From Slackia sp. (lineage in GTDB: Bacteria; Actinomycetota; Coriobacteriia; Anaerosomatales; Anaerosomataceae), in assembly GCA_020725885.1 (NCBI GenBank), contig DYEA01000007.1, forward strand, positions 248,001 through 312,000: 64,000 bases of DNA. The letters run 5' to 3'. Within the stretch, counting starts at the first letter, position 1; the number at the start of each line of letters is the position of its first letter. The notes beneath the pieces are model-generated. The model was given only the letters and a program-made list of their open reading frames with translations, was not told the origin of the DNA and did no database searches. Positions 1 to 64,000 of the stretch are shown here, in pieces. The position numbers and the translations under genes are program-made.

Positions 1-1340
1 GAATCGGCGCCGAACTCGTTTGCCCTGTACGCGATCACGCGCACTGTGCCGTCGTCATCGTACTTCGCCGTGGCCCAAGCGAGTCCGGCCTCAGGATGCC
101 ACGCAGGGACTCCGTCCGGGAGGTTCAGAGACGCTATCTCGAATACGCCGTCCTCGTCGACACGATGCACTGATGAGCCTGCGAAGAAGATCGGACCCTT
201 CTCGGTCACGCCGCACGGCAGCCACGGGAACGGCGTCGTTTCATCGACGACATCGTGGGCTTCCACCTGTTCTGAGAGGTGCGAGAGCCGAGGCTCTCGT
301 CCTTCCGCGACGCTGAGGGCGACCACGTCGAGGAACGCGGTCACGGAATCGGCGCCCGGTCGCATCTCGTCCGGCTCCAACCACACGAGCGTGTCCTCGT
401 CGGGCATCCACACGGCCGAGGGCGCCATGCCGAGGGTCTGCACCCGCTGCCTCGAGACCACCGCGCCTTTCGCAGCGTCGATGACGTAGAGGTGCCGCTC
501 GGGACGCTCCACAGCGGGAAGCTCAGAGACTGCCAGCGGATCCGACCCCAAGAGTCCTTCGACGGCGAAGTACCGGCCGGAGGGCGACCAACCGATGGGC
601 ACCAAGGTGCCTTTCGGCACGGGGCGAAGGTATGCTGGCTCAGCCGGAGGCTCGCCGCCTGAAGGACCGAACGCGATCTTCGCAGGCCCGACGCCAAGAG
701 CGGGGTCCACCGCGAGGAATGCCGCCATGCCTCCTGGACCCGGTATCGGCTCCCATCGCAGCGACGCGGGCCGACGCGGCGAAGACTTGCCGTCCAGCCG
801 CCAGACGAGCAGTTCGTCTGGAACGTGGTCGAACGTGTCGCCCAGCCCGTCGTCTGGCGGAAGGTCGGACGCGGGGATGCGCTCGAGCCACACGACCGGC
901 GCCTCAGGCTCGACGAACAATGGGCGGTACCCCTCGATGACGCGCCCCGCACGGGTCTGCTTCTCGATCGCGATGATCGCCGGTCGTCCGCCGTCAGTCA
1001 GGTGCTGCACGACGAGGTACCGGCCGTCGCCGCTCCACTGCGCGACTTTGAGCCAGCCGCTGCCTGCAACACCCCAGTCGTCGGGCTCGAGAGGCCCCTG
1101 TTCGGTGACTCCGAACACGTCGCCGAGAAATCGCACGGCCGCACGGATGCCGACCGCGCATCCGGCCACGACTGCGAGCGTCAGCACCGCCGCCACGACG
1201 CGCCACCAGCGCACCGTCCGCTTGCGCGGCGGCTCGCCCACGGGGATCGGGATCGGGGCCGGAACCACGCCTGGGGTCTGCCCGCCGGCCGGCGCGGCCA
1301 TGCCCTGCTCGTTTGCGGCGCGCGCCTCCTCGTCGCTCAC
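1..1340 (-). CDS. Membrane-anchored beta-propeller-like protein, C-terminus cut by window edge
   Basis: The reading frame is open from a GTG at 1340 to the left edge, about 446 codons, with no stop, so the C-terminus is missing. The start follows the pyrD stop by 19 bases and has a GGAGGAG ribosome site; a GTG at 1343 is an alternative. The N-terminus has a short Pro/Gly-rich cytoplasmic part and one membrane helix at about residues 45-68. The rest looks extracytoplasmic and contains repeated blade-like strands (for example WSGDGRYLVV, IGWSPSGRYFAV, VWMPDEDTLVWLE, AWHPEAGLAWATAKY) typical of WD40/TolB-like beta-propellers. I do not recognise a named family and propose no function. It is probably co-transcribed behind pyrD, in the place where pyrF/pyrE sit in many pyr operons, but nothing links it to pyrimidine metabolism. 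Confidence 0.75.
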   Translation of the reverse strand, partial: MSDEEARAANEQGMAAPAGGQTPGVVPAPIPIPVGEPPRKRTVRWWRVVAAVLTLAVVAGCAVGIRAAVRFLGDVFGVTEQGPLEPDDWGVAGSGWLKVAQWSGDGRYLVVQHLTDGGRPAIIAIEKQTRAGRVIEGYRPLFVEPEAPVVWLERIPASDLPPDDGLGDTFDHVPDELLVWRLDGKSSPRRPASLRWEPIPGPGGMAAFLAVDPALGVGPAKIAFGPSGGEPPAEPAYLRPVPKGTLVPIGWSPSGRYFAVEGLLGSDPLAVSELPAVERPERHLYVIDAAKGAVVSRQRVQTLGMAPSAVWMPDEDTLVWLEPDEMRPGADSVTAFLDVVALSVAEGREPRLSHLSEQVEAHDVVDETTPFPWLPCGVTEKGPIFFAGSSVHRVDEDGVFEIASLNLPDGVPAWHPEAGLAWATAKYDDDGTVRVIAYRANEFGAD

Positions 1341-1359
1341 CACGCCACTCCTCCGCCAG

Positions 1360-2301
1360 TCACTGTCCGCCGCCCGCGCCGCGGTGCGCGGCTCCGACGA
1401 GGTCCGCCACGCGCGCTACGCCGCGCTCCCGACAGTACGCCTCCACGCCGTCCAGGATGCGCGTCATGGCGGCCGGGTCGACGAAGTTCGCCGTGCCGAC
1501 TGCGACCGCCGTCGCCCCCGCGAGCATGAACTCGACCGCGTCGTGCGCGCTGGCGATGCCGCCCATGCCGATCACGGGCACGCGCACCGCTTCGTACACG
1601 TCCCACACCATGCGCAGGGCCACCGGCTTGATCGCGGGGCCGGACAGCCCGCCCACGCGACGGGCGAGCACGGGGCGCTGCGTCTCGACGTCGATCGCCA
1701 TGCCGAGCAGCGTGTTGATGAGGCTCACGGCGTCCGCGCCGGCCCCCTCCACCGAGCGCGCGATCGCCGCGATGTCGCCGACGTTCGGGCTGAGCTTGAC
1801 GATGAGGGGCTTGGACGTCGTTGCGCGCACCGCCGCCGTCACCGACGCCGCAGCCTCGCACGACGTCCCGAACTGCATGCCGCCGGCGTCCACGTTCGGG
1901 CACGACACGTTCAGCTCGAGCGCCGAGACCGCCGGTTCGCGGTCGAGCCGCTTGGCGACGGCGACGTACTCGTCGACCGAGTGCCCGCTGACGTTGACGA
2001 TGACGGCGAGGCCCTGCGCTGCCAGCCACGGCAGGTCGTTCGCGCAGAACGCTTCGACGCCGGGGTTCTGCAGACCGATGGAGTTGAGCATGCCGCTCGC
2101 GGTCTCCACGATGCGCGGCTGGGGATTGCCCGGCCACGGCTCGAGCGACACGCCCTTCGTGACGATCGCGCCGAGACGCGAGAGGTCGACGAGGTCGGCG
2201 TACTCCCGGCCGCTGCCGAACGTGCCCGATGCAGGCATCACCGGCGAGCGGAGCTCGAGGCTCCCGATGCTCACCCTCAGGTCGACGTCGCGCCCGCTCA
2301 T
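1360..2301 (-). CDS. pyrD: Dihydroorotate dehydrogenase, class 1B catalytic subunit
   Basis: This 313-aa FMN enzyme oxidises dihydroorotate to orotate in de novo pyrimidine synthesis. The class 1B type works as a heterotetramer with PyrK and passes electrons to NAD+. Visible marks are the N-terminal [12 protein letters not shown] segment, the active-site loop ELNVSCPN with the class 1B catalytic Cys, and the C-terminal FMN phosphate-binding run [18 protein letters not shown]. The ATG at 2301 overlaps the pyrK stop by four bases (ATGA), which fixes the start and implies translational coupling. The length is normal for the family (about 300-315). It is the last recognised pyr gene; pyrE and pyrF are not in the window. 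Confidence 0.95.
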
Positions 2302-3142
2302 CGCTTCAGCCCCTCGACCTCGTCTTGAGCCCACACGACGTCGACGGCGTCGAAGACGGGCCCGTCGGCGCACGCGCGCTTCAGGCCGGACCGCGTCGAG
2401 ACCGTGCACGACAGGCACGCGCCGACGCCGCACGCCATCAGGCGCTCCAGCGAGACCTGGCACGGCACGCCGGCCTCTGCCGCCATGCGCGCCACCGCGC
2501 ACATCATCGGCTCTGGGCCGCAGGCATACACCACGTCAGGACGGTCTTGCTCGAGCAGCGCAGGCACCAGCGCCGTCACGAACCCGCGCACTCCGGCCGA
2601 CCCGTCGTCGGTCGCCGTCTCGACCCGGCGCGCGACGTCCTCGAACAGCCCGGCCGCTACCAGCCGCTCGGCCGTCGGCGCTCCTTGTGCCACGCTCACC
2701 GCCACACCACGCTCCGCCAGCGCCTCGGCGAGCATGCCGAGCGGCGCGGCGCCAAGCCCTCCCGCCACCAGCAGCGCGTGCGCAGCGCCCTGCGGGATCC
2801 GCCACCCCGACCCGAGCGGCCCGATGGCGTCCATCGCATCACCCGGCTCGCGCTCCGCGAGCCACCGCGTGCCGACGCCCACAACCTGGTACAGCACCTC
2901 GATCGTCTCGCCCCGCGCCCGGTGCACCGAGAACGGCCGGCGCAAGATGAACGCCGTCCCCTCGGCGATGCGCAGGTGCACGAACTGCCCGGGGCGCACG
3001 CTCGCCGCCATGCGCGGCGCGCGGAGCGCAAGAAGCCCCACGCCCGTGGCGACGCGCTCGTTCGCTTCGACGACGACCTGCTCCAGCAGCTTCCGCTGCC
3101 CCCCGTCGCCAGCGCCGTGCTCCGCCGCCTCGCCGCAGCAGC

Positions 3143-3146
<4 letters not shown>
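2298..3146 (-). CDS. pyrK: Dihydroorotate dehydrogenase electron transfer subunit
   Basis: PyrK (282 aa) carries FAD and a [2Fe-2S] cluster and moves electrons from PyrD to NAD+. The N-terminal flavin-binding barrel contains the RRPFSVH motif that contacts FAD. The nucleotide-binding half has [10 protein letters not shown] and ends in YACGPEPMM. The C-terminal cluster cysteines are visible at about residues 239, 244, 247 and 259 ([10 protein letters not shown], then RAC). The ATG at 3146 overlaps the carB stop by four bases, and the stop overlaps the pyrD start in the same way, so carB-pyrK-pyrD form a tightly coupled run. Presence next to pyrD confirms that PyrD is the NAD-linked 1B class. 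Confidence 0.95.
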
Positions 3147-6367
<3,221 letters not shown>

Positions 6368-6375
6368 GTCGCTCC

Positions 6376-7221
6376 TTAGGGCACGATCAGGACGGGGCAC
6401 GACGCCTGCCGAAGCAGCGTCATCGAGACGCTGCCCATCAGCGCCTCCTGCACGGCGTTGCGGCCGCGGGTGCCGGTGATCACACCGGTCGCGCGCCGCT
6501 CGTCGAGCTCGGCGAGCACTTCGCGCTGCGGATCGCCGCGGCGGATCACCACGCTCGTCGGGATGCCCTGCTGCTCAGCCATCGCTTCGAGCGCCTTGAG
6601 GTGGAACTCCGCGCCCTCTTCGTGGCGCCGCAGCTGCTCGCCGGAAAGCCCAGGGTCGATGACGTGCAGCAGGTAGAGCATCTTGATGCTGCCCTTCGGC
6701 ATCTCCAGCACGCGCATGAGCGCGCGCGAGGCCGAAAGCGAGAAGTCCGTGGGGAGCACGACGACGTCGCCGAAGCGGCGCAAGAGCGCCGCGGGATCCT
6801 GCGCGGCGCACAGCAGGTCGAAGCGCGCCATCAGCAGCGGCACCGACGCGTCGCGGATCAGCCGCTCGGAGACCGAGCCCTCGACAAGCTGCGAGACGAT
6901 GCCTTTGGCGTGCGAGCCGGCGAGGATCGCGTCCACGCCGCGCTCGGCTGCAAGCGCTGTGAGCGCGTCGAACGTGTCGCCCGTCGGCACGCGCAGCTCG
7001 ACGTCGTAGCCGTCAGCGGCGAGCGGCGCCGCAAGCTCCTGCAGCTTCGCGCGCGCCTCGTCCACCTTCTGCGCGATGATCGGACCCTCCATGCCCGAGG
7101 CCTCGACCACGTGCGTGAGCACGACGGAGCGTACGCCGAGCGCGGAGGCGCCGCGCGCGAACGCGAGCACGTCGAAGCACTCGTCAGAGAAGTCGACCGG
7201 TACGAGGACCGTGGTGAGCAT
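6376..7221 (-). CDS. Tandem universal stress protein inside the pyr operon
   Basis: This 281-aa protein consists of two fused UspA domains (about residues 1-140 and 150-281). Both C-terminal halves keep the G-x2-G-x9-G(S/T) nucleotide-binding signature (GSHAKG...EGSVSERL and GTRGRN...MGSVSMTL), so this is the ATP-binding type. Usp proteins modulate stress survival, but the target is not predictable. It lies between carA and carB: the carA stop overlaps its ATG codons and carB begins 8 bases downstream. Two adjacent ATGs (7224 and 7221) follow GGAGG; the second has the better spacing. Position in the operon implies that it is transcribed under PyrR/UMP control, which may tie it to carbamoyl phosphate or nucleotide supply (inference). 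Confidence 0.9.
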
Positions 7222-8555
7222 CATGCCTCCTTCGCATCGTCGCCGGGTTGCCGGACGCCGGCGTGCGAAGCGCCGCTCGCGTGCAGGCCGCCCGCGCTTC
7301 CCTCGGCGAACACGTCGTCGTGGCCGTCCATCAGGCGCGTGAACGCGCCGAACAGGTACTGCGCGTCGTGCGGCCCAGGCGCCGCCTCGGGGTGGTACTG
7401 CACCGAGAACGCCTGCACGTCGAGCGCGCGCACGCCCTCGACCGTCATGTCGTTGAGGTTCACGTGCGTCAACTGGACGCGGCCGAAGCGTTCGGAAGCC
7501 ACCACGGGGGCGACGCCTGCCCGCACCCACGCGCCGAGGTCGTTCGGGTCGAGGTCGAGGCCGCCGCTTTCTTCGGGAAGCAGCCGCCCGATGCTTCCGA
7601 AGTCCACGCAGAAGCCGTGGTTCTGGCTCGTGATCTCCACGCGGCCCGTGAGCAGGTTCTTGACCGGCTGGTTGCCGCCGCGGTGCCCGTACTTCAGCTT
7701 GTAGGTCGAGCACCCGAGCGCGAGCGAGAGCATCTGGTGGCCGAGGCAGATGCCGAAGACCGGCACCCTGCCCAGAATCTCGCGGAGCGTGCCGTAGAGG
7801 TACGTCACGGCGGCCGGGTCGCCGGGCCCGTTGGCGAAGAACACGCCGTCGGGCTCGAGCGCAAGCGCCTCCTCGGCGCTCGTCGTCGGCGGCACGACGA
7901 TGACCTCGCAGCCCGCTTCGGTCAGGCGGCGCAGGATGTTCCACTTGATGCCGGAGTCGAACGCCACCACCCGGTGCTTCGGCCGCACGGGCACGACGCC
8001 GGTATCCACCGGCAGCTCGCAGTCGGGCGGCACCTCCGCGCCCCACGTGAAGCGCTCGCGCACTGCGACTTCCGCCACGAGGTCGCGGCCGACCAAGCCG
8101 GGCGAGCTCCGCGCCTTCTCGACGAGCGAGGCGGGGTCGAGGTCGACCGTCGAGAGCACGGAGCGCATCGCGCCCGCCTCGCGCACGTGCTTCGTGAGCC
8201 TGCGCGTGTCGATGCCTTCGGCCGCCACCACCGAGAAGCGCTCGAAGAACTCCCGGAGCGTCATCTCCGCCCGCCAGTTCGAGGCGGTCTCGGAGCACCG
8301 CCGCATGACGAACCCGGCCGCGAACACGCCGCGCGACTCCATGTCTGCCGCGTTCACGCCGTAGTTGCCGATGTGCGGCATCGTCATCGTCACGATCTGG
8401 CCCGCGTACGACGGGTCGGTGAAGACCTCCTGGTAGCCGGCCATCGAGGTGTTGAAGACGATCTCGCCCGTGACCTCGCCGTCGACGCCGCACGCGACGC
8501 CCTCGAACACGGTCCCGTCCTCGAGCGCGAGCAACGCTGGCCGTCTCGCGTTCAC
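7221..8555 (-). CDS. carA: Carbamoyl-phosphate synthase small (glutaminase) subunit
   Basis: CarA hydrolyses glutamine and channels ammonia to CarB. The N-terminal CPSase domain (MAGYQEVFTDPSYAGQIV) is followed by a class I glutamine amidotransferase domain with nucleophile FGICLGHQ and the catalytic His/Glu in QYHPEA. At 444 aa it is longer than the usual 360-390. There is an extra stretch of about 30 residues between the SQNHGF motif and the THVNLNDMTVEG motif, and a Gly/Ala-rich tail of about 40 residues. The stop overlaps the usp start and the start overlaps the pyrC stop by four bases. All catalytic residues are present, so the extensions look like lineage decoration rather than damage. 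Confidence 0.95.
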   Translation of the reverse strand: MNARRPALLALEDGTVFEGVACGVDGEVTGEIVFNTSMAGYQEVFTDPSYAGQIVTMTMPHIGNYGVNAADMESRGVFAAGFVMRRCSETASNWRAEMTLREFFERFSVVAAEGIDTRRLTKHVREAGAMRSVLSTVDLDPASLVEKARSSPGLVGRDLVAEVAVRERFTWGAEVPPDCELPVDTGVVPVRPKHRVVAFDSGIKWNILRRLTEAGCEVIVVPPTTSAEEALALEPDGVFFANGPGDPAAVTYLYGTLREILGRVPVFGICLGHQMLSLALGCSTYKLKYGHRGGNQPVKNLLTGRVEITSQNHGFCVDFGSIGRLLPEESGGLDLDPNDLGAWVRAGVAPVVASERFGRVQLTHVNLNDMTVEGVRALDVQAFSVQYHPEAAPGPHDAQYLFGAFTRLMDGHDDVFAEGSAGGLHASGASHAGVRQPGDDAKEA

Positions 8556-9844
8556 AGCGGCACCACCTCCCCGCCCTTGAGCGCCCAGCGCCCGCCTACG
8601 AGCACCTCCGTCGGTTGCCCGAAGAGCGTCTGCCCAGCGAAAGGCGTGTTCTTCGACTTGCTCTTCAGATGCGACGGCTCGACCTTCACTTCAGCGTCAG
8701 GGTCTACCACCGTGATGTCGGCGGGCATCCCCGCCTCCAGCCGCACCTCCGGCAGCCGGAACGCAGCGCGCGGGCCGTGGCAGAGCAGCCGCACGACGTC
8801 GCCCCACCCGATGACGCCCTCGCGCACCAGGCGCGTGACCACAAGCGGCACCGCGGTCTCCAGGCCGATGATGCCGAACGGCGCCAACTCGAACTCCAGC
8901 TCCTTCTCGTGTGCCGCGTGCGGCGCGTGGTCCGTCGCGATGCAGTCCACTGTGCCGTCGACAAGCCCCGCGACGAGCGCCTCGCGATCCTCGCGCGTCC
9001 TGAGCGGCGGGTTCATCTTGAACGACGTGTCGTACGAGACGATCGCGTCTTCGTCCAGGAACAGGTGGTGCGGCGTCACCTCGCAGGTCACGCGCACGCC
9101 GCGCCGCTTGGCCTCGCGCACGATCTCGAGCGACCGGGCCGTCGAGACGTGCGCGACGTGCACCCGGCACCCGGTGAGCTCGGCGAGCGTCACCTCGCGG
9201 GCCACCATGACCTCCTCGGCGGCAGCCGGCTGGCCGGGAAGCCCCATCCGCGTCGAGACGACGCCCTCGTTCACGGCGCCGCCGCGCGAGAGCGACTCGT
9301 CCTCGCAGTGCCCGACGTAGAGCGCGTCGAACCCCGCAAGATACTCCATCGCGGTGCGCGCCATGCCCGCCGACTGGATCCCGCGCCCGTCGTCGCTGAA
9401 CGCGACCGCGCCTTCCGCGAGCATGTCGCCGATCTCCGCGAGCTGCTCGCCTTTCTGCCCGCGCGTGAGCGCCCCGATCGGGTGCACGCGCACGATGCCC
9501 TGCTCCTGCGCGCGTTCCACCACGAACCGCACGGCGGCACCGGTGTCGCACACGGGCGTCGTGTTCGGCATCGGGCACACGGCGGTGAACCCGCCGCACG
9601 CAGCGGCTGCGGTGCCTGTCGCGATCGTCTCCTCGTCCTCGCGCCCGGGCTCGCGCAGGTGCGTGTGCACGTCGACGAAGCCCGGCATCACCACCTTGCC
9701 CGCGCAGTCGATCGTCTCGCCCTTCGGGATCGAGAGCCCCTCGCCGACCTCGACGATGACCCCGTCGCGCACGACGACGTCGGCGACGGCGTCCAGGCCG
9801 GCGGCCGGGTCGACGACGCGGCCTCCTTTAAGCAGCAGCGCCAC
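8552..9844 (-). CDS. pyrC: Dihydroorotase
   Basis: This 430-aa class I (bacterial amidohydrolase type) dihydroorotase cyclises carbamoyl-aspartate to dihydroorotate. The zinc-binding DVHTHLREPG motif lies near residue 60, and the downstream HIGH-type histidines (VGHCEDES, VHVAHVSTA) and catalytic Asp (CIATDHAPHA) are all visible. I placed the start at GTG 9844, eight bases after GGAGG; a GTG at 9853 is in frame but overlaps that ribosome site. Either start lies inside the end of pyrB, so the two genes overlap by 17-26 bases and are probably translationally coupled. Confidence 0.95.
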   Translation of the reverse strand: MALLLKGGRVVDPAAGLDAVADVVVRDGVIVEVGEGLSIPKGETIDCAGKVVMPGFVDVHTHLREPGREDEETIATGTAAAACGGFTAVCPMPNTTPVCDTGAAVRFVVERAQEQGIVRVHPIGALTRGQKGEQLAEIGDMLAEGAVAFSDDGRGIQSAGMARTAMEYLAGFDALYVGHCEDESLSRGGAVNEGVVSTRMGLPGQPAAAEEVMVAREVTLAELTGCRVHVAHVSTARSLEIVREAKRRGVRVTCEVTPHHLFLDEDAIVSYDTSFKMNPPLRTREDREALVAGLVDGTVDCIATDHAPHAAHEKELEFELAPFGIIGLETAVPLVVTRLVREGVIGWGDVVRLLCHGPRAAFRLPEVRLEAGMPADITVVDPDAEVKVEPSHLKSKSKNTPFAGQTLFGQPTEVLVGGRWALKGGEVVPL

Positions 9845-10762
9845 TGCTGTCACCTCCGAGGAGCAGGTACATCACGGCCATCCGCACCGCCACGCCCGCG
9901 TTCACCTGGTCGAGCACCACCGAGCGCGGCGAGTCGGCGACCTCGGACGAGATCTCCACGCCGCGGTTCATCGGGCCTGGGTGCATGACGATCATCTCCG
10001 GTTTCGCACGCTCAAGCCGCGCCCCGTTCATCCCGTACAGCCGCGCGTACTCGCGCACGCTCGGGATCGGCATCGCCGCCTCCCGCTCGAACTGCACCCT
10101 CAACATGTACGCGACGTCGAGCTCAGGCAGCACCTCGTCGAGCGAGTACGACACCTCGGCGCCAAGCACGTCCGGACGCGGCGGCATGAGCGTCTTCGGT
10201 CCGATGAGGATCGGCCGCGCGCCTACCTTGTTCAACGCCGGCACGAGCGATCCGGCGACCCGCGAGTGCGCCACGTCGCCGACGATGCCCACCGTGAGGC
10301 CCTCGAGCCGCCCGAGCGCGCGGCGCATCGTGAACAGGTCCAGCAGCGCCTGCGTCGGGTGCTGGTGGATGCCGTCGCCGCCGTTGACGATGTGGGCGTC
10401 CATGCACTCCGCGAGCACCTGCGGCGCGCCCGCGTACTTGTGACGCACCACCACGAGGTCGCACGCCATCGCCGAGAGCGTCTTGGCGGTGTCGCGCAGG
10501 CTCTCGCCTTTGGCGGTGGCCGACGCCGAGGCCGAGAAATTCACGCCGTCGGCCGACAAGCGCTTGGCGGCGATCTCGAACGACGTCCGCGTGCGCGTGC
10601 TCGGCTCGAAGAAGAGGTTGACGACGGTGCGGCCTCGAAGCGTCGGCAGCTTCTTGATGCGGCGCTCGTTCACCTCCGCGAACGAGTCCGCGGTGTCCAG
10701 CACGAGCACGATGTCCTCCGGCGTCAGGTCGTCCATCGTCAGGATGTGCGTGCAGGAGAGCA

Positions 10763-10763
<1 letters not shown>
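9828..10763 (-). CDS. pyrB: Aspartate carbamoyltransferase catalytic subunit
   Basis: PyrB (311 aa) condenses carbamoyl phosphate with aspartate. The carbamoyl-phosphate signature FFEPSTRTRTSFE is near residue 53. The GDGIHQHPTQALLDL block and the C-terminal MHPGPMNRG loop that binds both substrates are intact. No pyrI regulatory subunit is nearby, as is common outside enterobacteria. The ATG at 10763 directly follows a GTG, and both follow a GGGAGGGGAGGC ribosome site; the ATG has the better spacing. Its first bases overlap the pyrR stop codon, so pyrR and pyrB are coupled. Confidence 0.96.
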
Positions 10764-11527
<764 letters not shown>

Positions 11528-11857
11528 TCACCGCATCCGGGCGATGCGAGACGCAACGGTTCGCGCGCCGCGAGCCCGGCCGTCTCCGGCAGCGGCTTCA
11601 AGCGCCTGCACGATACGGTCGCGCAACTCACGCCGGGAGGCGGTCGCTGCTGCTACCTCGAAGAGCTCGCTTGCGAGCGCTCGATACGTCTCTTCCATCT
11701 CTTCATAAGACGTGAGCACAAGAGGATCGACGTCCAGCAAGACGTCGTAGATGGCCTCGATGCTCCGTTGGGCGGGGCGTCGCATGACCAGGTCGACCGC
11801 GCCGTGCAGGAGTTCGACCACGAGCACCCAGACTACGTCGGCCAACCAACCCCACAC
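11528..11857 (-). CDS. Small hypothetical protein, hydrophobic N-terminus
   Basis: I do not recognise this 109-aa protein. The first 25 residues are strongly hydrophobic (MWGWLADVVWVLVVELLHGAVD), consistent with a membrane anchor or amphipathic helix. The rest is a helical, charged segment ending in an Arg/Ala-rich tail. The GTG start at 11857 has GAGGAGG ten bases upstream. It follows the 184-aa membrane protein gene by about 100 bases and may belong to the same transcript as the sensor kinase. It ends just before the proposed pyr promoter. Codon use is like its neighbours, which supports a real gene, but no family evidence is available. Confidence 0.6.
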   Translation of the reverse strand: MWGWLADVVWVLVVELLHGAVDLVMRRPAQRSIEAIYDVLLDVDPLVLTSYEEMEETYRALASELFEVAAATASRRELRDRIVQALEAAAGDGRARGARTVASRIARMR

Positions 11858-11955
11858 GCTTCGACGTCCTCCTCAGCCTTCACGCATGTCACGCACGACG
11901 ACCGCGGGCGCTCGAGCCGAACCTGGCAGCAGCATGGCTGTGGGCCTAAGGGCGA

Positions 11956-12510
11956 TCAATGCCGCTCGTCGCGACGCCCTCCCCGTCCCACCACCGCCCC
12001 GCCGACGACGGCGCCGAGAAGGCACGACGCCCACGCGGCATGACGACCAACCACGTCGACCACGACCAGCCAGTCCGGGATCTGCGGCGGATTCGCAGCG
12101 TATGCCGCCGCGCCGCTGCTAGGTAGACCCAGCAGACCGCTTGCGGCAGCTGCCACGGCAGCGACGGGTAGCCAAACCCATCGGGGGTTTCTGCCGCCGG
12201 CGATGCCGGCTGCGAGGCCTGCACCGAGCAACACGGCCGCTTCGGCCCCGCGGACTGCCAGGACCGCGGCCACGACGCCGGCTTGCCGAGAGAGCGTATC
12301 CGCGAGCACGAACCCGGCGACGTCGAGCATCTGGTCTAAGACGACGCGCGCGATCACGCCGCCAGCGATCGCGCCGAGCGCGACGGCAAGGCCGGCCGAC
12401 TCGCTCGCCTTGACCACGAGCCTTACCGCGAAGGACAGCAGCGCCGCAGCGGCGATCAGCCCTGCGGCGAGCAGCGCTCCTGCCGGCGCCGGAGGAAAAA
12501 CGATATCCAC
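11956..12510 (-). CDS. Polytopic membrane protein downstream of the sensor kinase
   Basis: This 184-aa protein is mostly membrane helices (about five, separated by short Arg/Asp-containing loops) and is very rich in Ala, Gly and Val. The C-terminus is basic and cytoplasmic-looking (VVGRGGRRDERH). No enzymatic motif is visible and I do not recognise the family. The GTG start at 12510 has a GGGGGAG site eight bases upstream that overlaps the kinase stop region; the genes are five bases apart, so kinase and membrane protein are very likely co-expressed. A sensory or partner role for the kinase is conceivable but purely contextual. Confidence 0.75.
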   Translation of the reverse strand: MDIVFPPAPAGALLAAGLIAAAALLSFAVRLVVKASESAGLAVALGAIAGGVIARVVLDQMLDVAGFVLADTLSRQAGVVAAVLAVRGAEAAVLLGAGLAAGIAGGRNPRWVWLPVAAVAAAASGLLGLPSSGAAAYAANPPQIPDWLVVVDVVGRHAAWASCLLGAVVGGAVVGRGGRRDERH

Positions 12511-12515
12511 GCTGC

Positions 12516-14975
12516 CTACTCCCCCGCCTCCCCCAGCGGCAGCCGCACCGTGAAGGTGCTCCCGCGCCCCACCTCGCTCGCGACCTCGATGCGGCCGCCG
12601 TGCGCGCGCACGATCTCGTCGGCGACGAAGAGCCCCACGCCCAGCCCGCCGAACCGCCGCGTCGAGGACATGTCGGCCTGCGTGAAGCGGTCGAAGAGCT
12701 TCGGAGCGTCCTCGCTGCGGATGCCGACGCCTTGGTCGGACACGGCGATGAACGCCTCGCCGCCCTCGACGCCCACCCGAACCGTGACGGTCCCGCCCTC
12801 GGGCGAGAACTTCACGGCGTTGCTCACGAGGTTCTCCACGACGCGGCCGATGCGTTCCGGGTCGCACACCACGAGCGGCATGTCCGGCTGCGCGTCGATG
12901 ACGAGCACGTGCTCGGCGCTGCGCGGGACGGCCTCGGCTCGCAGCCGCACGACTTGCTCGAGATCCGTCGGCCGCTTCAGGAGCTTGAGGCCGCCTTCGG
13001 CTTGGATCGTCGTCGCCTCCAGAAGCTCCTCGACGAGCTCTCGCATCCGGATCGCGCTCGCCTCGATCTTGCGGGCCACGTCGGCCGCCTTGTCGGCGAG
13101 CTCGCCCGGATGCATGCTCGCCAGCAGCTCCGCGTACCCGAGGATGCTCGTGAGCGGCGTCCTCAGTTCATGCGAGACGTTAGCGACGAACCCGCTCCGG
13201 AGCTGGTCGAGCATCCGCTCGTCGGTGACGTCCCGTTTGACGACCACGAACCGCGGTCTGCTCACGCCTTCCACCGGCGCCACCGACATGCGCTCGTAGT
13301 AGCGGCTGCCGTCCTTGCGAAGCCCGATGGTGTCCCCGGACCACGACTCCGCGACGCCCCCCAGCACGAACAGCCACCCGTCAGACTCGGCGGCCGCATG
13401 GAGGTCGGCGATGTCCCGGCCGAGCAGCTCGGCCTCCGAGTAGCCGGTGAGCCGTGCGAGCGCCCGGTTGCACGACATGATCGTCCCACGCTCGTCGACG
13501 ATCGCGATGCCGTCGGCAGCCGATGCTAAGGCCGCCGATTCCATCGCCTGCTCCTCGCGACTCCGGGCGAGCGCGATCGCTGTCGCCACGGACCCGGTCA
13601 GCCGTTCGAGCATCCGAAGCGTCGCCTCGTCGATGCCGTGCGGCAACCCGGAAAAGTAGCCGGCAGCCCCCGCGACCCCTCCATCGATCCGTATCGGCAC
13701 GAGCGCGACGCCGCGCACGCCCGCGTTCCACAGGCGGCTCCCAGCCTCCACGCCGGCGTCTCCGGCGGCCAGCACCACCGTCTCGCCATCGAGGACCCGA
13801 TCCCCTCCCGGGACGACATCCCAGAATGCCGAGCGGGAGCGGATGACTTCGATCGCGTCGTGGACGCCTTCGGCCTCGAACACCGTCACGCTTTCATCCT
13901 GTCCGGTCAACGCCATCGCGACCGTGCAACGCGGAAGGCCAGACCCGGCCACGGCACACGCGTGCCGGACGATCTCAGCGGCAGACTCGCCTGACGCCAC
14001 GCACGCGTTGACCTCCGCCACGATGCGGTCGACCGACTGAGCCCGTTGGGACTCCGTGACGTCTTGGCCGAACAGGTACACCCTGCCCTCTGACGCCGAC
14101 ACCGTCCACGCGACGACCCGCGGCTCGCCCCAGCGAGAGACGATCTCCTCCCGCAGACGGACGCTCGCTCCCGCACGCACTGCGGCGACGAGGTTGGAGT
14201 CTTCCGAGAGGCCAAGGGCTTCCTCGAGGGTATGCCCTGAGGCTTCCCCAGCAGGGACTCCAGTCAACGCCTCAGCACCCTTGGAGAACAGCTCGATCCG
14301 TCCGTCCGAGTCGAGCGCGAGCACGGCGACGTCAGGCACGTCGACGACGCTGCGGGTGAAGTCGCGCTCGGCGCGAAGCTCCGCCTCGAGCGCCTTGCGC
14401 TTCGCAACGTCCGCGTTGAGCTCGGCGATGAGGTTGGCCTTGACCTCGACTTCCTCGGCGAGCATCTGCATCGCCTTGCGCAGCTCGTCGTTCGCCCGCT
14501 GCAGCTCCTCGGCCTTCTGTTGGATCTTGTGCACCAAGCGCGCGTTGTACTCGACGAGCACCTCGTGCTCGTCCTCGATCTCGGGCGCACGCACCTCCTC
14601 CGGCGAGCCCGCGAGCCGGGCCACCTCGCCCAGCTTCTCCAGAAGCGTCATCGGCTCCAGAGGCTTGCGCCAGAACGCGTCGGCCCCGAGGCCGAGCGCG
14701 AACCGCTCGTCTTCGGGGTCGGTGTATGAAGCGGTGTAGAAGACGAGCGGCCTCGTCTTCAGCGTCTCGTCAGCCTTCCATGCGCGGCACAGTTGGTAGC
14801 CGTCCATGCGCGGCATGAGGATGTCCGTGATGACGACGTCCGGCGGATCGTTGCGGGCGATGTCGAGCGCCTCCTCGCCGTCGGCTGCCGCCACCACCTC
14901 ATGGCCGCCGGACCGCACGATGGACTCGAGCAGATACCTGTTCGACGCGTCGTCATCGACGACGAGGACCCGCAC
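12516..14975 (-). CDS. Hybrid sensor histidine kinase (REC-coil-PAS-GAF-PAS-HisKA-HATPase)
   Basis: This 819-aa soluble kinase has an N-terminal receiver domain (VLVVDDD..., phospho-acceptor Asp in VVITDILMP, conserved Lys in FWRKPLEP; residues 1-120). A coiled coil follows (about 140-200), then a PAS domain (205-310), a GAF domain (320-470) and a second PAS (480-590). The HisKA box is FVANVSHELRTPLTS and the HATPase_c domain has NLVSNAVKFSPEGG, DQGVGI and GGLGVGLFV. There are no membrane helices, so the signal is probably cytoplasmic. No response regulator with an output domain is adjacent; the N-terminal REC may receive phosphate from another kinase or act in cis. The GTG at 14975 follows a GGGGGT site. 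It interrupts the otherwise conserved rluD-pyrR order. Confidence 0.93.
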   Translation of the reverse strand: MRVLVVDDDASNRYLLESIVRSGGHEVVAAADGEEALDIARNDPPDVVITDILMPRMDGYQLCRAWKADETLKTRPLVFYTASYTDPEDERFALGLGADAFWRKPLEPMTLLEKLGEVARLAGSPEEVRAPEIEDEHEVLVEYNARLVHKIQQKAEELQRANDELRKAMQMLAEEVEVKANLIAELNADVAKRKALEAELRAERDFTRSVVDVPDVAVLALDSDGRIELFSKGAEALTGVPAGEASGHTLEEALGLSEDSNLVAAVRAGASVRLREEIVSRWGEPRVVAWTVSASEGRVYLFGQDVTESQRAQSVDRIVAEVNACVASGESAAEIVRHACAVAGSGLPRCTVAMALTGQDESVTVFEAEGVHDAIEVIRSRSAFWDVVPGGDRVLDGETVVLAAGDAGVEAGSRLWNAGVRGVALVPIRIDGGVAGAAGYFSGLPHGIDEATLRMLERLTGSVATAIALARSREEQAMESAALASAADGIAIVDERGTIMSCNRALARLTGYSEAELLGRDIADLHAAAESDGWLFVLGGVAESWSGDTIGLRKDGSRYYERMSVAPVEGVSRPRFVVVKRDVTDERMLDQLRSGFVANVSHELRTPLTSILGYAELLASMHPGELADKAADVARKIEASAIRMRELVEELLEATTIQAEGGLKLLKRPTDLEQVVRLRAEAVPRSAEHVLVIDAQPDMPLVVCDPERIGRVVENLVSNAVKFSPEGGTVTVRVGVEGGEAFIAVSDQGVGIRSEDAPKLFDRFTQADMSSTRRFGGLGVGLFVADEIVRAHGGRIEVASEVGRGSTFTVRLPLGEAGE

Positions 14976-15105
14976 GGACGACCCCCTTCTTCAGCCGGTT
15001 CAAACCATCCATATCTTGCAAGTATCGGCTTCAGGTCCCCCCGACTGAACCCCGACAGTCCTTGCATACCCGAACGAAGCGGTCCGTCCAGCATCACCCG
15101 GGCCG

Positions 15106-16104
15106 TCAACGCAGCCCGAGCGCCTCTAGCGCCCGCTCGCCCTCTGCCGTGACGCCCATCGATCGGTCGGCGATGCTCCGGTACGCGGCCTTCAGGTCCT
15201 CGGGCAGCGGATCGACGAACTCTAGGGTCTCGCCCGTGGCCGGGTGCGTGAAGCTCAACCGGTAGGCGTGCAAGAACTGCCGGGTCAACCCCAGGTCGGC
15301 CTTCGGGTGCCGCTTGCCGTACAGCGGGTCTCCGACGCACGGATGGTGGATGTACTGCATGTGCACGCGTATCTGGTGTGTGCGCCCCGTGTACAGCTTG
15401 CACTCGATGAGGGTGTAGCCGTCGTCGTGCGTCCCCGCCTCGAACCGCTCGAGAACCGTGAAGGTCGTCACCGCCTGCTTGGAGCCTTCTGTGTCCACCA
15501 CGGCCATGCGCAGCCGGTCCTTCGGGTGCCGCCCGATCGGCGCGTCGATGATGCCGGTGTCTGGCGCGATGTAGCCGTGCACGAGCGCAGCGTACCGCCG
15601 CTCCACCGAGCGGATCTTGAGCGCCTCCGCCAGCGCTGCGTGCGCCTCGTCGCGCTTGGCGACCATCATCAGCCCAGAGGTGTCCTTGTCGAGCCGATGG
15701 ACGATGCCGGGCCGGTCCTCGCCCGCAAGCGTCCCGAGCTCGTCTGCGTGCGCGAGCAGTGCGTGCACGAGCGTGCCCGTCTTGTGACCGCGCGCAGGGT
15801 GCACCACGAGCCCCGCCGGCTTCGACAGCACGATGACGTGCTCGTCCTCGTAGCGGACGTCGAGCGGGATCTTCTCGGGCTCGAGCTCCGTAGGTTCCGC
15901 ATCGGGCAGGAAAACCTCGACGCGCTCGCCAGCACGGACCACGTGGTTCTTCGCGGCCACCCGGCCGTTGACGAGCACGTTGCCGCCGCCGATCAGGCGC
16001 TGCGCGAACGACCGGCTGACGATGGCTTCTTCGGCCGCCAAGAACCGGTCGAGCCGCTCGCCCGCGTCGTCCGCGCGCACCGTCAAGACGAGCCGCTCAC
16101 CCAT
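15106..16104 (-). CDS. rluD: 23S rRNA pseudouridine synthase, RluD family
   Basis: This 332-aa protein has an N-terminal S4 RNA-binding domain (about residues 12-75) and a pseudouridine synthase domain with catalytic Asp in the GIVHRLDKDTSGLM motif. The TGRTHQIRVH and DPLYG blocks are also intact. RluD enzymes modify helix 69 uridines of 23S rRNA; by location behind lspA this corresponds to B. subtilis YlyB. The ATG at 16104 overlaps the lspA stop by eight bases. Exact target uridines cannot be read from the sequence. Confidence 0.93.
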   Translation of the reverse strand: MGERLVLTVRADDAGERLDRFLAAEEAIVSRSFAQRLIGGGNVLVNGRVAAKNHVVRAGERVEVFLPDAEPTELEPEKIPLDVRYEDEHVIVLSKPAGLVVHPARGHKTGTLVHALLAHADELGTLAGEDRPGIVHRLDKDTSGLMMVAKRDEAHAALAEALKIRSVERRYAALVHGYIAPDTGIIDAPIGRHPKDRLRMAVVDTEGSKQAVTTFTVLERFEAGTHDDGYTLIECKLYTGRTHQIRVHMQYIHHPCVGDPLYGKRHPKADLGLTRQFLHAYRLSFTHPATGETLEFVDPLPEDLKAAYRSIADRSMGVTAEGERALEALGLR

Positions 16105-16615
16105 CGCTCGCCTCACCGGCCTCGGAACCCGCCGCGTCTTCGCCGCGCGCGCCTGCACCCTCGCCCTGGCCGCTGAACAGCAGGCGGACGACCACGATCG
16201 CGACGCCGACGTCGAGCGCGATGTCGGCGACGTTGAAGACTGGCCAGACCCGCAGATCGAAGAAGTCGGTGACACCCCCGAGGAACGCACGGTCGATGAG
16301 GTTGCCTGCCGCACCACCCGCGATAAGGCCCAACGCCACCACGGTCCACGGATCGCTCGGAGCGTGCCGCCACCACACGAAGGCGATCCCCGCGAGCACG
16401 ATGACCGCGGACAGCATGAACCACGCCATCGCTCCCGGGAAGAGGCCGAACGCAGCGCCCGTGTTGCGGACGTGGGTGAGGTCGAGCACGCCGTCGAGGA
16501 GCGGCCGCGACGCTCCGAGCGGCAGCCAATGCCGGACTGCCGCCTTGCTCGCCTGGTCGACCACAAGCACGGTCCCCGCGGTGATCGCAAGCCGCAGGGC
16601 GGGACGCGAGGGCAC
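16097..16615 (-). CDS. lspA: Lipoprotein signal peptidase
   Basis: LspA (172 aa) is the membrane aspartyl protease that cleaves prolipoprotein signal peptides. Four transmembrane segments are evident, and the catalytic aspartates lie in GNLIDRAFLGGVTDFF and FNVADIALDVG. The GTG at 16615 overlaps the traR stop (TAGTG) and has GGAGGAG eight bases upstream. The acidic/Gly-rich C-terminal tail (about 25 residues) is an extension beyond the last helix. Substrates encoded in this window include PstS, the BMP lipoprotein and the DUF4349 protein. Confidence 0.95.
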   Translation of the reverse strand: MPSRPALRLAITAGTVLVVDQASKAAVRHWLPLGASRPLLDGVLDLTHVRNTGAAFGLFPGAMAWFMLSAVIVLAGIAFVWWRHAPSDPWTVVALGLIAGGAAGNLIDRAFLGGVTDFFDLRVWPVFNVADIALDVGVAIVVVRLLFSGQGEGAGARGEDAAGSEAGEASDG

Positions 16616-16983
16616 TACAGAGACTCCTCCTGCGCCTTGCACGTCACGCAGAGCTCCGCCTCGGGCACGGCACGGAGACGCTCGACAGGGATCTCGGCGC
16701 CGCACCGGCGGCACGTGCCGTACTCGCCTGCCTCGATCCGCGCGAGCGCCGCCTCGACCCGGGCCAGAGACTCGCGGGCGTTCTCCTCGAGCGTCTTGTC
16801 GAGCTCCCGCGCGAAGGTCGCCGACCCCTGGTCCGCCATGTGGTCGCGGTAGTTGTTCTCGCCCGAGACGTCCGAGAGCGTCTCCCGGCCGTCCCGCTCG
16901 TACTCGGCGATCTCCTTCGCCAGGCGCTCGCGTTCTGCCTCGAGCGTCGCCTTGAGCGCTTCCAGGTCCTTCGCTGCCAGCAT
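16615..16983 (-). CDS. TraR/DksA-type zinc-finger protein
   Basis: This 122-aa protein has an N-terminal coiled-coil region (about residues 5-80) and a C-terminal C4 zinc finger (CRRC...CVTC). These are the hallmarks of the DksA/TraR family that reaches into the RNA polymerase secondary channel. It occupies the position of B. subtilis YlyA between ileS and lspA. The start at 16983 is preceded by a leader with its own promoter-like element and hairpin. Whether it works with ppGpp cannot be told from sequence. Confidence 0.9.
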   Translation of the reverse strand: MLAAKDLEALKATLEAERERLAKEIAEYERDGRETLSDVSGENNYRDHMADQGSATFARELDKTLEENARESLARVEAALARIEAGEYGTCRRCGAEIPVERLRAVPEAELCVTCKAQEESL

Positions 16984-17014
16984 CCAGGTCCTCCGTCATC
17001 GGGTCCTATCGAAA

Positions 17015-17034
17015 GACGCCCCGTCCGGGGCGCC
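17015..17034 (-). terminator. Hairpin with short T-run in the traR leader
   Basis: On the minus strand an 8-bp GC stem (GGCGCCCC / GGGGCGTC, loop GGAC; one mismatch at the base) is followed by TTTC. It lies between the candidate traR promoter (17050) and the gene, so it could be an attenuator or the last part of the ileS terminator region. Confidence 0.5.
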
Positions 17035-17049
17035 GTGTGCTCTGCGCCA

Positions 17050-17055
17050 AGTATA
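17050..17055 (-). promoter_or_regulatory. Candidate extended -10 promoter for traR-lspA-rluD
   Basis: The minus strand reads TGGTATACT, a perfect TATACT hexamer with an upstream TGN extension. No good -35 is present, as expected for extended -10 promoters. It is 67 bases upstream of the traR start and downstream of the hairpin that follows ileS. Confidence 0.5.
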
Positions 17056-17105
17056 CCACCTCGCCTCGAGCAGCCCTACCGCACGCGAGGCCACGTCCTC
17101 GCAAC

Positions 17106-17138
17106 GCGGCGGCCGCCAGAAACCACGACGGCCGCCGC
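17106..17138 (-). terminator. GC-rich hairpin after ileS
   Basis: A perfect 10-bp stem (GCGGCGGCCG / CGGCCGCCGC, 13-base loop) lies 11 bases after the ileS stop. There is no T-run, so it may slow polymerase or protect the 3' end rather than terminate alone. Confidence 0.5.
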
Positions 17139-17148
17139 AGGAGCGCGG

Positions 17149-19923
17149 TCACCCGACCTGCGCGAGCACCTCCGCGCACCGCCCGCAGACGTCCGGGTGC
17201 TCGGCCGACGCGCCGAGCGTCCGGTAGTTCCAGCACCGCGGGCACTTCTCGCCCTCGGCAGGCAGCACCTCGACGGCCGTCTCTGCGCCCTCACGCACCT
17301 CGACGGCAGAGACGATGAAGAGCTCGGCGAGCGCCTCCTCTCCCCGCTCGCGCAGGACGGCGGCCTCCTCGGCCGGCGCCGTCACGACGAGCCGCGACTC
17401 CTGGCTCTTGCCGATCGACCCCGCGGCGCGAGCGTCCTCGAGCGCCTTCGTGACGGCCTCGCGCACCTCGAGCACCGCGCCGTACGCCTCACGCAGGGCG
17501 GCGGCCTCCTCGGCCGGCACCTCGATGCGCGGCCACCCAGCCAGCTGCACGCTCACGACGCCGTCTTTGAGGTGCTCGGGCATGAACGACCACACCTCTT
17601 CGGTCGTGAAGGTGAGCACGGGCGCGAGCAGCCGCACCAGCGCGCGCAGGATCTCCGCCAGCGCCGTCTGGGCGCTCCGGCGCGAGACCGAATCAGGCGC
17701 ATCCGCGTACAGACGGTCCTTGAGCACGTCGAGGTACACCGCCGACAGGTCCGTGACGCAGTAGGTGTACACCGCGTGGAAGACCTGGTGGAACCGCCAC
17801 TCGTCGTAGGCCTGCGTCACCCGCTCGACCAAAGCGGCGAGCTGCACGAGCGCGAAGCGGTCGAGCTCGCGCATCTCGCTCCACGGCACGGCGTCACCGG
17901 GCTCGAAGTCGTACAGGTTCGACAGCAGGAAGCGGAAGGTGTTCCGGATGCGGCGGTAGGCCTCGCTCGTCCGCTGCAGGATCTCGTCCGAGACCGACAC
18001 GTCTTGCGAGTAGTCGGCAGACGCGACCCACAGCCGCACGATGTCGGCGCCGGACTCCTTGATGACGTCGAGCGGCGAGATGACGTTGCCGAGCGACTTG
18101 GACATCTTGCGGCCCTCGCCGTCCACGATGAACCCGTGCGTGAGCACGCGCCGGTACGGCGCTGCGTCGTACGCGCCGACGCTCGTGAGCAGCGCGGAGT
18201 GGAACCAGCCGCGGTGCTGGTCGGTGCCCTCGAGGTACAGGTCGGCCGGGCGCCGCAGCTCCTCGCGCGCGTCGAGCACGCTCGTGTGCGAGACGCCGGA
18301 CTCCCACCACACGTCGAGGATGTCGTCTTCCGGAGCAAGGTCGGCCACGCCGGCACCGCAGCGCGGGCAGGCGGTGTCGGCAGGCAGGTACTCGGCGGGT
18401 TTGCGCGTGAACCACGCGTCTGCGCCCTCGCGCTCGAACAGGTCGATGACCGCGTCGAAGGTGGCTTCTGTCGCCACCGTCTCGCCGCACTTCGTGCAGG
18501 AGAACACCGGGATCGGCACGCCCCACGCGCGCTGGCGCGAGATGCACCAGTCGGGGCGGTCGGCGAGCATCGACCGGATGCGGTTGACGCTCCACCCCGG
18601 GATCCACTCCACCGTGTCGATGGCGTCGAGCGCCCGCTTCCGCAGCCCCGTCTTGTCCATCGAGACGAACCACTGCTCGGTAGCCCGGAAGATGACGGGC
18701 TGCTTGCACCGCCAGCAGTGCGGGTAGCTGTGGTCGATGCTGCCGGATGCCACGAGCGAACCGCGCTCGCGCAGCCACTCGACGATGACCGGATCGGCCT
18801 CCTTCACGTTCAGCCCCGCGAACGGGCCGCCGCCCGCATCGAACGTGCCGTCGTCCTGCACCGGCATCGGCATCGGCAGACCGTGCCGCACGCCCATCAG
18901 GTAGTCCTCCTCGCCGTGGCCGGGGGCAGTGTGCACCGCGCCCGTGCCCGTCGAGAGGTCGACGTGCTCGCCGGTGACGACGACGCCCTCGACGCCGTCG
19001 TGGATCGGGTGCGCGTAGCGGGCGCCGGCGAGGTCGCGGCCGGCCACCGCGGGACCGACGGTCTCGGCGCGCTCCCAGCCGGCGGCCGCAGCGACTGAGG
19101 CCGCGAGGTCCTCGGCGACCACGAGCACGCGCCCGTCAGGCGCCTTCAGCCCGACGTAGCGCGCATCTTCAGCGAGCGTCACGGCGACGTTGGCCGGAAG
19201 CGTCCACGGCGTGGTCGTCCAGATGAGCAGCCACGCCTCGCCCTCGGCGTCCCACGGCGTGGCGCCCAGCATCTTGAACGCCACGTAGATCGACGGCGAG
19301 CGCTCGTCCGAGTACTCGATCTCTGCCTCTGCGAGCGCGGTGTGGCAGCGGATGCACCAGTGGATCGGCTTCGCGCCCTTGTAGACGGCGCCGTCCAGGT
19401 ACATCTTCTTGAAGATCCGCACGTTGCCCGCCTCGTACGCGGGGTCGAGCGTCAGGTACGGGTCGTCCCAGTCGCCCCGCACGCCGAGGCGTTTGAACTC
19501 CTCGCGCTGCGTGTCGACGAACTTGAGCGCGTACTCGCGGCAGAGCGCGCGCAGCTCCGCCTGTGAGATCTCGGCCATGCGCTCGGGCCCGAGGTTCTTC
19601 TCGACCTGGTGCTCGATCGGCTGGCCGTGGCAGTCCCAGCCCGGGACGTACGGGGCGAGGTATCCCCGCATCGACTTGTACTTGACGACGAGGTCTTTGA
19701 GCACCTTGTTGTACGCCGTGCCCATGTGGATGTGGCCGTTGGCATACGGCGGCCCGTCGTGCAGCACGAAGAGCTCCCCATCGGCGTTCTGTTCGAGCGA
19801 GCGGCGGTACACGTCGATGTCCCGCCAGAACTCCAGCCACTGCGGCTCCCGCTGCGCGAGGCTCGCCCGCATCGGGAACTCCGTCTGCGGCAGGTTCATC
19901 GTGTCCTTGTAGTCGTTCGCCAC
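17149..19923 (-). CDS. ileS: Isoleucyl-tRNA synthetase
   Basis: IleS (924 aa) charges tRNA-Ile. The class I signatures HIGH (YANGHIHMG) and KMSKS (RKMSKSLGN) are intact, and the CP1 editing domain lies between them. The C-terminus carries a zinc-ribbon (KCPRCW...VCGRC), typical of the bacterial form. I placed the start at GTG 19923: an AAGGCGG site lies five bases upstream, and the resulting N-terminus (ANDYKDTMNLPQTEFPMR) matches the family; an ATG eight codons later has a weak site. Expression is controlled by the T-box leader directly upstream. Confidence 0.96.
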   Translation of the reverse strand: MANDYKDTMNLPQTEFPMRASLAQREPQWLEFWRDIDVYRRSLEQNADGELFVLHDGPPYANGHIHMGTAYNKVLKDLVVKYKSMRGYLAPYVPGWDCHGQPIEHQVEKNLGPERMAEISQAELRALCREYALKFVDTQREEFKRLGVRGDWDDPYLTLDPAYEAGNVRIFKKMYLDGAVYKGAKPIHWCIRCHTALAEAEIEYSDERSPSIYVAFKMLGATPWDAEGEAWLLIWTTTPWTLPANVAVTLAEDARYVGLKAPDGRVLVVAEDLAASVAAAAGWERAETVGPAVAGRDLAGARYAHPIHDGVEGVVVTGEHVDLSTGTGAVHTAPGHGEEDYLMGVRHGLPMPMPVQDDGTFDAGGGPFAGLNVKEADPVIVEWLRERGSLVASGSIDHSYPHCWRCKQPVIFRATEQWFVSMDKTGLRKRALDAIDTVEWIPGWSVNRIRSMLADRPDWCISRQRAWGVPIPVFSCTKCGETVATEATFDAVIDLFEREGADAWFTRKPAEYLPADTACPRCGAGVADLAPEDDILDVWWESGVSHTSVLDAREELRRPADLYLEGTDQHRGWFHSALLTSVGAYDAAPYRRVLTHGFIVDGEGRKMSKSLGNVISPLDVIKESGADIVRLWVASADYSQDVSVSDEILQRTSEAYRRIRNTFRFLLSNLYDFEPGDAVPWSEMRELDRFALVQLAALVERVTQAYDEWRFHQVFHAVYTYCVTDLSAVYLDVLKDRLYADAPDSVSRRSAQTALAEILRALVRLLAPVLTFTTEEVWSFMPEHLKDGVVSVQLAGWPRIEVPAEEAAALREAYGAVLEVREAVTKALEDARAAGSIGKSQESRLVVTAPAEEAAVLRERGEEALAELFIVSAVEVREGAETAVEVLPAEGEKCPRCWNYRTLGASAEHPDVCGRCAEVLAQVG

Positions 19924-19950
19924 CTCATCCGCCTTTCGATCGCTCGAAAT

Positions 19951-19985
19951 GAAAACGCGCTCCGCCCCGGCCGGGACGAAGCGCG
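19951..19985 (-). terminator. Terminator of the ileS T-box
   Basis: A long GC stem (CGCGCTTCGTCCC pairing with GGGGCGGAGCGCG, including G-U pairs) is followed by TTTTCATTT on the minus strand, just before the ileS ribosome site. This makes the T-box a transcription-terminating type. Confidence 0.8.
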
Positions 19986-20190
19986 CGACTCGCTCCGCGG
20001 TACCACCCAGCTTGCGCAAGGACCGTGCCCGCGCGCCACTCGGCTGCCTGGTAACGGAGGCTTCCGTCGGCGCCTACTGCGCGTGAAGCGGTTCGGGCCG
20101 AGGCTCGGAGGTGATCTTCGCTGCGGGCTTCCCTGCGGGCTTGCACTGTCCCCGCTCGCTGGAAGGCTCGCGCACGCAGCTACTCGTCCT
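19951..20190 (-). promoter_or_regulatory. Isoleucine-specific T-box riboswitch
   Basis: The minus strand has the canonical T-box core GGGTGGTACCGCGG at about 20009-19996, which pairs with the uncharged tRNA acceptor end. Upstream is a Stem I with an apical GGGGACAGTG...AAGCCC pattern and the specifier codon ATC (20115-20113) in the context GAAGATCACC, matching isoleucine. The terminator stem follows. Uncharged tRNA-Ile is expected to prevent termination. The 5' limit of Stem I is approximate. The 381-base gap between DUF167 and ileS is fully explained by this element plus its promoter. Confidence 0.9.
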
Positions 20191-20240
20191 CGTCGCCGCC
20201 TGTCTCGGTGTGAGCGGCGCCTGCGCGCCGCGTGGTGCCG

Positions 20241-20270
20241 ATGCTAGCGCAGCGACGCTCGGGCGGTCAA
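20241..20270 (-). promoter_or_regulatory. Promoter of the ileS T-box transcript
   Basis: TTGACC (20270-20265) and TAGCAT (20246-20241) are 18 bases apart on the minus strand, about 50 bases before T-box Stem I. These are good sigma-A-type hexamers, so ileS is transcribed independently of divIVA-DUF167. Confidence 0.65.
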
Positions 20271-20304
20271 CGCAAGCGAGCCGGCGGCGCAGCGTCAGGC
20301 GCGC

Positions 20305-20586
20305 TCACAGCAACGGCGTCTCGCGCGGCCCGAACGCGCGCTCGAGCGCCGCGTCGTCCACACCCTCGACCTCCATCAGCTTGTGCCGGGAGGCGTGGCC
20401 GCGGACGACGCGGACGGCAGACTTGGGAACGCCGAGCGCATCGGCGATGGCGGCGCACACGGCCGCGTTGGCCTGGCCTTTGTCGGGAGCCGCAGCGACG
20501 CGCACCGCGAGCTCGGTGCCCGCCCACCCGACGACCTCGTCTTTGCCGGCCTTCGGCGTGACCTTCACGCCGAGCACGACGCTCAC
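20305..20586 (-). CDS. DUF167 (YggU) family protein
   Basis: This 93-aa protein matches the small DUF167/YggU fold: an N-terminal VKVTPKAGKDEV strand-turn, the central VAAAPDKGQANAAV motif and the VRVVRGHASRHKLMEV strand. Its biochemical function is not established. It begins three bases after the divIVA stop. It occupies the slot held by ylmH in Bacillus, where the S4-domain protein is missing here. Confidence 0.88.
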   Translation of the reverse strand: MSVVLGVKVTPKAGKDEVVGWAGTELAVRVAAAPDKGQANAAVCAAIADALGVPKSAVRVVRGHASRHKLMEVEGVDDAALERAFGPRETPLL

Positions 20587-20589
20587 GGG

Positions 20590-21447
20590 CTAGTCGATCT
20601 CCTCGATGTCGAGGTCGTCGTCAGCCTCGCCAGCAGCGCGGAAGTCGAGCTTGAACTCCGGCACCTCGAACTTCGGCGCGTCGTCGACGACCTCCGGGGG
20701 CGCCACCTCGCCGAGCTGGATGCCCTGCACGAAGCCCGGCGTCGGCGGCTCGACCACCGGCATCGCAGGCGGTTCGGGCGCGGCGGCTGCGGCAGGCACG
20801 CTGGACGTGGCTCCGCCGGCGCGCTCTTCGAGAGCCTCGCGGTACGACCGCTGCGCGCTCGTCTCCCGCGGACCCTCCTCAGGCGCAGCGACCGGCGGCG
20901 CGTCGGCTGGTGTCGCAGGCGCGGTCGAAGCGCCGGAGCCCACCTCGACCTCGCCCACGAGCTCACCGCCCGCCTCTGCGGCCAGCACCTTCACGTCCTC
21001 AGGAAGCGGCACCTCTGCGATGCCGCGCAGGTGCGACTCGAGAAGCGCGCGGAACTGCGCGCGGAACTGCTCCTCGGCCTGCTTGATGCGCACGAGGTCG
21101 GCTTGCGCCTTCTGCTTCTGCTGAAGCGCGTTGTGGATGATCTCCTTGGCCTTGACCTCCGCGTCCTTGAGCACGACCTCGGCCTCGTGCTTGGCCTTGG
21201 CGATGATGTCGTCTGCGGATTTCTGCGCCGCGAGCAGCGTGTTGTTGAGCGTGCGCTCCATCTCCTGGTAGGAACGCACCTTCTCCTCGGCAGCCTCGAT
21301 GCGCTCAGAAAGCTCGATGTTCTCTTTGAACAGGCGCTCCAGCTCGTCGGCGACCTGGTCGAGGAACTCGTCGACCTCGACCTCGTTGTATCCGCGCAGC
21401 GACTTGCTGAACTCCTTGTGGTGGATGTCGAGCGGGGTGAGTTTCAT
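20590..21447 (-). CDS. divIVA: DivIVA / Wag31-type polar coiled-coil protein
   Basis: DivIVA binds curved membrane and organises cell poles and septa. The 285-aa protein starts with the conserved lipid-binding domain ([20 protein letters not shown] then VDEFLDQV). A long coiled coil runs from about residues 30 to 150 and a low-complexity Ala/Pro-rich linker from 160 to 245. It ends in an acidic tail ([10 protein letters not shown]). The insertion of Pro/Ala-rich sequence makes it longer than the Bacillus form (164 aa), as in Actinobacteria. It lies 24 bases after yggT and 3 before DUF167. Confidence 0.93.
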
Positions 21448-21471
21448 CGGTCCGGTCCTCCCTGACCGTCG

Positions 21472-21738
21472 CTACATGACCATCGCAAGCAGTCTAAACA
21501 ATATCGGCCGGATGAGGTACTCCAGCACGAGCAACGCGACGAACGGCGAGAAGTCGATCGCGCCCACGAGCGGCACGATGCGGCGGAAGATGCCGATGTA
21601 CGGCTCGCACAGCTGTCCGAGCACGCGGTAGATGTCGTAGAACACGCCGGTCGGCCGGAACCACGACATCAGCACGTACACGAGGATGAGCGTCGAGTAG
21701 AAGCTCAACAGCCGGTCGACGATGCCAAGCAGCGTCAC
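21472..21738 (-). CDS. yggT: YggT family membrane protein
   Basis: This 88-aa protein has two hydrophobic helices joined by a loop containing the family motif MSWFRPTGVFYDIYRVLGQL.CEPYIGIFRRIVP. YggT/YlmG proteins are found next to sepF and divIVA in many bacteria and in plastids affect nucleoid or thylakoid organisation; the bacterial role is unclear. The start follows the proC stop by six bases, so it is in the proC-yggT-divIVA run. Confidence 0.92.
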   Translation of the reverse strand: MTLLGIVDRLLSFYSTLILVYVLMSWFRPTGVFYDIYRVLGQLCEPYIGIFRRIVPLVGAIDFSPFVALLVLEYLIRPILFRLLAMVM

Positions 21739-21744
21739 GGTGCC

Positions 21745-22545
21745 TCAGAGCTCCCGCGCCCGGCGCACCGCCGCAGCGACCGCCTCCATGAACGCCGCGC
21801 GGACCGCGCGCTCCTCCAAGGCCGCGAGCGCGGCGATCGTTGTGCCGCCCGGGCTCGAGACCGCGTCGATCAGCGCTTCCGGATGCGTGCCGGTGCGCGC
21901 GATGAGCTCGGCGGTGCCGCGGATCGTCTGGAGCGCGAGCGAAAGCGCCGTGTCCTTCGAAAGCCCGTGCGCCACGCCCGCCCGCGCGAGCGCGTCGGCC
22001 ACGAGCGCGACGTACGCGGGCCCTGAGCCGGAGATGGCGGTCGCCACGTCGAAGTAGCGCTCATCGAGGACGATCGCCTCTCCGAGCGCCTCGAACATCG
22101 AGCGGACCATCTCGACGGCTTCGTCTGACGCCGCCGAGCCGCCGCACACCACGCTCATCCCCGCGCCGACCATCGCCGGCGTGTTCGGCATCACGCGCAC
22201 GACCGCCGCTCCCGCAGGAAGCAGCGCCTCCAGACGACGGGTCGTGACGCCTGCCGCGATCGAGACGACGACGGCGTTAGGAGCGATCTCGTCCGCGATG
22301 TGCGCGAGAACCGCGTCGATGACTTGCGGCTTGACGGCCAGCACGACCACGTCGGCCTCGCTCACGATCTCGTGGCCGTCGACCACTGTGGCCACGCCGT
22401 GCGCCTCGAAGACCGCGCGCCGCTCCTCGTTCGGCTCGGCGACGGAGAGCTCCTCTGCGCGCACCGCGCCCGACGCAAGCAAGCCGGCGATGATGGCCTC
22501 GCCCATCCTGCCGCCGCCGATGATCGCGATGCGCCCGAAGCCCAC
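21745..22545 (-). CDS. proC: Pyrroline-5-carboxylate reductase
   Basis: ProC (266 aa) reduces pyrroline-5-carboxylate to proline using NAD(P)H. The N-terminal Rossmann motif IIGGGRMGEAIIAGLL and the C-terminal dimerisation region with SSPGGTTIAALAALEE are both present. The GTG at 22545 has GGAGG seven bases upstream, overlapping the end of sepF; the genes are two bases apart. Co-location with yggS (PLP homeostasis) and sepF is common, but no mechanistic link is proven. Confidence 0.94.
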   Translation of the reverse strand: MGFGRIAIIGGGRMGEAIIAGLLASGAVRAEELSVAEPNEERRAVFEAHGVATVVDGHEIVSEADVVVLAVKPQVIDAVLAHIADEIAPNAVVVSIAAGVTTRRLEALLPAGAAVVRVMPNTPAMVGAGMSVVCGGSAASDEAVEMVRSMFEALGEAIVLDERYFDVATAISGSGPAYVALVADALARAGVAHGLSKDTALSLALQTIRGTAELIARTGTHPEALIDAVSSPGGTTIAALAALEERAVRAAFMEAVAAAVRRAREL

Positions 22546-22547
22546 CG

Positions 22548-23093
22548 TTACACCTCCGGGCCGAACAGACCGCGCTCGCGCAGCTCTTTGCGCTGCGCGG
22601 CAGACACGTCGACGTTGGCGGGCGTCAGCATGAAGACCTTCTCCGAGACCTTCTGCAGGCCGCCGTTCAAGCCGTAGGTCAACCCGCTCGCGAAGTCGAT
22701 CAGCCGGCGCGCGAGCTCTGGCTCGGTCATCGTCAGATTCATGATTACCGGCATGCCGCTCTTGAACTTGTCCGCGATCGACTGGGCCTCCGAGAACGCC
22801 CGCGGCTCGACGATCTGCATCTTGACCGTCGGCACCGGACGGACGCTCGTCGTGGGCAGCGGCTCGACGGTGGGAGTCCGGGCGGCGTAGCCGGTGCGCG
22901 CCCGATCGAGGTCGGGCTCGCGCTGCAAGCGCCGCACGCCCGTGCGCGACTCGGCCTCGTACGGGCTCCTCACCGTCGGCACGTCGAGGCCGTCAGGCTC
23001 CTCGGCCTCGTCCTCGCCGTAGTAGTCGTCCTCGTAGTACTCGTCCTCGTCACCGAGGCCGAGCCGGGCCTTTATCGCATCCCACAGTCCCAC
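22548..23093 (-). CDS. sepF: Cell division protein SepF
   Basis: SepF tethers FtsZ to the membrane through an N-terminal amphipathic helix (MGLWDAIKARLGLG) and polymerises through its C-terminal domain (about residues 90-165: VEPRAFSEAQSIADKFK, VIMNLT, LIDFASGLTYGL). An acidic Asp/Glu/Tyr-rich linker joins the two. At 181 aa it fits the actinobacterial form. Since no ftsA is seen in the division cluster, SepF is probably the main FtsZ membrane anchor here (inference). It ends two bases before proC. Confidence 0.95.
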   Translation of the reverse strand: MGLWDAIKARLGLGDEDEYYEDDYYGEDEAEEPDGLDVPTVRSPYEAESRTGVRRLQREPDLDRARTGYAARTPTVEPLPTTSVRPVPTVKMQIVEPRAFSEAQSIADKFKSGMPVIMNLTMTEPELARRLIDFASGLTYGLNGGLQKVSEKVFMLTPANVDVSAAQRKELRERGLFGPEV

Positions 23094-23117
23094 GGCCGCA
23101 TCCCTTCCACGCGGGCC

Positions 23118-23795
23118 TCACTTGCCGAAGATGGCCCTGCCGACCCTGATGATCGTCGCGCCTTCCTCGATCGCCACGCGGTAGTCGTTGGTCATGCCCA
23201 TCGACAGCTCGCGCATCTCCACGCCATTGAACCGCAACGACGACAGCGAGGCAAAGAGTTCGGCGAGCCCTCGGAACACCCAGCGTACCTGCTCGGGCTT
23301 CGCGAGCGGCGCGATCGTCATCAGACCCTCCACTCGCACCGCGGGCATGCCTGACGCCGCCCGGAGCGCGTCTTCGATGTCCTCGGGCCGGAAGCCGTGC
23401 TTCGTCGCCTCGCCGGAGACGTTGACCTGCAGCAGCACCGGCTGCACCACGTCGCGCTCGGCAGCGATCCTGTCGATGCGCGCGAGCAGTTCCACGGAAT
23501 CCACCGAGTGGATGAGCGCGGCACGACCCACCACGTCTTTCACCTTGTTCGACTGGAGCGTGCCGATGAAGTGCCAGCGCACCTCGGGGAACAGGCCGTG
23601 CTTGCCGAGGAACTCCTGGACGCGGTTCTCGCCGAAGTCGCGGACACCTGCCGCGTAGGCCTGCTTGATCTCCGCGACGCCGACGTTCTTCGTCACCGCG
23701 ACGATGGTGATGTCCTCGGGATCCCGGCCGGCCGCGTCAGCGGCATCGGCCACGGCCCTCCGGACCGCGCGGTATCGCTCGGCTATCGCGCTCAC
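23118..23795 (-). CDS. YggS family PLP homeostasis protein
   Basis: This 225-aa single-domain TIM-barrel protein binds pyridoxal phosphate through Lys36 (VAVTKNVG). Other family blocks are FGENRVQE, WHFIGTLQSNK and LSMGMTNDY. YggS/PLPBP proteins buffer PLP; the ylmE position beside sepF is conserved widely. It lies 24 bases upstream of sepF and 6 bases downstream of phoU, so in this organism it has become the first ylm gene behind the phosphate operon. Confidence 0.93.
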   Translation of the reverse strand: MSAIAERYRAVRRAVADAADAAGRDPEDITIVAVTKNVGVAEIKQAYAAGVRDFGENRVQEFLGKHGLFPEVRWHFIGTLQSNKVKDVVGRAALIHSVDSVELLARIDRIAAERDVVQPVLLQVNVSGEATKHGFRPEDIEDALRAASGMPAVRVEGLMTIAPLAKPEQVRWVFRGLAELFASLSSLRFNGVEMRELSMGMTNDYRVAIEEGATIIRVGRAIFGK

Positions 23796-23801
23796 GGCGC
23801 A

Positions 23802-24464
23802 TCAGGCCTCTTCGTCGTCGCACGTCGCGAACTGGCCGGTCACCATGTAGGTGATCCGCTCGCCGATGTCCACCGCGTGGTCGGCGATGCGCTCCAGGTA
23901 GCGCGATGCCAGCACCATGGAGGAGCCCCACTCGATGTCCTCTTCGTCTTGCAGGCGCGCCAGCTCGCGGAAGAACTGCTTGAACAGGTGGTCGATCGGC
24001 TCGTCCAATTCCTGGAGCTTGCGCGACATCTCGAGGTCGTTCTTCTCGAGCGCCTCGAGCATGGCCTGAAGCACCCGCTGGACGAGGTTGCCCTGCGCCT
24101 GGATGAGGTCGTACAGCGTCTGCGGGCCCTGCCGGCCGGCGGTGCGCCGAGCCGCCTTCGCGATGTTGACGGCGAGGTCTGCCATCCGCTCGAAGTGCAT
24201 CGCGATGTACGACAGCGAATGCAGCAGCCGCAGATCGCGCGCCACCGGGAACTGCGTCGCTATGATCTCGAGCGAGCGCTCCTCGATGCCGAGGCACCGG
24301 ACGTCGATGTCCGCGTCTCCTTCGATGACGCGCTCTGCGAGCTCGACGTCGCCTTCGACCAGCGAGCGCACCGCGTCACGCGTCACGTCCACGATGTCGC
24401 GGCCGATGCCAAGGACGGCTGCCTTGAGGTCTTTGAGCTCCTTGCGGAATCCTTCGCGCATCAT
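23802..24464 (-). CDS. phoU: Phosphate signalling regulator PhoU
   Basis: PhoU (220 aa) is a metal-binding helical-bundle protein that links the Pst transporter to phosphate sensing. The two PhoU repeats are recognisable, each with an acidic E/D-x3-D metal-binding pattern (ERVIEGDADID; ERIADHAVDIGE). It ends with the acidic tail CDDEEA. It follows pstB after a 127-base gap that contains a TATAAT sequence, so it may have a promoter of its own as well as read-through from pst. No phoR/phoB pair is in the window. Confidence 0.93.
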   Translation of the reverse strand: MMREGFRKELKDLKAAVLGIGRDIVDVTRDAVRSLVEGDVELAERVIEGDADIDVRCLGIEERSLEIIATQFPVARDLRLLHSLSYIAMHFERMADLAVNIAKAARRTAGRQGPQTLYDLIQAQGNLVQRVLQAMLEALEKNDLEMSRKLQELDEPIDHLFKQFFRELARLQDEEDIEWGSSMVLASRYLERIADHAVDIGERITYMVTGQFATCDDEEA

Positions 24465-24497
24465 CGGCCTTTCGTCGGACGCGGACCAGACGCCCTG

Positions 24498-24503
24498 ATT
24501 ATA
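24498..24503 (-). promoter_or_regulatory. Candidate -10 of a phoU promoter
   Basis: The minus strand carries a perfect TATAAT 34 bases upstream of the phoU start. The -35 region (GCGCAG) is poor, so strength is uncertain. The promoter would also drive yggS-sepF-proC-yggT-divIVA, separating the division genes from the phosphate-controlled pst genes. Confidence 0.45.
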
Positions 24504-24591
24504 CCGCCTGCTGCGCTGCCGCTGCGCACGATCCGGCAGACCGGCCGGACGCCGCGCCGCTCCGGCTCGCAGGGCCCTGCGCCAACCGGCT

Positions 24592-25416
24592 CTAGCCGAA
24601 GCGGCCGGTGATGTAGTCCTCGGTCCGCTTGTCCTTCGGGCTCGTGAAGATGTCGGCGGTCCGCCCGAACTCGACGAGCACCGCTGGCTCGCCCGAGCGC
24701 TCCTGCAAGAAGAACGCGGTCTCGTCGCTCGTCCGCGCGGCCTGCTGCATGTTGTGCGTGACGATGATGATCGTGACCGACGACTTGAGCTCCGCCATAA
24801 GGTCCTCGACCTTCTGGACGCTCGTCGGGTCGATGGCCGAGCACGGCTCGTCCATCAAGAGCACGTCCGGCTGCACCGCGAGCACGCGCGCGATGCACAG
24901 ACGCTGCTGCTGGCCGCCAGAAAGCGTGAGCCCGCCGCGATCGAGGATGTCTTTGACCTCTTTCCACAGGTTGGCCCGCTCGAGCGAGTCCCGCACGATG
25001 TCGTCGAGCTCCGACTTTTTCTTCACGCCGTGCAGGCGCGGCCCGTACGCGACGTTGTCGTAGATGCTCATCGGGAACGGGTTCGGCTGCTGGAAGATCA
25101 TCCCCACGCGTCTGCGAAGGTCCACCGGATCGACACCCGGGCCGTAGACGTCCTGCCCGTCGAGCAGCACCGTGCCGTCGACGCGCGTGCCCGGGATGAG
25201 GTCGTTCATGCGGTTCAGGCAGCGCAGGAAGGTGGACTTGCCACACCCGGAAGGACCGATGAACGCCGTCACGGCGCGAGCCTTGATGTCGCACGAGATT
25301 CCCGTGAGGGCGTGGAAGTCTCCGTAGTAGAAGTCGAGGTCGCGGACTGTGATCTTGACCTCGGGGGCCCCGTCGGCCCCCGTTGCCGGAGCCGGGCATG
25401 CGAGCGTCTCGCTCAT
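24592..25416 (-). CDS. pstB: Phosphate ABC transporter ATP-binding protein
   Basis: PstB (274 aa) powers high-affinity phosphate uptake. Walker A (GPSGCGKST), the Q-loop, the ABC signature LSGGQQQRL, Walker B ([13 protein letters not shown]) and the switch His (IVTHNMQQ) are all present. The start at 25416 overlaps the pstA stop by four bases. The first 20 residues form an Ala/Pro-rich extension before the first strand. Confidence 0.97.
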
Positions 25417-26252
25417 CCTTGCATCCTCCTGTTCCTGCGCAGCAGCCAGCGCGCGGAGAGATTGAACGCGAGCACCATCGCCATCAGCAGCAACGCCGTG
25501 CCGAACGCGGCCGGCATGTTGATGCCCTCCATGGCGAGCTGGTAGAGGTGGACCGTCATCGACCTGCCGGGGTCGGTCGGCAGCACGGGGAGGTTGATCA
25601 TCGTCCCCATGGTGAAGATCACGACCGCGGTCTCGCCGACCGCACGGCCTGCGGCGAGGATGATCCCTGTGATGATGCGCGGCGCAGCTGCTGGCAGCAC
25701 GACCCGGCTCACGGTCTGCCACTTGCTCGCGCCGAGACCATACGAGCCCCACCGGATGTACTTGGGGACGGCACGGATCGCCTCCTCGGTCGTGCGCATG
25801 ACGATCGGCAGCATCAAGAACGAGAGCGCGAGCGCGCCCGATATGACCGAGAACCCGAATCCCATCGACTCGACGAACAGCGCGAGGCCGAAGAGGCCCA
25901 TGACGATGGACGGCACGCTCGCCAACGTGTCCGCCGCGAACCTGATCGTGCGTACGAGCCGCCCTTGCACCGCGTACTCCGCGAGGTACACCGCCGCAAG
26001 CACGGCCACGGGCGTGACGATCAGCATCGCCAACCCCGTGACGTAGAGCGTCGCGACGATCGTCGGCCAGATGCCGCCCTCGGCGTTGACGCCGTGCGGG
26101 TTCGTGAAGATGAACTCGAGGCTGATCCGCCCGATGCCGTTGACGAACACGTACCCGATCACCGCGCCGAGCACGACGACCGTCGTCAAGCCGGCGATCC
26201 AGAAGACGGTCAGCGCGACCGCGTTGGTCACGTTCTTTGCGTCGCGCTTCAC
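25413..26252 (-). CDS. pstA: Phosphate ABC transporter permease PstA
   Basis: PstA (279 aa) is one of the two membrane subunits of the Pst system. It shows about six helices and the EAA loop that docks with PstB ([17 protein letters not shown]). The N-terminal helix is [22 protein letters not shown]. The start overlaps the pstC stop by four bases and the stop overlaps pstB, so pstC-pstA-pstB are tightly coupled. Confidence 0.95.
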
Positions 26253-27160
26253 CGGGACTCCTCACGCAAGCGGGAAAGCCCACGGACCAGAGCCACGAGG
26301 CCCATCGAGATCAGGAACAAGATGATCGCAAGCCCGAACAGAGCCGTCCGGTGCGTGCCCGAGGCATACGGCATGTCCATGACGATCTGGCTCGTGAGCG
26401 TGGAGATCGGCTTGCCCAACCCCCGGAAGAACACCGGCGCGTTGCCGACGACCATCAGCACCGCCATCGTCTCGCCGATGGCGCGTCCCATGCCGAGGAT
26501 GACGGCGTCGATGATGCCGATCTTCGCCGCAGGAAGCAGCACCCGCCAGATGGTCTGCCACGTCGTGGCGCCCATCGCGTAGCTGGCCTCGCGGATGCCG
26601 TCCGGCACAGAGCCCAGGGCGTCTTCCGTGAGCGTGGCGATGGTCGGGACGATCATGATCGCGAGGATGAGCCACGCCGTGAGCGGGCCGAACCCGAGCC
26701 CGCCGGTGAGGTCTGCGACGACCGGCCGGATCACGAGCAGCCCGAAGAAGCCGTACACGACCGATGGTACCCCGGCCAGGAGCTCGACCGCAGGCCGCAC
26801 GACCGCGCGCACGCGAGGCGGCGCGATCTCGGACAAGAACACCGCCGCTCCGATGGCAAGCGGCGCTCCGAGCGCGAGCGCGCCCAAGGTCACGACGAGC
26901 GAGCCCACGAGCAGAGGCAGGATGCCGAACAGCCCTTCCGTAGGAAGCCACTCCCGTCCCCCGAGGAAGCGTCCGAGACCGACCTCGGCGAACACCGGCC
27001 ATCCCCGCCAGCCGACGAACAAGAAGATGAGCACCACGCCGGCAACCGCCATGGTGGCGCAGAGCAAGAACAGGTTCTTGAGAGCCGCTTCCTTGAGGTA
27101 CGTAGACCTCGACATGAGCTTGAGCTGCTGCCGAGGCTGTTCGCTTGCCGTCTCGCTCAC
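26249..27160 (-). CDS. pstC: Phosphate ABC transporter permease PstC
   Basis: PstC (303 aa) pairs with PstA in the membrane. Six hydrophobic helices are visible, and the coupling loop is [19 protein letters not shown]. The cytoplasmic N-terminus (about 35 residues, Gln/Arg-rich) precedes the first helix, as in the family. The start overlaps the pstS stop by four bases. It ends in an Arg/Glu-rich cytoplasmic tail. Confidence 0.95.
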
Positions 27161-27987
27161 CGCTCGATGCCTTTCACCGTCACCGGTATGAATCCGGCGT
27201 CGCGGACGACCTTCTCCTGAACCTCCGGAGAGAGCACGTGATCGATGAACTCCTTGACCAGCCCCTTCGGCTCGCCCTTCGTGAAGAAGTGCAGCACGCG
27301 GCTGACGGGATACCGCCCCTCGACGACGGCCTCTTCCGAAGGCTCGACGCCGTCGATCGCAAGCGCTTTGACCTCCGGAGTGACGAATCCGAGCGAGATG
27401 TAGCCGATGGCGCTGGGCGCTTGCGCGACGACCGAGCGGACCTGCCCCGTCCCAGGCAGGATGACCGCGGTCGGGTCGAATCGTTCCTTGTCGAGCACGA
27501 TCTTCGAGAAGGCCTCACGGGTGCCCGAGGCCTCGTCACGGTTCACGACGCCGATCTCCAGGTCGGGACCGCCGACCTCTTTCCAGTTCGTGATGCGGCC
27601 CTCGAAGATCGCCTTCACCTGCTCTTTCGTCAAACCGTCGACGGGATTGGACGGGTTGACGATGACCGCGATCGCGTCGTACGCGATCGGCGTGTCCACG
27701 AGCCCGTACTCGAGCTCGTCGCCCTTCAAGTCCCGTGAGGAGGTGCCGATGTCGCTCGTGCCTGCCACGACGTTCTCGATCCCGGCCGAAGAGCCCACGC
27801 CGCTCACCAAGACGTGGACGCCGGCGTGCGTGCGCTCGAACCCCTCTTTCGCCACCTCGGCGATCGGCTGGACGGTGGTCGAACCAGTCACGATGACCTG
27901 GTCGGCAGCGTGCTGCCCGTTGCCGTTGCACCCGGCGAGCAAGAGGAGCAGTGCGGCGCCGATGACGGCCGCTACGCCACGATGCAC
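27157..27987 (-). CDS. pstS: Phosphate-binding lipoprotein PstS
   Basis: PstS (276 aa) captures phosphate outside the membrane. The GTG at 27987 gives a short lipoprotein signal (VHRGVAAVIGAALLLLLAGC) with lipobox LAGC. The phosphate-binding loops are visible: VTGSTTVQPIAE, SGVGSSAGIENV, SRDLKGDE and NRDEASGTREAF. No good ribosome site precedes this GTG and the gene overlaps the end of pgeF by 16 bases, so it may rely on translational coupling. Placing pstS directly after pgeF inserts the phosphate operon in the conserved pgeF-yggS junction. Confidence 0.93.
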   Translation of the reverse strand: MHRGVAAVIGAALLLLLAGCNGNGQHAADQVIVTGSTTVQPIAEVAKEGFERTHAGVHVLVSGVGSSAGIENVVAGTSDIGTSSRDLKGDELEYGLVDTPIAYDAIAVIVNPSNPVDGLTKEQVKAIFEGRITNWKEVGGPDLEIGVVNRDEASGTREAFSKIVLDKERFDPTAVILPGTGQVRSVVAQAPSAIGYISLGFVTPEVKALAIDGVEPSEEAVVEGRYPVSRVLHFFTKGEPKGLVKEFIDHVLSPEVQEKVVRDAGFIPVTVKGIER

Positions 27988-28829
27988 GCGAGTGCGGCGT
28001 GGCGCCCGGTGCGCCCCTCGGCCCGGTAGGAGAAGAATCGCTCGGTGTTGTGCGCGGTGCAGATGCCGAGGTGACACTGGCGCTCTCTCGGGACTCCTGA
28101 AGACTCGAGCTCCTCGGCTGCCGCCGCTCCCAAGTCGAGGACGGCGGAAGCCCGGCGTATCGTAACAAACTTGTTAGCGAATTGCGACACGACTTCCGGC
28201 CCGACCTCGTAGCAGCACGGCCCGATGTGAGGGCCGACGTACGCGACGAGGTCCTCGTCAGGAGACGTCGCGGAGCGGAGCGCGGCGACTGCGTTCCGGA
28301 CGACGCCTGCTGCCAGCCCCCTCCACCCCGCGTGGGCGACCGCCACGGCGCGCGCCCGCTCAGCCACGACGACGACAGGCACGCAGTCCGCGTACAGGAG
28401 CATGAGCGGAATGCCGGCCTGCGTCGTGACGAGCGCGTCAGTCTCCGGCACCGGAGAGACGCCTCCTGCGGCATGGGCGCCTCGACCGGCGTCGCGCGGC
28501 TGCACGATCCGCACGGCTGCCCCGTGCACCTGCTGGGCGCAGGTCAGACGGTCGCGACGGTCGGCCAGGTCGAGGGCGTCCAAAAAGCGTCGCCGGTTCT
28601 CGTCCACCGCGTCCGGCTCGTCACCGACGTGCGCGGCGAGGTTGAGCGACGCGTACGGAGGCCCGCTGAGACCGCCCGTCCGCTCGCTGAACGCCACGAC
28701 GATGCCGGCCCGCTCGCGAAGCGACCGGTCCTCGTGCCACGCGAGGCCATCGCGGACCACCCGGACGAGAGATGGCTCCCCGCCGGGGCTCGACGTAAGA
28801 CCCTGTGGCTTGCTGCCTGAGACGTCCAT
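27972..28829 (-). CDS. pgeF: Purine nucleoside phosphorylase / laccase-domain protein (YfiH/YlmD)
   Basis: This 285-aa protein belongs to the YfiH/YlmD multicopper-oxidoreductase-like family. Members have purine nucleoside phosphorylase/deaminase activity, and PgeF edits mis-incorporated peptidoglycan residues in E. coli. The zinc-binding residues lie in QVHGA, LLYADCVPVVV, AVAHAGWRGL and GPHIGPCCYEVG. I chose ATG 28829; earlier in-frame starts run into the divergent promoter region. There is no ribosome site, but TACTGT sits exactly six bases before the ATG, suggesting a leaderless transcript. Unlike most genomes it is separated from ftsZ by a plus-strand gene. Confidence 0.88.
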   Translation of the reverse strand: MDVSGSKPQGLTSSPGGEPSLVRVVRDGLAWHEDRSLRERAGIVVAFSERTGGLSGPPYASLNLAAHVGDEPDAVDENRRRFLDALDLADRRDRLTCAQQVHGAAVRIVQPRDAGRGAHAAGGVSPVPETDALVTTQAGIPLMLLYADCVPVVVVAERARAVAVAHAGWRGLAAGVVRNAVAALRSATSPDEDLVAYVGPHIGPCCYEVGPEVVSQFANKFVTIRRASAVLDLGAAAAEELESSGVPRERQCHLGICTAHNTERFFSYRAEGRTGRHAALACIVA

Positions 28830-28835
28830 AGCGAC

Positions 28836-28841
28836 ACAGTA
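28836..28841 (-). promoter_or_regulatory. Candidate -10 of a leaderless pgeF promoter
   Basis: TACTGT occupies -12 to -7 relative to the pgeF ATG on the minus strand, the geometry of leaderless actinobacterial genes. The ATG has no Shine-Dalgarno sequence. No clear -35 was found. Confidence 0.4.
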
Positions 28842-28930
28842 GCGGACATGGCCCGAGTCGTGCACAATGGAAGTGCAAGCAGGCGCACGTCCCGCCATGC
28901 TCGCGACTGCTGATGAAAGGGGGTGATCGC

Positions 28931-29481
28931 ATGAAGCAGTCACTCAAGCGCGTCGCCCCGTCGCCGTCGGCATCGCGACCCTCCTGCCCGCTACCCAGGC
29001 GTTTGCGCAGTACGAAGGCGACGACGGAGCCGCTCTCGGAGCGGTGTGCGGCATCTACGCGTGCCTCGGCATCTTTGGGCTGTTGTCATTGGTCTTCTGG
29101 ATCTGGATGCTCGTCGACTTGATCCAGCGCCAGGAGTACGAGTTCCCGAACTCTCGGGGAAACAGCAAGACCACGTGGCTCATCATCATGGCAGTCTCGT
29201 GGTTCGTGGGAGCGGCGCTCATCGCTGCCGTCGTCTACTACTTCATGGTGTACAAGAAGGTGAAGCGCGGCAGCGTCACTGCCCCGGCTCAAAGCGCCGC
29301 GTACGCGCCTCCGCCTCCGGCGCCGCCAGCGCCGCCGGCACCCCCGGCCCCGCCGGCCCCGCCGGCTGCTCCCCCGGCGCCCCCCGCACCACCGGCGCCT
29401 CCAGCGCCACCTGCACCACCCGCACCGCCTGCTCCACCGGCGCCTCCAGCGCCCCCTGCGCCGCCGGAAGCACCTGAATGA
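28931..29481 (+). CDS. Secreted/membrane protein with long Pro-Pro-Ala tail; apparent frameshift in signal peptide
   Basis: The ATG at 28931 has a strong GGGGGTGA site but, read straight through, gives a nonsense frame ending at 29122. The frame shifted by one base after about codon 9 encodes a classical signal peptide (VAVGIATLLPATQAFA) and continues uninterrupted to 29481 (counted from GTG 29044, 145 aa). One extra C in the CCCC run at 28956-28959 would join both parts into one protein of about 184 aa. The mature part has two membrane helices (LGIFGLLSLVFWIWMLVDLI; WLIIMAVSWFVGAALIAAVV), vaguely like the PLDc_N (phospholipase D N-terminal) domain. A tail of about 60 residues, almost all Pro-Pro-Ala, follows. 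It lies on the plus strand between pgeF and ftsZ, convergent with ftsZ. Function unknown. Confidence 0.7.
29308..29469 (+). repeat. Tandem codon repeat encoding (Pro-Pro-Ala)n
   Basis: About 160 bases are built from degenerate CC(N)-CC(N)-GC(N) triplets, encoding roughly 17 Pro-Pro-Ala units with one interruption. Third positions vary, so the repeat is maintained at protein level and is not a recent DNA slippage product, though it could still expand or contract. Confidence 0.85.
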
Positions 29482-29495
29482 GTCCTGCACGTGCC

Positions 29496-29534
29496 GAGCG
29501 GGCCGCACCCTCCTCGCGAGAGTGCGGCCCGCTC
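29496..29534. terminator. Bidirectional hairpin between the proline-rich gene and ftsZ
   Basis: A perfect 13-bp stem (29496-29508 with 29522-29534, GAGCGGGCCGCAC) and 13-base loop lies between the convergent stop codons at 29481 and 29557. There is no long T-run on either strand. Position and stem strength suggest that it ends both transcripts. Confidence 0.7.
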
Positions 29535-29556
29535 GAGTCTTCAGCCCTGCTGTGGG

Positions 29557-30636
29557 CTATCTGCCTTTCAGGAACTCGGGGATGTCGTACTCGTCCTCCG
29601 GAATCGTCGTCCTGACGGGCTCGAACGTCGGAATCGCGGGCCCGGCCTCCAGAGGATTCTCGAACTGCATCGTCTCCTGCTTGCGCTTCGCACCGAAGCC
29701 GGTGGCGATCACGGTGACACGGATCTGGTCCATCATCGAGTCATCGATCACGGCGCCGAAGATGATGTTCGCATCCGGCGCTGCCGCCGCCTGGACGACT
29801 TCCGCGGCCTCGTTGACCTCGAACAGCCCGAGGTCGCTGCCGCCGGTGATGCTGAGCAGGACGCCCTGCGCGCCCTCGATGCTGCTCTCCAGGAGCGGGC
29901 TCGAGATCGCAGCCTTGGCGGCCTCGTGCGCGCGGTTCTCGCCGCTCGCAAGCCCGATGCCCATGAGCGCCGAGCCGGCGTCCTTCATGATCGTCCGGAC
30001 ATCGGCGAAGTCGAGGTTGATCAGGCCTGGCACGGTGATCAGGTCGGTGATGCCCTGCGTGCCTTGGCGGAGGACGTCATCCGCGATGCGGAACGCGTCC
30101 AGGATCGTCGTCTTGCGCTCGGCGACCTGCAACAGCCGGTCGTTCGGGATCACGATGAGCGTGTCGACGTGCTCACGGAGGCGCTTGATGCCCTCCTCCG
30201 CCTGCAGCGCGCGCTTGCGGCCCTCGAATGCGAACGGCCGCGTCACGACCGCGACCGTCAGCGCACCCAGCTCCTCTTTTGCGATCTGAGCGATCACTGG
30301 GGCAGCCCCCGTGCCCGTACCGCCACCCTCGCCAGCAGTGATGAACACCATGTCTGCGCCCTGGAGCGCCTCTTTGATCTCCGCCCGGCTCTCCTCCGCC
30401 GCCTGCAACCCGACGTCGGGATCCGCGCCAGCGCCTAGACCCTTGGTGAGACCCACGCCGATGTGCACCTTGTAGTCAGCATCGGACATGAGCAGCGCCT
30501 GGGCGTCGGTGTTGATGGCGATGAATTCGACGCCTTTCACACCTGCTTCGACCATGCGGTTGACGGCGTTGGTACCTCCTCCGCCCACGCCGACGACCTT
30601 GATGACCGCCAGGTAGTTCGCCCCCGTCTCCAGCAT
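29557..30636 (-). CDS. ftsZ: Cell division protein FtsZ
   Basis: FtsZ (359 aa) polymerises into the Z-ring. The tubulin signature [13 protein letters not shown] is at about residue 100, the T7 loop synergy segment [11 protein letters not shown] near 203, and the N-terminal [17 protein letters not shown] is intact. The conserved C-terminal peptide ([13 protein letters not shown]) that binds SepF/FtsA is preserved, with a short linker. The ATG at 30636 follows GGGAGGCTGAG. A promoter-like region about 50 bases upstream indicates separate transcription from the mur genes. Confidence 0.97.
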
Positions 30637-30683
30637 CTCAGCCTCCCGCGTCCGGGACCAGTCACAACCCTTGACCTCAAGTA

Positions 30684-30712
30684 GATGTATATATCGTGTC
30701 CTAAAAGGTCAA
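30684..30712 (-). promoter_or_regulatory. Candidate ftsZ promoter within an inverted repeat
   Basis: On the minus strand TTGACC (30712-30707) is followed 15-17 bases later by an AT-rich TATATACATC. The local base composition is strikingly AT-rich compared with the rest of the window. The plus strand also starts with TTGACC (30671-30676), so TTGACCT...AGGTCAA forms an inverted repeat around the -10 region. It could be a divergent promoter or an operator. The rest of the 252-base gap (30713-30888) holds nothing I can name apart from a doubtful 14-codon frame. Confidence 0.55.
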
Positions 30713-30888
30713 TCTTTGCATGAACTCTACCCTATCGCCATGCACGACGCAAGTCTTCTCGTGCATGAGGCGCTCCGCTCCATCGAACGCAGAGCGCGAT
30801 GGGGCACCTTCTACCGTGGTTCAGGTGACATCCGCGATGATCTTGGCGAAACCGGCTACGTCCACCGCCGCCTCTTCCCTGCCCGGAA

Positions 30889-31275
30889 TCAGCGTTTCTC
30901 GATCCTCGGGACGTAGGCCTTCTTGGACATGACGACCTTCGCGGGCGGCACGATCAGGAGGCTGATGACGCCTTCCGCCATCCCGAACCGCTTGACGGCC
31001 TTGATGATACGCCGCGTGGACAGAAGGTCGTTCGGCGAGAGCGAGAAGGTCACCGAGATCAAGACGTCCTTCCCGTTCATGTACGCACGCATCCAGCCGT
31101 CATCGAGCACCTCGACGATCGAGCATGGGACGCCCGTATCAGAGAACGACTGCTCGATGAGGCGCATGCGCGGCTCGAGGTAGGCGCGGCTGACGGCCGC
31201 GGGCGCGAGCCGCAGGTCGGCCAGAAGCGCACGGATGAAGACGTAGACGACTTGGGCGATCCTTCTGATCGGCAT
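30889..31275 (-). CDS. Unknown 128-aa protein in the ftsQ-ftsZ gap
   Basis: I do not recognise this protein. It is predicted to be soluble, with an amphipathic N-terminal helix (RRIAQVVYVFIRALLADLRL), alternating strands in the middle (CSIVEVLDDGWMRAYMNGKDVLISVTFSL) and a basic C-terminus (VVMSKKAYVPRIEKR). It follows ftsQ by nine bases and precedes the ftsZ promoter region. Position in the place where ftsA lies in other bacteria suggests a division role, but there is no actin-fold motif and it is far too short to be FtsA. Gene-like codon use and tight spacing make it real. Confidence 0.8.
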   Translation of the reverse strand: MPIRRIAQVVYVFIRALLADLRLAPAAVSRAYLEPRMRLIEQSFSDTGVPCSIVEVLDDGWMRAYMNGKDVLISVTFSLSPNDLLSTRRIIKAVKRFGMAEGVISLLIVPPAKVVMSKKAYVPRIEKR

Positions 31276-31284
31276 CGCACCGCC

Positions 31285-32265
31285 TCATTCCGTCAGGCCG
31301 CGAGAAACGGGCCGGTCGGGGTTCCGCACGTCGATGAAGACCACAGATGCGCCCTGCTCCTGCATGATGCGGCGCACCACCGCGTCTTTCTTCGCGAGGT
31401 CCACCGCCTCGCCGAACATGAGCTCGACATTGCTCGTGGTCACGAGCGCCGTCTCGTCGATAGACGGCGCGCTGACGGCGCGTACTTGCGAGTACAGCTC
31501 TGGGCTGATGCCCGCGAGCACGCGCAATGCGTTGTGCAGCACCTCGGAGGTGGACCGCCGTCCTGGCTTGCAATCGAGCCCAGGGACGTCGCGAACGACC
31601 GGCACCGCGACGCTGGCCTCCGCCGAGTCCTCCCCCAACACCATGCCGTTCGCGTCGACCAGCCAGATGGCTGCCTGCCCTGTATCCACGCGAGCGAATG
31701 GAACCCTCTCGACGATGCGGATCCTCAGTGTATGCGGGAAGTCGCGCGTCACGTGCACCTCGGCGACCCACGGATCCGCGGCGATGCGCTGTGCGATGGC
31801 CGCTTTCGGGAACCGCAACAGCGTGGCTCCCTCCGGCAACGCAGCCTTCTGGATGACCGCCTCCCGGCTGAGGTGCTCGATGCCGACGACCTCTACCGAC
31901 CTGATCTCGAACACCGACGACCGGTACAGAGCCCTGAAACCGAGGATGGCCAGCACGATCAGCGTGCCGGCCGCAAGCGCCCGCAGCTGGTTCTTGCGGC
32001 GGCGCTGGCGGCGGCGCAGCTCCCGCTCCACTTGCTTGGATCGGGCGATCCGTGCCCCTATGCCGTCCTCGCGTGGCAACGCAGCACCGCGCGTCGCGCC
32101 CGCTGACCGCGGCTGCCGATGCCAGCCGTGCTTGTGGCCTCCGCCGGATCGCCGCTGCACAGGCCGGGTGGGCTCTATGCCGGGCGTGCGTGAGACGCGT
32201 GGCCGGTTGTCACGGCCCCGCGAACTCCCCGAGGAACCTGATCTCCGGTCGAAGCTCGACGCCAT
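31285..32265 (-). CDS. ftsQ: Cell division protein FtsQ/DivIB
   Basis: FtsQ (326 aa) is the bitopic organiser of the FtsQBL complex. A long basic, disordered cytoplasmic region (residues 1-90) precedes one membrane helix (ALAAGTLIVLAILGFRAL). A POTRA domain (FEIRSVEVVGIEHLSREAV) and the beta domain follow. The ATG at 32265 has an AAGGA site with good spacing, both inside murB, which gives a 56-base overlap; no later in-frame ATG or GTG precedes the helix convincingly. It ends nine bases before the 128-aa unknown gene. Confidence 0.9.
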   Translation of the reverse strand: MASSFDRRSGSSGSSRGRDNRPRVSRTPGIEPTRPVQRRSGGGHKHGWHRQPRSAGATRGAALPREDGIGARIARSKQVERELRRRQRRRKNQLRALAAGTLIVLAILGFRALYRSSVFEIRSVEVVGIEHLSREAVIQKAALPEGATLLRFPKAAIAQRIAADPWVAEVHVTRDFPHTLRIRIVERVPFARVDTGQAAIWLVDANGMVLGEDSAEASVAVPVVRDVPGLDCKPGRRSTSEVLHNALRVLAGISPELYSQVRAVSAPSIDETALVTTSNVELMFGEAVDLAKKDAVVRRIMQEQGASVVFIDVRNPDRPVSRGLTE

Positions 32266-33133
32266 GCGTTTCCTTCACGATGAGTCTGATCTTTCGTATG
32301 AGGCCAAGCACGTCTTCGGCGCTCGCGCCGCCGTCGTTGACGATGAAGTTCGCGTGCACATCCGAGACGCGCGCGCCGCCGAGCCGCGTGTTCTTGAGCC
32401 CGGCCTGTTCGATCAGGCGTCCTGCCGACATGCCGGGCGGGTTCACGAACACGCTTCCTGCGCTCGGCGCCCCGACAGGCTGCGTCGCCCTGCGGCGCTC
32501 CAGCGAGCGCTCCATCTCGTAGCGGATGCGGTTCGGCTCTCCTTCTGCCAACCGGATCTCGGCCTCGACTATGATACCGCGAGCATCAAGGCCGCTCGTC
32601 CGGTACCCCCAGCCCACGTCCGCGCCATGGACCTTCTCCAGCCCGGAGCCTGGGACGAACAAGGTGATGCTCTCGACCACCGACGACATCCACACGTCGC
32701 GGCTCCCGGCGTTCATGGCTATCGCGCCGCCGAGCGTGCCGGGGATGCCGACGGCGAACTCCATCCCGGCCAAGCCGTGACGGAACGCGTCCTGCACCAC
32801 GTGCGCGAGGATCGCGCCCGCTCCGGCCCGCAGCGTCTCGCCGTCCCGTGCGCGACGCCGGAACCCGGAGCCCAGCACGAGGACGGCGCCTCGATACCCG
32901 GCATCGGCCACGAGCAGGTTCGTGCCTTTGCCGACCACGACCCACGGCACCTGCTCGCCTTCGAGCACCTCCGTGGCCGATGCGAGGTCCGACACCGTGT
33001 CGCACACCACGAACAAGTCCGCGGGACCGCCGATGCGGAACGACGTGTGGCGCCGCATCGGCTCGTCACGGCGGACCTCGCCGGCGATGCGGCCGGAGAG
33101 CCGTGCATACGCCCTGTCGACCGCCTCGGACAC
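32210..33133 (-). CDS. murB: UDP-N-acetylenolpyruvoylglucosamine reductase
   Basis: MurB (307 aa) reduces UDP-GlcNAc-enolpyruvate to UDP-MurNAc with NADPH and FAD. The FAD-binding VVGKGTNLLVADAGYRG, the VGIPGTLGGAIAMNAG block and the active-site Ser region (PSAGSVFVNPPG) are intact. It is the short, type II form. The GTG at 33133 has GGGGGAG eight bases upstream; a GTG at 33142 is in frame but abuts that site. The 3' end overlaps the ftsQ start. Confidence 0.95.
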   Translation of the reverse strand: MSEAVDRAYARLSGRIAGEVRRDEPMRRHTSFRIGGPADLFVVCDTVSDLASATEVLEGEQVPWVVVGKGTNLLVADAGYRGAVLVLGSGFRRRARDGETLRAGAGAILAHVVQDAFRHGLAGMEFAVGIPGTLGGAIAMNAGSRDVWMSSVVESITLFVPGSGLEKVHGADVGWGYRTSGLDARGIIVEAEIRLAEGEPNRIRYEMERSLERRRATQPVGAPSAGSVFVNPPGMSAGRLIEQAGLKNTRLGGARVSDVHANFIVNDGGASAEDVLGLIRKIRLIVKETHGVELRPEIRFLGEFAGP

Positions 33134-33138
33134 GCCGC

Positions 33139-34515
33139 TCACTCCCCCGCCAACTCGCGCACGATGTCGCGCGCGAGCAGCGTCACATCCCCTGCACCGA
33201 GCGTGATGACGAGGTCGCCAGGCCGCGCACGCCGAGCCACGTACGGAGCGACGTCGGCCCTGTGCGGGAAGTAGGCCGCCTCGGCCCTCGGCTCGTGCTC
33301 GAGGAGCGCATCCAGGACGCTCTTGCCCGACACGCCTGGTATCGGGGCCTCCCCCGCCGCGTACACGTCCATCAGCACGACCTGGTCCGCGTCGCCGAAA
33401 GCCGCGCCGAACTCCTGCGCGAGCGCAGCGGTACGGGAGTAGCGGTGCGGCTGGAACACCGCGAGGATGCGGCGGGCCCCGGTCGCCTGGCGGGCCGCCG
33501 CAAGCGTCGCCCGGACCTCCGTCGGATGGTGGGCGTAGTCGTCGACGACCGTCACCCCGCCCTGCTCGCCGACGCGCTCGAACCGCCTGCGCACGCCGCT
33601 GAACGCACGCACGGCCTCGGTGGCGGCTTGAGCGTCGAGCCCGAGCGCCCACGTGACGGCAAGGACCGCCGTCGCGTTCGAGGCGTTGTGCGCTCCTGGG
33701 ACCGAGGTCTGGCACCTGAGCACAGTCCCGTCGGGGAATGCGACGTCGAATGCCCAGCCTATCCCCTGCTGCTCCACCAGCGAGAAGCGCACGTCCGCGG
33801 CCGCTGAGGCGCCGTACGTGATCACCCGGGCGCGCGAGCGGCTGCGCGCGACCTCCGTCAGACGGGGGTCGTCCGCGCACGCCACCACGAACCCGTCCGG
33901 GTCGGTCTTGCCGATGAACTCTCCGAACGCCGCGACCACGTCGTCCAGCGAGCCGTAGTGGTCGAGGTGGTCCGCTTCGATGTTCGTGACGACGGCCACG
34001 TATGGATCGAGGCACACGAACGATCCGTCGCTCTCGTCGGCCTCCACCACGTAGTGCTCGCCGCTGCCGTTGCGCGCGTTGGACCCCATGTCGTTGAGCT
34101 CGCCGCCGATCAGGAAGGTCGGGTCGCAGCCGAGGTGCGCGAGCACCGTCGCGAGCATCGACGAGGTCGTCGTCTTGCCGTGCGTCCCGGCGACCGCGAG
34201 CGTCTTCCTCCCGGCGCCGAGGTGCGCGAGCATCTCGGCGCGAGACCACACGGGTATCCCGCGCCGTCTGGCCTCCAGGAGCTCAGGATTCGACTCCGGG
34301 ATCGCCGACGAGACCACGACGACCTCGGGATCGCCAAGGTTTTCAGCCGCATGGCCGATCGCGACGGAGATACCGAGCGACGCCAGCGCGCTCGCGTAGC
34401 GGGACTCCTTGAGGTCCGAACCCGACACCGGGACGCCGCGCTCGTGCAGCACGCGCGCAAGCGCGCTCATGCCCGCGCCCCCGATCCCGATGAAATGTGC
34501 GTAGACCCTGCTCAC
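33139..34515 (-). CDS. murC: UDP-N-acetylmuramate--L-alanine ligase
   Basis: MurC (458 aa) adds the first stem-peptide residue. The N-terminal Rossmann motif HFIGIGGAGMSALA, the ATP-binding P-loop GTHGKTTTSS, the central EADESD segment and C-terminal DDYAHHPTEV are all visible. The start overlaps the murG stop by four bases; murB follows after a 5-base gap. Length and motifs are standard for the Mur ligase family. Confidence 0.96.
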   Translation of the reverse strand: MSRVYAHFIGIGGAGMSALARVLHERGVPVSGSDLKESRYASALASLGISVAIGHAAENLGDPEVVVVSSAIPESNPELLEARRRGIPVWSRAEMLAHLGAGRKTLAVAGTHGKTTTSSMLATVLAHLGCDPTFLIGGELNDMGSNARNGSGEHYVVEADESDGSFVCLDPYVAVVTNIEADHLDHYGSLDDVVAAFGEFIGKTDPDGFVVACADDPRLTEVARSRSRARVITYGASAAADVRFSLVEQQGIGWAFDVAFPDGTVLRCQTSVPGAHNASNATAVLAVTWALGLDAQAATEAVRAFSGVRRRFERVGEQGGVTVVDDYAHHPTEVRATLAAARQATGARRILAVFQPHRYSRTAALAQEFGAAFGDADQVVLMDVYAAGEAPIPGVSGKSVLDALLEHEPRAEAAYFPHRADVAPYVARRARPGDLVITLGAGDVTLLARDIVRELAGE

Positions 34516-35636
34516 GACCTCTCCTTGCCAGCGGACCGAGCGGCGACGTCACGGACGAGCTCGGCGACCTCCTCCGCTGCACGCGGGCGGCCGAGCTTGG
34601 CCGACGCTTCGGCCATCTGCCCGCGCAGCACCGGGTCGCCCAGCAGCTTCATCAGCGCGTCGCGGAACCCATCGCCGTCCAGCTCCGCGTCCGGGACGAC
34701 GAGCGCTGCTCCCGCAGCGGCGACGGCGCGAGCGTTCAGCGTCTGGTGATCGTCCGTCGCGTACGGATACGGCACCAGCACTGCAGCCCGTCCGATGGCG
34801 GTGATCTCCGCGAGCGAGGTGGCTCCTGCGCGGCTCACGACCACGTCTGCCGCAGCGATGGCGTCGCCCATCGCGTCCAGGTACTCGTGGAGCTGGTAGC
34901 GCCCGTCCGCGGCAGACAGCGCTTCGGACATCGCTTCCGCCACGGAAGCGGCCTCAATCCTACCGGCCACGTGAACCACCTGCAACCGGTCGACAGACGC
35001 AAGGACCGGCCACAGCCGGACGATCGCCTCGTTGATGTGGCGCGCTCCCCGGCTTCCGCCGAACACGAGCAGCACGGTGCTATCCGGTGAAAGCCCGAGC
35101 GTCGCGCGGCCTCGCGACCGGTCTGCGGCACGGACCTGCTCGCGGACAGGGTTGCCGGTGACGACGGCGCGCTCCGGCCGCCGCAAGTGCTTGATGGAGC
35201 CAGGGTACGTCACCGCCACTGCCGCGGCGAAGCGCGACAGCACCCGGTTCGCGAGACCAGGGACGGAGTTCTGCTCGTGGAGCACCAGCGGCGTGCGCCA
35301 CAGCACCGCGGCGATGCCTACAGGCAACGATGCGTACCCGCCGAAACCCACGACGACGTCAGGCCGCTCACGGCGTATGATCGCTCCAGCGCGCACGACC
35401 GACGCAAGGACCCGCGCGCTCGAGGTCGCCAACGTCCAGGGACGGCCCCTGTCGAACCCCGCTGCCGGAACGCCTACGAATCGAACGCCCGCCTCGCGCG
35501 CGAGACGGGCCTCTACTGAATCGGGAGTCCCGACGAAGACGACCTCGTCACGCCCGTCCTGCTCGAGGATGTGCGCGACCGCCAGCGCGGGATAGACGTG
35601 TCCCGCGGTCCCGCCGCCGCTCAACAGGAATCTCAC
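34512..35636 (-). CDS. murG: UDP-GlcNAc:lipid I N-acetylglucosaminyltransferase
   Basis: MurG (374 aa) makes lipid II from lipid I on the inner membrane face. The GGGTAGHVYPALA loop near the N-terminus and the UDP-GlcNAc-binding SRAGATSLAE block near residue 270 are present. The start is GTG 35636 with an AAAGGA site eight bases upstream. That start lies 89 bases inside the ftsW reading frame, an unusually long overlap. The stop overlaps murC by four bases. Confidence 0.95.
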   Translation of the reverse strand: MRFLLSGGGTAGHVYPALAVAHILEQDGRDEVVFVGTPDSVEARLAREAGVRFVGVPAAGFDRGRPWTLATSSARVLASVVRAGAIIRRERPDVVVGFGGYASLPVGIAAVLWRTPLVLHEQNSVPGLANRVLSRFAAAVAVTYPGSIKHLRRPERAVVTGNPVREQVRAADRSRGRATLGLSPDSTVLLVFGGSRGARHINEAIVRLWPVLASVDRLQVVHVAGRIEAASVAEAMSEALSAADGRYQLHEYLDAMGDAIAAADVVVSRAGATSLAEITAIGRAAVLVPYPYATDDHQTLNARAVAAAGAALVVPDAELDGDGFRDALMKLLGDPVLRGQMAEASAKLGRPRAAEEVAELVRDVAARSAGKERS

Positions 35637-36861
35637 GCAACTGTCCTTTCATCGTCATCGGATGCGTCGCCGCGCGCGAGCCCGCCTCCCGTCGCGCAGT
35701 ACTCGTAGAGCCGCGCACGGCTGCTGGCGCCCGCTCGGCTCTTCGCGCAACGCCGAGCACCAGTCCGACGCATCCCAAGGTGAACATCAACGACGATCCG
35801 CCGTAGCTCACGAACGGCAACGGGATGCCCGTCACCGGCAGCAGGCCCGTGACGGCGCACATGTTGATGACCGCCTGAGAGCCCACGAGAATCGTGAGCC
35901 CCCCGGCGAGCAGCCGGTCGTACTCGTTGCGCGTGCCGATGGCCACCATGAAACCGCCGATGAGGAAGACGGCGAACGCCGCGACGACGCACAGCGCTCC
36001 GATCAAACCGAGCTCCTCGCCGACGATCGCGAAGATGAAGTCGGTGTGCGCCATCGGCAGGTAGAAGAACTTCTGGCGAGAGAGCCCGAGCCCGACGCCG
36101 CCCACGCCGCCCGACCCGAACGCCAGCAGGGACTGGATGATCTGGTAGCCCGCGCCGGACGGGTCGCGCCACGGATCGAGGTACGTCAAGACCCGCTCGT
36201 ACCGGTAGTCGGCGCTGGTGGCCAGCAAGACGCCGAGGGCCGCGCCCGTCCCCGCGAGCCCTGCGAGCGCGCGCGCGTCCACCCCGCCAAGCACCAGCAA
36301 GGCGAAGACGCCGACCGCGATGGACACGGCAGTGCCCATGTCCGGCTGCAGCAGCACGAGGCCGAGCACCGGCAGCGAGGTCATCAAGAGGCCAGCAGCA
36401 AGCTCGAGACCCGTAAGGACGCCTCGCTTCCACCGGGCCAGCAGGAGAGCGGTGACCATCACGCATCCCAGCTTGGCGAACTCTGACGGCTGGAGCGAGA
36501 ACGGACCCACCTGCAGCCACCGAGTGGCGCCATAGCGCTCGACGCCAGACACAGCGACGGCGAGCAACCCGACCACCGAGAGGCCCCATACCGCCCAGCC
36601 GACCATCGCGGCGTCCCGGTGCGCGGGCAGCCGGCGGTCGCTCAGGCGCAGGTCGAGCCGGGCGGCGAGCGCCATGATGCACAGGCCGACCAGAAGCCAC
36701 TGCGTCTGCCGTATCAGGTGGTACGCGCTGTTCCCGAAGACCTGGTAATCGCGCACCGACGCCGCGGAATACACCATCACTAGCCCGAAGGCGCTCAGCG
36801 CCAGCACGCTGATCAAGACCAGCCGCTTCCCCGTCCGCGCAGCCGACGCGTGGCGCTTCAC
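35548..36861 (-). CDS. ftsW: Septal lipid II polymerase FtsW (SEDS family)
   Basis: FtsW (437 aa) is the glycosyltransferase partner of FtsI. About ten membrane helices are visible, with SEDS family blocks GPFSLQPSEFAKLG, LLQPDMGTA, the catalytic-loop region SGAGYQIIQSLLAFGSGGVGG and C-terminal PLPFVSYGGSSL. After the last helix a basic tail of about 65 residues follows; its final 30 residues are read from DNA that also encodes the MurG N-terminus, so the tail may be a relaxed extension. The start overlaps murD by four bases. Confidence 0.94.
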   Translation of the reverse strand: MKRHASAARTGKRLVLISVLALSAFGLVMVYSAASVRDYQVFGNSAYHLIRQTQWLLVGLCIMALAARLDLRLSDRRLPAHRDAAMVGWAVWGLSVVGLLAVAVSGVERYGATRWLQVGPFSLQPSEFAKLGCVMVTALLLARWKRGVLTGLELAAGLLMTSLPVLGLVLLQPDMGTAVSIAVGVFALLVLGGVDARALAGLAGTGAALGVLLATSADYRYERVLTYLDPWRDPSGAGYQIIQSLLAFGSGGVGGVGLGLSRQKFFYLPMAHTDFIFAIVGEELGLIGALCVVAAFAVFLIGGFMVAIGTRNEYDRLLAGGLTILVGSQAVINMCAVTGLLPVTGIPLPFVSYGGSSLMFTLGCVGLVLGVARRAERAPAAVRGSTSTARREAGSRAATHPMTMKGQLREIPVERRRDRGTRLSRAGGRAHPRAGRA

Positions 36862-38246
36862 CGCCGCACCCCCAGGGCTCCGACGAGGCTGCGGAACGTC
36901 TCTCCGCGGTGCTCGTACCCGTCGAACTCGTCGAACGACGCGCAGCCCGGAGAGAGCAAGACGGCGTCCCCTGGCTGAGCAAGCGAGCGCGCCAGATAGA
37001 CCGCCTCCGCCATGTTCTGGGCTTCACGTACCGGACAGCCTTCCAGGCCCGCGAAGGCCGCCAGTATCTCGCTCCTCGCCTCGCCGAACGCAACGACCGC
37101 CCGGACGCGCGCCGACGCCGCAGCGGCGAGGGACGCGAAGCTGGATCCCTTGTTCCGGCCGCCCAACAGCAGGACGACGGGACGGTCGTCAAAGGCCGTC
37201 AGGGCTTTCAGGACGCTGTCCGGATTGGTCGCCTTCGAGTCGTTGAAGTACTCGACGCCGTCCACGACCCCGACCGGCTCGAGGCGGTGCGCGAGCGGCT
37301 CGAACGTCCGCAGTCCTTCGCGGACGCTCGCAGCGTCCGCGCCGGCGGCCAGCGCAGCCGCTGCCGCCGCGAGCGCATTGCTGACGTTGTGTTCTCCACG
37401 GATCTTGAGCTCGTCGCGGCCGATCAGCTCCACGACGCCGCCGTCGGTCTCGACCACGAGCACGCCGTCGCGCACGTACGCCCCTCCGGCAGGGCGTGAC
37501 TCGCGGCTCACGCGTACCACCCGCACGCCGGATGCGGCCACTGACGCGGCGTAACCGGCCGAGCCAGCGTCGTCGACATCGATGACGGCGACGTCTCCGT
37601 GGCCCATCTGCGCGAAGATCCTCGCCTTGTCTGCCGCGTACGCCTCGAACGACCCGTGGTAGTCGATGTGGTCAGGCGTGATGTTCAGCAGCACCGCCAC
37701 GCGAGGATGGAACCTCAGGGTCATCTTGAGCTGGAAGCTCGAAACCTCGGCCACCACAACCGTCGCCGGTCCGATATCGCCCACGACCGAGACGGCGGGG
37801 CGGCCGATGTTGCCCACGACCTCGCACGGCACGGCCGCTGTGTCCAGCAAATGCCCGATCAGCGCGGTCGTCGTCGTCTTGCCGTTGGTGCCCGTGATGG
37901 CGACCCACGGAGAGTCCGATGCGGTGTACGCGAGCTCGATCTCGCCAAGCGCTTCACCGCAGCGGTCCAGCGCAGAGCGCATAAGCGCGCTGTCGGGACG
38001 GATCCCCGGGCTGACGACCGCGACGTCGGCTGCGTCCACCGCGTCCGCCCCCAGCTGGCACGAGACACCCAAGCCTTCAAGGTCCCGGGCACGCTCGCGC
38101 AGCTCGGACGTGTCAGCCTCGTCGTACGCGGCGATGCGCTCGACCTCCGAGCCGAGACGCTTGGCGAGGAACCGGCACACCGCCTGACCGGACCGTCCGA
38201 GGCCCAGGACGGCGTATGAACCGCGTGGGATGGACCGCTCGCTCAT
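36858..38246 (-). CDS. murD: UDP-N-acetylmuramoylalanine--D-glutamate ligase
   Basis: MurD (462 aa) adds D-Glu. The N-terminal AVLGLGRSGQAV motif, the P-loop ITGTNGKTTTTALI and the C-terminal blocks YFNDSKATNPDSVLKAL and LLLGGRNKG are intact. I used the ATG at 38246, which overlaps the mraY stop as ATGA; a start four codons earlier is possible. The 3' end overlaps ftsW by four bases. Confidence 0.96.
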   Translation of the reverse strand: MSERSIPRGSYAVLGLGRSGQAVCRFLAKRLGSEVERIAAYDEADTSELRERARDLEGLGVSCQLGADAVDAADVAVVSPGIRPDSALMRSALDRCGEALGEIELAYTASDSPWVAITGTNGKTTTTALIGHLLDTAAVPCEVVGNIGRPAVSVVGDIGPATVVVAEVSSFQLKMTLRFHPRVAVLLNITPDHIDYHGSFEAYAADKARIFAQMGHGDVAVIDVDDAGSAGYAASVAASGVRVVRVSRESRPAGGAYVRDGVLVVETDGGVVELIGRDELKIRGEHNVSNALAAAAAALAAGADAASVREGLRTFEPLAHRLEPVGVVDGVEYFNDSKATNPDSVLKALTAFDDRPVVLLLGGRNKGSSFASLAAAASARVRAVVAFGEARSEILAAFAGLEGCPVREAQNMAEAVYLARSLAQPGDAVLLSPGCASFDEFDGYEHRGETFRSLVGALGVRR

Positions 38247-39304
38247 GCCTGCTTCCAAAGCGCCGTGGAGACGAAGTACAGGGCGAACCCCGCACCCGCC
38301 ATGATACCGGTGATGATCCAGAACCTCACCATGACCTTCGTCTCGCTCCAGCCGAGCATCTCGAAGTGGTGGTGGATAGGCGCCATGCGGAAGATGCGCT
38401 TGCCGGTCAGCTTGAACGACGCCACCTGCAGCACGACGGACAGCGTCTCGAGCAGGTACACGCCGCCGATCAGAAGCAGCAGCAGCTCGGTCTTGGTCAC
38501 GATCGCGAGCGCCGCGATCGCTGCCCCGAGGCCAAGAGACCCGGTGTCACCCATGAAGATGTCCGCGGGATGGCTGTTGTACCAGAGGAACCCGACGCAC
38601 GCGCCGGCGACGGTGGAGGCGAAGAGCGAGACCGCGAGCGAGTCCTGCCTGAACGCGATGGCAGCGTACGAGAGCATCACGAGCGTGACGGTCCCGGCGG
38701 CCAGCCCGTCCAAGCCGTCGGTCAGGTTCACGGCGTTGCTCTCCCCAACCACCATGAACCACACCAGCACGAGGTAGAGCCAGGGCACGCGTACGGACAC
38801 GGCGCCCACGTCGACGACGCTCGAGAGCACGCCCAGGTCGATGTAGCCGACGGGAGGCAGAAGCACCTTCGTCGAGATGTGCGCCCAGTTCACGGCGGCG
38901 AGCGCCACCGCGATCGCGACGACCGCCTGTCCGGCGATCTTCGCTCGCGGCCGAAGCCCCAGCGAACGCTCGTGCACCACCTTGGCGTAGTCGTCGATGA
39001 ATCCGAGCAACCCGCACCCGAGCATGGCCATAAGAGCGACCATGCCCTTGCGGTCCACCTCACCGCCGCCAAGGTACACGGCAGAGACCACGAGCAGGAT
39101 GAGCACCCCGCCCATCGTCGGAGTCCCCTGCTTGACGAGGTGGCCTTGCGGCCCATCAGCGCGCACCTGCTGGCCGATGTTCCGATACCGCAAGACGCGG
39201 ATCCAGAGCGGGAACAGCACGCCTGCGAGCAGCAGCGCGACCACGGCCGCGAGAAGCACCTGGTAGGTCGGATAGCGCGCTATCTCAGGGATAAAGCTAA
39301 ACAT
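38243..39304 (-). CDS. mraY: Phospho-N-acetylmuramoyl-pentapeptide transferase
   Basis: MraY (353 aa) transfers phospho-MurNAc-pentapeptide to undecaprenyl phosphate, giving lipid I. Ten helices are visible, and all signature loops are present: KQGTPTMGG, LGFIDDYAKV (Mg/UDP site), NAVNLTDGLDGLA, MGDTGSLGLG and APIHHHFEMLGW. The start overlaps the murF end by eight bases. It is the canonical enzyme, distinct from the divergent GT4 protein at 57661-58656. Confidence 0.96.
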   Translation of the reverse strand: MFSFIPEIARYPTYQVLLAAVVALLLAGVLFPLWIRVLRYRNIGQQVRADGPQGHLVKQGTPTMGGVLILLVVSAVYLGGGEVDRKGMVALMAMLGCGLLGFIDDYAKVVHERSLGLRPRAKIAGQAVVAIAVALAAVNWAHISTKVLLPPVGYIDLGVLSSVVDVGAVSVRVPWLYLVLVWFMVVGESNAVNLTDGLDGLAAGTVTLVMLSYAAIAFRQDSLAVSLFASTVAGACVGFLWYNSHPADIFMGDTGSLGLGAAIAALAIVTKTELLLLLIGGVYLLETLSVVLQVASFKLTGKRIFRMAPIHHHFEMLGWSETKVMVRFWIITGIMAGAGFALYFVSTALWKQA

Positions 39305-40709
39305 GAGGTCGAATGATTCCTTCCACGACCCGCTCGAGCCCCATGACCCGGGAGGCCTTGACGAGGACCGCGTCTCCGGCCTCGAGCAGGTCGTCGAGCA
39401 CCTCGCTGGCCTCTTCAGGCGTGGCGCACGGGCGGATGGAGTCGGGGTCCATCCCTTCCGCGCGGGCTCCGTCCGCGATCCGGCGGCCCAAAGTCCCCAC
39501 AGTCACCAGCACGTCGATGCGGGAGCGGGCGACTTCCTCGCCGAGCTGGAAGTGAGCCAGCTCCGAAAGCGAGCCGAGCTCTGCCATGTCGCCGAGCACC
39601 GCGATGCGCCTCCCCGACGCCGGTACGTCTTGCAGCGCTGAGAGCGCCGCGCGCATCGAGGTCGGGTTCGCGTTGTACGCGTCGTTGATGACGAGGACGC
39701 CCGTGGCTGACTCGAACACGTCCATGCGCATGGCGCTCGGCTGCACGCACGCGAGCCCTTCGGCGACCTCCTCGAGGTCCATGCCGAGCTCGAGCGCCAC
39801 GGCTGCGGCCGCCAGCGCGTTGTACACGTTGTGCTTCCCGAGGATCGGCAAGCGCACTGCAGCAGATGCGTCACCAGCGACCAGCGTGAACACAGGGAAC
39901 CCGTCTTCGTCGGTCGTCACGCCGTCGCCGCGCACGTCGCAGCCCTCGCTCAGGCCGTAGCGCACGACGCGTGCTTGCGCCTTCGACGCGAGGCGTTCGG
40001 TCCACGCGTCGTCGCCGTTCAGGAACACCGCGCCGGCCTCCGGGATCGCCTCGACAAGCTCGCCCTTGGCGTCCGCGATCGCCTCTTGGCTGCCGACGAC
40101 GCCCACGTGGCTCAGCCCCACGTTGGTGACCAGCCCGTGGGTGGGCCGCGCCACGCGAGCCAGCCGGGCGATCTGTCCCGCTCCCCGCATCGCCATCTCG
40201 ACCACGAGCACGCCGGTGTCTGCGCCCGCAGCGAAGATCGTCAGGGGCACGCCGATCTCGTTGTTCCGGTTGCCTTCGGTCGCGACGACGTCGAAGGCGC
40301 TGCTGAGGACAGCGCGGAGGAAGTCCTTCGTCGTGGTCTTGCCCGTCGAGCCGGTCACGCCGATCACCGGACACAGGAGACGGCTGCGGTGATAGGCCGC
40401 CAACGCATGCAGCGCGTCGACCGCGTCCTCCACGAGGACCACCGCGGCGCCGGGATTGCGCGATGCCGACACTGCCGCAAGCAAGGGCTCGTCGTCGCGC
40501 GTCACGAGCGCTGCGCGCGCGCCCGCGTCTATCGCAGAGGCGACGAACGCGTGACCGTCGACGTGCTCGCCGACGAGGGCCACGAACACGTTCCCGGGCT
40601 CTACCGCCCGCGAGTCGATCGCGAGGCCGTTGATCATCGTCGCCGGATCGCCGGTGAGCAGGCGCCCGCCGGTCACCTCCGCCAGCCGCTCGACGCTCAG
40701 TCTGAGCAC
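39297..40709 (-). CDS. murF: UDP-MurNAc-tripeptide--D-Ala-D-Ala ligase
   Basis: MurF (470 aa) completes the pentapeptide. The P-loop ITGSTGKTTTK equivalent (VIGVTGSTGKTTTKDF), the EMAMRGAGQI segment and VINDAYNANPTSM near the C-terminal domain are diagnostic. The GTG at 40709 is preceded by GGGAGGAG and lies 13 bases inside murE. The stop overlaps the mraY start. Confidence 0.95.
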   Translation of the reverse strand: MLRLSVERLAEVTGGRLLTGDPATMINGLAIDSRAVEPGNVFVALVGEHVDGHAFVASAIDAGARAALVTRDDEPLLAAVSASRNPGAAVVLVEDAVDALHALAAYHRSRLLCPVIGVTGSTGKTTTKDFLRAVLSSAFDVVATEGNRNNEIGVPLTIFAAGADTGVLVVEMAMRGAGQIARLARVARPTHGLVTNVGLSHVGVVGSQEAIADAKGELVEAIPEAGAVFLNGDDAWTERLASKAQARVVRYGLSEGCDVRGDGVTTDEDGFPVFTLVAGDASAAVRLPILGKHNVYNALAAAAVALELGMDLEEVAEGLACVQPSAMRMDVFESATGVLVINDAYNANPTSMRAALSALQDVPASGRRIAVLGDMAELGSLSELAHFQLGEEVARSRIDVLVTVGTLGRRIADGARAEGMDPDSIRPCATPEEASEVLDDLLEAGDAVLVKASRVMGLERVVEGIIRPHV

Positions 40710-42163
40710 AGCCGCCTCAACTCCTCCCGAGCGACCTCCCGGTCGTCGAAGCGGATGGTACGGTCGCTGAAGATCTGGTAGTCCTCGTGGCCCTTGCCAG
40801 CGATGAGCACCGCGTCTCCGGCGCGCGCCATCTGCAGCGCGGCACGGATCGCGGCGCGCCGATCGAGCTCGACCGCGTACGGCGCGCCGGTCGGCTTCAG
40901 CCCGTCTTCGATCTGGAGCACGATGCCGACCGGGTCCTCGCTGCGCGGGTTGTCGCTCGTCAGGACGACGAAGTCGGCGCGCTCGCCAGCTGCGGCGCCC
41001 ATCAAGGGCCGCTTCTCGCGGTCGCGGTCCCCGCCGCAGCCGAACACCACGATCACGCGACCCGGCGTCACCTCGCGCACGGCGTCGATCGCTTTCGCGA
41101 GCGAATCCGGCGTGTGCGCATAGTCGACCAGGACGCTGAACGGCTGGCCTTCGTCGATGCGCTCGAGCCGGCCCGGGACTTGCGGGCAGCGCTCGAGTCC
41201 TGCGGCGATGGCGTCGGGCCCGATGCCGAGAGCGAGCGCGCAGCCCGCAGCCACGAGCGCGTTCTCGACGTTGTGCGCCCCGGGCAACGGGAGCCGCACG
41301 CGACGGCGCCACGAGCCGATGACCAGGTCGAACTCGGTGCCGTCGGGAGCGTGGGACTCGCGCTCGGCGCGCACTGCCGCATCGGCCGCGTGGCCGACGG
41401 CGATCGCGCCCGCCAGGCTCGCCGCGAGCTCCACCCCAGCAGCCGAGTCGACGTTGACGACCCTGGCGTCCGCCTCGTGGTCCGTGAACAGCCGCTTCTT
41501 GACCGACCAGTACTCCTCGATCGTCTTGTGGTAGTCGAGGTGGTCCTGCGTCAAGTTGGTGAACGCCGCGACGGCGAATCGGATCCCGACGACACGCTTC
41601 AGGTCGATGGCGTGCGACGAGACCTCCATCGCCACGGTCTCGACGCCGGCGTCGCGCATCTGCGCGAGCAGCTCCTGCAGGTCCCGGGACTCTGGGGTGG
41701 TCCGCCCGGCCGGCTTGCGCTCGTCCTTGACCCTGACTTCCACCGTGCCGACGATGCCGGTCGAGCGCCCGGCCGCGCGCGCGATGGAATCGACGATGTA
41801 CGTGGTCGTCGTCTTGCCATTCGTGCCCGTCACGCCGACGACCTGCAGCGACCGGCTCGGGTGGTCGAAGAAGCGGTCTGAGGCGCGAGCAAGCGCCTCG
41901 CGCGTGTCCCGGACGACCGCCACGGGCGCGAAGGCTTCGACCTCTGGCAGCGGTCGCTCGGCGACGACCGCGCGAGCGCCCCGCGCCACCGCTTCCCGCG
42001 CGAAGTCGTGGCCGTCGTGCGCGAACCCGCGGATGCAGAAGAAGGCGTCCCCTTCGCGCACGCGGTCCGACCGGTATGCGATCCCGGTGACGCGGATGCC
42101 GTCGGCGGGCATGCGTACTGCGCCGCAATCCGCAAGGAGGTCTTCCAGTCTTGAATCACGCAT
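40697..42163 (-). CDS. murE: UDP-MurNAc-tripeptide synthetase, meso-DAP type
   Basis: MurE (488 aa) adds the third stem residue. The P-loop VTGTNGKTTTTYIVD, the carbamylated-lysine region and FTNLTQDHLDYHKT are present. The specificity motif near the C-terminus reads SDNPRSEDP; the DNPR form is known to select meso-diaminopimelate (lysine enzymes differ), so the wall is predicted to be DAP-type. The ATG at 42163 has only a weak ribosome site. A 58-base gap separates it from ftsI. Confidence 0.95.
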   Translation of the reverse strand: MRDSRLEDLLADCGAVRMPADGIRVTGIAYRSDRVREGDAFFCIRGFAHDGHDFAREAVARGARAVVAERPLPEVEAFAPVAVVRDTREALARASDRFFDHPSRSLQVVGVTGTNGKTTTTYIVDSIARAAGRSTGIVGTVEVRVKDERKPAGRTTPESRDLQELLAQMRDAGVETVAMEVSSHAIDLKRVVGIRFAVAAFTNLTQDHLDYHKTIEEYWSVKKRLFTDHEADARVVNVDSAAGVELAASLAGAIAVGHAADAAVRAERESHAPDGTEFDLVIGSWRRRVRLPLPGAHNVENALVAAGCALALGIGPDAIAAGLERCPQVPGRLERIDEGQPFSVLVDYAHTPDSLAKAIDAVREVTPGRVIVVFGCGGDRDREKRPLMGAAAGERADFVVLTSDNPRSEDPVGIVLQIEDGLKPTGAPYAVELDRRAAIRAALQMARAGDAVLIAGKGHEDYQIFSDRTIRFDDREVAREELRRLCSD

Positions 42164-42221
42164 CGTAGAGCCCGTCCAGTCGCCAGCCGGCGAATCGTAT
42201 CACAGCCACAGCGCCCATCGC

Positions 42222-43985
42222 TCACCCTCGCCCGCCCTGTGACGGAGCCGTTTCCGTCCCAGGCCGGCTCGGCGTGCCGTCGCCTGGCGGCGCGCCGTAT
42301 CGCGGCGGTATCCCGAGGTGCGTCATACAGAACGCCCCGATGCGCGAGAACGCCGGCGCGGCCACCGTGCCGCCGTAGATAGAGCCAGACGGTTCGTCGA
42401 TCGTGACGACGATGACGACGGCCGGGTCGTCCGCCGGCAGGAATCCCGAGAACGACGCCACGTACTTGCCCTTGGCGTACCCGCGCACGCCGTCCGTGCG
42501 TGGCTTCTGCGCAGTCCCGGTCTTGCCGGCGACCGTGTAGCCAGGAACCGCGGCGCCCTTCCCGGTGCCTTCCGTCACGACCGCCTTCAGCACCTCCCGC
42601 ATCTTCGAGACGGTCTCCGGGGACGCCACCTTCCGGACCGGCCATTCCAGCTTCTGAGACCGCGCATCGGGCAGCTCCTGCAGCAAGTGCGGCGTCACCA
42701 GGTACCCGCCGTTGCCGATGGCCGCCATCGCCCGGGCCAGCTGCAACGGCGTCACGGCAAGCCCCTGCCCGAAGGGGATGTTCCCGATGCTGGTAGCCGA
42801 CCAGTGAGACGGGCGAGGCACGCTCGGAGCCGCCTCTCCAGGTAAGTCGACCTCAGAACGCTCCGCAAGACCGTAGCGCTCCAGGTACTCGTACATCTTC
42901 TCCGGCCCAAGAAGCAGGCCCAACTTCACCGCTCCGACGTTCGAGGAGTTCGTCACGATGTCGGTGAGCGTCCAATCCACGGTGCCGCGGGGATGCGCCT
43001 CGTGGATCGTCCGGCCCCCGATCTTCAAGGTCGGAGGCAGCCGGAACACCGTGTCGGGACGCGCGAGCCCCTCCTCGATCGCGGCGGCGGCCGTGATGGC
43101 TTTGATGGTGGAGCCTGGCTCGTATCGGTCCGTGATCGGCCTGCACCTGAACGACTGCGGATCCGCCTCGGAGTACCGGTTGGGGTCGAAGTCCGGGACC
43201 GACGCGACAGCGAGGAGCGCCCCCGTCTTCGCGTCCATCACGACGACGGAGCCGCTCTTCGCCTTCCAGCGCTCCACGGTCTCCGCGAGCACGGCCTGCG
43301 CCTGGTACTGGATGTCCGCGTCGATGGTGAGCACCAGGTTCTGGCCGTCGACGGGCTCTTCCCGGGCGGTCACGCCGCCTGGGATCGGGACCCCCGTCAG
43401 GCCCTTCTCGCAGATGAGCTTGCCTGGCGTGCCGGCAAGAAGCGCGTCGTACTGCTTCTCGATCCCCGAGAGCCCCTCGCCGTCGACGCCGACGAACCCG
43501 AGGACTTGGCATGCCAGACTGTTGCTCGGATAGACGCGTCGCGTGTCGTCTTGGAAGTAGATGCCTGCGAGCTCGAGCTCCTCGAGGGACTGCACTCGCT
43601 CGACCGGGACCTTGCGCGCGATGTAGACGAAGCCCGCCTCCTTGCCCAGCTTGGCGAGGTACGTCGCTTCGCTGCCGCCCAACGCAGCCGCTAGGGCGCG
43701 TGCCGCAGCCGGCTTGTCTGCGACCTCGCGCGGCACGGCGTAGACGGTCTTGGCAGCAGTGGTCACTGCCAGCGGCTTGCCCTCACGGTCGTAGATCGAG
43801 CCGCGCTGCGCCGGGATCGAAAGCTCCAGGTCCCGCTGCTCCCGCGCCATCGCCGCATACGCCGGGCCCTCGACGACCTGGATGTGGACCAGCCGGGCGG
43901 CAACGGCCGCGAGCGCGGCCAGCAGCAGGACGAGCATGAACGCGTGCCTCGTGGGCCGCCGTGCCGGGCTTCGTACCGCCCTCAT
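42222..43985 (-). CDS. ftsI: Septal penicillin-binding protein FtsI (class B PBP)
   Basis: FtsI (587 aa) is the septal transpeptidase. After a short cytoplasmic part and one membrane helix (AFMLVLLLAALAAVAARL), the class B dimerisation domain (RGSIYDREGKPLA) leads to the transpeptidase domain. This has the SxxK motif in EPGSTIKAI, SxN in TNSSNVG and KTG in VAGKTGTAQ. No PASTA domains are present. I chose ATG 43985 because a GGAAGGG site lies eight bases upstream; an ATG at 44018 overlapping the ftsL stop (ATGA) is an equally coupled alternative. It ends with a Pro/Gly-rich tail. Confidence 0.95.
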   Translation of the reverse strand: MRAVRSPARRPTRHAFMLVLLLAALAAVAARLVHIQVVEGPAYAAMAREQRDLELSIPAQRGSIYDREGKPLAVTTAAKTVYAVPREVADKPAAARALAAALGGSEATYLAKLGKEAGFVYIARKVPVERVQSLEELELAGIYFQDDTRRVYPSNSLACQVLGFVGVDGEGLSGIEKQYDALLAGTPGKLICEKGLTGVPIPGGVTAREEPVDGQNLVLTIDADIQYQAQAVLAETVERWKAKSGSVVVMDAKTGALLAVASVPDFDPNRYSEADPQSFRCRPITDRYEPGSTIKAITAAAAIEEGLARPDTVFRLPPTLKIGGRTIHEAHPRGTVDWTLTDIVTNSSNVGAVKLGLLLGPEKMYEYLERYGLAERSEVDLPGEAAPSVPRPSHWSATSIGNIPFGQGLAVTPLQLARAMAAIGNGGYLVTPHLLQELPDARSQKLEWPVRKVASPETVSKMREVLKAVVTEGTGKGAAVPGYTVAGKTGTAQKPRTDGVRGYAKGKYVASFSGFLPADDPAVVIVVTIDEPSGSIYGGTVAAPAFSRIGAFCMTHLGIPPRYGAPPGDGTPSRPGTETAPSQGGRG

Positions 43986-44014
43986 CGCCGCACCCTTCCG
44001 CCGGACGCCGGAAG

Positions 44015-44560
44015 TCATCGGCTCGATGCAAGCCCGACGTCGCCGACGAGCAGCGCTTGCGCTTCCCCGGCGACAAGGTCCTCCAACAGCCTGGCGAGCA
44101 CGCCGCGTCCTTCGGCAGCCGGGCCTTCGGGCCGTGGCTCATCAGCGCCTCCGGCCGCTCGGTCGCCGTCCGACGCGGGATCCGATGGGACGCAGATGTA
44201 CCGTGGAGCAGCGGTAGCCCGCATGTTGAGAGTGCTCGACGCGATGGCGCCGATCCGCGACGGCGCTGCGAGGGCGCTGCAATCGGCTTCGAGCTCCCGG
44301 CCCTCGAGCAGCTCAGAACGGATGGACCGCTCGAGCCGATGCGCGTCGATCGCGGCCTCGGCGGCCTTGACGGCCATCGCGACGCGCGCCACCCCTGACA
44401 GCGCGAGCAGCACGATCGCGAGCACGGCCGCCCTGGTGACGAGGTCCGACGCGCGCGCCTTCCGCGCAGATGGACGCCGAGCCGCAGAAGCGGCAGCACG
44501 AGACCCGGCACGCCGTGCCGGCTCCCGCACCTGCTCCATCTTCCGGGCTGGAAGTCCCAT
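44015..44560 (-). CDS. ftsL: FtsL-like septum formation protein
   Basis: This 181-aa protein fits FtsL by position (rsmH-ftsL-ftsI) and topology: a basic, Ala-rich cytoplasmic part (1-40), one membrane helix (TRAAVLAIVLLALSGVARVAM) and an extracytoplasmic helix with a heptad-like pattern (VKAAEAAIDAHRLERSIRSE). The remainder is longer than usual and Gly/Glu-rich. FtsL sequences diverge rapidly, so the call rests on context. The ATG follows GAGGTGAGGC. Confidence 0.8.
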   Translation of the reverse strand: MGLPARKMEQVREPARRAGSRAAASAARRPSARKARASDLVTRAAVLAIVLLALSGVARVAMAVKAAEAAIDAHRLERSIRSELLEGRELEADCSALAAPSRIGAIASSTLNMRATAAPRYICVPSDPASDGDRAAGGADEPRPEGPAAEGRGVLARLLEDLVAGEAQALLVGDVGLASSR

Positions 44561-44571
44561 GCCTCACCTCG

Positions 44572-45525
44572 TCAGACACCCGATTCGGCGACCTTCTCCG
44601 CGACCCGCAGCCGCGCGCTGCGCGCCCGTGGGTTGGCCGCTATCTCTTCGGCCGCCGGAACGACGGGCCGCTTTGTCACCACACGGAGCACCGGCACCCG
44701 CCCGCACGTGCACTCAGGAAGCCCCGGCGGGCACGTGCATCCCCTGGAAGCCTCAGCGAACGCCCGCTTCACGATGCGATCCTCGAGCGAGTGGTACGAG
44801 ATCACGGCGAGCCGGCCGCCCGGAACGAGCCAGCGGATCGCCGCCTCGATACCGCGCTCCACCGACTTGAGCTCCTGATTCACCTCGATGCGCAACGCCT
44901 GGAACGTGCGCTTGGCAGGATGGCCGCCGGCGCGACGCGCCGATGCCGGCACGGCCGCCTTGACGAGGTCGACGAGCTCGCCGGTGGTCGTGATCGGATG
45001 GCGGGCCCGCGCGGCGACGATGAAAGCTGCGATGCGCGAGGCCCACCGCTCCTCCCCGTACTCTCGGATGATGCGGGCAAGGTCCTCCTCGCTGTACGTG
45101 TTGACGACGTCGGCCGCGGTCGGCTGCGATGACGCGGCGTCCATCCGCATGTCGAGCGGCGCGTCGCGGTGGTACGAGAAACCGCGGCCGGCCTCGTCAA
45201 GCTGGTAGGAAGAGACCCCGAGGTCGAAGATGAACGCATCGACGTACGGGATCCTCGCCTCGACGAGCAGGTCGTCGAGGTCCCCGTAGTCACCCTTGAG
45301 CAGGATGATCGCTTGCTGGCCGAGGGGTAGTGCGTCTCGTGCTGCGGCGAGTGCGGCGTCGTCTTTGTCGATTCCCACGAGGATCCCCGTGGGCGCGATA
45401 AGCTGTGCAGCCCGTTTCGCGTGTCCTGCCCCGCCCAAGGTACAGTCGACAACGATCGAACCGTCGTGCAACTGAAGGTGCTGCGTCACCTCGGCCAGCA
45501 AAACTGGGGTGTGCCGGTATTCCAT
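44572..45525 (-). CDS. rsmH: 16S rRNA (cytosine1402-N4)-methyltransferase
   Basis: RsmH (MraW, 317 aa) methylates C1402 in the ribosomal decoding centre. The SAM-binding motif DCTLGGAGHAK, FDLGVSSYQLDEAGRGFSY and the C-terminal HSLEDRIVKR are diagnostic. A Cys-containing loop (CTCPPGLPECTCG) is normal for the family. ATG 45525 is used; a TTG two codons earlier is possible. It starts ten bases after mraZ ends. Confidence 0.96.
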   Translation of the reverse strand: MEYRHTPVLLAEVTQHLQLHDGSIVVDCTLGGAGHAKRAAQLIAPTGILVGIDKDDAALAAARDALPLGQQAIILLKGDYGDLDDLLVEARIPYVDAFIFDLGVSSYQLDEAGRGFSYHRDAPLDMRMDAASSQPTAADVVNTYSEEDLARIIREYGEERWASRIAAFIVAARARHPITTTGELVDLVKAAVPASARRAGGHPAKRTFQALRIEVNQELKSVERGIEAAIRWLVPGGRLAVISYHSLEDRIVKRAFAEASRGCTCPPGLPECTCGRVPVLRVVTKRPVVPAAEEIAANPRARSARLRVAEKVAESGV

Positions 45526-45535
45526 TCTCAAGGCC

Positions 45536-45970
45536 CTACAAGATGCCGAGCTCAGCGAGTTCCCGTGCCACGTCCTCGATCCGCTCGGCAGTCTCGCCGT
45601 TGTACTGCGCCCACCGGGTCGCGTCCCACAGCTCGATGCGGTTGCCGTTCCCGATCACTGCCACGTCCTTCTCGAGGCGCGCGTGCTCCCGCAGGTTCGC
45701 GGGCAGCGTGATGCGGCCGGCCGAGTCGAGCTCGGTCTCGATAGCGCCGGACGTGAAGAAGCGACGCACCTGGCGGAACCGCGGGTCGAAGTCGTCTTGA
45801 TCCATCAGCCGGCGGATGAACTCGCGGTACTCCTCAGCGGAGTACACGTAGAGGCACTCGCCCAGGCCCTTGGCGACGACGAGCTTGCCCGTCATCTCCG
45901 CCCGGTACTTCACAGGCAAAGACAGGCGCCCCTTGGCGTCCAGCGTGTGCTGGTACTCGCCGAGAAACAT
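45536..45970 (-). CDS. mraZ: Division/cell wall cluster transcriptional regulator MraZ
   Basis: MraZ (144 aa) has the two SpoVT/AbrB-like repeats with DxxxR motifs (TLDAKGRLSLP and LDSAGRITLP), forms ring-like oligomers and represses its own dcw operon. The ATG at 45970 follows an AGGAGGGACGGG site. Its operator array lies 66-130 bases upstream, so autoregulation is expected here. It is the first gene of the minus-strand division supercluster. Confidence 0.96.
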   Translation of the reverse strand: MFLGEYQHTLDAKGRLSLPVKYRAEMTGKLVVAKGLGECLYVYSAEEYREFIRRLMDQDDFDPRFRQVRRFFTSGAIETELDSAGRITLPANLREHARLEKDVAVIGNGNRIELWDATRWAQYNGETAERIEDVARELAELGIL

Positions 45971-46029
45971 CCCGTCCCTCCTGGCTCCTCCGGGACCCTT
46001 TCGAGGCTGAATGGCGCCTCGCTGCGACT

Positions 46030-46058
46030 ACCATATTCCACTGCGCCCCACTTTGCAA
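46030..46058 (-). promoter_or_regulatory. Promoter of the mraZ/dcw operon
   Basis: TTGCAA (46058-46053) and TATGGT (46035-46030) are separated by exactly 17 bases on the minus strand, about 55 bases upstream of the mraZ ribosome site. The hexamers are interleaved with the MraZ boxes, so repressor binding would block RNA polymerase. Confidence 0.7.
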
Positions 46059-46100
46059 CACTTTTTCACCCAATTTCCCACCGATGTGCCCCGTTCCCCA
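46036..46100 (-). promoter_or_regulatory. MraZ operator: seven boxes with 10-bp period
   Basis: On the minus strand, five-base boxes TGGGG, GGCAC, TGGGA, GGTGA, TGTTG, TGGGG and TGGAA occur exactly every ten bases from 46100 down to 46036. MraZ is known to bind TGGGN direct repeats separated by five bases; four of the seven match that form well and three are degenerate. Stretches such as AAAGTG repeated at 10-bp spacing also resemble the Mycoplasma MraZ box. Between this array and 46226 (about 125 bases) I see nothing else. Confidence 0.8.
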
Positions 46101-46226
46101 CTGCATGACGCATCCGGGACCCGCTGCACGGTGTCCACGAACCCTGCGCGCCTCACGGCCGTCGAACGATATGCAGGCAGGAATCGGGCCTTGACAGCGG
46201 AATCAAGAGGCGACGGCGCGACCCGG

Positions 46227-46256
46227 TTGCCCGCGCATCGCGCTGAGCGATAGAAT
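46227..46256 (+). promoter_or_regulatory. Candidate promoter of the 49-aa membrane protein gene
   Basis: TTGCCC (46227-46232) and TAGAAT (46251-46256) with an 18-base spacer lie 40 bases upstream of the ATG at 46296. The orientation is divergent from mraZ. Confidence 0.5.
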
Positions 46257-46295
46257 CAGCGCGTACCCGCGGGCGCGATGGAGGTGAACACCCCT

Positions 46296-46445
46296 ATGGG
46301 AGACTTCGCACCACTGGGCTTCAACGTCGCGAGCATCGTGTTCAACATGCTCGTCGTCGCGTTCTTCGCCGTGGTGGCTATCGGGATCGGCTTCCTCGTC
46401 TACGCTGCGAAGCAGCTCAAGGCGCGCGAGGAGAAGACCTCGTAG
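46296..46445 (+). CDS. Single-pass 49-aa membrane microprotein
   Basis: A short frame from ATG 46296 to TAG 46445 encodes a 49-aa protein with one strong membrane helix (FNMLVVAFFAVVAIGIGFLV) and a basic/acidic cytoplasmic tail (AAKQLKAREEKTS). A GGAGGTGA site lies nine bases upstream; an ATG at 46278 is in frame but overlaps it. It has its own promoter-like element and lies 97 bases upstream of the DUF4349 gene. The composition is that of a genuine small membrane protein, but I cannot assign a family. Divergence from mraZ may only be positional. Confidence 0.7.
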   Translation: MGDFAPLGFNVASIVFNMLVVAFFAVVAIGIGFLVYAAKQLKAREEKTS

Positions 46446-46542
46446 CACCCGCGCCGACGATTCCGCTGGCTCGACGCCCTGACCCGCCTGAAGCGCAGTG
46501 TCAGGGCGTCGTCGTCATCAGGCAGGAACGGAGGGCGGAACC

Positions 46543-47562
46543 ATGAAGCCAGACGCACGGACGATCGCGAAGGCCATCGCAGCGATCGCAGCCATTCTCC
46601 TCGTGCTTGTCGCTGCGGGCTGCGCCGGGGTCAAAGAAATCGGCGACGTGCTCGGAGCCACGCAGCCGGGCGAGGCCGCGGCACCGGACGGAGCCGTGTC
46701 AGAGCCCGGGTACGAGCAGGCTCCCTCCCGGTACACCGATAAGGGTGTCGCCGAAACCGGATCCAGCGAGGGGGCATCGACGGTCCCGGTCCAGCCGCTC
46801 GTCATCAAGACCAAGACGATGCGCGTCGAAGTCAAGGACGTGCAACCCGCCGTCGAGCAGATCCGGGCGCTGGCGGCGAAGCACGGCGGATCCATCTCGA
46901 ACCTCCAGATCGCGACCGACACGGACGAGCCCGTCTACCGCCCGCAAACCGCTGAGAGCGGCGGACTGCTGACCCCGCTGCGCGGATGGGTCACCGTGCG
47001 GGTACCCGTGACGGCGTTCAACGCGTTCGTCACGGACGTCACCCGGATCGGCACCATCAAGAGCCAGTCTGAGTCTGCTGAAGACGTCACGCAGCAGCAC
47101 GTCGACCTGAAGGCCCGGCTCGAGAACCTGCGTGCCGAAGAGAAGCGCCTGCGGGAGTTCTTCGCGGCAGCGAAGAACGTCGACGAGATGCTCGCGATCG
47201 AGCGCGAGCTCTCACGCGTCCGCGGAGAGATCGAGAGCCTCGATGCGCAGGTCAAGTACCTCGAGCAGCAGGCGGCTATGGCGACGGTCACCATTGAGCT
47301 TGAAGAGCCGAAGCCGGTCATCCGCCCCCAGGGCGAGAGCTGGGGCTTCCTCGACGCGATCACCACGGGCATCCGCGGCGCCGCGGCGACGATCAAGGTG
47401 CTCATCGTCGTGGTGCTGACTGCGCTGCCGCTCGTCGTGCTCGGACTGCTCGCCTTCTACGGCCTGCGAGCGCTCGTGCGCCGCAGGCGAGCCAAGAGGG
47501 CGGCGTCGCAGCCGCCGGTCGGCGGGGATCCGACGTCCGGCACGACGGACGAGGTCAGCTGA
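46543..47562 (+). CDS. DUF4349 lipoprotein with coiled coil and C-terminal membrane helix
   Basis: This 339-aa protein begins with a lipoprotein signal (lipobox VAAGCAG at about residue 22). A low-complexity linker follows, then the DUF4349 domain (about 95-260). This domain contains VRVPVTAFNAFVTDVTRIG, the QHVDLKARLENLRAEEKRL coiled coil and an ERELSRVRGEIESLDAQVKYL helix. A C-terminal membrane helix (VLIVVVLTALPLVVLGLLAFYGL) and a basic tail follow. The family is widespread in Actinobacteria and Firmicutes with unknown function. The ATG at 46543 has GGAGGGCGG eight bases upstream; an earlier in-frame start lacks a site. The 3' end overlaps the convergent small gene by eight bases. Confidence 0.88.
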   Translation: MKPDARTIAKAIAAIAAILLVLVAAGCAGVKEIGDVLGATQPGEAAAPDGAVSEPGYEQAPSRYTDKGVAETGSSEGASTVPVQPLVIKTKTMRVEVKDVQPAVEQIRALAAKHGGSISNLQIATDTDEPVYRPQTAESGGLLTPLRGWVTVRVPVTAFNAFVTDVTRIGTIKSQSESAEDVTQQHVDLKARLENLRAEEKRLREFFAAAKNVDEMLAIERELSRVRGEIESLDAQVKYLEQQAAMATVTIELEEPKPVIRPQGESWGFLDAITTGIRGAAATIKVLIVVVLTALPLVVLGLLAFYGLRALVRRRRAKRAASQPPVGGDPTSGTTDEVS

Positions 47563-47833
47563 CGCGCTCTTGCCGGCTCCGCGCGCCTCGCACGGCTGCG
47601 GCGACGGCGGACACGGCAAGACGACCCGTCGCCGCGGCCGCACCGGCGAGCGCGGGCACGAGCGTCATCTCGCTCGCGTCCACCGAGGCTGGACCGGGGG
47701 CGCCTTGCGTCCCCACGCTCGTGAGGAACGCGCCGGCAAGCACGCCGGTCGCCGCCCCGAGCCCCCACGCGGCCGCGCTCGCGAGCGCCTCGCCCGGCCG
47801 CCACGCTCCGCCGTCTCGCGCACGCATGCGCAC
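47555..47833 (-). CDS. Small Ala-rich membrane protein behind the nucleoside permeases
   Basis: This 92-aa protein has two hydrophobic segments (ALASAAAWGLGAATGVLAGAFL and a second near MTLVPALAGAAAATG) and a basic C-terminus. The GTG at 47833 lies six bases after the upstream permease stop and follows GAAGGG; an ATG at 47827 is the alternative. I do not recognise the family. The tail overlaps the DUF4349 gene on the other strand. It may be an accessory subunit of the transporter or simply the last gene of its transcript. Confidence 0.55.
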   Translation of the reverse strand: MRMRARDGGAWRPGEALASAAAWGLGAATGVLAGAFLTSVGTQGAPGPASVDASEMTLVPALAGAAAATGRLAVSAVAAAVRGARSRQERVS

Positions 47834-47838
47834 GGGCT

Positions 47839-48792
47839 CTAGCCCTTCTCGTACGGCTGCCCCACGGCCGCCGGCGCGACCGCACGCCCGATGACGCCGG
47901 CGAGCACGATGACCGTGAGCACGTACGGCAGCATCAAGAAGAACTGCGGCGGGATGTCGATGACGCCGCGGAACATCTGGAGCTTGATCTGCAGGGCGTC
48001 GGCGAATCCGAACAGGAGCGACGCGAGGTACGACCCGACAGGCGTCCAGCGCCCGAAGATGTTGGCCGCAAGGGCGATGAAGCCGCGGCCGTTCGTCATG
48101 TTCTCCGTGAAGCTCCCGACCTGCTCGATGACCAGGTTCGCCCCCGCAAGGCCCGCGAGCGCGCCGCTCATGAGCACCGCGACCCACCGCCCCCGGTAGA
48201 CGCTGATGCCGACAGTGTCGGCCGCCTTCGGGTGCTCGCCGAGCGCGCGCAGCCTCAAGCCCCATCGGGTCCGGTAGAGCGCCCACTGTGCGACCACAGC
48301 GATGAGGATCGCCACATACACGATCGGCGTGTGCGACAAGAACACGACCTCGATCCACCGCATCACCTCGCCGAAGAACCCTGCCGGCGGCTTCGGCAGC
48401 GAGATGAGCGGGCGAATCATCGTCACGGGATCCGTCGTCCCCGGATGCCCGTACAGGCGCTCCATCAGGAAGCCCGTCAGCCCCAAGGCGAAGATGTTGA
48501 TTCCCGTGCCGGACACGACCTGGTCTGCCCGCAGGTTGATGGACGCGAACGCGTGCACCGCCGCGATGGCGACGCCTGCGGCCACGGCCGCGAGGACGCC
48601 CACCCACGGGTTGCCGGTCGCTAGCGTGACGGCGGCGCCGGCGAACGCGCCCGTGAGCATGATGCCCTCAAGCGCGATGTTCACCACGCCCGACCGCTCG
48701 CAGATGGTGCCCCCGATGGCCGCGAGCGCGAGCGGCGTCGCCATGCGAAGCGCCGAAGCGAAGAGGTCCGGGGTGATGATGTCACCGAGCAC
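47839..48792 (-). CDS. Nucleoside ABC transporter permease (BmpD/NupQ-like)
   Basis: This 317-aa polytopic protein belongs to the BPD_transp_2 family, with about eight helices. Family blocks include GGTICERSGVVNIALEGIML near residue 28, the LRADQVVSGTGIN segment and LRALGEHPKAADTVGISV that contacts the ATPase. Together with the next permease, a double ATPase and a BMP lipoprotein it forms a complete RnsABCD/NupNOPQ-type uptake system, whose known substrates are (deoxy)nucleosides. The start overlaps the upstream permease stop by 11 bases. Confidence 0.9.
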   Translation of the reverse strand: MLGDIITPDLFASALRMATPLALAAIGGTICERSGVVNIALEGIMLTGAFAGAAVTLATGNPWVGVLAAVAAGVAIAAVHAFASINLRADQVVSGTGINIFALGLTGFLMERLYGHPGTTDPVTMIRPLISLPKPPAGFFGEVMRWIEVVFLSHTPIVYVAILIAVVAQWALYRTRWGLRLRALGEHPKAADTVGISVYRGRWVAVLMSGALAGLAGANLVIEQVGSFTENMTNGRGFIALAANIFGRWTPVGSYLASLLFGFADALQIKLQMFRGVIDIPPQFFLMLPYVLTVIVLAGVIGRAVAPAAVGQPYEKG

Positions 48793-49909
48793 GAGCGAGC
48801 GCCTCCTTCTGCCGCCGCTGGATGAACCACTGCACCACGGATTCAGACGCGATGAGGAAGATCACGAGCGCCTGGATGATGAGCACGATCTTCTGCGGCA
48901 CGTCGGCTTCGAGCTGCATCGTGCCGGACCCCGCCGACATCGCGCCGAAGAGGAGCGCCGCCGGGATGACGCCGAGCGGATGGTTCTTCGCCACCAGCGC
49001 GACCGCGATGCCGGTGAAGCCGAACCCGGACGAGAACTGGTCGAAGATGCGGTGGTGCACGCCCATCACTTCGACCGCGCCTGCGAGGCCCGCCAAGGCG
49101 CCGGAGATGCACAGCGACTTGACGATCGTCGCAGGCACGGAGATGCCGGCGTTCTCAGACGCCCAGGGATTGAAGCCGACGGCACGGTTCTCGTAGCCGA
49201 GCGTCGTGTACTTCAGGATCAGCCAGACGACGACCGCGAAGAAGACCGCGACGAAGATGCCCATGTGCCCCCTGCCTAGCTTGAGCACCGGCATCGCCTG
49301 GAGCGTGGCCTCGGAGAAGAGCGACTGGATCCTTGGGAGCTGCGCGGAAGCGCCGATCATCTCGGTCTGCGGTATCTGGCCGGGCGCCTTGAGCGGACCC
49401 ACGACGAGCCACGACACGATGTAGCGGCCGATGTAGGTGAACATCATCGTCGTGATGACCTCGTGCGCCCCGATCCGCGCTTTGAGCAGCGCCGGCACGA
49501 ACGCCCACGCCGCTCCTGCGGCCATCGCGGCCAGCAAGACGGTCGGAAGCGCGATGACCGGCGGCAGCCCGCCGAGCTGCACCCCGAGATATGCCGCAGC
49601 CAAGCCGCCCATGAACAGCTGGCCTTCAGCGCCGATGTTGAACAGCCCGGCACGGAAGCCGTACGCGACCGCCAGACCGGTGAACATGAGCGGGATCGAC
49701 TTGAGCAGCGTGTCGCCGAACGCCTTGGGGCTGCCGAGCGACCCTTTGAACAGCGCGGCGAAGGCGGCCATCGCGTCGTAGCCCGACACCCACATGATGA
49801 CCGACCCGATGCCGATGGCGATGAGCACCGACACGACCGGCGCTCCGGCCTTCTGGAGGAAGGTCATCCACGCCTTCTGCTCGGGCAGCGCTTCGTGCGA
49901 CTCGCTCAT
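48782..49909 (-). CDS. Nucleoside ABC transporter permease (BmpC/NupP-like)
   Basis: This 375-aa permease is the larger partner, also of the BPD_transp_2 family, with helices separated by FRAGLFNIGAEGQLFMGG and ARIGAHEVITTMMFTYIG, and the ATPase-coupling segment RAVGFNPWASENAGISV. The start at 49909 overlaps the ATPase stop by four bases. It is translationally coupled to both neighbours. Substrate choice cannot be read from sequence beyond the family. Confidence 0.92.
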   Translation of the reverse strand: MSESHEALPEQKAWMTFLQKAGAPVVSVLIAIGIGSVIMWVSGYDAMAAFAALFKGSLGSPKAFGDTLLKSIPLMFTGLAVAYGFRAGLFNIGAEGQLFMGGLAAAYLGVQLGGLPPVIALPTVLLAAMAAGAAWAFVPALLKARIGAHEVITTMMFTYIGRYIVSWLVVGPLKAPGQIPQTEMIGASAQLPRIQSLFSEATLQAMPVLKLGRGHMGIFVAVFFAVVVWLILKYTTLGYENRAVGFNPWASENAGISVPATIVKSLCISGALAGLAGAVEVMGVHHRIFDQFSSGFGFTGIAVALVAKNHPLGVIPAALLFGAMSAGSGTMQLEADVPQKIVLIIQALVIFLIASESVVQWFIQRRQKEALARAR

Positions 49910-51459
49910 CGCTCTCCTCCCGCAACGCCAGCCTCTGACGCCGGGTCGAGCTTCGACCCGCCGCCGCCAGTCATGTAGTAGCCCAGCGTCTCGTCGTCGG
50001 CCTCGCCGGCCACGAACTCGCGCACGATCCTGCCCTCGTAGATGACGAGGATGCGGTCCGCGAGCGCCATGACCTCTTCGAGCTCGAAGCTCACGAGCAA
50101 CACCGCCTTGCCTGCGTCGCGCTGCGCGATGATCTGCCGGTGCACGAACTCGATCGCGCCGACGTCGAGCCCGCGCGTCGGCTGCGCGGCAACGAGCAGC
50201 TCGGGCCCGCGGCCGATCTCGCGCGCGACGACCACCTTCTGCTGGTTGCCGCCCGAGAGCGCAGATGCCTGCACGCGCTCGCTCGGCGTGCGCACGTCGT
50301 ACGCCTCGATGCGCTCCCGGGCCATCTGCGCGATGGCGGCAGGCCGCATGATGCCTCGCTTCGCGTACGGCTCGACCCGGTGGTCGCCGAGCACCATGTT
50401 CTCGGCGATCGTGAAGTCGAGGACCAGGCCGCGGCGGTGCCGGTCTTCCGGGATGTGCGAGATCTTGGCCTCGATGGCCTCCCGGGCGCTCGCGTGCGTC
50501 ACGTCGCGCCCCTTGAGGCGGATGCTCCCGCCGACCGGCCTCCGGAGTCCGACGATCGCCTCGACGAGCTCCCGCTGGCCGTTGCCGTCCACGCCCGCGA
50601 TGGCCACGACCTCGCCGCCGCACACCGAGAACGTCACGCCCCTGACGGCTTCGAGCCTGCGGTCGTCGAGCACTTGAAGGTCCTCGACCTCGAGGACCGG
50701 CTCGCCGCAGCGTGCAGCCGCCTTCTCGATGCGCAGCACGACGTCCCGGCCGACCATCATGCGCGCGAGGCCGACCATGTCGGTTTCAGACGGCCGGGTC
50801 TCTCCTACGACCCGTCCGTCCCGCATCACGACGATGCGGTCCGCAACCGCCATGACCTCCTCGAGCTTGTGGGTGATGAACACCACGGAAAGCCCCTCGT
50901 CCACGAGCGAGCGCACCACCGAGAAGAGCTCGTGCACCTCCTGCGGCGTGAGCACGGCCGTCGGCTCGTCCAGGATCAGCACCCGGGCGCCCTGGTACAG
51001 CGCTTTCAAGATCTCCACGCGCTGCTGCATGCCGACCGACAAGTCCTGGATCCTCGCATCGGGGTCGACCTTGAGGCCGTACTGGTCCGACAGCACCCGG
51101 ACGCGCTCGCGAGCCGCGTCGAAGTCGATGACGCCGAGCTTGCCCGGCTCCCTCCCGAGCACGATGTTCTCCGTCACGGTGAGGGGCTCGACGAGCATGA
51201 AGTGCTGGTGGACCATGCCGATGCCGTGGTCGATCGCGTCGCGCGGTGACTTGATGCGCGCTGGGGCGCCGTCGACGAGCACCTCGCCGCGGTCTGCCGA
51301 CAGCAGCCCGTACACCACGTTCATCAGCGTGGATTTCCCAGCGCCGTTCTCGCCCAGCAGCGCGACGATCTCGCCCCGCTCGAGCACGAGGGACACGTCA
51401 TCGTTGGCCACGACCCCAGGGAAGATCTTGGTGATGCCGCGAAGCTCGAGGACAGGCAT
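49906..51459 (-). CDS. Nucleoside ABC transporter ATP-binding protein (two ATPase domains)
   Basis: This 517-aa sugar/nucleoside-type ATPase has two fused NBDs. The first has Walker A (LGENGAGKST), signature LSVGMQQRVEI and Walker B (VLILDEPTAVL). The second has a degenerate P-loop (IAGVDGNGQREL), signature LSGGNQQKVVVAREI and a Walker B-like segment (LLVAAQPTRGLD) in which the usual Asp-Glu is replaced by Ala-Gln, so only the first site is likely to hydrolyse ATP well. This asymmetry is typical of the family. The ATG at 51459 has GGAG eight bases upstream; a start ten codons earlier is weaker. Confidence 0.93.
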   Translation of the reverse strand: MPVLELRGITKIFPGVVANDDVSLVLERGEIVALLGENGAGKSTLMNVVYGLLSADRGEVLVDGAPARIKSPRDAIDHGIGMVHQHFMLVEPLTVTENIVLGREPGKLGVIDFDAARERVRVLSDQYGLKVDPDARIQDLSVGMQQRVEILKALYQGARVLILDEPTAVLTPQEVHELFSVVRSLVDEGLSVVFITHKLEEVMAVADRIVVMRDGRVVGETRPSETDMVGLARMMVGRDVVLRIEKAAARCGEPVLEVEDLQVLDDRRLEAVRGVTFSVCGGEVVAIAGVDGNGQRELVEAIVGLRRPVGGSIRLKGRDVTHASAREAIEAKISHIPEDRHRRGLVLDFTIAENMVLGDHRVEPYAKRGIMRPAAIAQMARERIEAYDVRTPSERVQASALSGGNQQKVVVAREIGRGPELLVAAQPTRGLDVGAIEFVHRQIIAQRDAGKAVLLVSFELEEVMALADRILVIYEGRIVREFVAGEADDETLGYYMTGGGGSKLDPASEAGVAGGER

Positions 51460-51493
51460 GTGCGTCTCCGTCCTGGTCTTGTGCCTCACAGGG

Positions 51494-51526
51494 GAAGGGC
51501 GGTCGGGTGTGCCCCGGCCGCCCTTC
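51494..51526 (-). terminator. Intercistronic hairpin between BMP lipoprotein and ABC genes
   Basis: A 9-bp GAAGGGCGG/CCGCCCTTC stem with an inner extension (CCGGGG...CCCGA) is located in the 110-base gap. It lacks a T-run. Such hairpins often stabilise the binding-protein mRNA or act as partial terminators, giving more binding protein than transporter. Confidence 0.55.
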
Positions 51527-51569
51527 AGTCTACACCACGCGCGCGCGGACGCGCGCCGACGCGGCCCCG

Positions 51570-52646
51570 CTACAGCTTGTCAGGAACCTGGATCGTGCCG
51601 TCGATGATGCCCTGCTTGGCCTTCTCGACCGCGTCCTTGATCGACTGCGGGACCTTGCTCTCGAAGTCGTGGAACGGCGCAAGGCCGACGCCGCCTTCCT
51701 TCAGGCCGAACTCCTTGATGGTGCCGCCCGGGAAGTTGCCCTCGACCGCGGCCTTGATCGTCTCGAACACCGCGACGTCCACGCGCTTCATCATCGAGGT
51801 GAGCATGACGTCGCCGGTGTTCGGGACCGTGAGGTACTGGTCGGCGTCGACGCCGATGAACAGCGCGCCCTTCTCCTTGCACGCCTCGATGGTGCCGAGG
51901 CCCACGGCGCCGGCGGCGGCGTAGATGACGTCAGCGCCCTTCTCGATCAGCGAGTAGCCGAGCTCCTTGCCCTTCGCCTGGTCGGTGAAGTTGCCCGCGT
52001 ACAGCGAGATGACCTGCACGTCCGGGTTCACGGACTTGGCGCCGGCGATGAAGCCCGCCTCGAACTTCTTGATCAGCGGCACGTCCATGCCGCCCACGAA
52101 GCCGATGACGTTCTTGTCGTTGATCTTGTCCGAGAGCGCCTTCTCCTTCGTCGCCAGACCCGCGACGACGCCGGCGAGGTAGCTGCCCTCGTGCTCCTTG
52201 AAGGTCAGGCCGACGACGTTCGGCGGAACCGGATCGAAGAACTCGTCGACGCCGCCGAACTGGACGTCCGGGTACTGCGTGGCCATCTTGGAGACCGTGT
52301 CGGTCATGAGGAACCCGACGGCGAAGATGGGGCTGTAGCCTGCGTTCGCGAGCTGGTCGATGTTGGACTCGTAGTCGGTGATCTCCTTGGACTCCAGGAC
52401 CTTGATCTCGACGCCGAGCTCCTGCTCAGCACGCTTGAGGCCCTCGTACGACAGGTCGTTGAAGGACTTGTCGCCGAGGCCGCCGACGTCGGTGACCATC
52501 GCGGCCTTGACCGTGGTCTTCGGCTCCTCGGTCTCGCCGCCCGTGGTGCCCTCGTCGGTGGTCTTCTTGGCGCACCCAGGCACGAACGCCACGAGCAGCG
52601 TCAGTGCGAGCGCCACCGCGAGGATCCTGCTCCACTTCGTGTTCAC
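51570..52646 (-). CDS. BMP-family nucleoside-binding lipoprotein
   Basis: This 358-aa protein starts with a lipoprotein signal (RILAVALALTLLVAFVPGC, lipobox VPGC). A basic/Thr/Glu-rich linker and the BMP/PnrA fold follow, with MVTDVGGLGDKSFND, YSPIFAVGFLMTD, VGFVGGMDVPLIKKFEAGF and FIGVDADQY. BMP proteins such as PnrA and NupN bind purine and other nucleosides. It is the first gene of the transporter operon. GTG 52646 follows GAAGGAGG with a ten-base spacer. The gap upstream (52647-52753) is relatively AT-rich and probably contains the promoter, but no convincing hexamer pair was found. Confidence 0.94.
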   Translation of the reverse strand: MNTKWSRILAVALALTLLVAFVPGCAKKTTDEGTTGGETEEPKTTVKAAMVTDVGGLGDKSFNDLSYEGLKRAEQELGVEIKVLESKEITDYESNIDQLANAGYSPIFAVGFLMTDTVSKMATQYPDVQFGGVDEFFDPVPPNVVGLTFKEHEGSYLAGVVAGLATKEKALSDKINDKNVIGFVGGMDVPLIKKFEAGFIAGAKSVNPDVQVISLYAGNFTDQAKGKELGYSLIEKGADVIYAAAGAVGLGTIEACKEKGALFIGVDADQYLTVPNTGDVMLTSMMKRVDVAVFETIKAAVEGNFPGGTIKEFGLKEGGVGLAPFHDFESKVPQSIKDAVEKAKQGIIDGTIQVPDKL

Positions 52647-52753
52647 GCTACAACCGCCTCCTTCTATACGGGAACCGGCACATCGTATTCATGATACCCC
52701 TCTGCTTGCAGACGCTACCAGATGCCCTGAGCAGGCATTTCTCTGGGCAAGCG

Positions 52754-53659
52754 CTATCTGAGGCGTGCGCGCGGATGCGTGCTCAGATACTCCTCGACCA
52801 GGTGGCTGCGGTCGACGTGGGTGTAGACCTGCGTCGTCGAGATGTCCGCGTGGCCGAGCATCTCCTGCAGCGAGCGCAGGTCGGCTCCGCCTTGCAGCAT
52901 GTGCGTCGCGAAAGAGTGCCTGAGCGTGTGCGGGTGGATGTCGAGACCGGCCCGGCCACCGTACCGCTTCACGAGCGCGAAGACGGCCTGCCGCGTGAGC
53001 CGGCCGCCGCGCTGGTTGACGAACAGCGCCGAGCGGTCGGCGGACGCTGCGCTGCGCTTCGCGCGCAGGTACGGCCGCCCGTGCGTCAGGTACTCCGAGA
53101 CCGCCTGCGCCGCGTAGCCGCCGATGGGAACGATGCGCTCCTTCGAGCCTTTTCCGAACACGCGCACCAGCCCCTCAGCGAGGTCCACGTCGCTGACGTC
53201 GAGTCCGACAAGCTCGCTCACGCGCAGGCCGCACCCGTAGAGGACTTCGAGGATCGCCTTGTCGCGATACCCGACCGGTCCTTGGGGGAACGGCTGGGAC
53301 AGCAGGCGCTCGGCTTCGTCGAGGGATATCGCGTCCGGGAGGCGCGAGGGGACTTTGGGCAGCGGAAGGCGCGCGGTGGGGTCCAACTCCGAGATCCCTT
53401 CCCGGACGCAGAAGCGGTGGAACGAGCGGATCGCCGCCATGTTGCGCTCGACCGTGCTCGGCGCGTACCCGGCCGCGAAGAGGCGGCGCTGGTGTTCGAC
53501 GACATCCTCGCGCGTCGCGTGCGAGGCCACGGCGACCCCGCGGTCCGCTAGCGTGCGCTCGTAGCGAGCCAGGTCGCGCCGGTATGCATCCAGCGTGTGC
53601 TCGGACGCGCCGCGCTCGACGGCAAGGTGCGCAAGGAAGTCGCGGATGGACGCGTCCAT
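52754..53659 (-). CDS. xerD: Tyrosine recombinase XerD
   Basis: XerD (301 aa) resolves chromosome dimers at dif with XerC. The N-terminal SAM-like domain (residues 1-90) is followed by the catalytic domain. The R-H-R-H-Y set is visible in CGLRVSEL, HTLRHSFATHML and LGHADISTTQVYTHV. No transposon is adjacent, so this is the housekeeping copy. TACAAT lies six bases before the ATG and there is no ribosome site, so a leaderless mRNA is likely. The location near pyrG and steAB is as in mycobacteria. Confidence 0.94.
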   Translation of the reverse strand: MDASIRDFLAHLAVERGASEHTLDAYRRDLARYERTLADRGVAVASHATREDVVEHQRRLFAAGYAPSTVERNMAAIRSFHRFCVREGISELDPTARLPLPKVPSRLPDAISLDEAERLLSQPFPQGPVGYRDKAILEVLYGCGLRVSELVGLDVSDVDLAEGLVRVFGKGSKERIVPIGGYAAQAVSEYLTHGRPYLRAKRSAASADRSALFVNQRGGRLTRQAVFALVKRYGGRAGLDIHPHTLRHSFATHMLQGGADLRSLQEMLGHADISTTQVYTHVDRSHLVEEYLSTHPRARLR

Positions 53660-53665
53660 GCTCGC

Positions 53666-53671
53666 ATTGTA
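53666..53671 (-). promoter_or_regulatory. -10 element of a leaderless xerD promoter
   Basis: A near-consensus TACAAT occupies -12 to -7 relative to the xerD ATG on the minus strand, implying transcription starts at the A of ATG. No Shine-Dalgarno sequence is present. Confidence 0.6.
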
Positions 53672-53677
53672 CGCGAC

Positions 53678-53706
53678 GCGGCGGCGCCAGGACGTGGCGC
53701 CGCCGC
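53678..53706 (-). terminator. Hairpin between ald and xerD
   Basis: A perfect 12-bp stem (GCGGCGGCGCCA / TGGCGCCGCCGC, five-base loop) lies 22 bases after the ald stop and immediately before the xerD -10. No T-run follows. It probably ends the ald transcript and overlaps the xerD -35 region. Confidence 0.6.
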
Positions 53707-53727
53707 GCAGGTGATTCGCGATCGCTG

Positions 53728-54840
53728 CTATAGCAGCTTCTCGAGCGGCGTGTAGTTCATTCCGTGCGCGTCGGCGACAGGCTTGTACGTGATGTTTCCG
53801 TCCAAGACGTTCACGCCTTTCGCGAGCGCGGGGTCGTCGAGCACGGCCTGCTTCCAGCCCTTGTCCGCGATCGCCAACCCGTACCGGAGCGTCGCGTTCG
53901 TGAGCGCGAGCGTCGAGGTGTTCGGGACCGCGCCCGGCATGTTCGCGACGCCGTAGTGCAGCACGCCGTCGACCACGTACGTCGGATCAGCATGCGTCGT
54001 CGGATGCGTCGTCTCGATGCACCCGCCTTGGTCGACCGAGACGTCGACCACGACCGCGCCCTTCTTCATGTGCTTGAGCATCTCGCGCGTGACCAGCCAC
54101 GGCGTCTTCGCGCCCGGCAGCAGCACGGCGCCGATCACGAGATCGGCCTGGTAGACGGCCTCCTCGATGTTGTGCTTGCTCGAGTACAGAGTCCGGATGC
54201 GGTTGCCCCAGATCTCGTCGAGATAGCGCAACCGGTCGATGTTGATGTCCATGACCGTCACGTTCGCGCCCATGCCCATCGCGACGTACGTCGCATTCGT
54301 GCCCACGACGCCGCCGCCAAGGACGACCACGTTCGCCGGCAGCACGCCGGGCACGCCGCCCATCAGCACGCCGCGACCGCCGAACGGCTTCTGCAGGTAC
54401 GTGGCGCCGACCTGCGCGGCCATGCGGCCCGCGACTTCCGACATCGGCGCCAGCAGCGGCAGCGTGCCGTTCGGGAGCTCGACGGTCTCGTACGCGATAC
54501 ACACAGCGCCCGACTTGATGAGCCCTTGGGTCTGCGGCAGGTCTGGCGCGAGGTGCAGGTAGGTGAAGAGGATCTGGCCGGGCCTGAGCATCTCGATCTC
54601 GACTGCCTGCGGCTCTTTGACCTTCACGATCATCTCGGCGCGCGCGAAGACCTCTTCGGCGGTGTCGACGAGCTCGGCGCCCGCTGCTGCGTACGCCTCA
54701 TCGGTGAACGACGAGCCCTCGCCGGCGGAGCGCTGCACGAGCACGTGGTGGCCGTGGTGCACGAACTCGCGCACACCGCCCGGCGTCATGCCGACGCGGT
54801 ACTCGTTGTTCTTGATCTCCTTAGGAACGCCGACGATCAT
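53728..54840 (-). CDS. ald: Alanine dehydrogenase
   Basis: This 370-aa enzyme interconverts alanine and pyruvate plus ammonia with NAD(H). The N-terminal [16 protein letters not shown] motif, the NAD-binding [20 protein letters not shown] and catalytic residues (Lys in VKVKEPQ, His in YLHLAPD) are intact. ATG 54840 has AAAGGA eight bases upstream. It is separated by 103 bases from DUF3866, so it may have its own promoter. The hairpin after its stop isolates it from xerD. Confidence 0.95.
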
Positions 54841-54943
54841 CGCTCGTCCTTTCCCCGCCTGGCCGCCGAATCGAACGCTCGCGCCTCCGGTTCGTCCGCG
54901 GACGGAAGCCGCAAGCACGGAACGCACCTGAACAGTGTATCAC

Positions 54944-56020
54944 CTACCCGTTCGCAGCCCGGCGTTCACGCATAATCGTCGCCGCAAGCCTCCCGGCCGC
55001 GGACGCCGCCAGGAAGAACGCCGGGTCTTGCTCTGGCGTGCGTCCCATCGAGCGCATGGGGACGCCCCGGCTATCCGGGAGCTCAGCGTCCACGAGCACG
55101 CGCTGGTGCACGCGCCAGACTCCCGCGCGCTCGAGGGCGTCGTCCACCACAGTCGCCTGCTCAGGCTCCAGGCGCGGCACCGCGACCTGCGCTCGAGCGA
55201 TAGCGACACGGCCGAGCGCGACGAGCGAATGGTGGCTCACGCCGCGATGGCGTTCGCGGGAATCTGCGAACGATACCCGCAGCGCGGCTACCGGCGTCCC
55301 GCGCACCGCCGCCACCGCGTTCACGGTCTCCCCCATCGCCACGCCGCCGTGCCCGAACCTGCTCGCCGTCCCCGGCACGCCTGGTCCGATGGACGCCACC
55401 ACGACGTCGGCCGCGAGCACGCGCACCGCCGCGAGCAGCGCGGAGTGCGTCGTCACGGCCTCCAGGTCGCCGCCGAAGGCGTGACCGGCGGTCACCGTCC
55501 CATCGAGGAGCCCGGCGACCCGCATGTCCGCGACCGCGTCGGAGATCGCGATCGGCAGCGCCGCTTGGTCCGTCATCACGTACACGACGCGCGCGTCGGG
55601 AGCGGCCTGCTTCACCGCCGCCGCCACAGGCAGCACGTGCGAGTGAAGCGGGCAGCACACCACGGGGACGCCGTCGATATCCTCAGCGTCCGCGAGATGC
55701 GCCGCATGCTCGCTCGCCGGCTCCTCCACCGCGAGCACGTCGCGCTGCAGCGGGGTGTACCTGAGCTTCATGATGTGGCCGCCTGAGGCGTCGGCATAGC
55801 CCTCGCCCTCGCGCGCCACCACGAAGTGCGCGCCGCCTGTGCCGAGGCCGAGGTCGACTGCGGTCGTGTTCAGCAACACGCGGTCGCCCGGCGCGCACGG
55901 CCCCGTGAGCTGCGGCAGGCACACGGCGAGCGCCTCGGCTCCGTCCACGACGACCCGCAGCCGCTGGAGCCCCTGCCGCTCGGCGACGACGGCTGCGACC
56001 TGGCCCCACGCGAGCCGCAT
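54944..56020 (-). CDS. DUF3866 family protein
   Basis: This 358-aa protein matches the actinobacterial DUF3866 family, whose function is unknown. It has an N-terminal beta-rich portion (residues 1-80, containing DRVLLNTTAVDLGLGTGGAHFVVAR) and a Rossmann-like middle region (VPVVCCPLHSHVLPVAAAVK, VYVMTDQAALPIAIS). Glycine-rich loops with GPGVPGTASRFGHGGVAMGE follow, then a C-terminal RFAD-like SRERHRGVSHHSL motif. Conserved His/Cys residues hint at an enzyme. It follows pyrG by 18 bases and is probably co-transcribed. Confidence 0.85.
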   Translation of the reverse strand: MRLAWGQVAAVVAERQGLQRLRVVVDGAEALAVCLPQLTGPCAPGDRVLLNTTAVDLGLGTGGAHFVVAREGEGYADASGGHIMKLRYTPLQRDVLAVEEPASEHAAHLADAEDIDGVPVVCCPLHSHVLPVAAAVKQAAPDARVVYVMTDQAALPIAISDAVADMRVAGLLDGTVTAGHAFGGDLEAVTTHSALLAAVRVLAADVVVASIGPGVPGTASRFGHGGVAMGETVNAVAAVRGTPVAALRVSFADSRERHRGVSHHSLVALGRVAIARAQVAVPRLEPEQATVVDDALERAGVWRVHQRVLVDAELPDSRGVPMRSMGRTPEQDPAFFLAASAAGRLAATIMRERRAANG

Positions 56021-56038
56021 CGCCCGCTCCTGCCGGCT

Positions 56039-57652
56039 CTACGCGCGCTCGGCGCGCCTGCGAACAGCGGCGCCGACGAACTCGCGGAACAGCGGCGCAG
56101 GACGCGTCGGACGGCTCTTGAACTCGGGATGGCCCTGGTTGCCGACGAACCAGGGGTGGTCCGGAAGCTCGACCATCTCGACGAGGCGCCCGTCCGGCGA
56201 AACGCCGCTGATGACGAGCCCGGCGTCGACGAGACGTTGCCGGTACGCGTTGTTCACCTCGTAGCGGTGCCGGTGGCGCTCGTAGATGACTTCCTCGCCG
56301 TACGCCTCCCACGCCTTCGTGCCCGGCGTCACCTTGCAGGGGTACGCGCCGAGCCGCATCGTCCCTCCCATGTCGCGGACGTTCTCCTGCTCGTGCATCA
56401 GATCGATGACCGGGTGCTCCGTCACCGGGTCGAACTCGCTGGAGTTCGCGCCTTCCAGCCCTGCCACGTTGCGGGCGAACTCGCAGACCGCGACCTGCAT
56501 CCCGAGGCAGATGCCGAGGTACGGCACCTTGTGCTCGCGGGCGTACTGCGCGGCGCGGATCTTGCCTTCGATGCCGCGCACCCCGAACCCGCCCGGCACG
56601 AGGATGCCGTCATAGGGCCGCAGCGCCTCTTCGACCTCGTCCGGGTTCAGCCGCTCGGCGTCGACCCAGTGCACGTTCACCTTGTGCTCGTGGAAGATGC
56701 CCGCGTGGTGGAGCGCCTCAGTCACCGAGAGGTATGCGTCCGGCAGCTGCACGTACTTGCCGACGAGCGCGATGTCGACCTCGCGCGTGAGCGCCTTGCG
56801 GTGCTCGACGAACGACTCCCACTCGGCGAGGTCGGCGTCGCCGCACTCGAGCCCGAGCCGCTCGATCACCATCGCGTCGAGCCCCTGCTCTTTGAGCGTG
56901 AGCGGGACCTCGTAGATGCTTTCCGCGTCCACTGCGGAGATCACCGCCTGCGGCTCGACGTCGCAGAACAGCGCGATCTTGCGCCGGATGCCCGCGTCGA
57001 TGGGCCGGTCGGAGCGGCAGACGATGAAGTCTGGCAGGATGCCGATGCTGCGGAGCTCCTGGACCGAGTGCTGCGTCGGCTTGGTCTTGAGCTCGCCGGA
57101 TGCGGCGATGTACGGAACGAGCGTCACGTGGATGTAGCACACGTTGTCGCGCCCGCGGTCCTTGCGCATCTGCCGGATGGCCTCGAGAAACGGCAGCGAC
57201 TCGATGTCGCCCACGGTGCCGCCGACCTCGGTGATGATCACGTCGGGCTGCGTCTGCTCCGCGAGCCGGACGATGCGGTCCTTGATCTCGTTCGTGACGT
57301 GCGGGATGACCTGCACCGTCCCGCCGAGGAAGTCGCCTCGGCGCTCCTTGGCGATGAGCGACTGGTAGACGGAGCCGGCCGTGACGTTGCACTCGCGGGA
57401 GAGCGACTCGTCGATGAAGCGCTCGTAGTGCCCGAGGTCGAGGTCGGTCTCGCCGCCGTCGTCGGTGACGAACACCTCCCCGTGCTGGAACGGGCTCATG
57501 GTGCCAGGGTCGACGTTGAGGTAGGGGTCGAGCTTCTGGATGGTGACCTTGAGACCTCGGGACTTCAACAGCCGTCCCAGCGACGCTGCGGTGATGCCCT
57601 TGCCCAAAGACGAGACCACGCCGCCAGTCACGAAGATGTGCTTCGTCGCCAT
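56039..57652 (-). CDS. pyrG: CTP synthase
   Basis: PyrG (537 aa) aminates UTP to CTP. The synthetase domain ([13 protein letters not shown]-loop; Asp/Glu Mg ligands in [10 protein letters not shown]) is followed by a glutaminase domain with nucleophile GICLGMQ and a catalytic His/Glu pair (GHPEFKSRP). ATG 57652 gives the typical [10 protein letters not shown] start; the GGAGG site is 13 bases away, an unusually long spacing. Its location beside DUF3866 and the steAB block is typical of Actinobacteria. Confidence 0.96.
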
Positions 57653-57660
57653 CCGGATGC

Positions 57661-58656
57661 TCAGTCCTCCCGAGAGCCGCCGCCAGTGATGCCGTTGCCA
57701 TCATAGCGCGAAGCCCGGCCGCCGTGCGGGTCCGTATCTACGCTCTCGGACTCCCGGCCGCGACCGAGACCGTCGATCCAGGCGAGGACCGGCACGCGCT
57801 CGATCAGCGAGCTGAAGGAAACCCGCTCCGAGGCCAGGTTGGCGGCCAAGAGGACTCCAGCGAACACTGCGGCGCCGGCCAGCGGAAGCGCAGAGACGAT
57901 GACGAGCCCCGCCACGGCGCCCATGGCGTTCGCACCCGCGTCGCCGAGCATGGCACGCTCGCCGAGGTCGTATCGCCAGCACGCGACGGCAGGTCCGACG
58001 AGCGCCACGCCGAGCAGCGCGCCAGCACCCAGGCCGCTTCCAGCGTGCATGCGAGCGACGAAGGCTCCCGCGAGCGCCGTGCCCGCCGCCGCGAGGACGA
58101 CGTACGCCTTCAACGCGCGGCCAGGGCGCAGATCGAGCAGGTTGACGAGGTTCGCCGAGAGCGCGACGGCTGCTCCCGCGACCACCACTCCCGCCGGAGA
58201 ACCGCCCCACGGCGCGACGTCCGCCACCGAGCGCGCCGCCGCGAGAGCGGCGATGCCGATCCCGATGAGCTTCAGTCCTCCCGTGGTGAGCCGCCCCGCG
58301 CGCAGTGCACGCAGGTGGCCCGCGAAGCCGCGCGCGTCACGCGAGCCGTAGGCGTCGTCGAACAGCCCGAATGCAGCCCCGGCGAGGGCGAGCAGCCCAG
58401 CGACCGGCATGAGCTCGCTCGCCGCCGGCGGCGCGCCGAGGTCTCCGAGGAGCCATCCCGCGAGAAGCGCTCCGCCGCCCCACGCGAGCCACACGACGCC
58501 GAGGCCGAGCACGACGTCCTTGCCGCGGTAGTTGGCCGCGTGCGCGCGTCGCGAAGCCTCCAACGCAGGGACTGCGAGGCAGGCGACGGCCCACGGCAGC
58601 GCGGCGCACAAGACCGCCGTCACGGCCATGCCGAGCGTCCACGACAGCCCGTCCAC
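57661..58656 (-). CDS. MraY/WecA-like glycosyltransferase family 4 membrane protein
   Basis: This 331-aa protein has about nine to ten helices and resembles the polyprenyl-phosphate sugar-1-phosphate transferase superfamily. Recognisable blocks are [15 protein letters not shown] near the N-terminus, [23 protein letters not shown] at the position of the DDxxK loop, [17 protein letters not shown] in place of the NxxNxxDGxDGL motif, and [20 protein letters not shown] near the C-terminus in place of the His-rich loop. It is clearly not the true MraY (38243-39304). GTG 58656 follows GGAAGGGGAG. Substrate unknown; a secondary wall polymer is possible. Confidence 0.82.
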
Positions 58657-58657
58657 G

Positions 58658-60334
58658 TCACTCCCCTTCCGTGCGAGGCGCATGCGCCGCGACTGCCAGC
58701 GCCGCTCCTGCGTACAGCGCGAGCAACACCATCACGATGACGCTGGAGTCCTCCACGAGCGACGCGAAGGCGCCGCCCGTGAGCGCGGCCGTCGCGGCCG
58801 CGCGCACCGCTGGCCTGGCCTCCATCGCGCGCGCCAGCGCTGCCGGCGGACGGATGCGCGCCCACGCGAGCACACCCCACGCGGCGAAGCCGACCAGCGC
58901 CGTCGGGTGCTCCGCGTACGCACGGATGACGGCCGCAAGACGCTGCGCAGCCGCGGCGAGCACGCCGGCCGACCCTCCGGCGACGGCGCCGCCCACGTGC
59001 GTGGCCGCACCGAAGAGCCGCTCCGCTACCACGACGAGGCCGACCGCGACGGCGGCGGCTGCTGCGATTCCAGCGGTATCGCGCACCCGGACCCTCCCGT
59101 GCGTCGCCTCCACGACGAACACGCCCATCGTCACTGTCCCCCAAAGCGCGACGGCTGAGTTCGCTCCGAGCACCGGCAGCGCCGCGACGACGAGCGCGAA
59201 GAGCCCTCCGGCCACGGTCCAAGGAAGCCATCGGGACCGCTTGCTCACGTCAGAGGACAGCGCTGCCGCCGCAAGCCAGGACCCGACGAGCAGCGCGGCA
59301 CCCTCGTTCCCCATCCCGTAGTAGCGGAAGCCGTCCAGCGGCGAGTACGAGAACGCCGTGCCGGGAACAAGCGGTGCGCCCGCGGACTGATCGGCCGCCA
59401 AGACGATCGCCGTCAGAGCGCTCGCCGCGACGACGCCTGCCGCCGCGCCTCGCCTCTCCAGAACTGCCGACATCGCCAGCCACGTGGCTCCGGCGATGCC
59501 CAAGACGAGCACCAGCACCCGCGCAGGATCCTGGGGATACCGATCGACGAGCCTGCTGAGCAGCGTCGCCGACGGCAAGCACAGCGCGAACAGCAGCGAG
59601 CGATGCGCGACGAGCCGCCAGTAGCGGGTCCTCGCCGAGTCTGCCGCTGCGGCCAACCCCCACAGACCGAGCACCGAGAGCCCCGCTAACACCCCGAACG
59701 CCACCACTATCGGCGCCTGGGCCGCGCGCGCCGCTCCGTAGTACGCCTCGAGACGGGCGAGCCGTTCCGTCGCGTCGGTCCCACGTGAAGGCACGACGTC
59801 CACACCACGGCTCTGTGCGCCATCGCCTGCGAGGAAAAGCGCGAGCGATGCGACGTCGTCGGCCGCGAGCACCCCCGCCGCATGCGCGTTCATGCTCGCC
59901 AGCAGACCGGGCTCGACCCCGGGTCCAGCCACCGTCACGAAGCCGTGGCTGCCATCGGACGGCTCGCTGACGACGAGCACTGCGCCTCGCGGGTCCTCGC
60001 GGACGACCCTCGCGATCGCTGCGTCCGCGCCTTCGGGATCCGCGACCGCATCCCCGGCCTGCACGACGCGGACGCCTGCGCGGGCGACGGCATCCGCAAG
60101 CGGCTCGTACTCACGGACCGGTCTGGCGACGAGCGCAGAGGCGCCTCGCGCCGCGAGGGCGGCGGCCGACGGCAGGGTGCCGCCTGCGACCTGCTTCGCC
60201 GTGAGCGAGCGGCACAGCACCACCGTCAGCGAGCCAGCGCGCGGCAACGGCTCGGAGGCCGGGGCGCACCCCGCGGCCGCGAGAAGCGCTGCGAACACCG
60301 ACGCGATCAACAGACGAGCGAAACGTTGCCGCAT
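58658..60334 (-). CDS. Large membrane protein with N-terminal extracytoplasmic domain
   Basis: This 558-aa protein begins with a lipoprotein-like signal (FAALLAAAGCAP). A domain of about 180 residues follows (SLTVVLCRSLTAKQVAGGTLP onward) with the look of an alkaline phosphatase/sulfatase fold lacking clear metal ligands. Eight to ten membrane helices come next, with a conserved-looking GFRYYGMGNEGAALLVGSWLA loop. I recognise it only as a conserved hypothetical membrane protein. ATG 60334 has CTGGAG six bases upstream. It overlaps no gene but sits one base upstream of GT4, so they form a pair. The topology could suit a polymerase or ligase of an envelope polymer (inference). Confidence 0.75.
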   Translation of the reverse strand: MRQRFARLLIASVFAALLAAAGCAPASEPLPRAGSLTVVLCRSLTAKQVAGGTLPSAAALAARGASALVARPVREYEPLADAVARAGVRVVQAGDAVADPEGADAAIARVVREDPRGAVLVVSEPSDGSHGFVTVAGPGVEPGLLASMNAHAAGVLAADDVASLALFLAGDGAQSRGVDVVPSRGTDATERLARLEAYYGAARAAQAPIVVAFGVLAGLSVLGLWGLAAAADSARTRYWRLVAHRSLLFALCLPSATLLSRLVDRYPQDPARVLVLVLGIAGATWLAMSAVLERRGAAAGVVAASALTAIVLAADQSAGAPLVPGTAFSYSPLDGFRYYGMGNEGAALLVGSWLAAAALSSDVSKRSRWLPWTVAGGLFALVVAALPVLGANSAVALWGTVTMGVFVVEATHGRVRVRDTAGIAAAAAVAVGLVVVAERLFGAATHVGGAVAGGSAGVLAAAAQRLAAVIRAYAEHPTALVGFAAWGVLAWARIRPPAALARAMEARPAVRAAATAALTGGAFASLVEDSSVIVMVLLALYAGAALAVAAHAPRTEGE

Positions 60335-60525
60335 GGACGACTCCAGAGGATCACGCGCTGCCGCACGCACGGGCTGGACACGCCTGCAGTGTATACCGAA
60401 GGAAACGGCTGCGTCTCGGACGCGGGCGTCGTCAGAGCCGGTCGGCTACAATCGTCGCGTCGTCCACGAGTCCCGAGGAGCATGACATCGAGAAGAAGCC
60501 GTCGATAGCGCGTTCCACCGCGACG

Positions 60526-62088
60526 ATGTCGGTCGCCACGACCGTCTCTCGCGTCACCGGCTTCGCGCGGACTTGGGCGATGGCGTACGCGCTCGGCGTC
60601 ACCGTGCTCTCCGCGTCCTACCAGGTCGCCAACAACATCCCGAACATGATTTACGAGCTCGTGGCAGGAGGCACGCTCTCGTCGGTGTTCATCCCGCTGT
60701 TCATCGAGCGGATGCAGCGCGACGGCAAGGACGAGGCGTGGCGGTTCGCGAGCACCGTGCTCAACCTGACCGTCCTTGCCCTCGGACTCGTCGCCCTCTT
60801 CGGGACGCTGTGGCCGGAGCCCCTCGTGCGCACCCAGACCTTCCGCATCTCGCCCGAGAAGGCCCGGCTCGCGGTCTACCTGTTCCGGTTCTTCGCGGTG
60901 CAGGTCGTGTTCTACGGCGCGCTCGCGATCTGGACGGGCGTGCTGAACTCCCACCGCAAGTTCCTCACCCCGGCGATCGCGCCCATCTTCAACAACATCG
61001 TCGTCATCGTCACGATGCTGGGCGTGTACCTGCCGCTGAAGGACACGCATCCCCAAACAGCGATCACGGGCCTCGCGGTCGGCACGACCCTCGGCGTCGC
61101 CACGATGGCTCTCGTCCAGGTCCCGGCGCTCGTCCGGATCGGCGCGCGCTTCTCCCTGACGATCGACTGGCGCCACCCCGGGCTGAAGACCCTGCTGCGC
61201 AAGATGGCGCCCATGGTGGTCTACACCATCATCAACCTCGTCTGCGTCTCGTTCCGGAACGCGTATGCCTTCCAGACGAGCGAGACCGGGCCGGCCGTGC
61301 TCGCGTACGCGTGGAACTTCTACCAGCTCCCCTACGGCGTGTTCGCCATCGCGCTGTCCACCGCGATCTTCCCGGAGATCGCGTCGCTTGCCGGGGCGCG
61401 CGACTGGGACGGGTTCAAGCGCATGTTCCTGCGCGGCCTGAAGTCGCTCACGGTGCTCATGCTGCCGCTCGCCGCGATGCTCATCGCGCTCGCAACGCCG
61501 GTCATACGGCTGTATCGAGCAGGGAGCTTCACCGCGCAGGACGTGCCGGTCGTGGCCGAAGTGCTCGTGTGGTGGGCGGCCGGGCTGCTCTTCATGTCCG
61601 CGAACATGTACGTGCTCAGAACCTTCTACGCGCTTCAAGACACGAAGACCCCGATGGTCACGAACCTCCTCGGCAGCGTGCTGCAGGTCTCGCTGTACGC
61701 GCTGCTGACGAGCGGGCTCGGTTCCTGGTCCGGCATCGGGCTCGCGGGTATCCCGGTCGCCGACGGAGTGTTCTTCGCGCTGCACGTGACAGCGCTGCTC
61801 GTCATCCTGCGCAGGAAGGTCGGCCCGTACGGCCTCAGCGACCTCGTCGCCACCACGCTCAAGACGGCGGCGGCAGCGCTCGTCGGCGCAGGCGCGGCCG
61901 CAGCGTTCGTCCGCGCCACGCCCGGCCTCTCTGGACCTGGAGCGTTCATCGTGCAGCTTCTCGCTGCCGGCGTCATCGGACTGACCGTCACCTACTCGCT
62001 CGCTGCCGCGCTCGGCGTACGCGAGGTCTCGAGCGGCACCCGCCGGATCCAACAGATCGTCGTCTCGCGGTTCCGCCGAGAGCCATGA
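60526..62088 (+). CDS. murJ: Lipid II flippase MurJ (start uncertain)
   Basis: MurJ exports lipid II across the membrane. The protein (520 aa from ATG 60526) shows 13-14 helices of the MOP family, with SRVTGFARTWAMAYALG, NIPNMIYELVAGGTLSSVFIPLF and NSHRKFLTPAIAPIFNN. In-frame codons upstream of this ATG (60487-60525) encode KKPSIARSTAT, which looks like the conserved MurJ N-terminus, yet no ATG, GTG or TTG opens that frame. A GAGGAG site lies six bases before an ATC (60487) and one base before an out-of-frame ATG (60482). The true start is either an ATC codon or lost to a one-base deletion. TACAAT at 60447-60452 may be the -10. Confidence 0.88.
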   Translation: MSVATTVSRVTGFARTWAMAYALGVTVLSASYQVANNIPNMIYELVAGGTLSSVFIPLFIERMQRDGKDEAWRFASTVLNLTVLALGLVALFGTLWPEPLVRTQTFRISPEKARLAVYLFRFFAVQVVFYGALAIWTGVLNSHRKFLTPAIAPIFNNIVVIVTMLGVYLPLKDTHPQTAITGLAVGTTLGVATMALVQVPALVRIGARFSLTIDWRHPGLKTLLRKMAPMVVYTIINLVCVSFRNAYAFQTSETGPAVLAYAWNFYQLPYGVFAIALSTAIFPEIASLAGARDWDGFKRMFLRGLKSLTVLMLPLAAMLIALATPVIRLYRAGSFTAQDVPVVAEVLVWWAAGLLFMSANMYVLRTFYALQDTKTPMVTNLLGSVLQVSLYALLTSGLGSWSGIGLAGIPVADGVFFALHVTALLVILRRKVGPYGLSDLVATTLKTAAAALVGAGAAAAFVRATPGLSGPGAFIVQLLAAGVIGLTVTYSLAAALGVREVSSGTRRIQQIVVSRFRREP

Positions 62089-62774
62089 GGGCCGTCGTCG
62101 TCATACCTGCGTACGACGCAGCCGCCTCGATCGCCGACACCGTCCGGGCGGCAACCGCGATAGAGGACGTGGCTTCCGTGATCGTCGTGGACGACGGGTC
62201 GTCCGACGATACGGCGCAGCGGGCCCGCGAAGCCGGAGCCACGGTCGTCCAGCTCGACCGAAACCGCGGCAAGGGCGCTGCGCTGAACGAAGGCGTCAGA
62301 CGCGTCCCGCCCGACGCGGACGCAGTGCTGCTGCTCGACGCCGACCTCGGCGACACCGCCTCATACGCCGCGTTGCTGCTCGAACCGCTCCACGACGGGT
62401 CGGCGCAGCTGGTCATCGCCGTCCTTCCGTCGCCGCCCGGCTCGGGCGGCTTCGGGCTCGTCAAAGCGCTTGCCCGATGGGGCATCGCGCGCCTCTGCGG
62501 ATTCGAAGCGCAGGCCCCGCTGTCGGGCCAGCGAGCGCTCACGACAGAAGCGCTCAGCGCCGTGCTGCCGTTCGCGGGCGGATTCGGGGTCGAGGTCGCG
62601 ATGACCGTGCGGGCAGCGTGGGCGGGGCTCGCGATACAGGAGGTTCCGGCACCCATGTCCCACGCGGCGACCGGCCGCGACATCCCGGGGTTCCTCCACA
62701 GGGGCAAGCAGTTCGCGGACGTGGCCCGCTCGCTCGCCGGTCTTGCGCTCGCGCGGACGTTGCGCCGGCGCTGA
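62085..62774 (+). CDS. Glycosyltransferase family 2 protein
   Basis: This 229-aa GT-A enzyme has the nucleotide-sugar domain with VVVIPAYDAAASIADTV, the VVDDGSSDDTAQ motif and a DADLGD sequence at the metal-binding position (DxD). Members with this short form often act on polyprenyl phosphates (DPM1-like), but no membrane helices are present here. The start overlaps the murJ stop as ATGA, implying coupled expression with the flippase. It ends two bases before the convergent steB stop. Confidence 0.85.
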   Translation: MRAVVVIPAYDAAASIADTVRAATAIEDVASVIVVDDGSSDDTAQRAREAGATVVQLDRNRGKGAALNEGVRRVPPDADAVLLLDADLGDTASYAALLLEPLHDGSAQLVIAVLPSPPGSGGFGLVKALARWGIARLCGFEAQAPLSGQRALTTEALSAVLPFAGGFGVEVAMTVRAAWAGLAIQEVPAPMSHAATGRDIPGFLHRGKQFADVARSLAGLALARTLRRR

Positions 62775-62776
62775 GC

Positions 62777-63601
62777 TTACAGCTCGGGGAACGCCGCCTT
62801 CGCCCCCTTCTTCAGGCCGAACCACCCTTCGGCCCGGCCGCTCAGGCACCACACCAGCGAGCATGAACCGGCAGGATAGTCGACGTGGTCGACGGCCGAG
62901 TATCCCTCGGCGGCGGCCGCCGCAGCCACGCCGGTGTCACGAGCGCTCGACTCGACGCCGACGCACGGGATGCCGGCGGAGGACAGCGCAGCCCCGAGAG
63001 CGATGCCGAACGCATCCGGCTCATCGTCGGCCAGCGCCATCACGACACAGCCGTCTACGGGCGCCGCCACGTCTCGCAGCGACACCGCCCCTGCGCTCAC
63101 CAGCGAGTCGAGCACCGGCCGCGGCCCTGACGTCGCCAACTCAGCCGCCACAGCTCTCGCAGCCGCTTCAATGGCGGGCTTGCCCTCCGCCAGCCCGGTC
63201 CCGAGCGCAGACGGGGCTGCCGCATCGAGGCCCGCCAGCGGCTTCTCCAACATGACGACGCCCACCGTGCCCCCCGCCTGCTCCACAGCCGATCTCGCAG
63301 CGTCCAGCCCGTCCGCGCGCCCTGCATTCACGACGATGACGACCCGCCGACCCGCAAGCGCATCGCGGCTCAGCGCTGCAACCGCAGCCTGAGCGAATGA
63401 CCGCTCGTGCTCCAAAGACCGCTTCAGGCCAGCGTTCTCCTGCGCAAGCGCATCGAAGCGGGTCTGCAACTGCTGGACGAGCGACTCGACCCGCCCGCTC
63501 ACAGAGCCGCGTTCCGCGACCACTCCGCCGAGCACCAGCCCTACCGTCAACGCCAGGAACACCGCCACGAGCGACGCCACGTGATACCGCAGGTTGTACA
63601 T
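62777..63601 (-). CDS. steB: SteB / MctB-like membrane protein (copper transporter family)
   Basis: This 274-aa protein matches the MctB (Rv1698)/SteB family: a short N-terminal membrane helix (HVASLVAVFLALTVGLVLGGVV), an extracytoplasmic coiled coil (about residues 35-65) and an alpha/beta domain ending in CLSGRAEGWFGLKKG. In Corynebacterium SteB works with SteA in daughter-cell separation; in Mycobacterium MctB was described as a copper efflux channel. The start has GAGGG seven bases upstream. It is 21 bases downstream of steA, an operon conserved in Actinobacteria. Confidence 0.85.
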   Translation of the reverse strand: MYNLRYHVASLVAVFLALTVGLVLGGVVAERGSVSGRVESLVQQLQTRFDALAQENAGLKRSLEHERSFAQAAVAALSRDALAGRRVVIVVNAGRADGLDAARSAVEQAGGTVGVVMLEKPLAGLDAAAPSALGTGLAEGKPAIEAAARAVAAELATSGPRPVLDSLVSAGAVSLRDVAAPVDGCVVMALADDEPDAFGIALGAALSSAGIPCVGVESSARDTGVAAAAAAEGYSAVDHVDYPAGSCSLVWCLSGRAEGWFGLKKGAKAAFPEL

Positions 63602-63622
63602 GGCCTACCCTCGCCTTTCCTT

Positions 63623-64000
63623 TCAGATGCCGAGCGCGGCACGCACCCGGAGGATCACGAGCCGCACGAGCGTCCGCGCAGCCGGCGACACGAGGACCGC
63701 CGCCGCCATCACGGCGATGGCCGCCACGGTCAGGGCAATCATCTCTCCGGCGCCTACCGAGGCTTTGTACAAGCGGCTGACGCCTTTGGCGTCGACGAGC
63801 TTCGGGCCGACCTTCAGCCGGACCAGGAACGTCGACGCGGCGCCCTTCCGGCCCTTGTCCAGCATCTCGATCAGATTCGTGTGCGTGCCCACCGCCACGA
63901 TCAGCTCGGCCCCAGACTCGTACGCGAGCAGAAGCGCAAGATCCTCGCTCGTCCCAGGCATCGCCCATTCCAAGCCGCGCAGGCCAAGAGCCTCCAAACG
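63623..64000 (-). CDS. steA: SteA-like cytokinetic ring protein, N-terminus beyond window edge
   Basis: Only the C-terminal 125 codons are in the window. They read RLEALGLRGLEWAMPG, a Rossmann-like LLLAYESGAELIVAVGTHTNLIEMLDKGRKG block, then a membrane helix (MIALTVAAIAVMAAAVLVS) and a basic C-terminus (RTLVRLVILRVRAALGI). This matches the thiamin pyrophosphokinase-like domain plus helix of SteA (Rv1697). SteA partners SteB in controlling wall hydrolases (known for Corynebacterium). The frame is open at 64000. Confidence 0.8.
   Translation of the reverse strand, partial: RLEALGLRGLEWAMPGTSEDLALLLAYESGAELIVAVGTHTNLIEMLDKGRKGAASTFLVRLKVGPKLVDAKGVSRLYKASVGAGEMIALTVAAIAVMAAAVLVSPAARTLVRLVILRVRAALGI

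Follow-up and report, generated by a model that had tools for sequence, protein, structure and literature searches.

A conserved candidate envelope-protein gene beside ftsZ in Anaerosomatales, interrupted by an apparent single-nucleotide deletion

Between pgeF and ftsZ in a Slackia sp. assembly (contig DYEA01000007.1) lies a gene whose start and body are read in different frames, which raises the question of whether the split belongs to the living gene, to a recent loss or to the assembled sequence. The window (the whole stretch of DNA analysed, 64,000 nucleotides) was read for open reading frames. ATG 28931, preceded by AAAGGGGGTGATCGC, encodes MKQSLKRVAP in frame 2, the reading being MKQSLKRVAPSPSAS...; as the sequence stands, translation from this start would run on in frame 2 to the stop at 29122 and no membrane protein would be made. 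Frame 1 carries VAVGIATLLPATQAFAQYEGDDG..., both helices and the Pro-Pro-Ala tail from 28960 to TGA 29479-29481. Its upstream limit is TGA 28924-28926, and no ATG, GTG or TTG was found in frame 1 between that stop and GTG 29044. The original prediction held that start and body lie in separate frames, to be joined by one extra base in a CCCC run at 28956-28959. This was borne out by DNA alignment, in which the window was exactly 1 nt shorter than the sister copies in G001 and G003 at GCCCC, with the run where it had been placed, and otherwise aligned with them residue for residue. The frame-2 peptide MKQSLKRV matched the start of the G003 gene at 8/8 residues and the frame-1 part was 80-83% identical to the continuous protein of the sisters; the two-frame split is therefore not a product of chance. 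We read the locus as a conserved gene, predicted to encode an envelope protein, from which one nucleotide is missing around codons 9-10. The features of the locus are as follows.

27972-28829, minus strand: pgeF (peptidoglycan editing factor), divergent neighbour; TIGR00726 above cut-off.
28915-28926, plus strand: Shine-Dalgarno-like block GAAAGGGGGTGA, kept ahead of the start in nearly all orthologues as an A(G/A)GGGGGTGA-like block.
28931-28954, plus strand: gene start in frame 2, MKQSLKRV, putative signal-peptide n-region; same as MKQSLKRV in G003.
28955-28959, plus strand: GCCCC, 1 nt short of the sisters in alignment (G001 GTAGCCCCTGTC, G003 GTCGCCCCCCTTGTC, window GTCGCCCCGTC).
28960-29007, plus strand: remainder of the putative signal peptide, read in frame 1 as VAVGIATLLPATQAFA and bearing an AxA-type cleavage motif; the family consensus here is ..AAPAFAQ(D/E)Y.
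29044-29260, plus strand: two helices predicted to cross the membrane, PLDc_N-like, with the loop DLIQRQEYEFPNS-GNSK conserved; helices 23-56 and 69-105 of a low-confidence model.
29312-29467, plus strand: Pro-Pro-Ala tail, a 9-bp imperfect tandem repeat of 74-90% GC; from sequence composition and repeat analysis.
29557-30636, minus strand: ftsZ, convergent neighbour; TIGR00065 above cut-off.

Relatives were found in 40 of 61 related genomes searched and in 46 of 69 genomes of the order by profile search. The full family occupied the pgeF-ftsZ locus in 34 Anaerosomatales genomes (including G037, where a contig end truncates it to a fragment); outside the order no match was obtained among 248 genomes of the class, and viral contigs held no relatives. 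We define this set here as the Anaerosomatales pgeF-ftsZ spacer protein family. Its members have in common the motif MK(Q/R)S, a hydrophobic core with AxAFAQ(D/E)Y at its end, the RQExEFPNS-GNSK loop and a tail rich in proline, and they almost always lie between pgeF and ftsZ in opposite orientation to both. pgeF adjoined the gene and pointed away from it in 29/29 checked loci of this kind, and ftsZ followed, convergent, in 27 (all those where the contig reaches far enough). The window gene has each of these traits (signal peptide, hairpin with RQExEfPnS-G-SK, Pro-rich tail, position in the spacer on the opposite strand), its signal peptide being interrupted by the frameshift. Given the conserved pgeF and ftsZ flanks, this conserved, undescribed family is one that has long been established at the division locus. 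The earlier description of the gene as lineage-specific thus stands at the level of the order, while its description as inserted does not, the gene being an old neighbour of ftsZ in the same place in 34 genomes. In G007 (L200 and L038) the gene is tandemly duplicated between pgeF and ftsZ, and the second copy seems to start at GTG (MRDRLTRVAAPLTG...). Relatives with a Pro-rich tail and no signal peptide lie away from pgeF and ftsZ in G059 (L181) and G063 (L182). A shorter second paralogue (about 110-150 aa), also lacking the signal peptide, was seen in many genomes of the order (G004:C4:64438-64713, G017:C21:262476-262754 and similar) and no copy of it turned up in the genome that holds the window.

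The genus comprises G000 to G003, and the congeners compared with the window were G001, G002 and G003. The gene was continuous in a single frame in two of these three (G001 MKQSVKRVAPVLVAAGTLLPAAQAFAQ, G003 MKQSLKRVAPLVVAITTLLPAAQAYAQ) and in about 28 further orthologues. G002 was continuous at the window's break and carried its own single-base frameshift, with a TGA, about 30 codons later, while G010, from another genus, was 1 nt short after YGSS; apart from these two and the window, all readable orthologues were intact. As the G002 and G010 frameshifts differ from each other and lie at other positions, there is no conserved shift site. This bears on programmed -1 frameshifting, by which both frames would be joined in translation. 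By sequence inspection a -1 slip of the tRNA from CCG to CCC at 28957-28960 would give exactly the family length; however, G001 and G003 need no shift and G002 and G010 shift elsewhere. Moreover, C GCC CCG does not fit the X XXY YYZ pattern of a slippery heptamer, because the GCC tRNA cannot re-pair with CGC, and the downstream RNA fold was not more stable than shuffled sequences (z +0.84). With slippery heptamer, structure and conservation all missing, recoding is scarcely credible. The C run was 4 long in G001 and in the window and 6 long in G003. On/off phase variation at the run would account for such variation in length, and for several family members being out of frame, but the run-length differences among the intact sisters preserve the frame, which is single in each, and the G002 and G010 frameshifts lie away from the run. 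Runs known to slip at a high rate are also far longer than four Cs, and we consider phase variation highly improbable. Nor is it at all likely that the protein starts internally at GTG 29044 and has no signal peptide. The relatives in G059 and G063 do lack one, with ATG directly before YGNYPTG. However, GTG 29044 is GTC in G001 and G002 and so is not conserved as a start, GGAG stands only 2 nt before it, and the signal-peptide half ahead of it is conserved as protein. The original prediction had named sister genes starting at this GTG, with no signal-peptide homology, as the result that would count against it, and this was not seen. With recoding, phase variation and an internal start disfavoured, a real recent deletion or an artefact is left; of the options originally listed, the evidence leaves standing the recently broken gene and the sequencing error.

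Purifying selection has clearly left its mark on the window copy, both before and after the break. Values were dN 0.086 and dS 0.685 against G001 (dN/dS about 0.13) and dN 0.131 and dS 0.713 against G003, and the codons ahead of the shift differed from those of G003 by one synonymous change only. The relaxed selection that marks a pseudogene after its lesion was not found in this copy. A lesion of very recent date would leave no such trace; one dating back further than a small part of the lineage is unlikely, since more amino-acid changes would be left.

We consider an assembly or consensus indel the most likely cause of the break, with a probability of roughly one half. It is favoured by the single frame of G001, G003 and about 28 further orthologues, by the intact selection, by assembly breaks at the locus and by the high GC content. 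The break site lies in 73%-GC DNA about 350 bp upstream of the 90%-GC repeat. Assemblies end inside or next to the gene in 5 of the 34 genomes (G003, G006, G037, G048 and G061) against 1.2 ends expected, about four times more (Poisson P = 0.007). The missing nucleotide would most likely be a consensus or assembly error in a GC-rich stretch, and the organism probably holds the gene intact. The G002 and G010 assemblies are of modest quality, the latter having 7.7x coverage and the former (EMTCatB1) being a Velvet assembly of a down-sampled metagenome closed with a gap filler (PMC5347234). Against an assembly error, no confirmed frameshift was found among 116 other orthologues compared with G001 on the window's 410-kb contig, on which the background rate rests (upper bound 2.5% frameshift per gene), and the contig passes through the repeat unbroken. 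Two candidate frameshifts among the 116 were not confirmed, one being read as the untranslated leader of a cold-shock gene and the other as an ambiguous ORF extension; frameshift counts for G010 versus G017 were unreliable, as leader sequences also align.

A very recent loss-of-function deletion in the strain or population, in a dispensable gene that decays now and then, is a close second, a serious if somewhat less probable account. G020, G009 and G040 cleanly lack the gene between pgeF and ftsZ (gaps 144-267 bp); it is thus dispensable, so that a real loss is not implausible. The different frameshifts in G002 and G010 and the lack of any other confirmed frameshift in the window's genome also speak for loss. 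After the G002 frameshift, G001 and G002 differ by 5 amino-acid and 0 silent changes, as in a gene free of selection, versus 6 and 89 in ftsZ (Fisher P = 6e-6) and 9 and 12 in pgeF (P = 0.04). Clustered assembly errors might, however, also account for these changes, and the lack of relaxed selection in the window copy means that its loss must be very recent. Elsewhere in G002 (L140-L145), the counterpart of a 400-aa window gene (53728-54927) is split into two ORFs of 239 and 145 aa, which may mark a further broken or misassembled gene. With three frameshifts among 34 copies, the family exceeds an assumed rate of 1% per gene (P = 0.005), and it still does so when the window copy, which was selected for its frameshift, is omitted (P = 0.04); such an excess would be expected from a difficult locus and from a dispensable gene alike. 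It is unlikely that the locus is a hot spot where small indels turn the gene off time and again, so that a surface protein beside ftsZ is shed reversibly or adaptively; this reading rests on three different indels among 34 genomes, of which two fall in a single genus of four. An assembly or consensus error remains our preferred reading, and it and a recent loss both have familiar counterparts, since single-base indel pseudogenes and draft-assembly indels likewise present a 1-nt frameshift in a conserved gene with intact copies in sister species.

In its intact form the signal peptide would send the N-terminus out, the hairpin would hold the protein in the membrane and the Pro-rich tail would be exposed on the membrane's outer face. 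This topology follows from the cleaved signal peptide and the two helices, although KKVKR after helix 2 argues against an outside tail by the positive-inside rule. The tail repeat comprises 17 copies of 9 bp, reaching 90% GC, and the Pro-Pro-Ala tail is the sole run of such a pattern in the genome. A long Pro-Pro-Ala tract would require elongation factor P for its translation. The predicted structure had three helices at low confidence (pLDDT 60, pTM 0.36); a fold search with it gave no match at E below 0.7, and a PDB sequence search gave nothing useful. Pfam matches to holin 3_6, DUF2516 and 7tm_1 fell below their own cut-offs and were read as generic helix matches. The protein is without a confident family assignment. 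The nearest likeness is to PLDc_N (Pfam PF13396), small membrane proteins with two helices and a conserved W-x(2)-D-x(3)-R-type junction common to both. PLDc_N matched 9 of 15 family members at E <= 0.1 (best E 4.9e-8), while the window protein scored 20.5-21.3 bits, below the gathering cut-off of 23.3; it lacks a phospholipase domain and carries in addition a signal peptide and the Pro-Pro-Ala tail. At 29500-29530, in the gap between the gene and ftsZ, lies a 9-bp inverted repeat with perfectly matching arms (GGGCCGCAC...GTGCGGCCC), possibly a shared two-way terminator without a T run. A consensus scan found neither a promoter nor a T-tailed terminator.

Other families of the order have DUF4013 (PF13197) proteins with a similar Pro-rich tail in this pgeF-ftsZ slot, at the following loci.

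L202:2416-3273, L212:2445-3389, L213:2476-3276, L214:2433-3227, L210:632-1390 (-): DUF4013 protein with Pro-rich tail at the pgeF-ftsZ slot.

These differ in having an unrelated multi-helix membrane domain, with 0 matches to the window gene's family, and the comparison suggests that the membrane domain was swapped and the tail kept. As the slot carries a similar tail even with a DUF4013 domain, selection may act on the tail rather than on the anchor. The frameshift as such is unremarkable; the more lasting result is an undescribed, order-wide family of predicted envelope proteins tied to the ftsZ locus.
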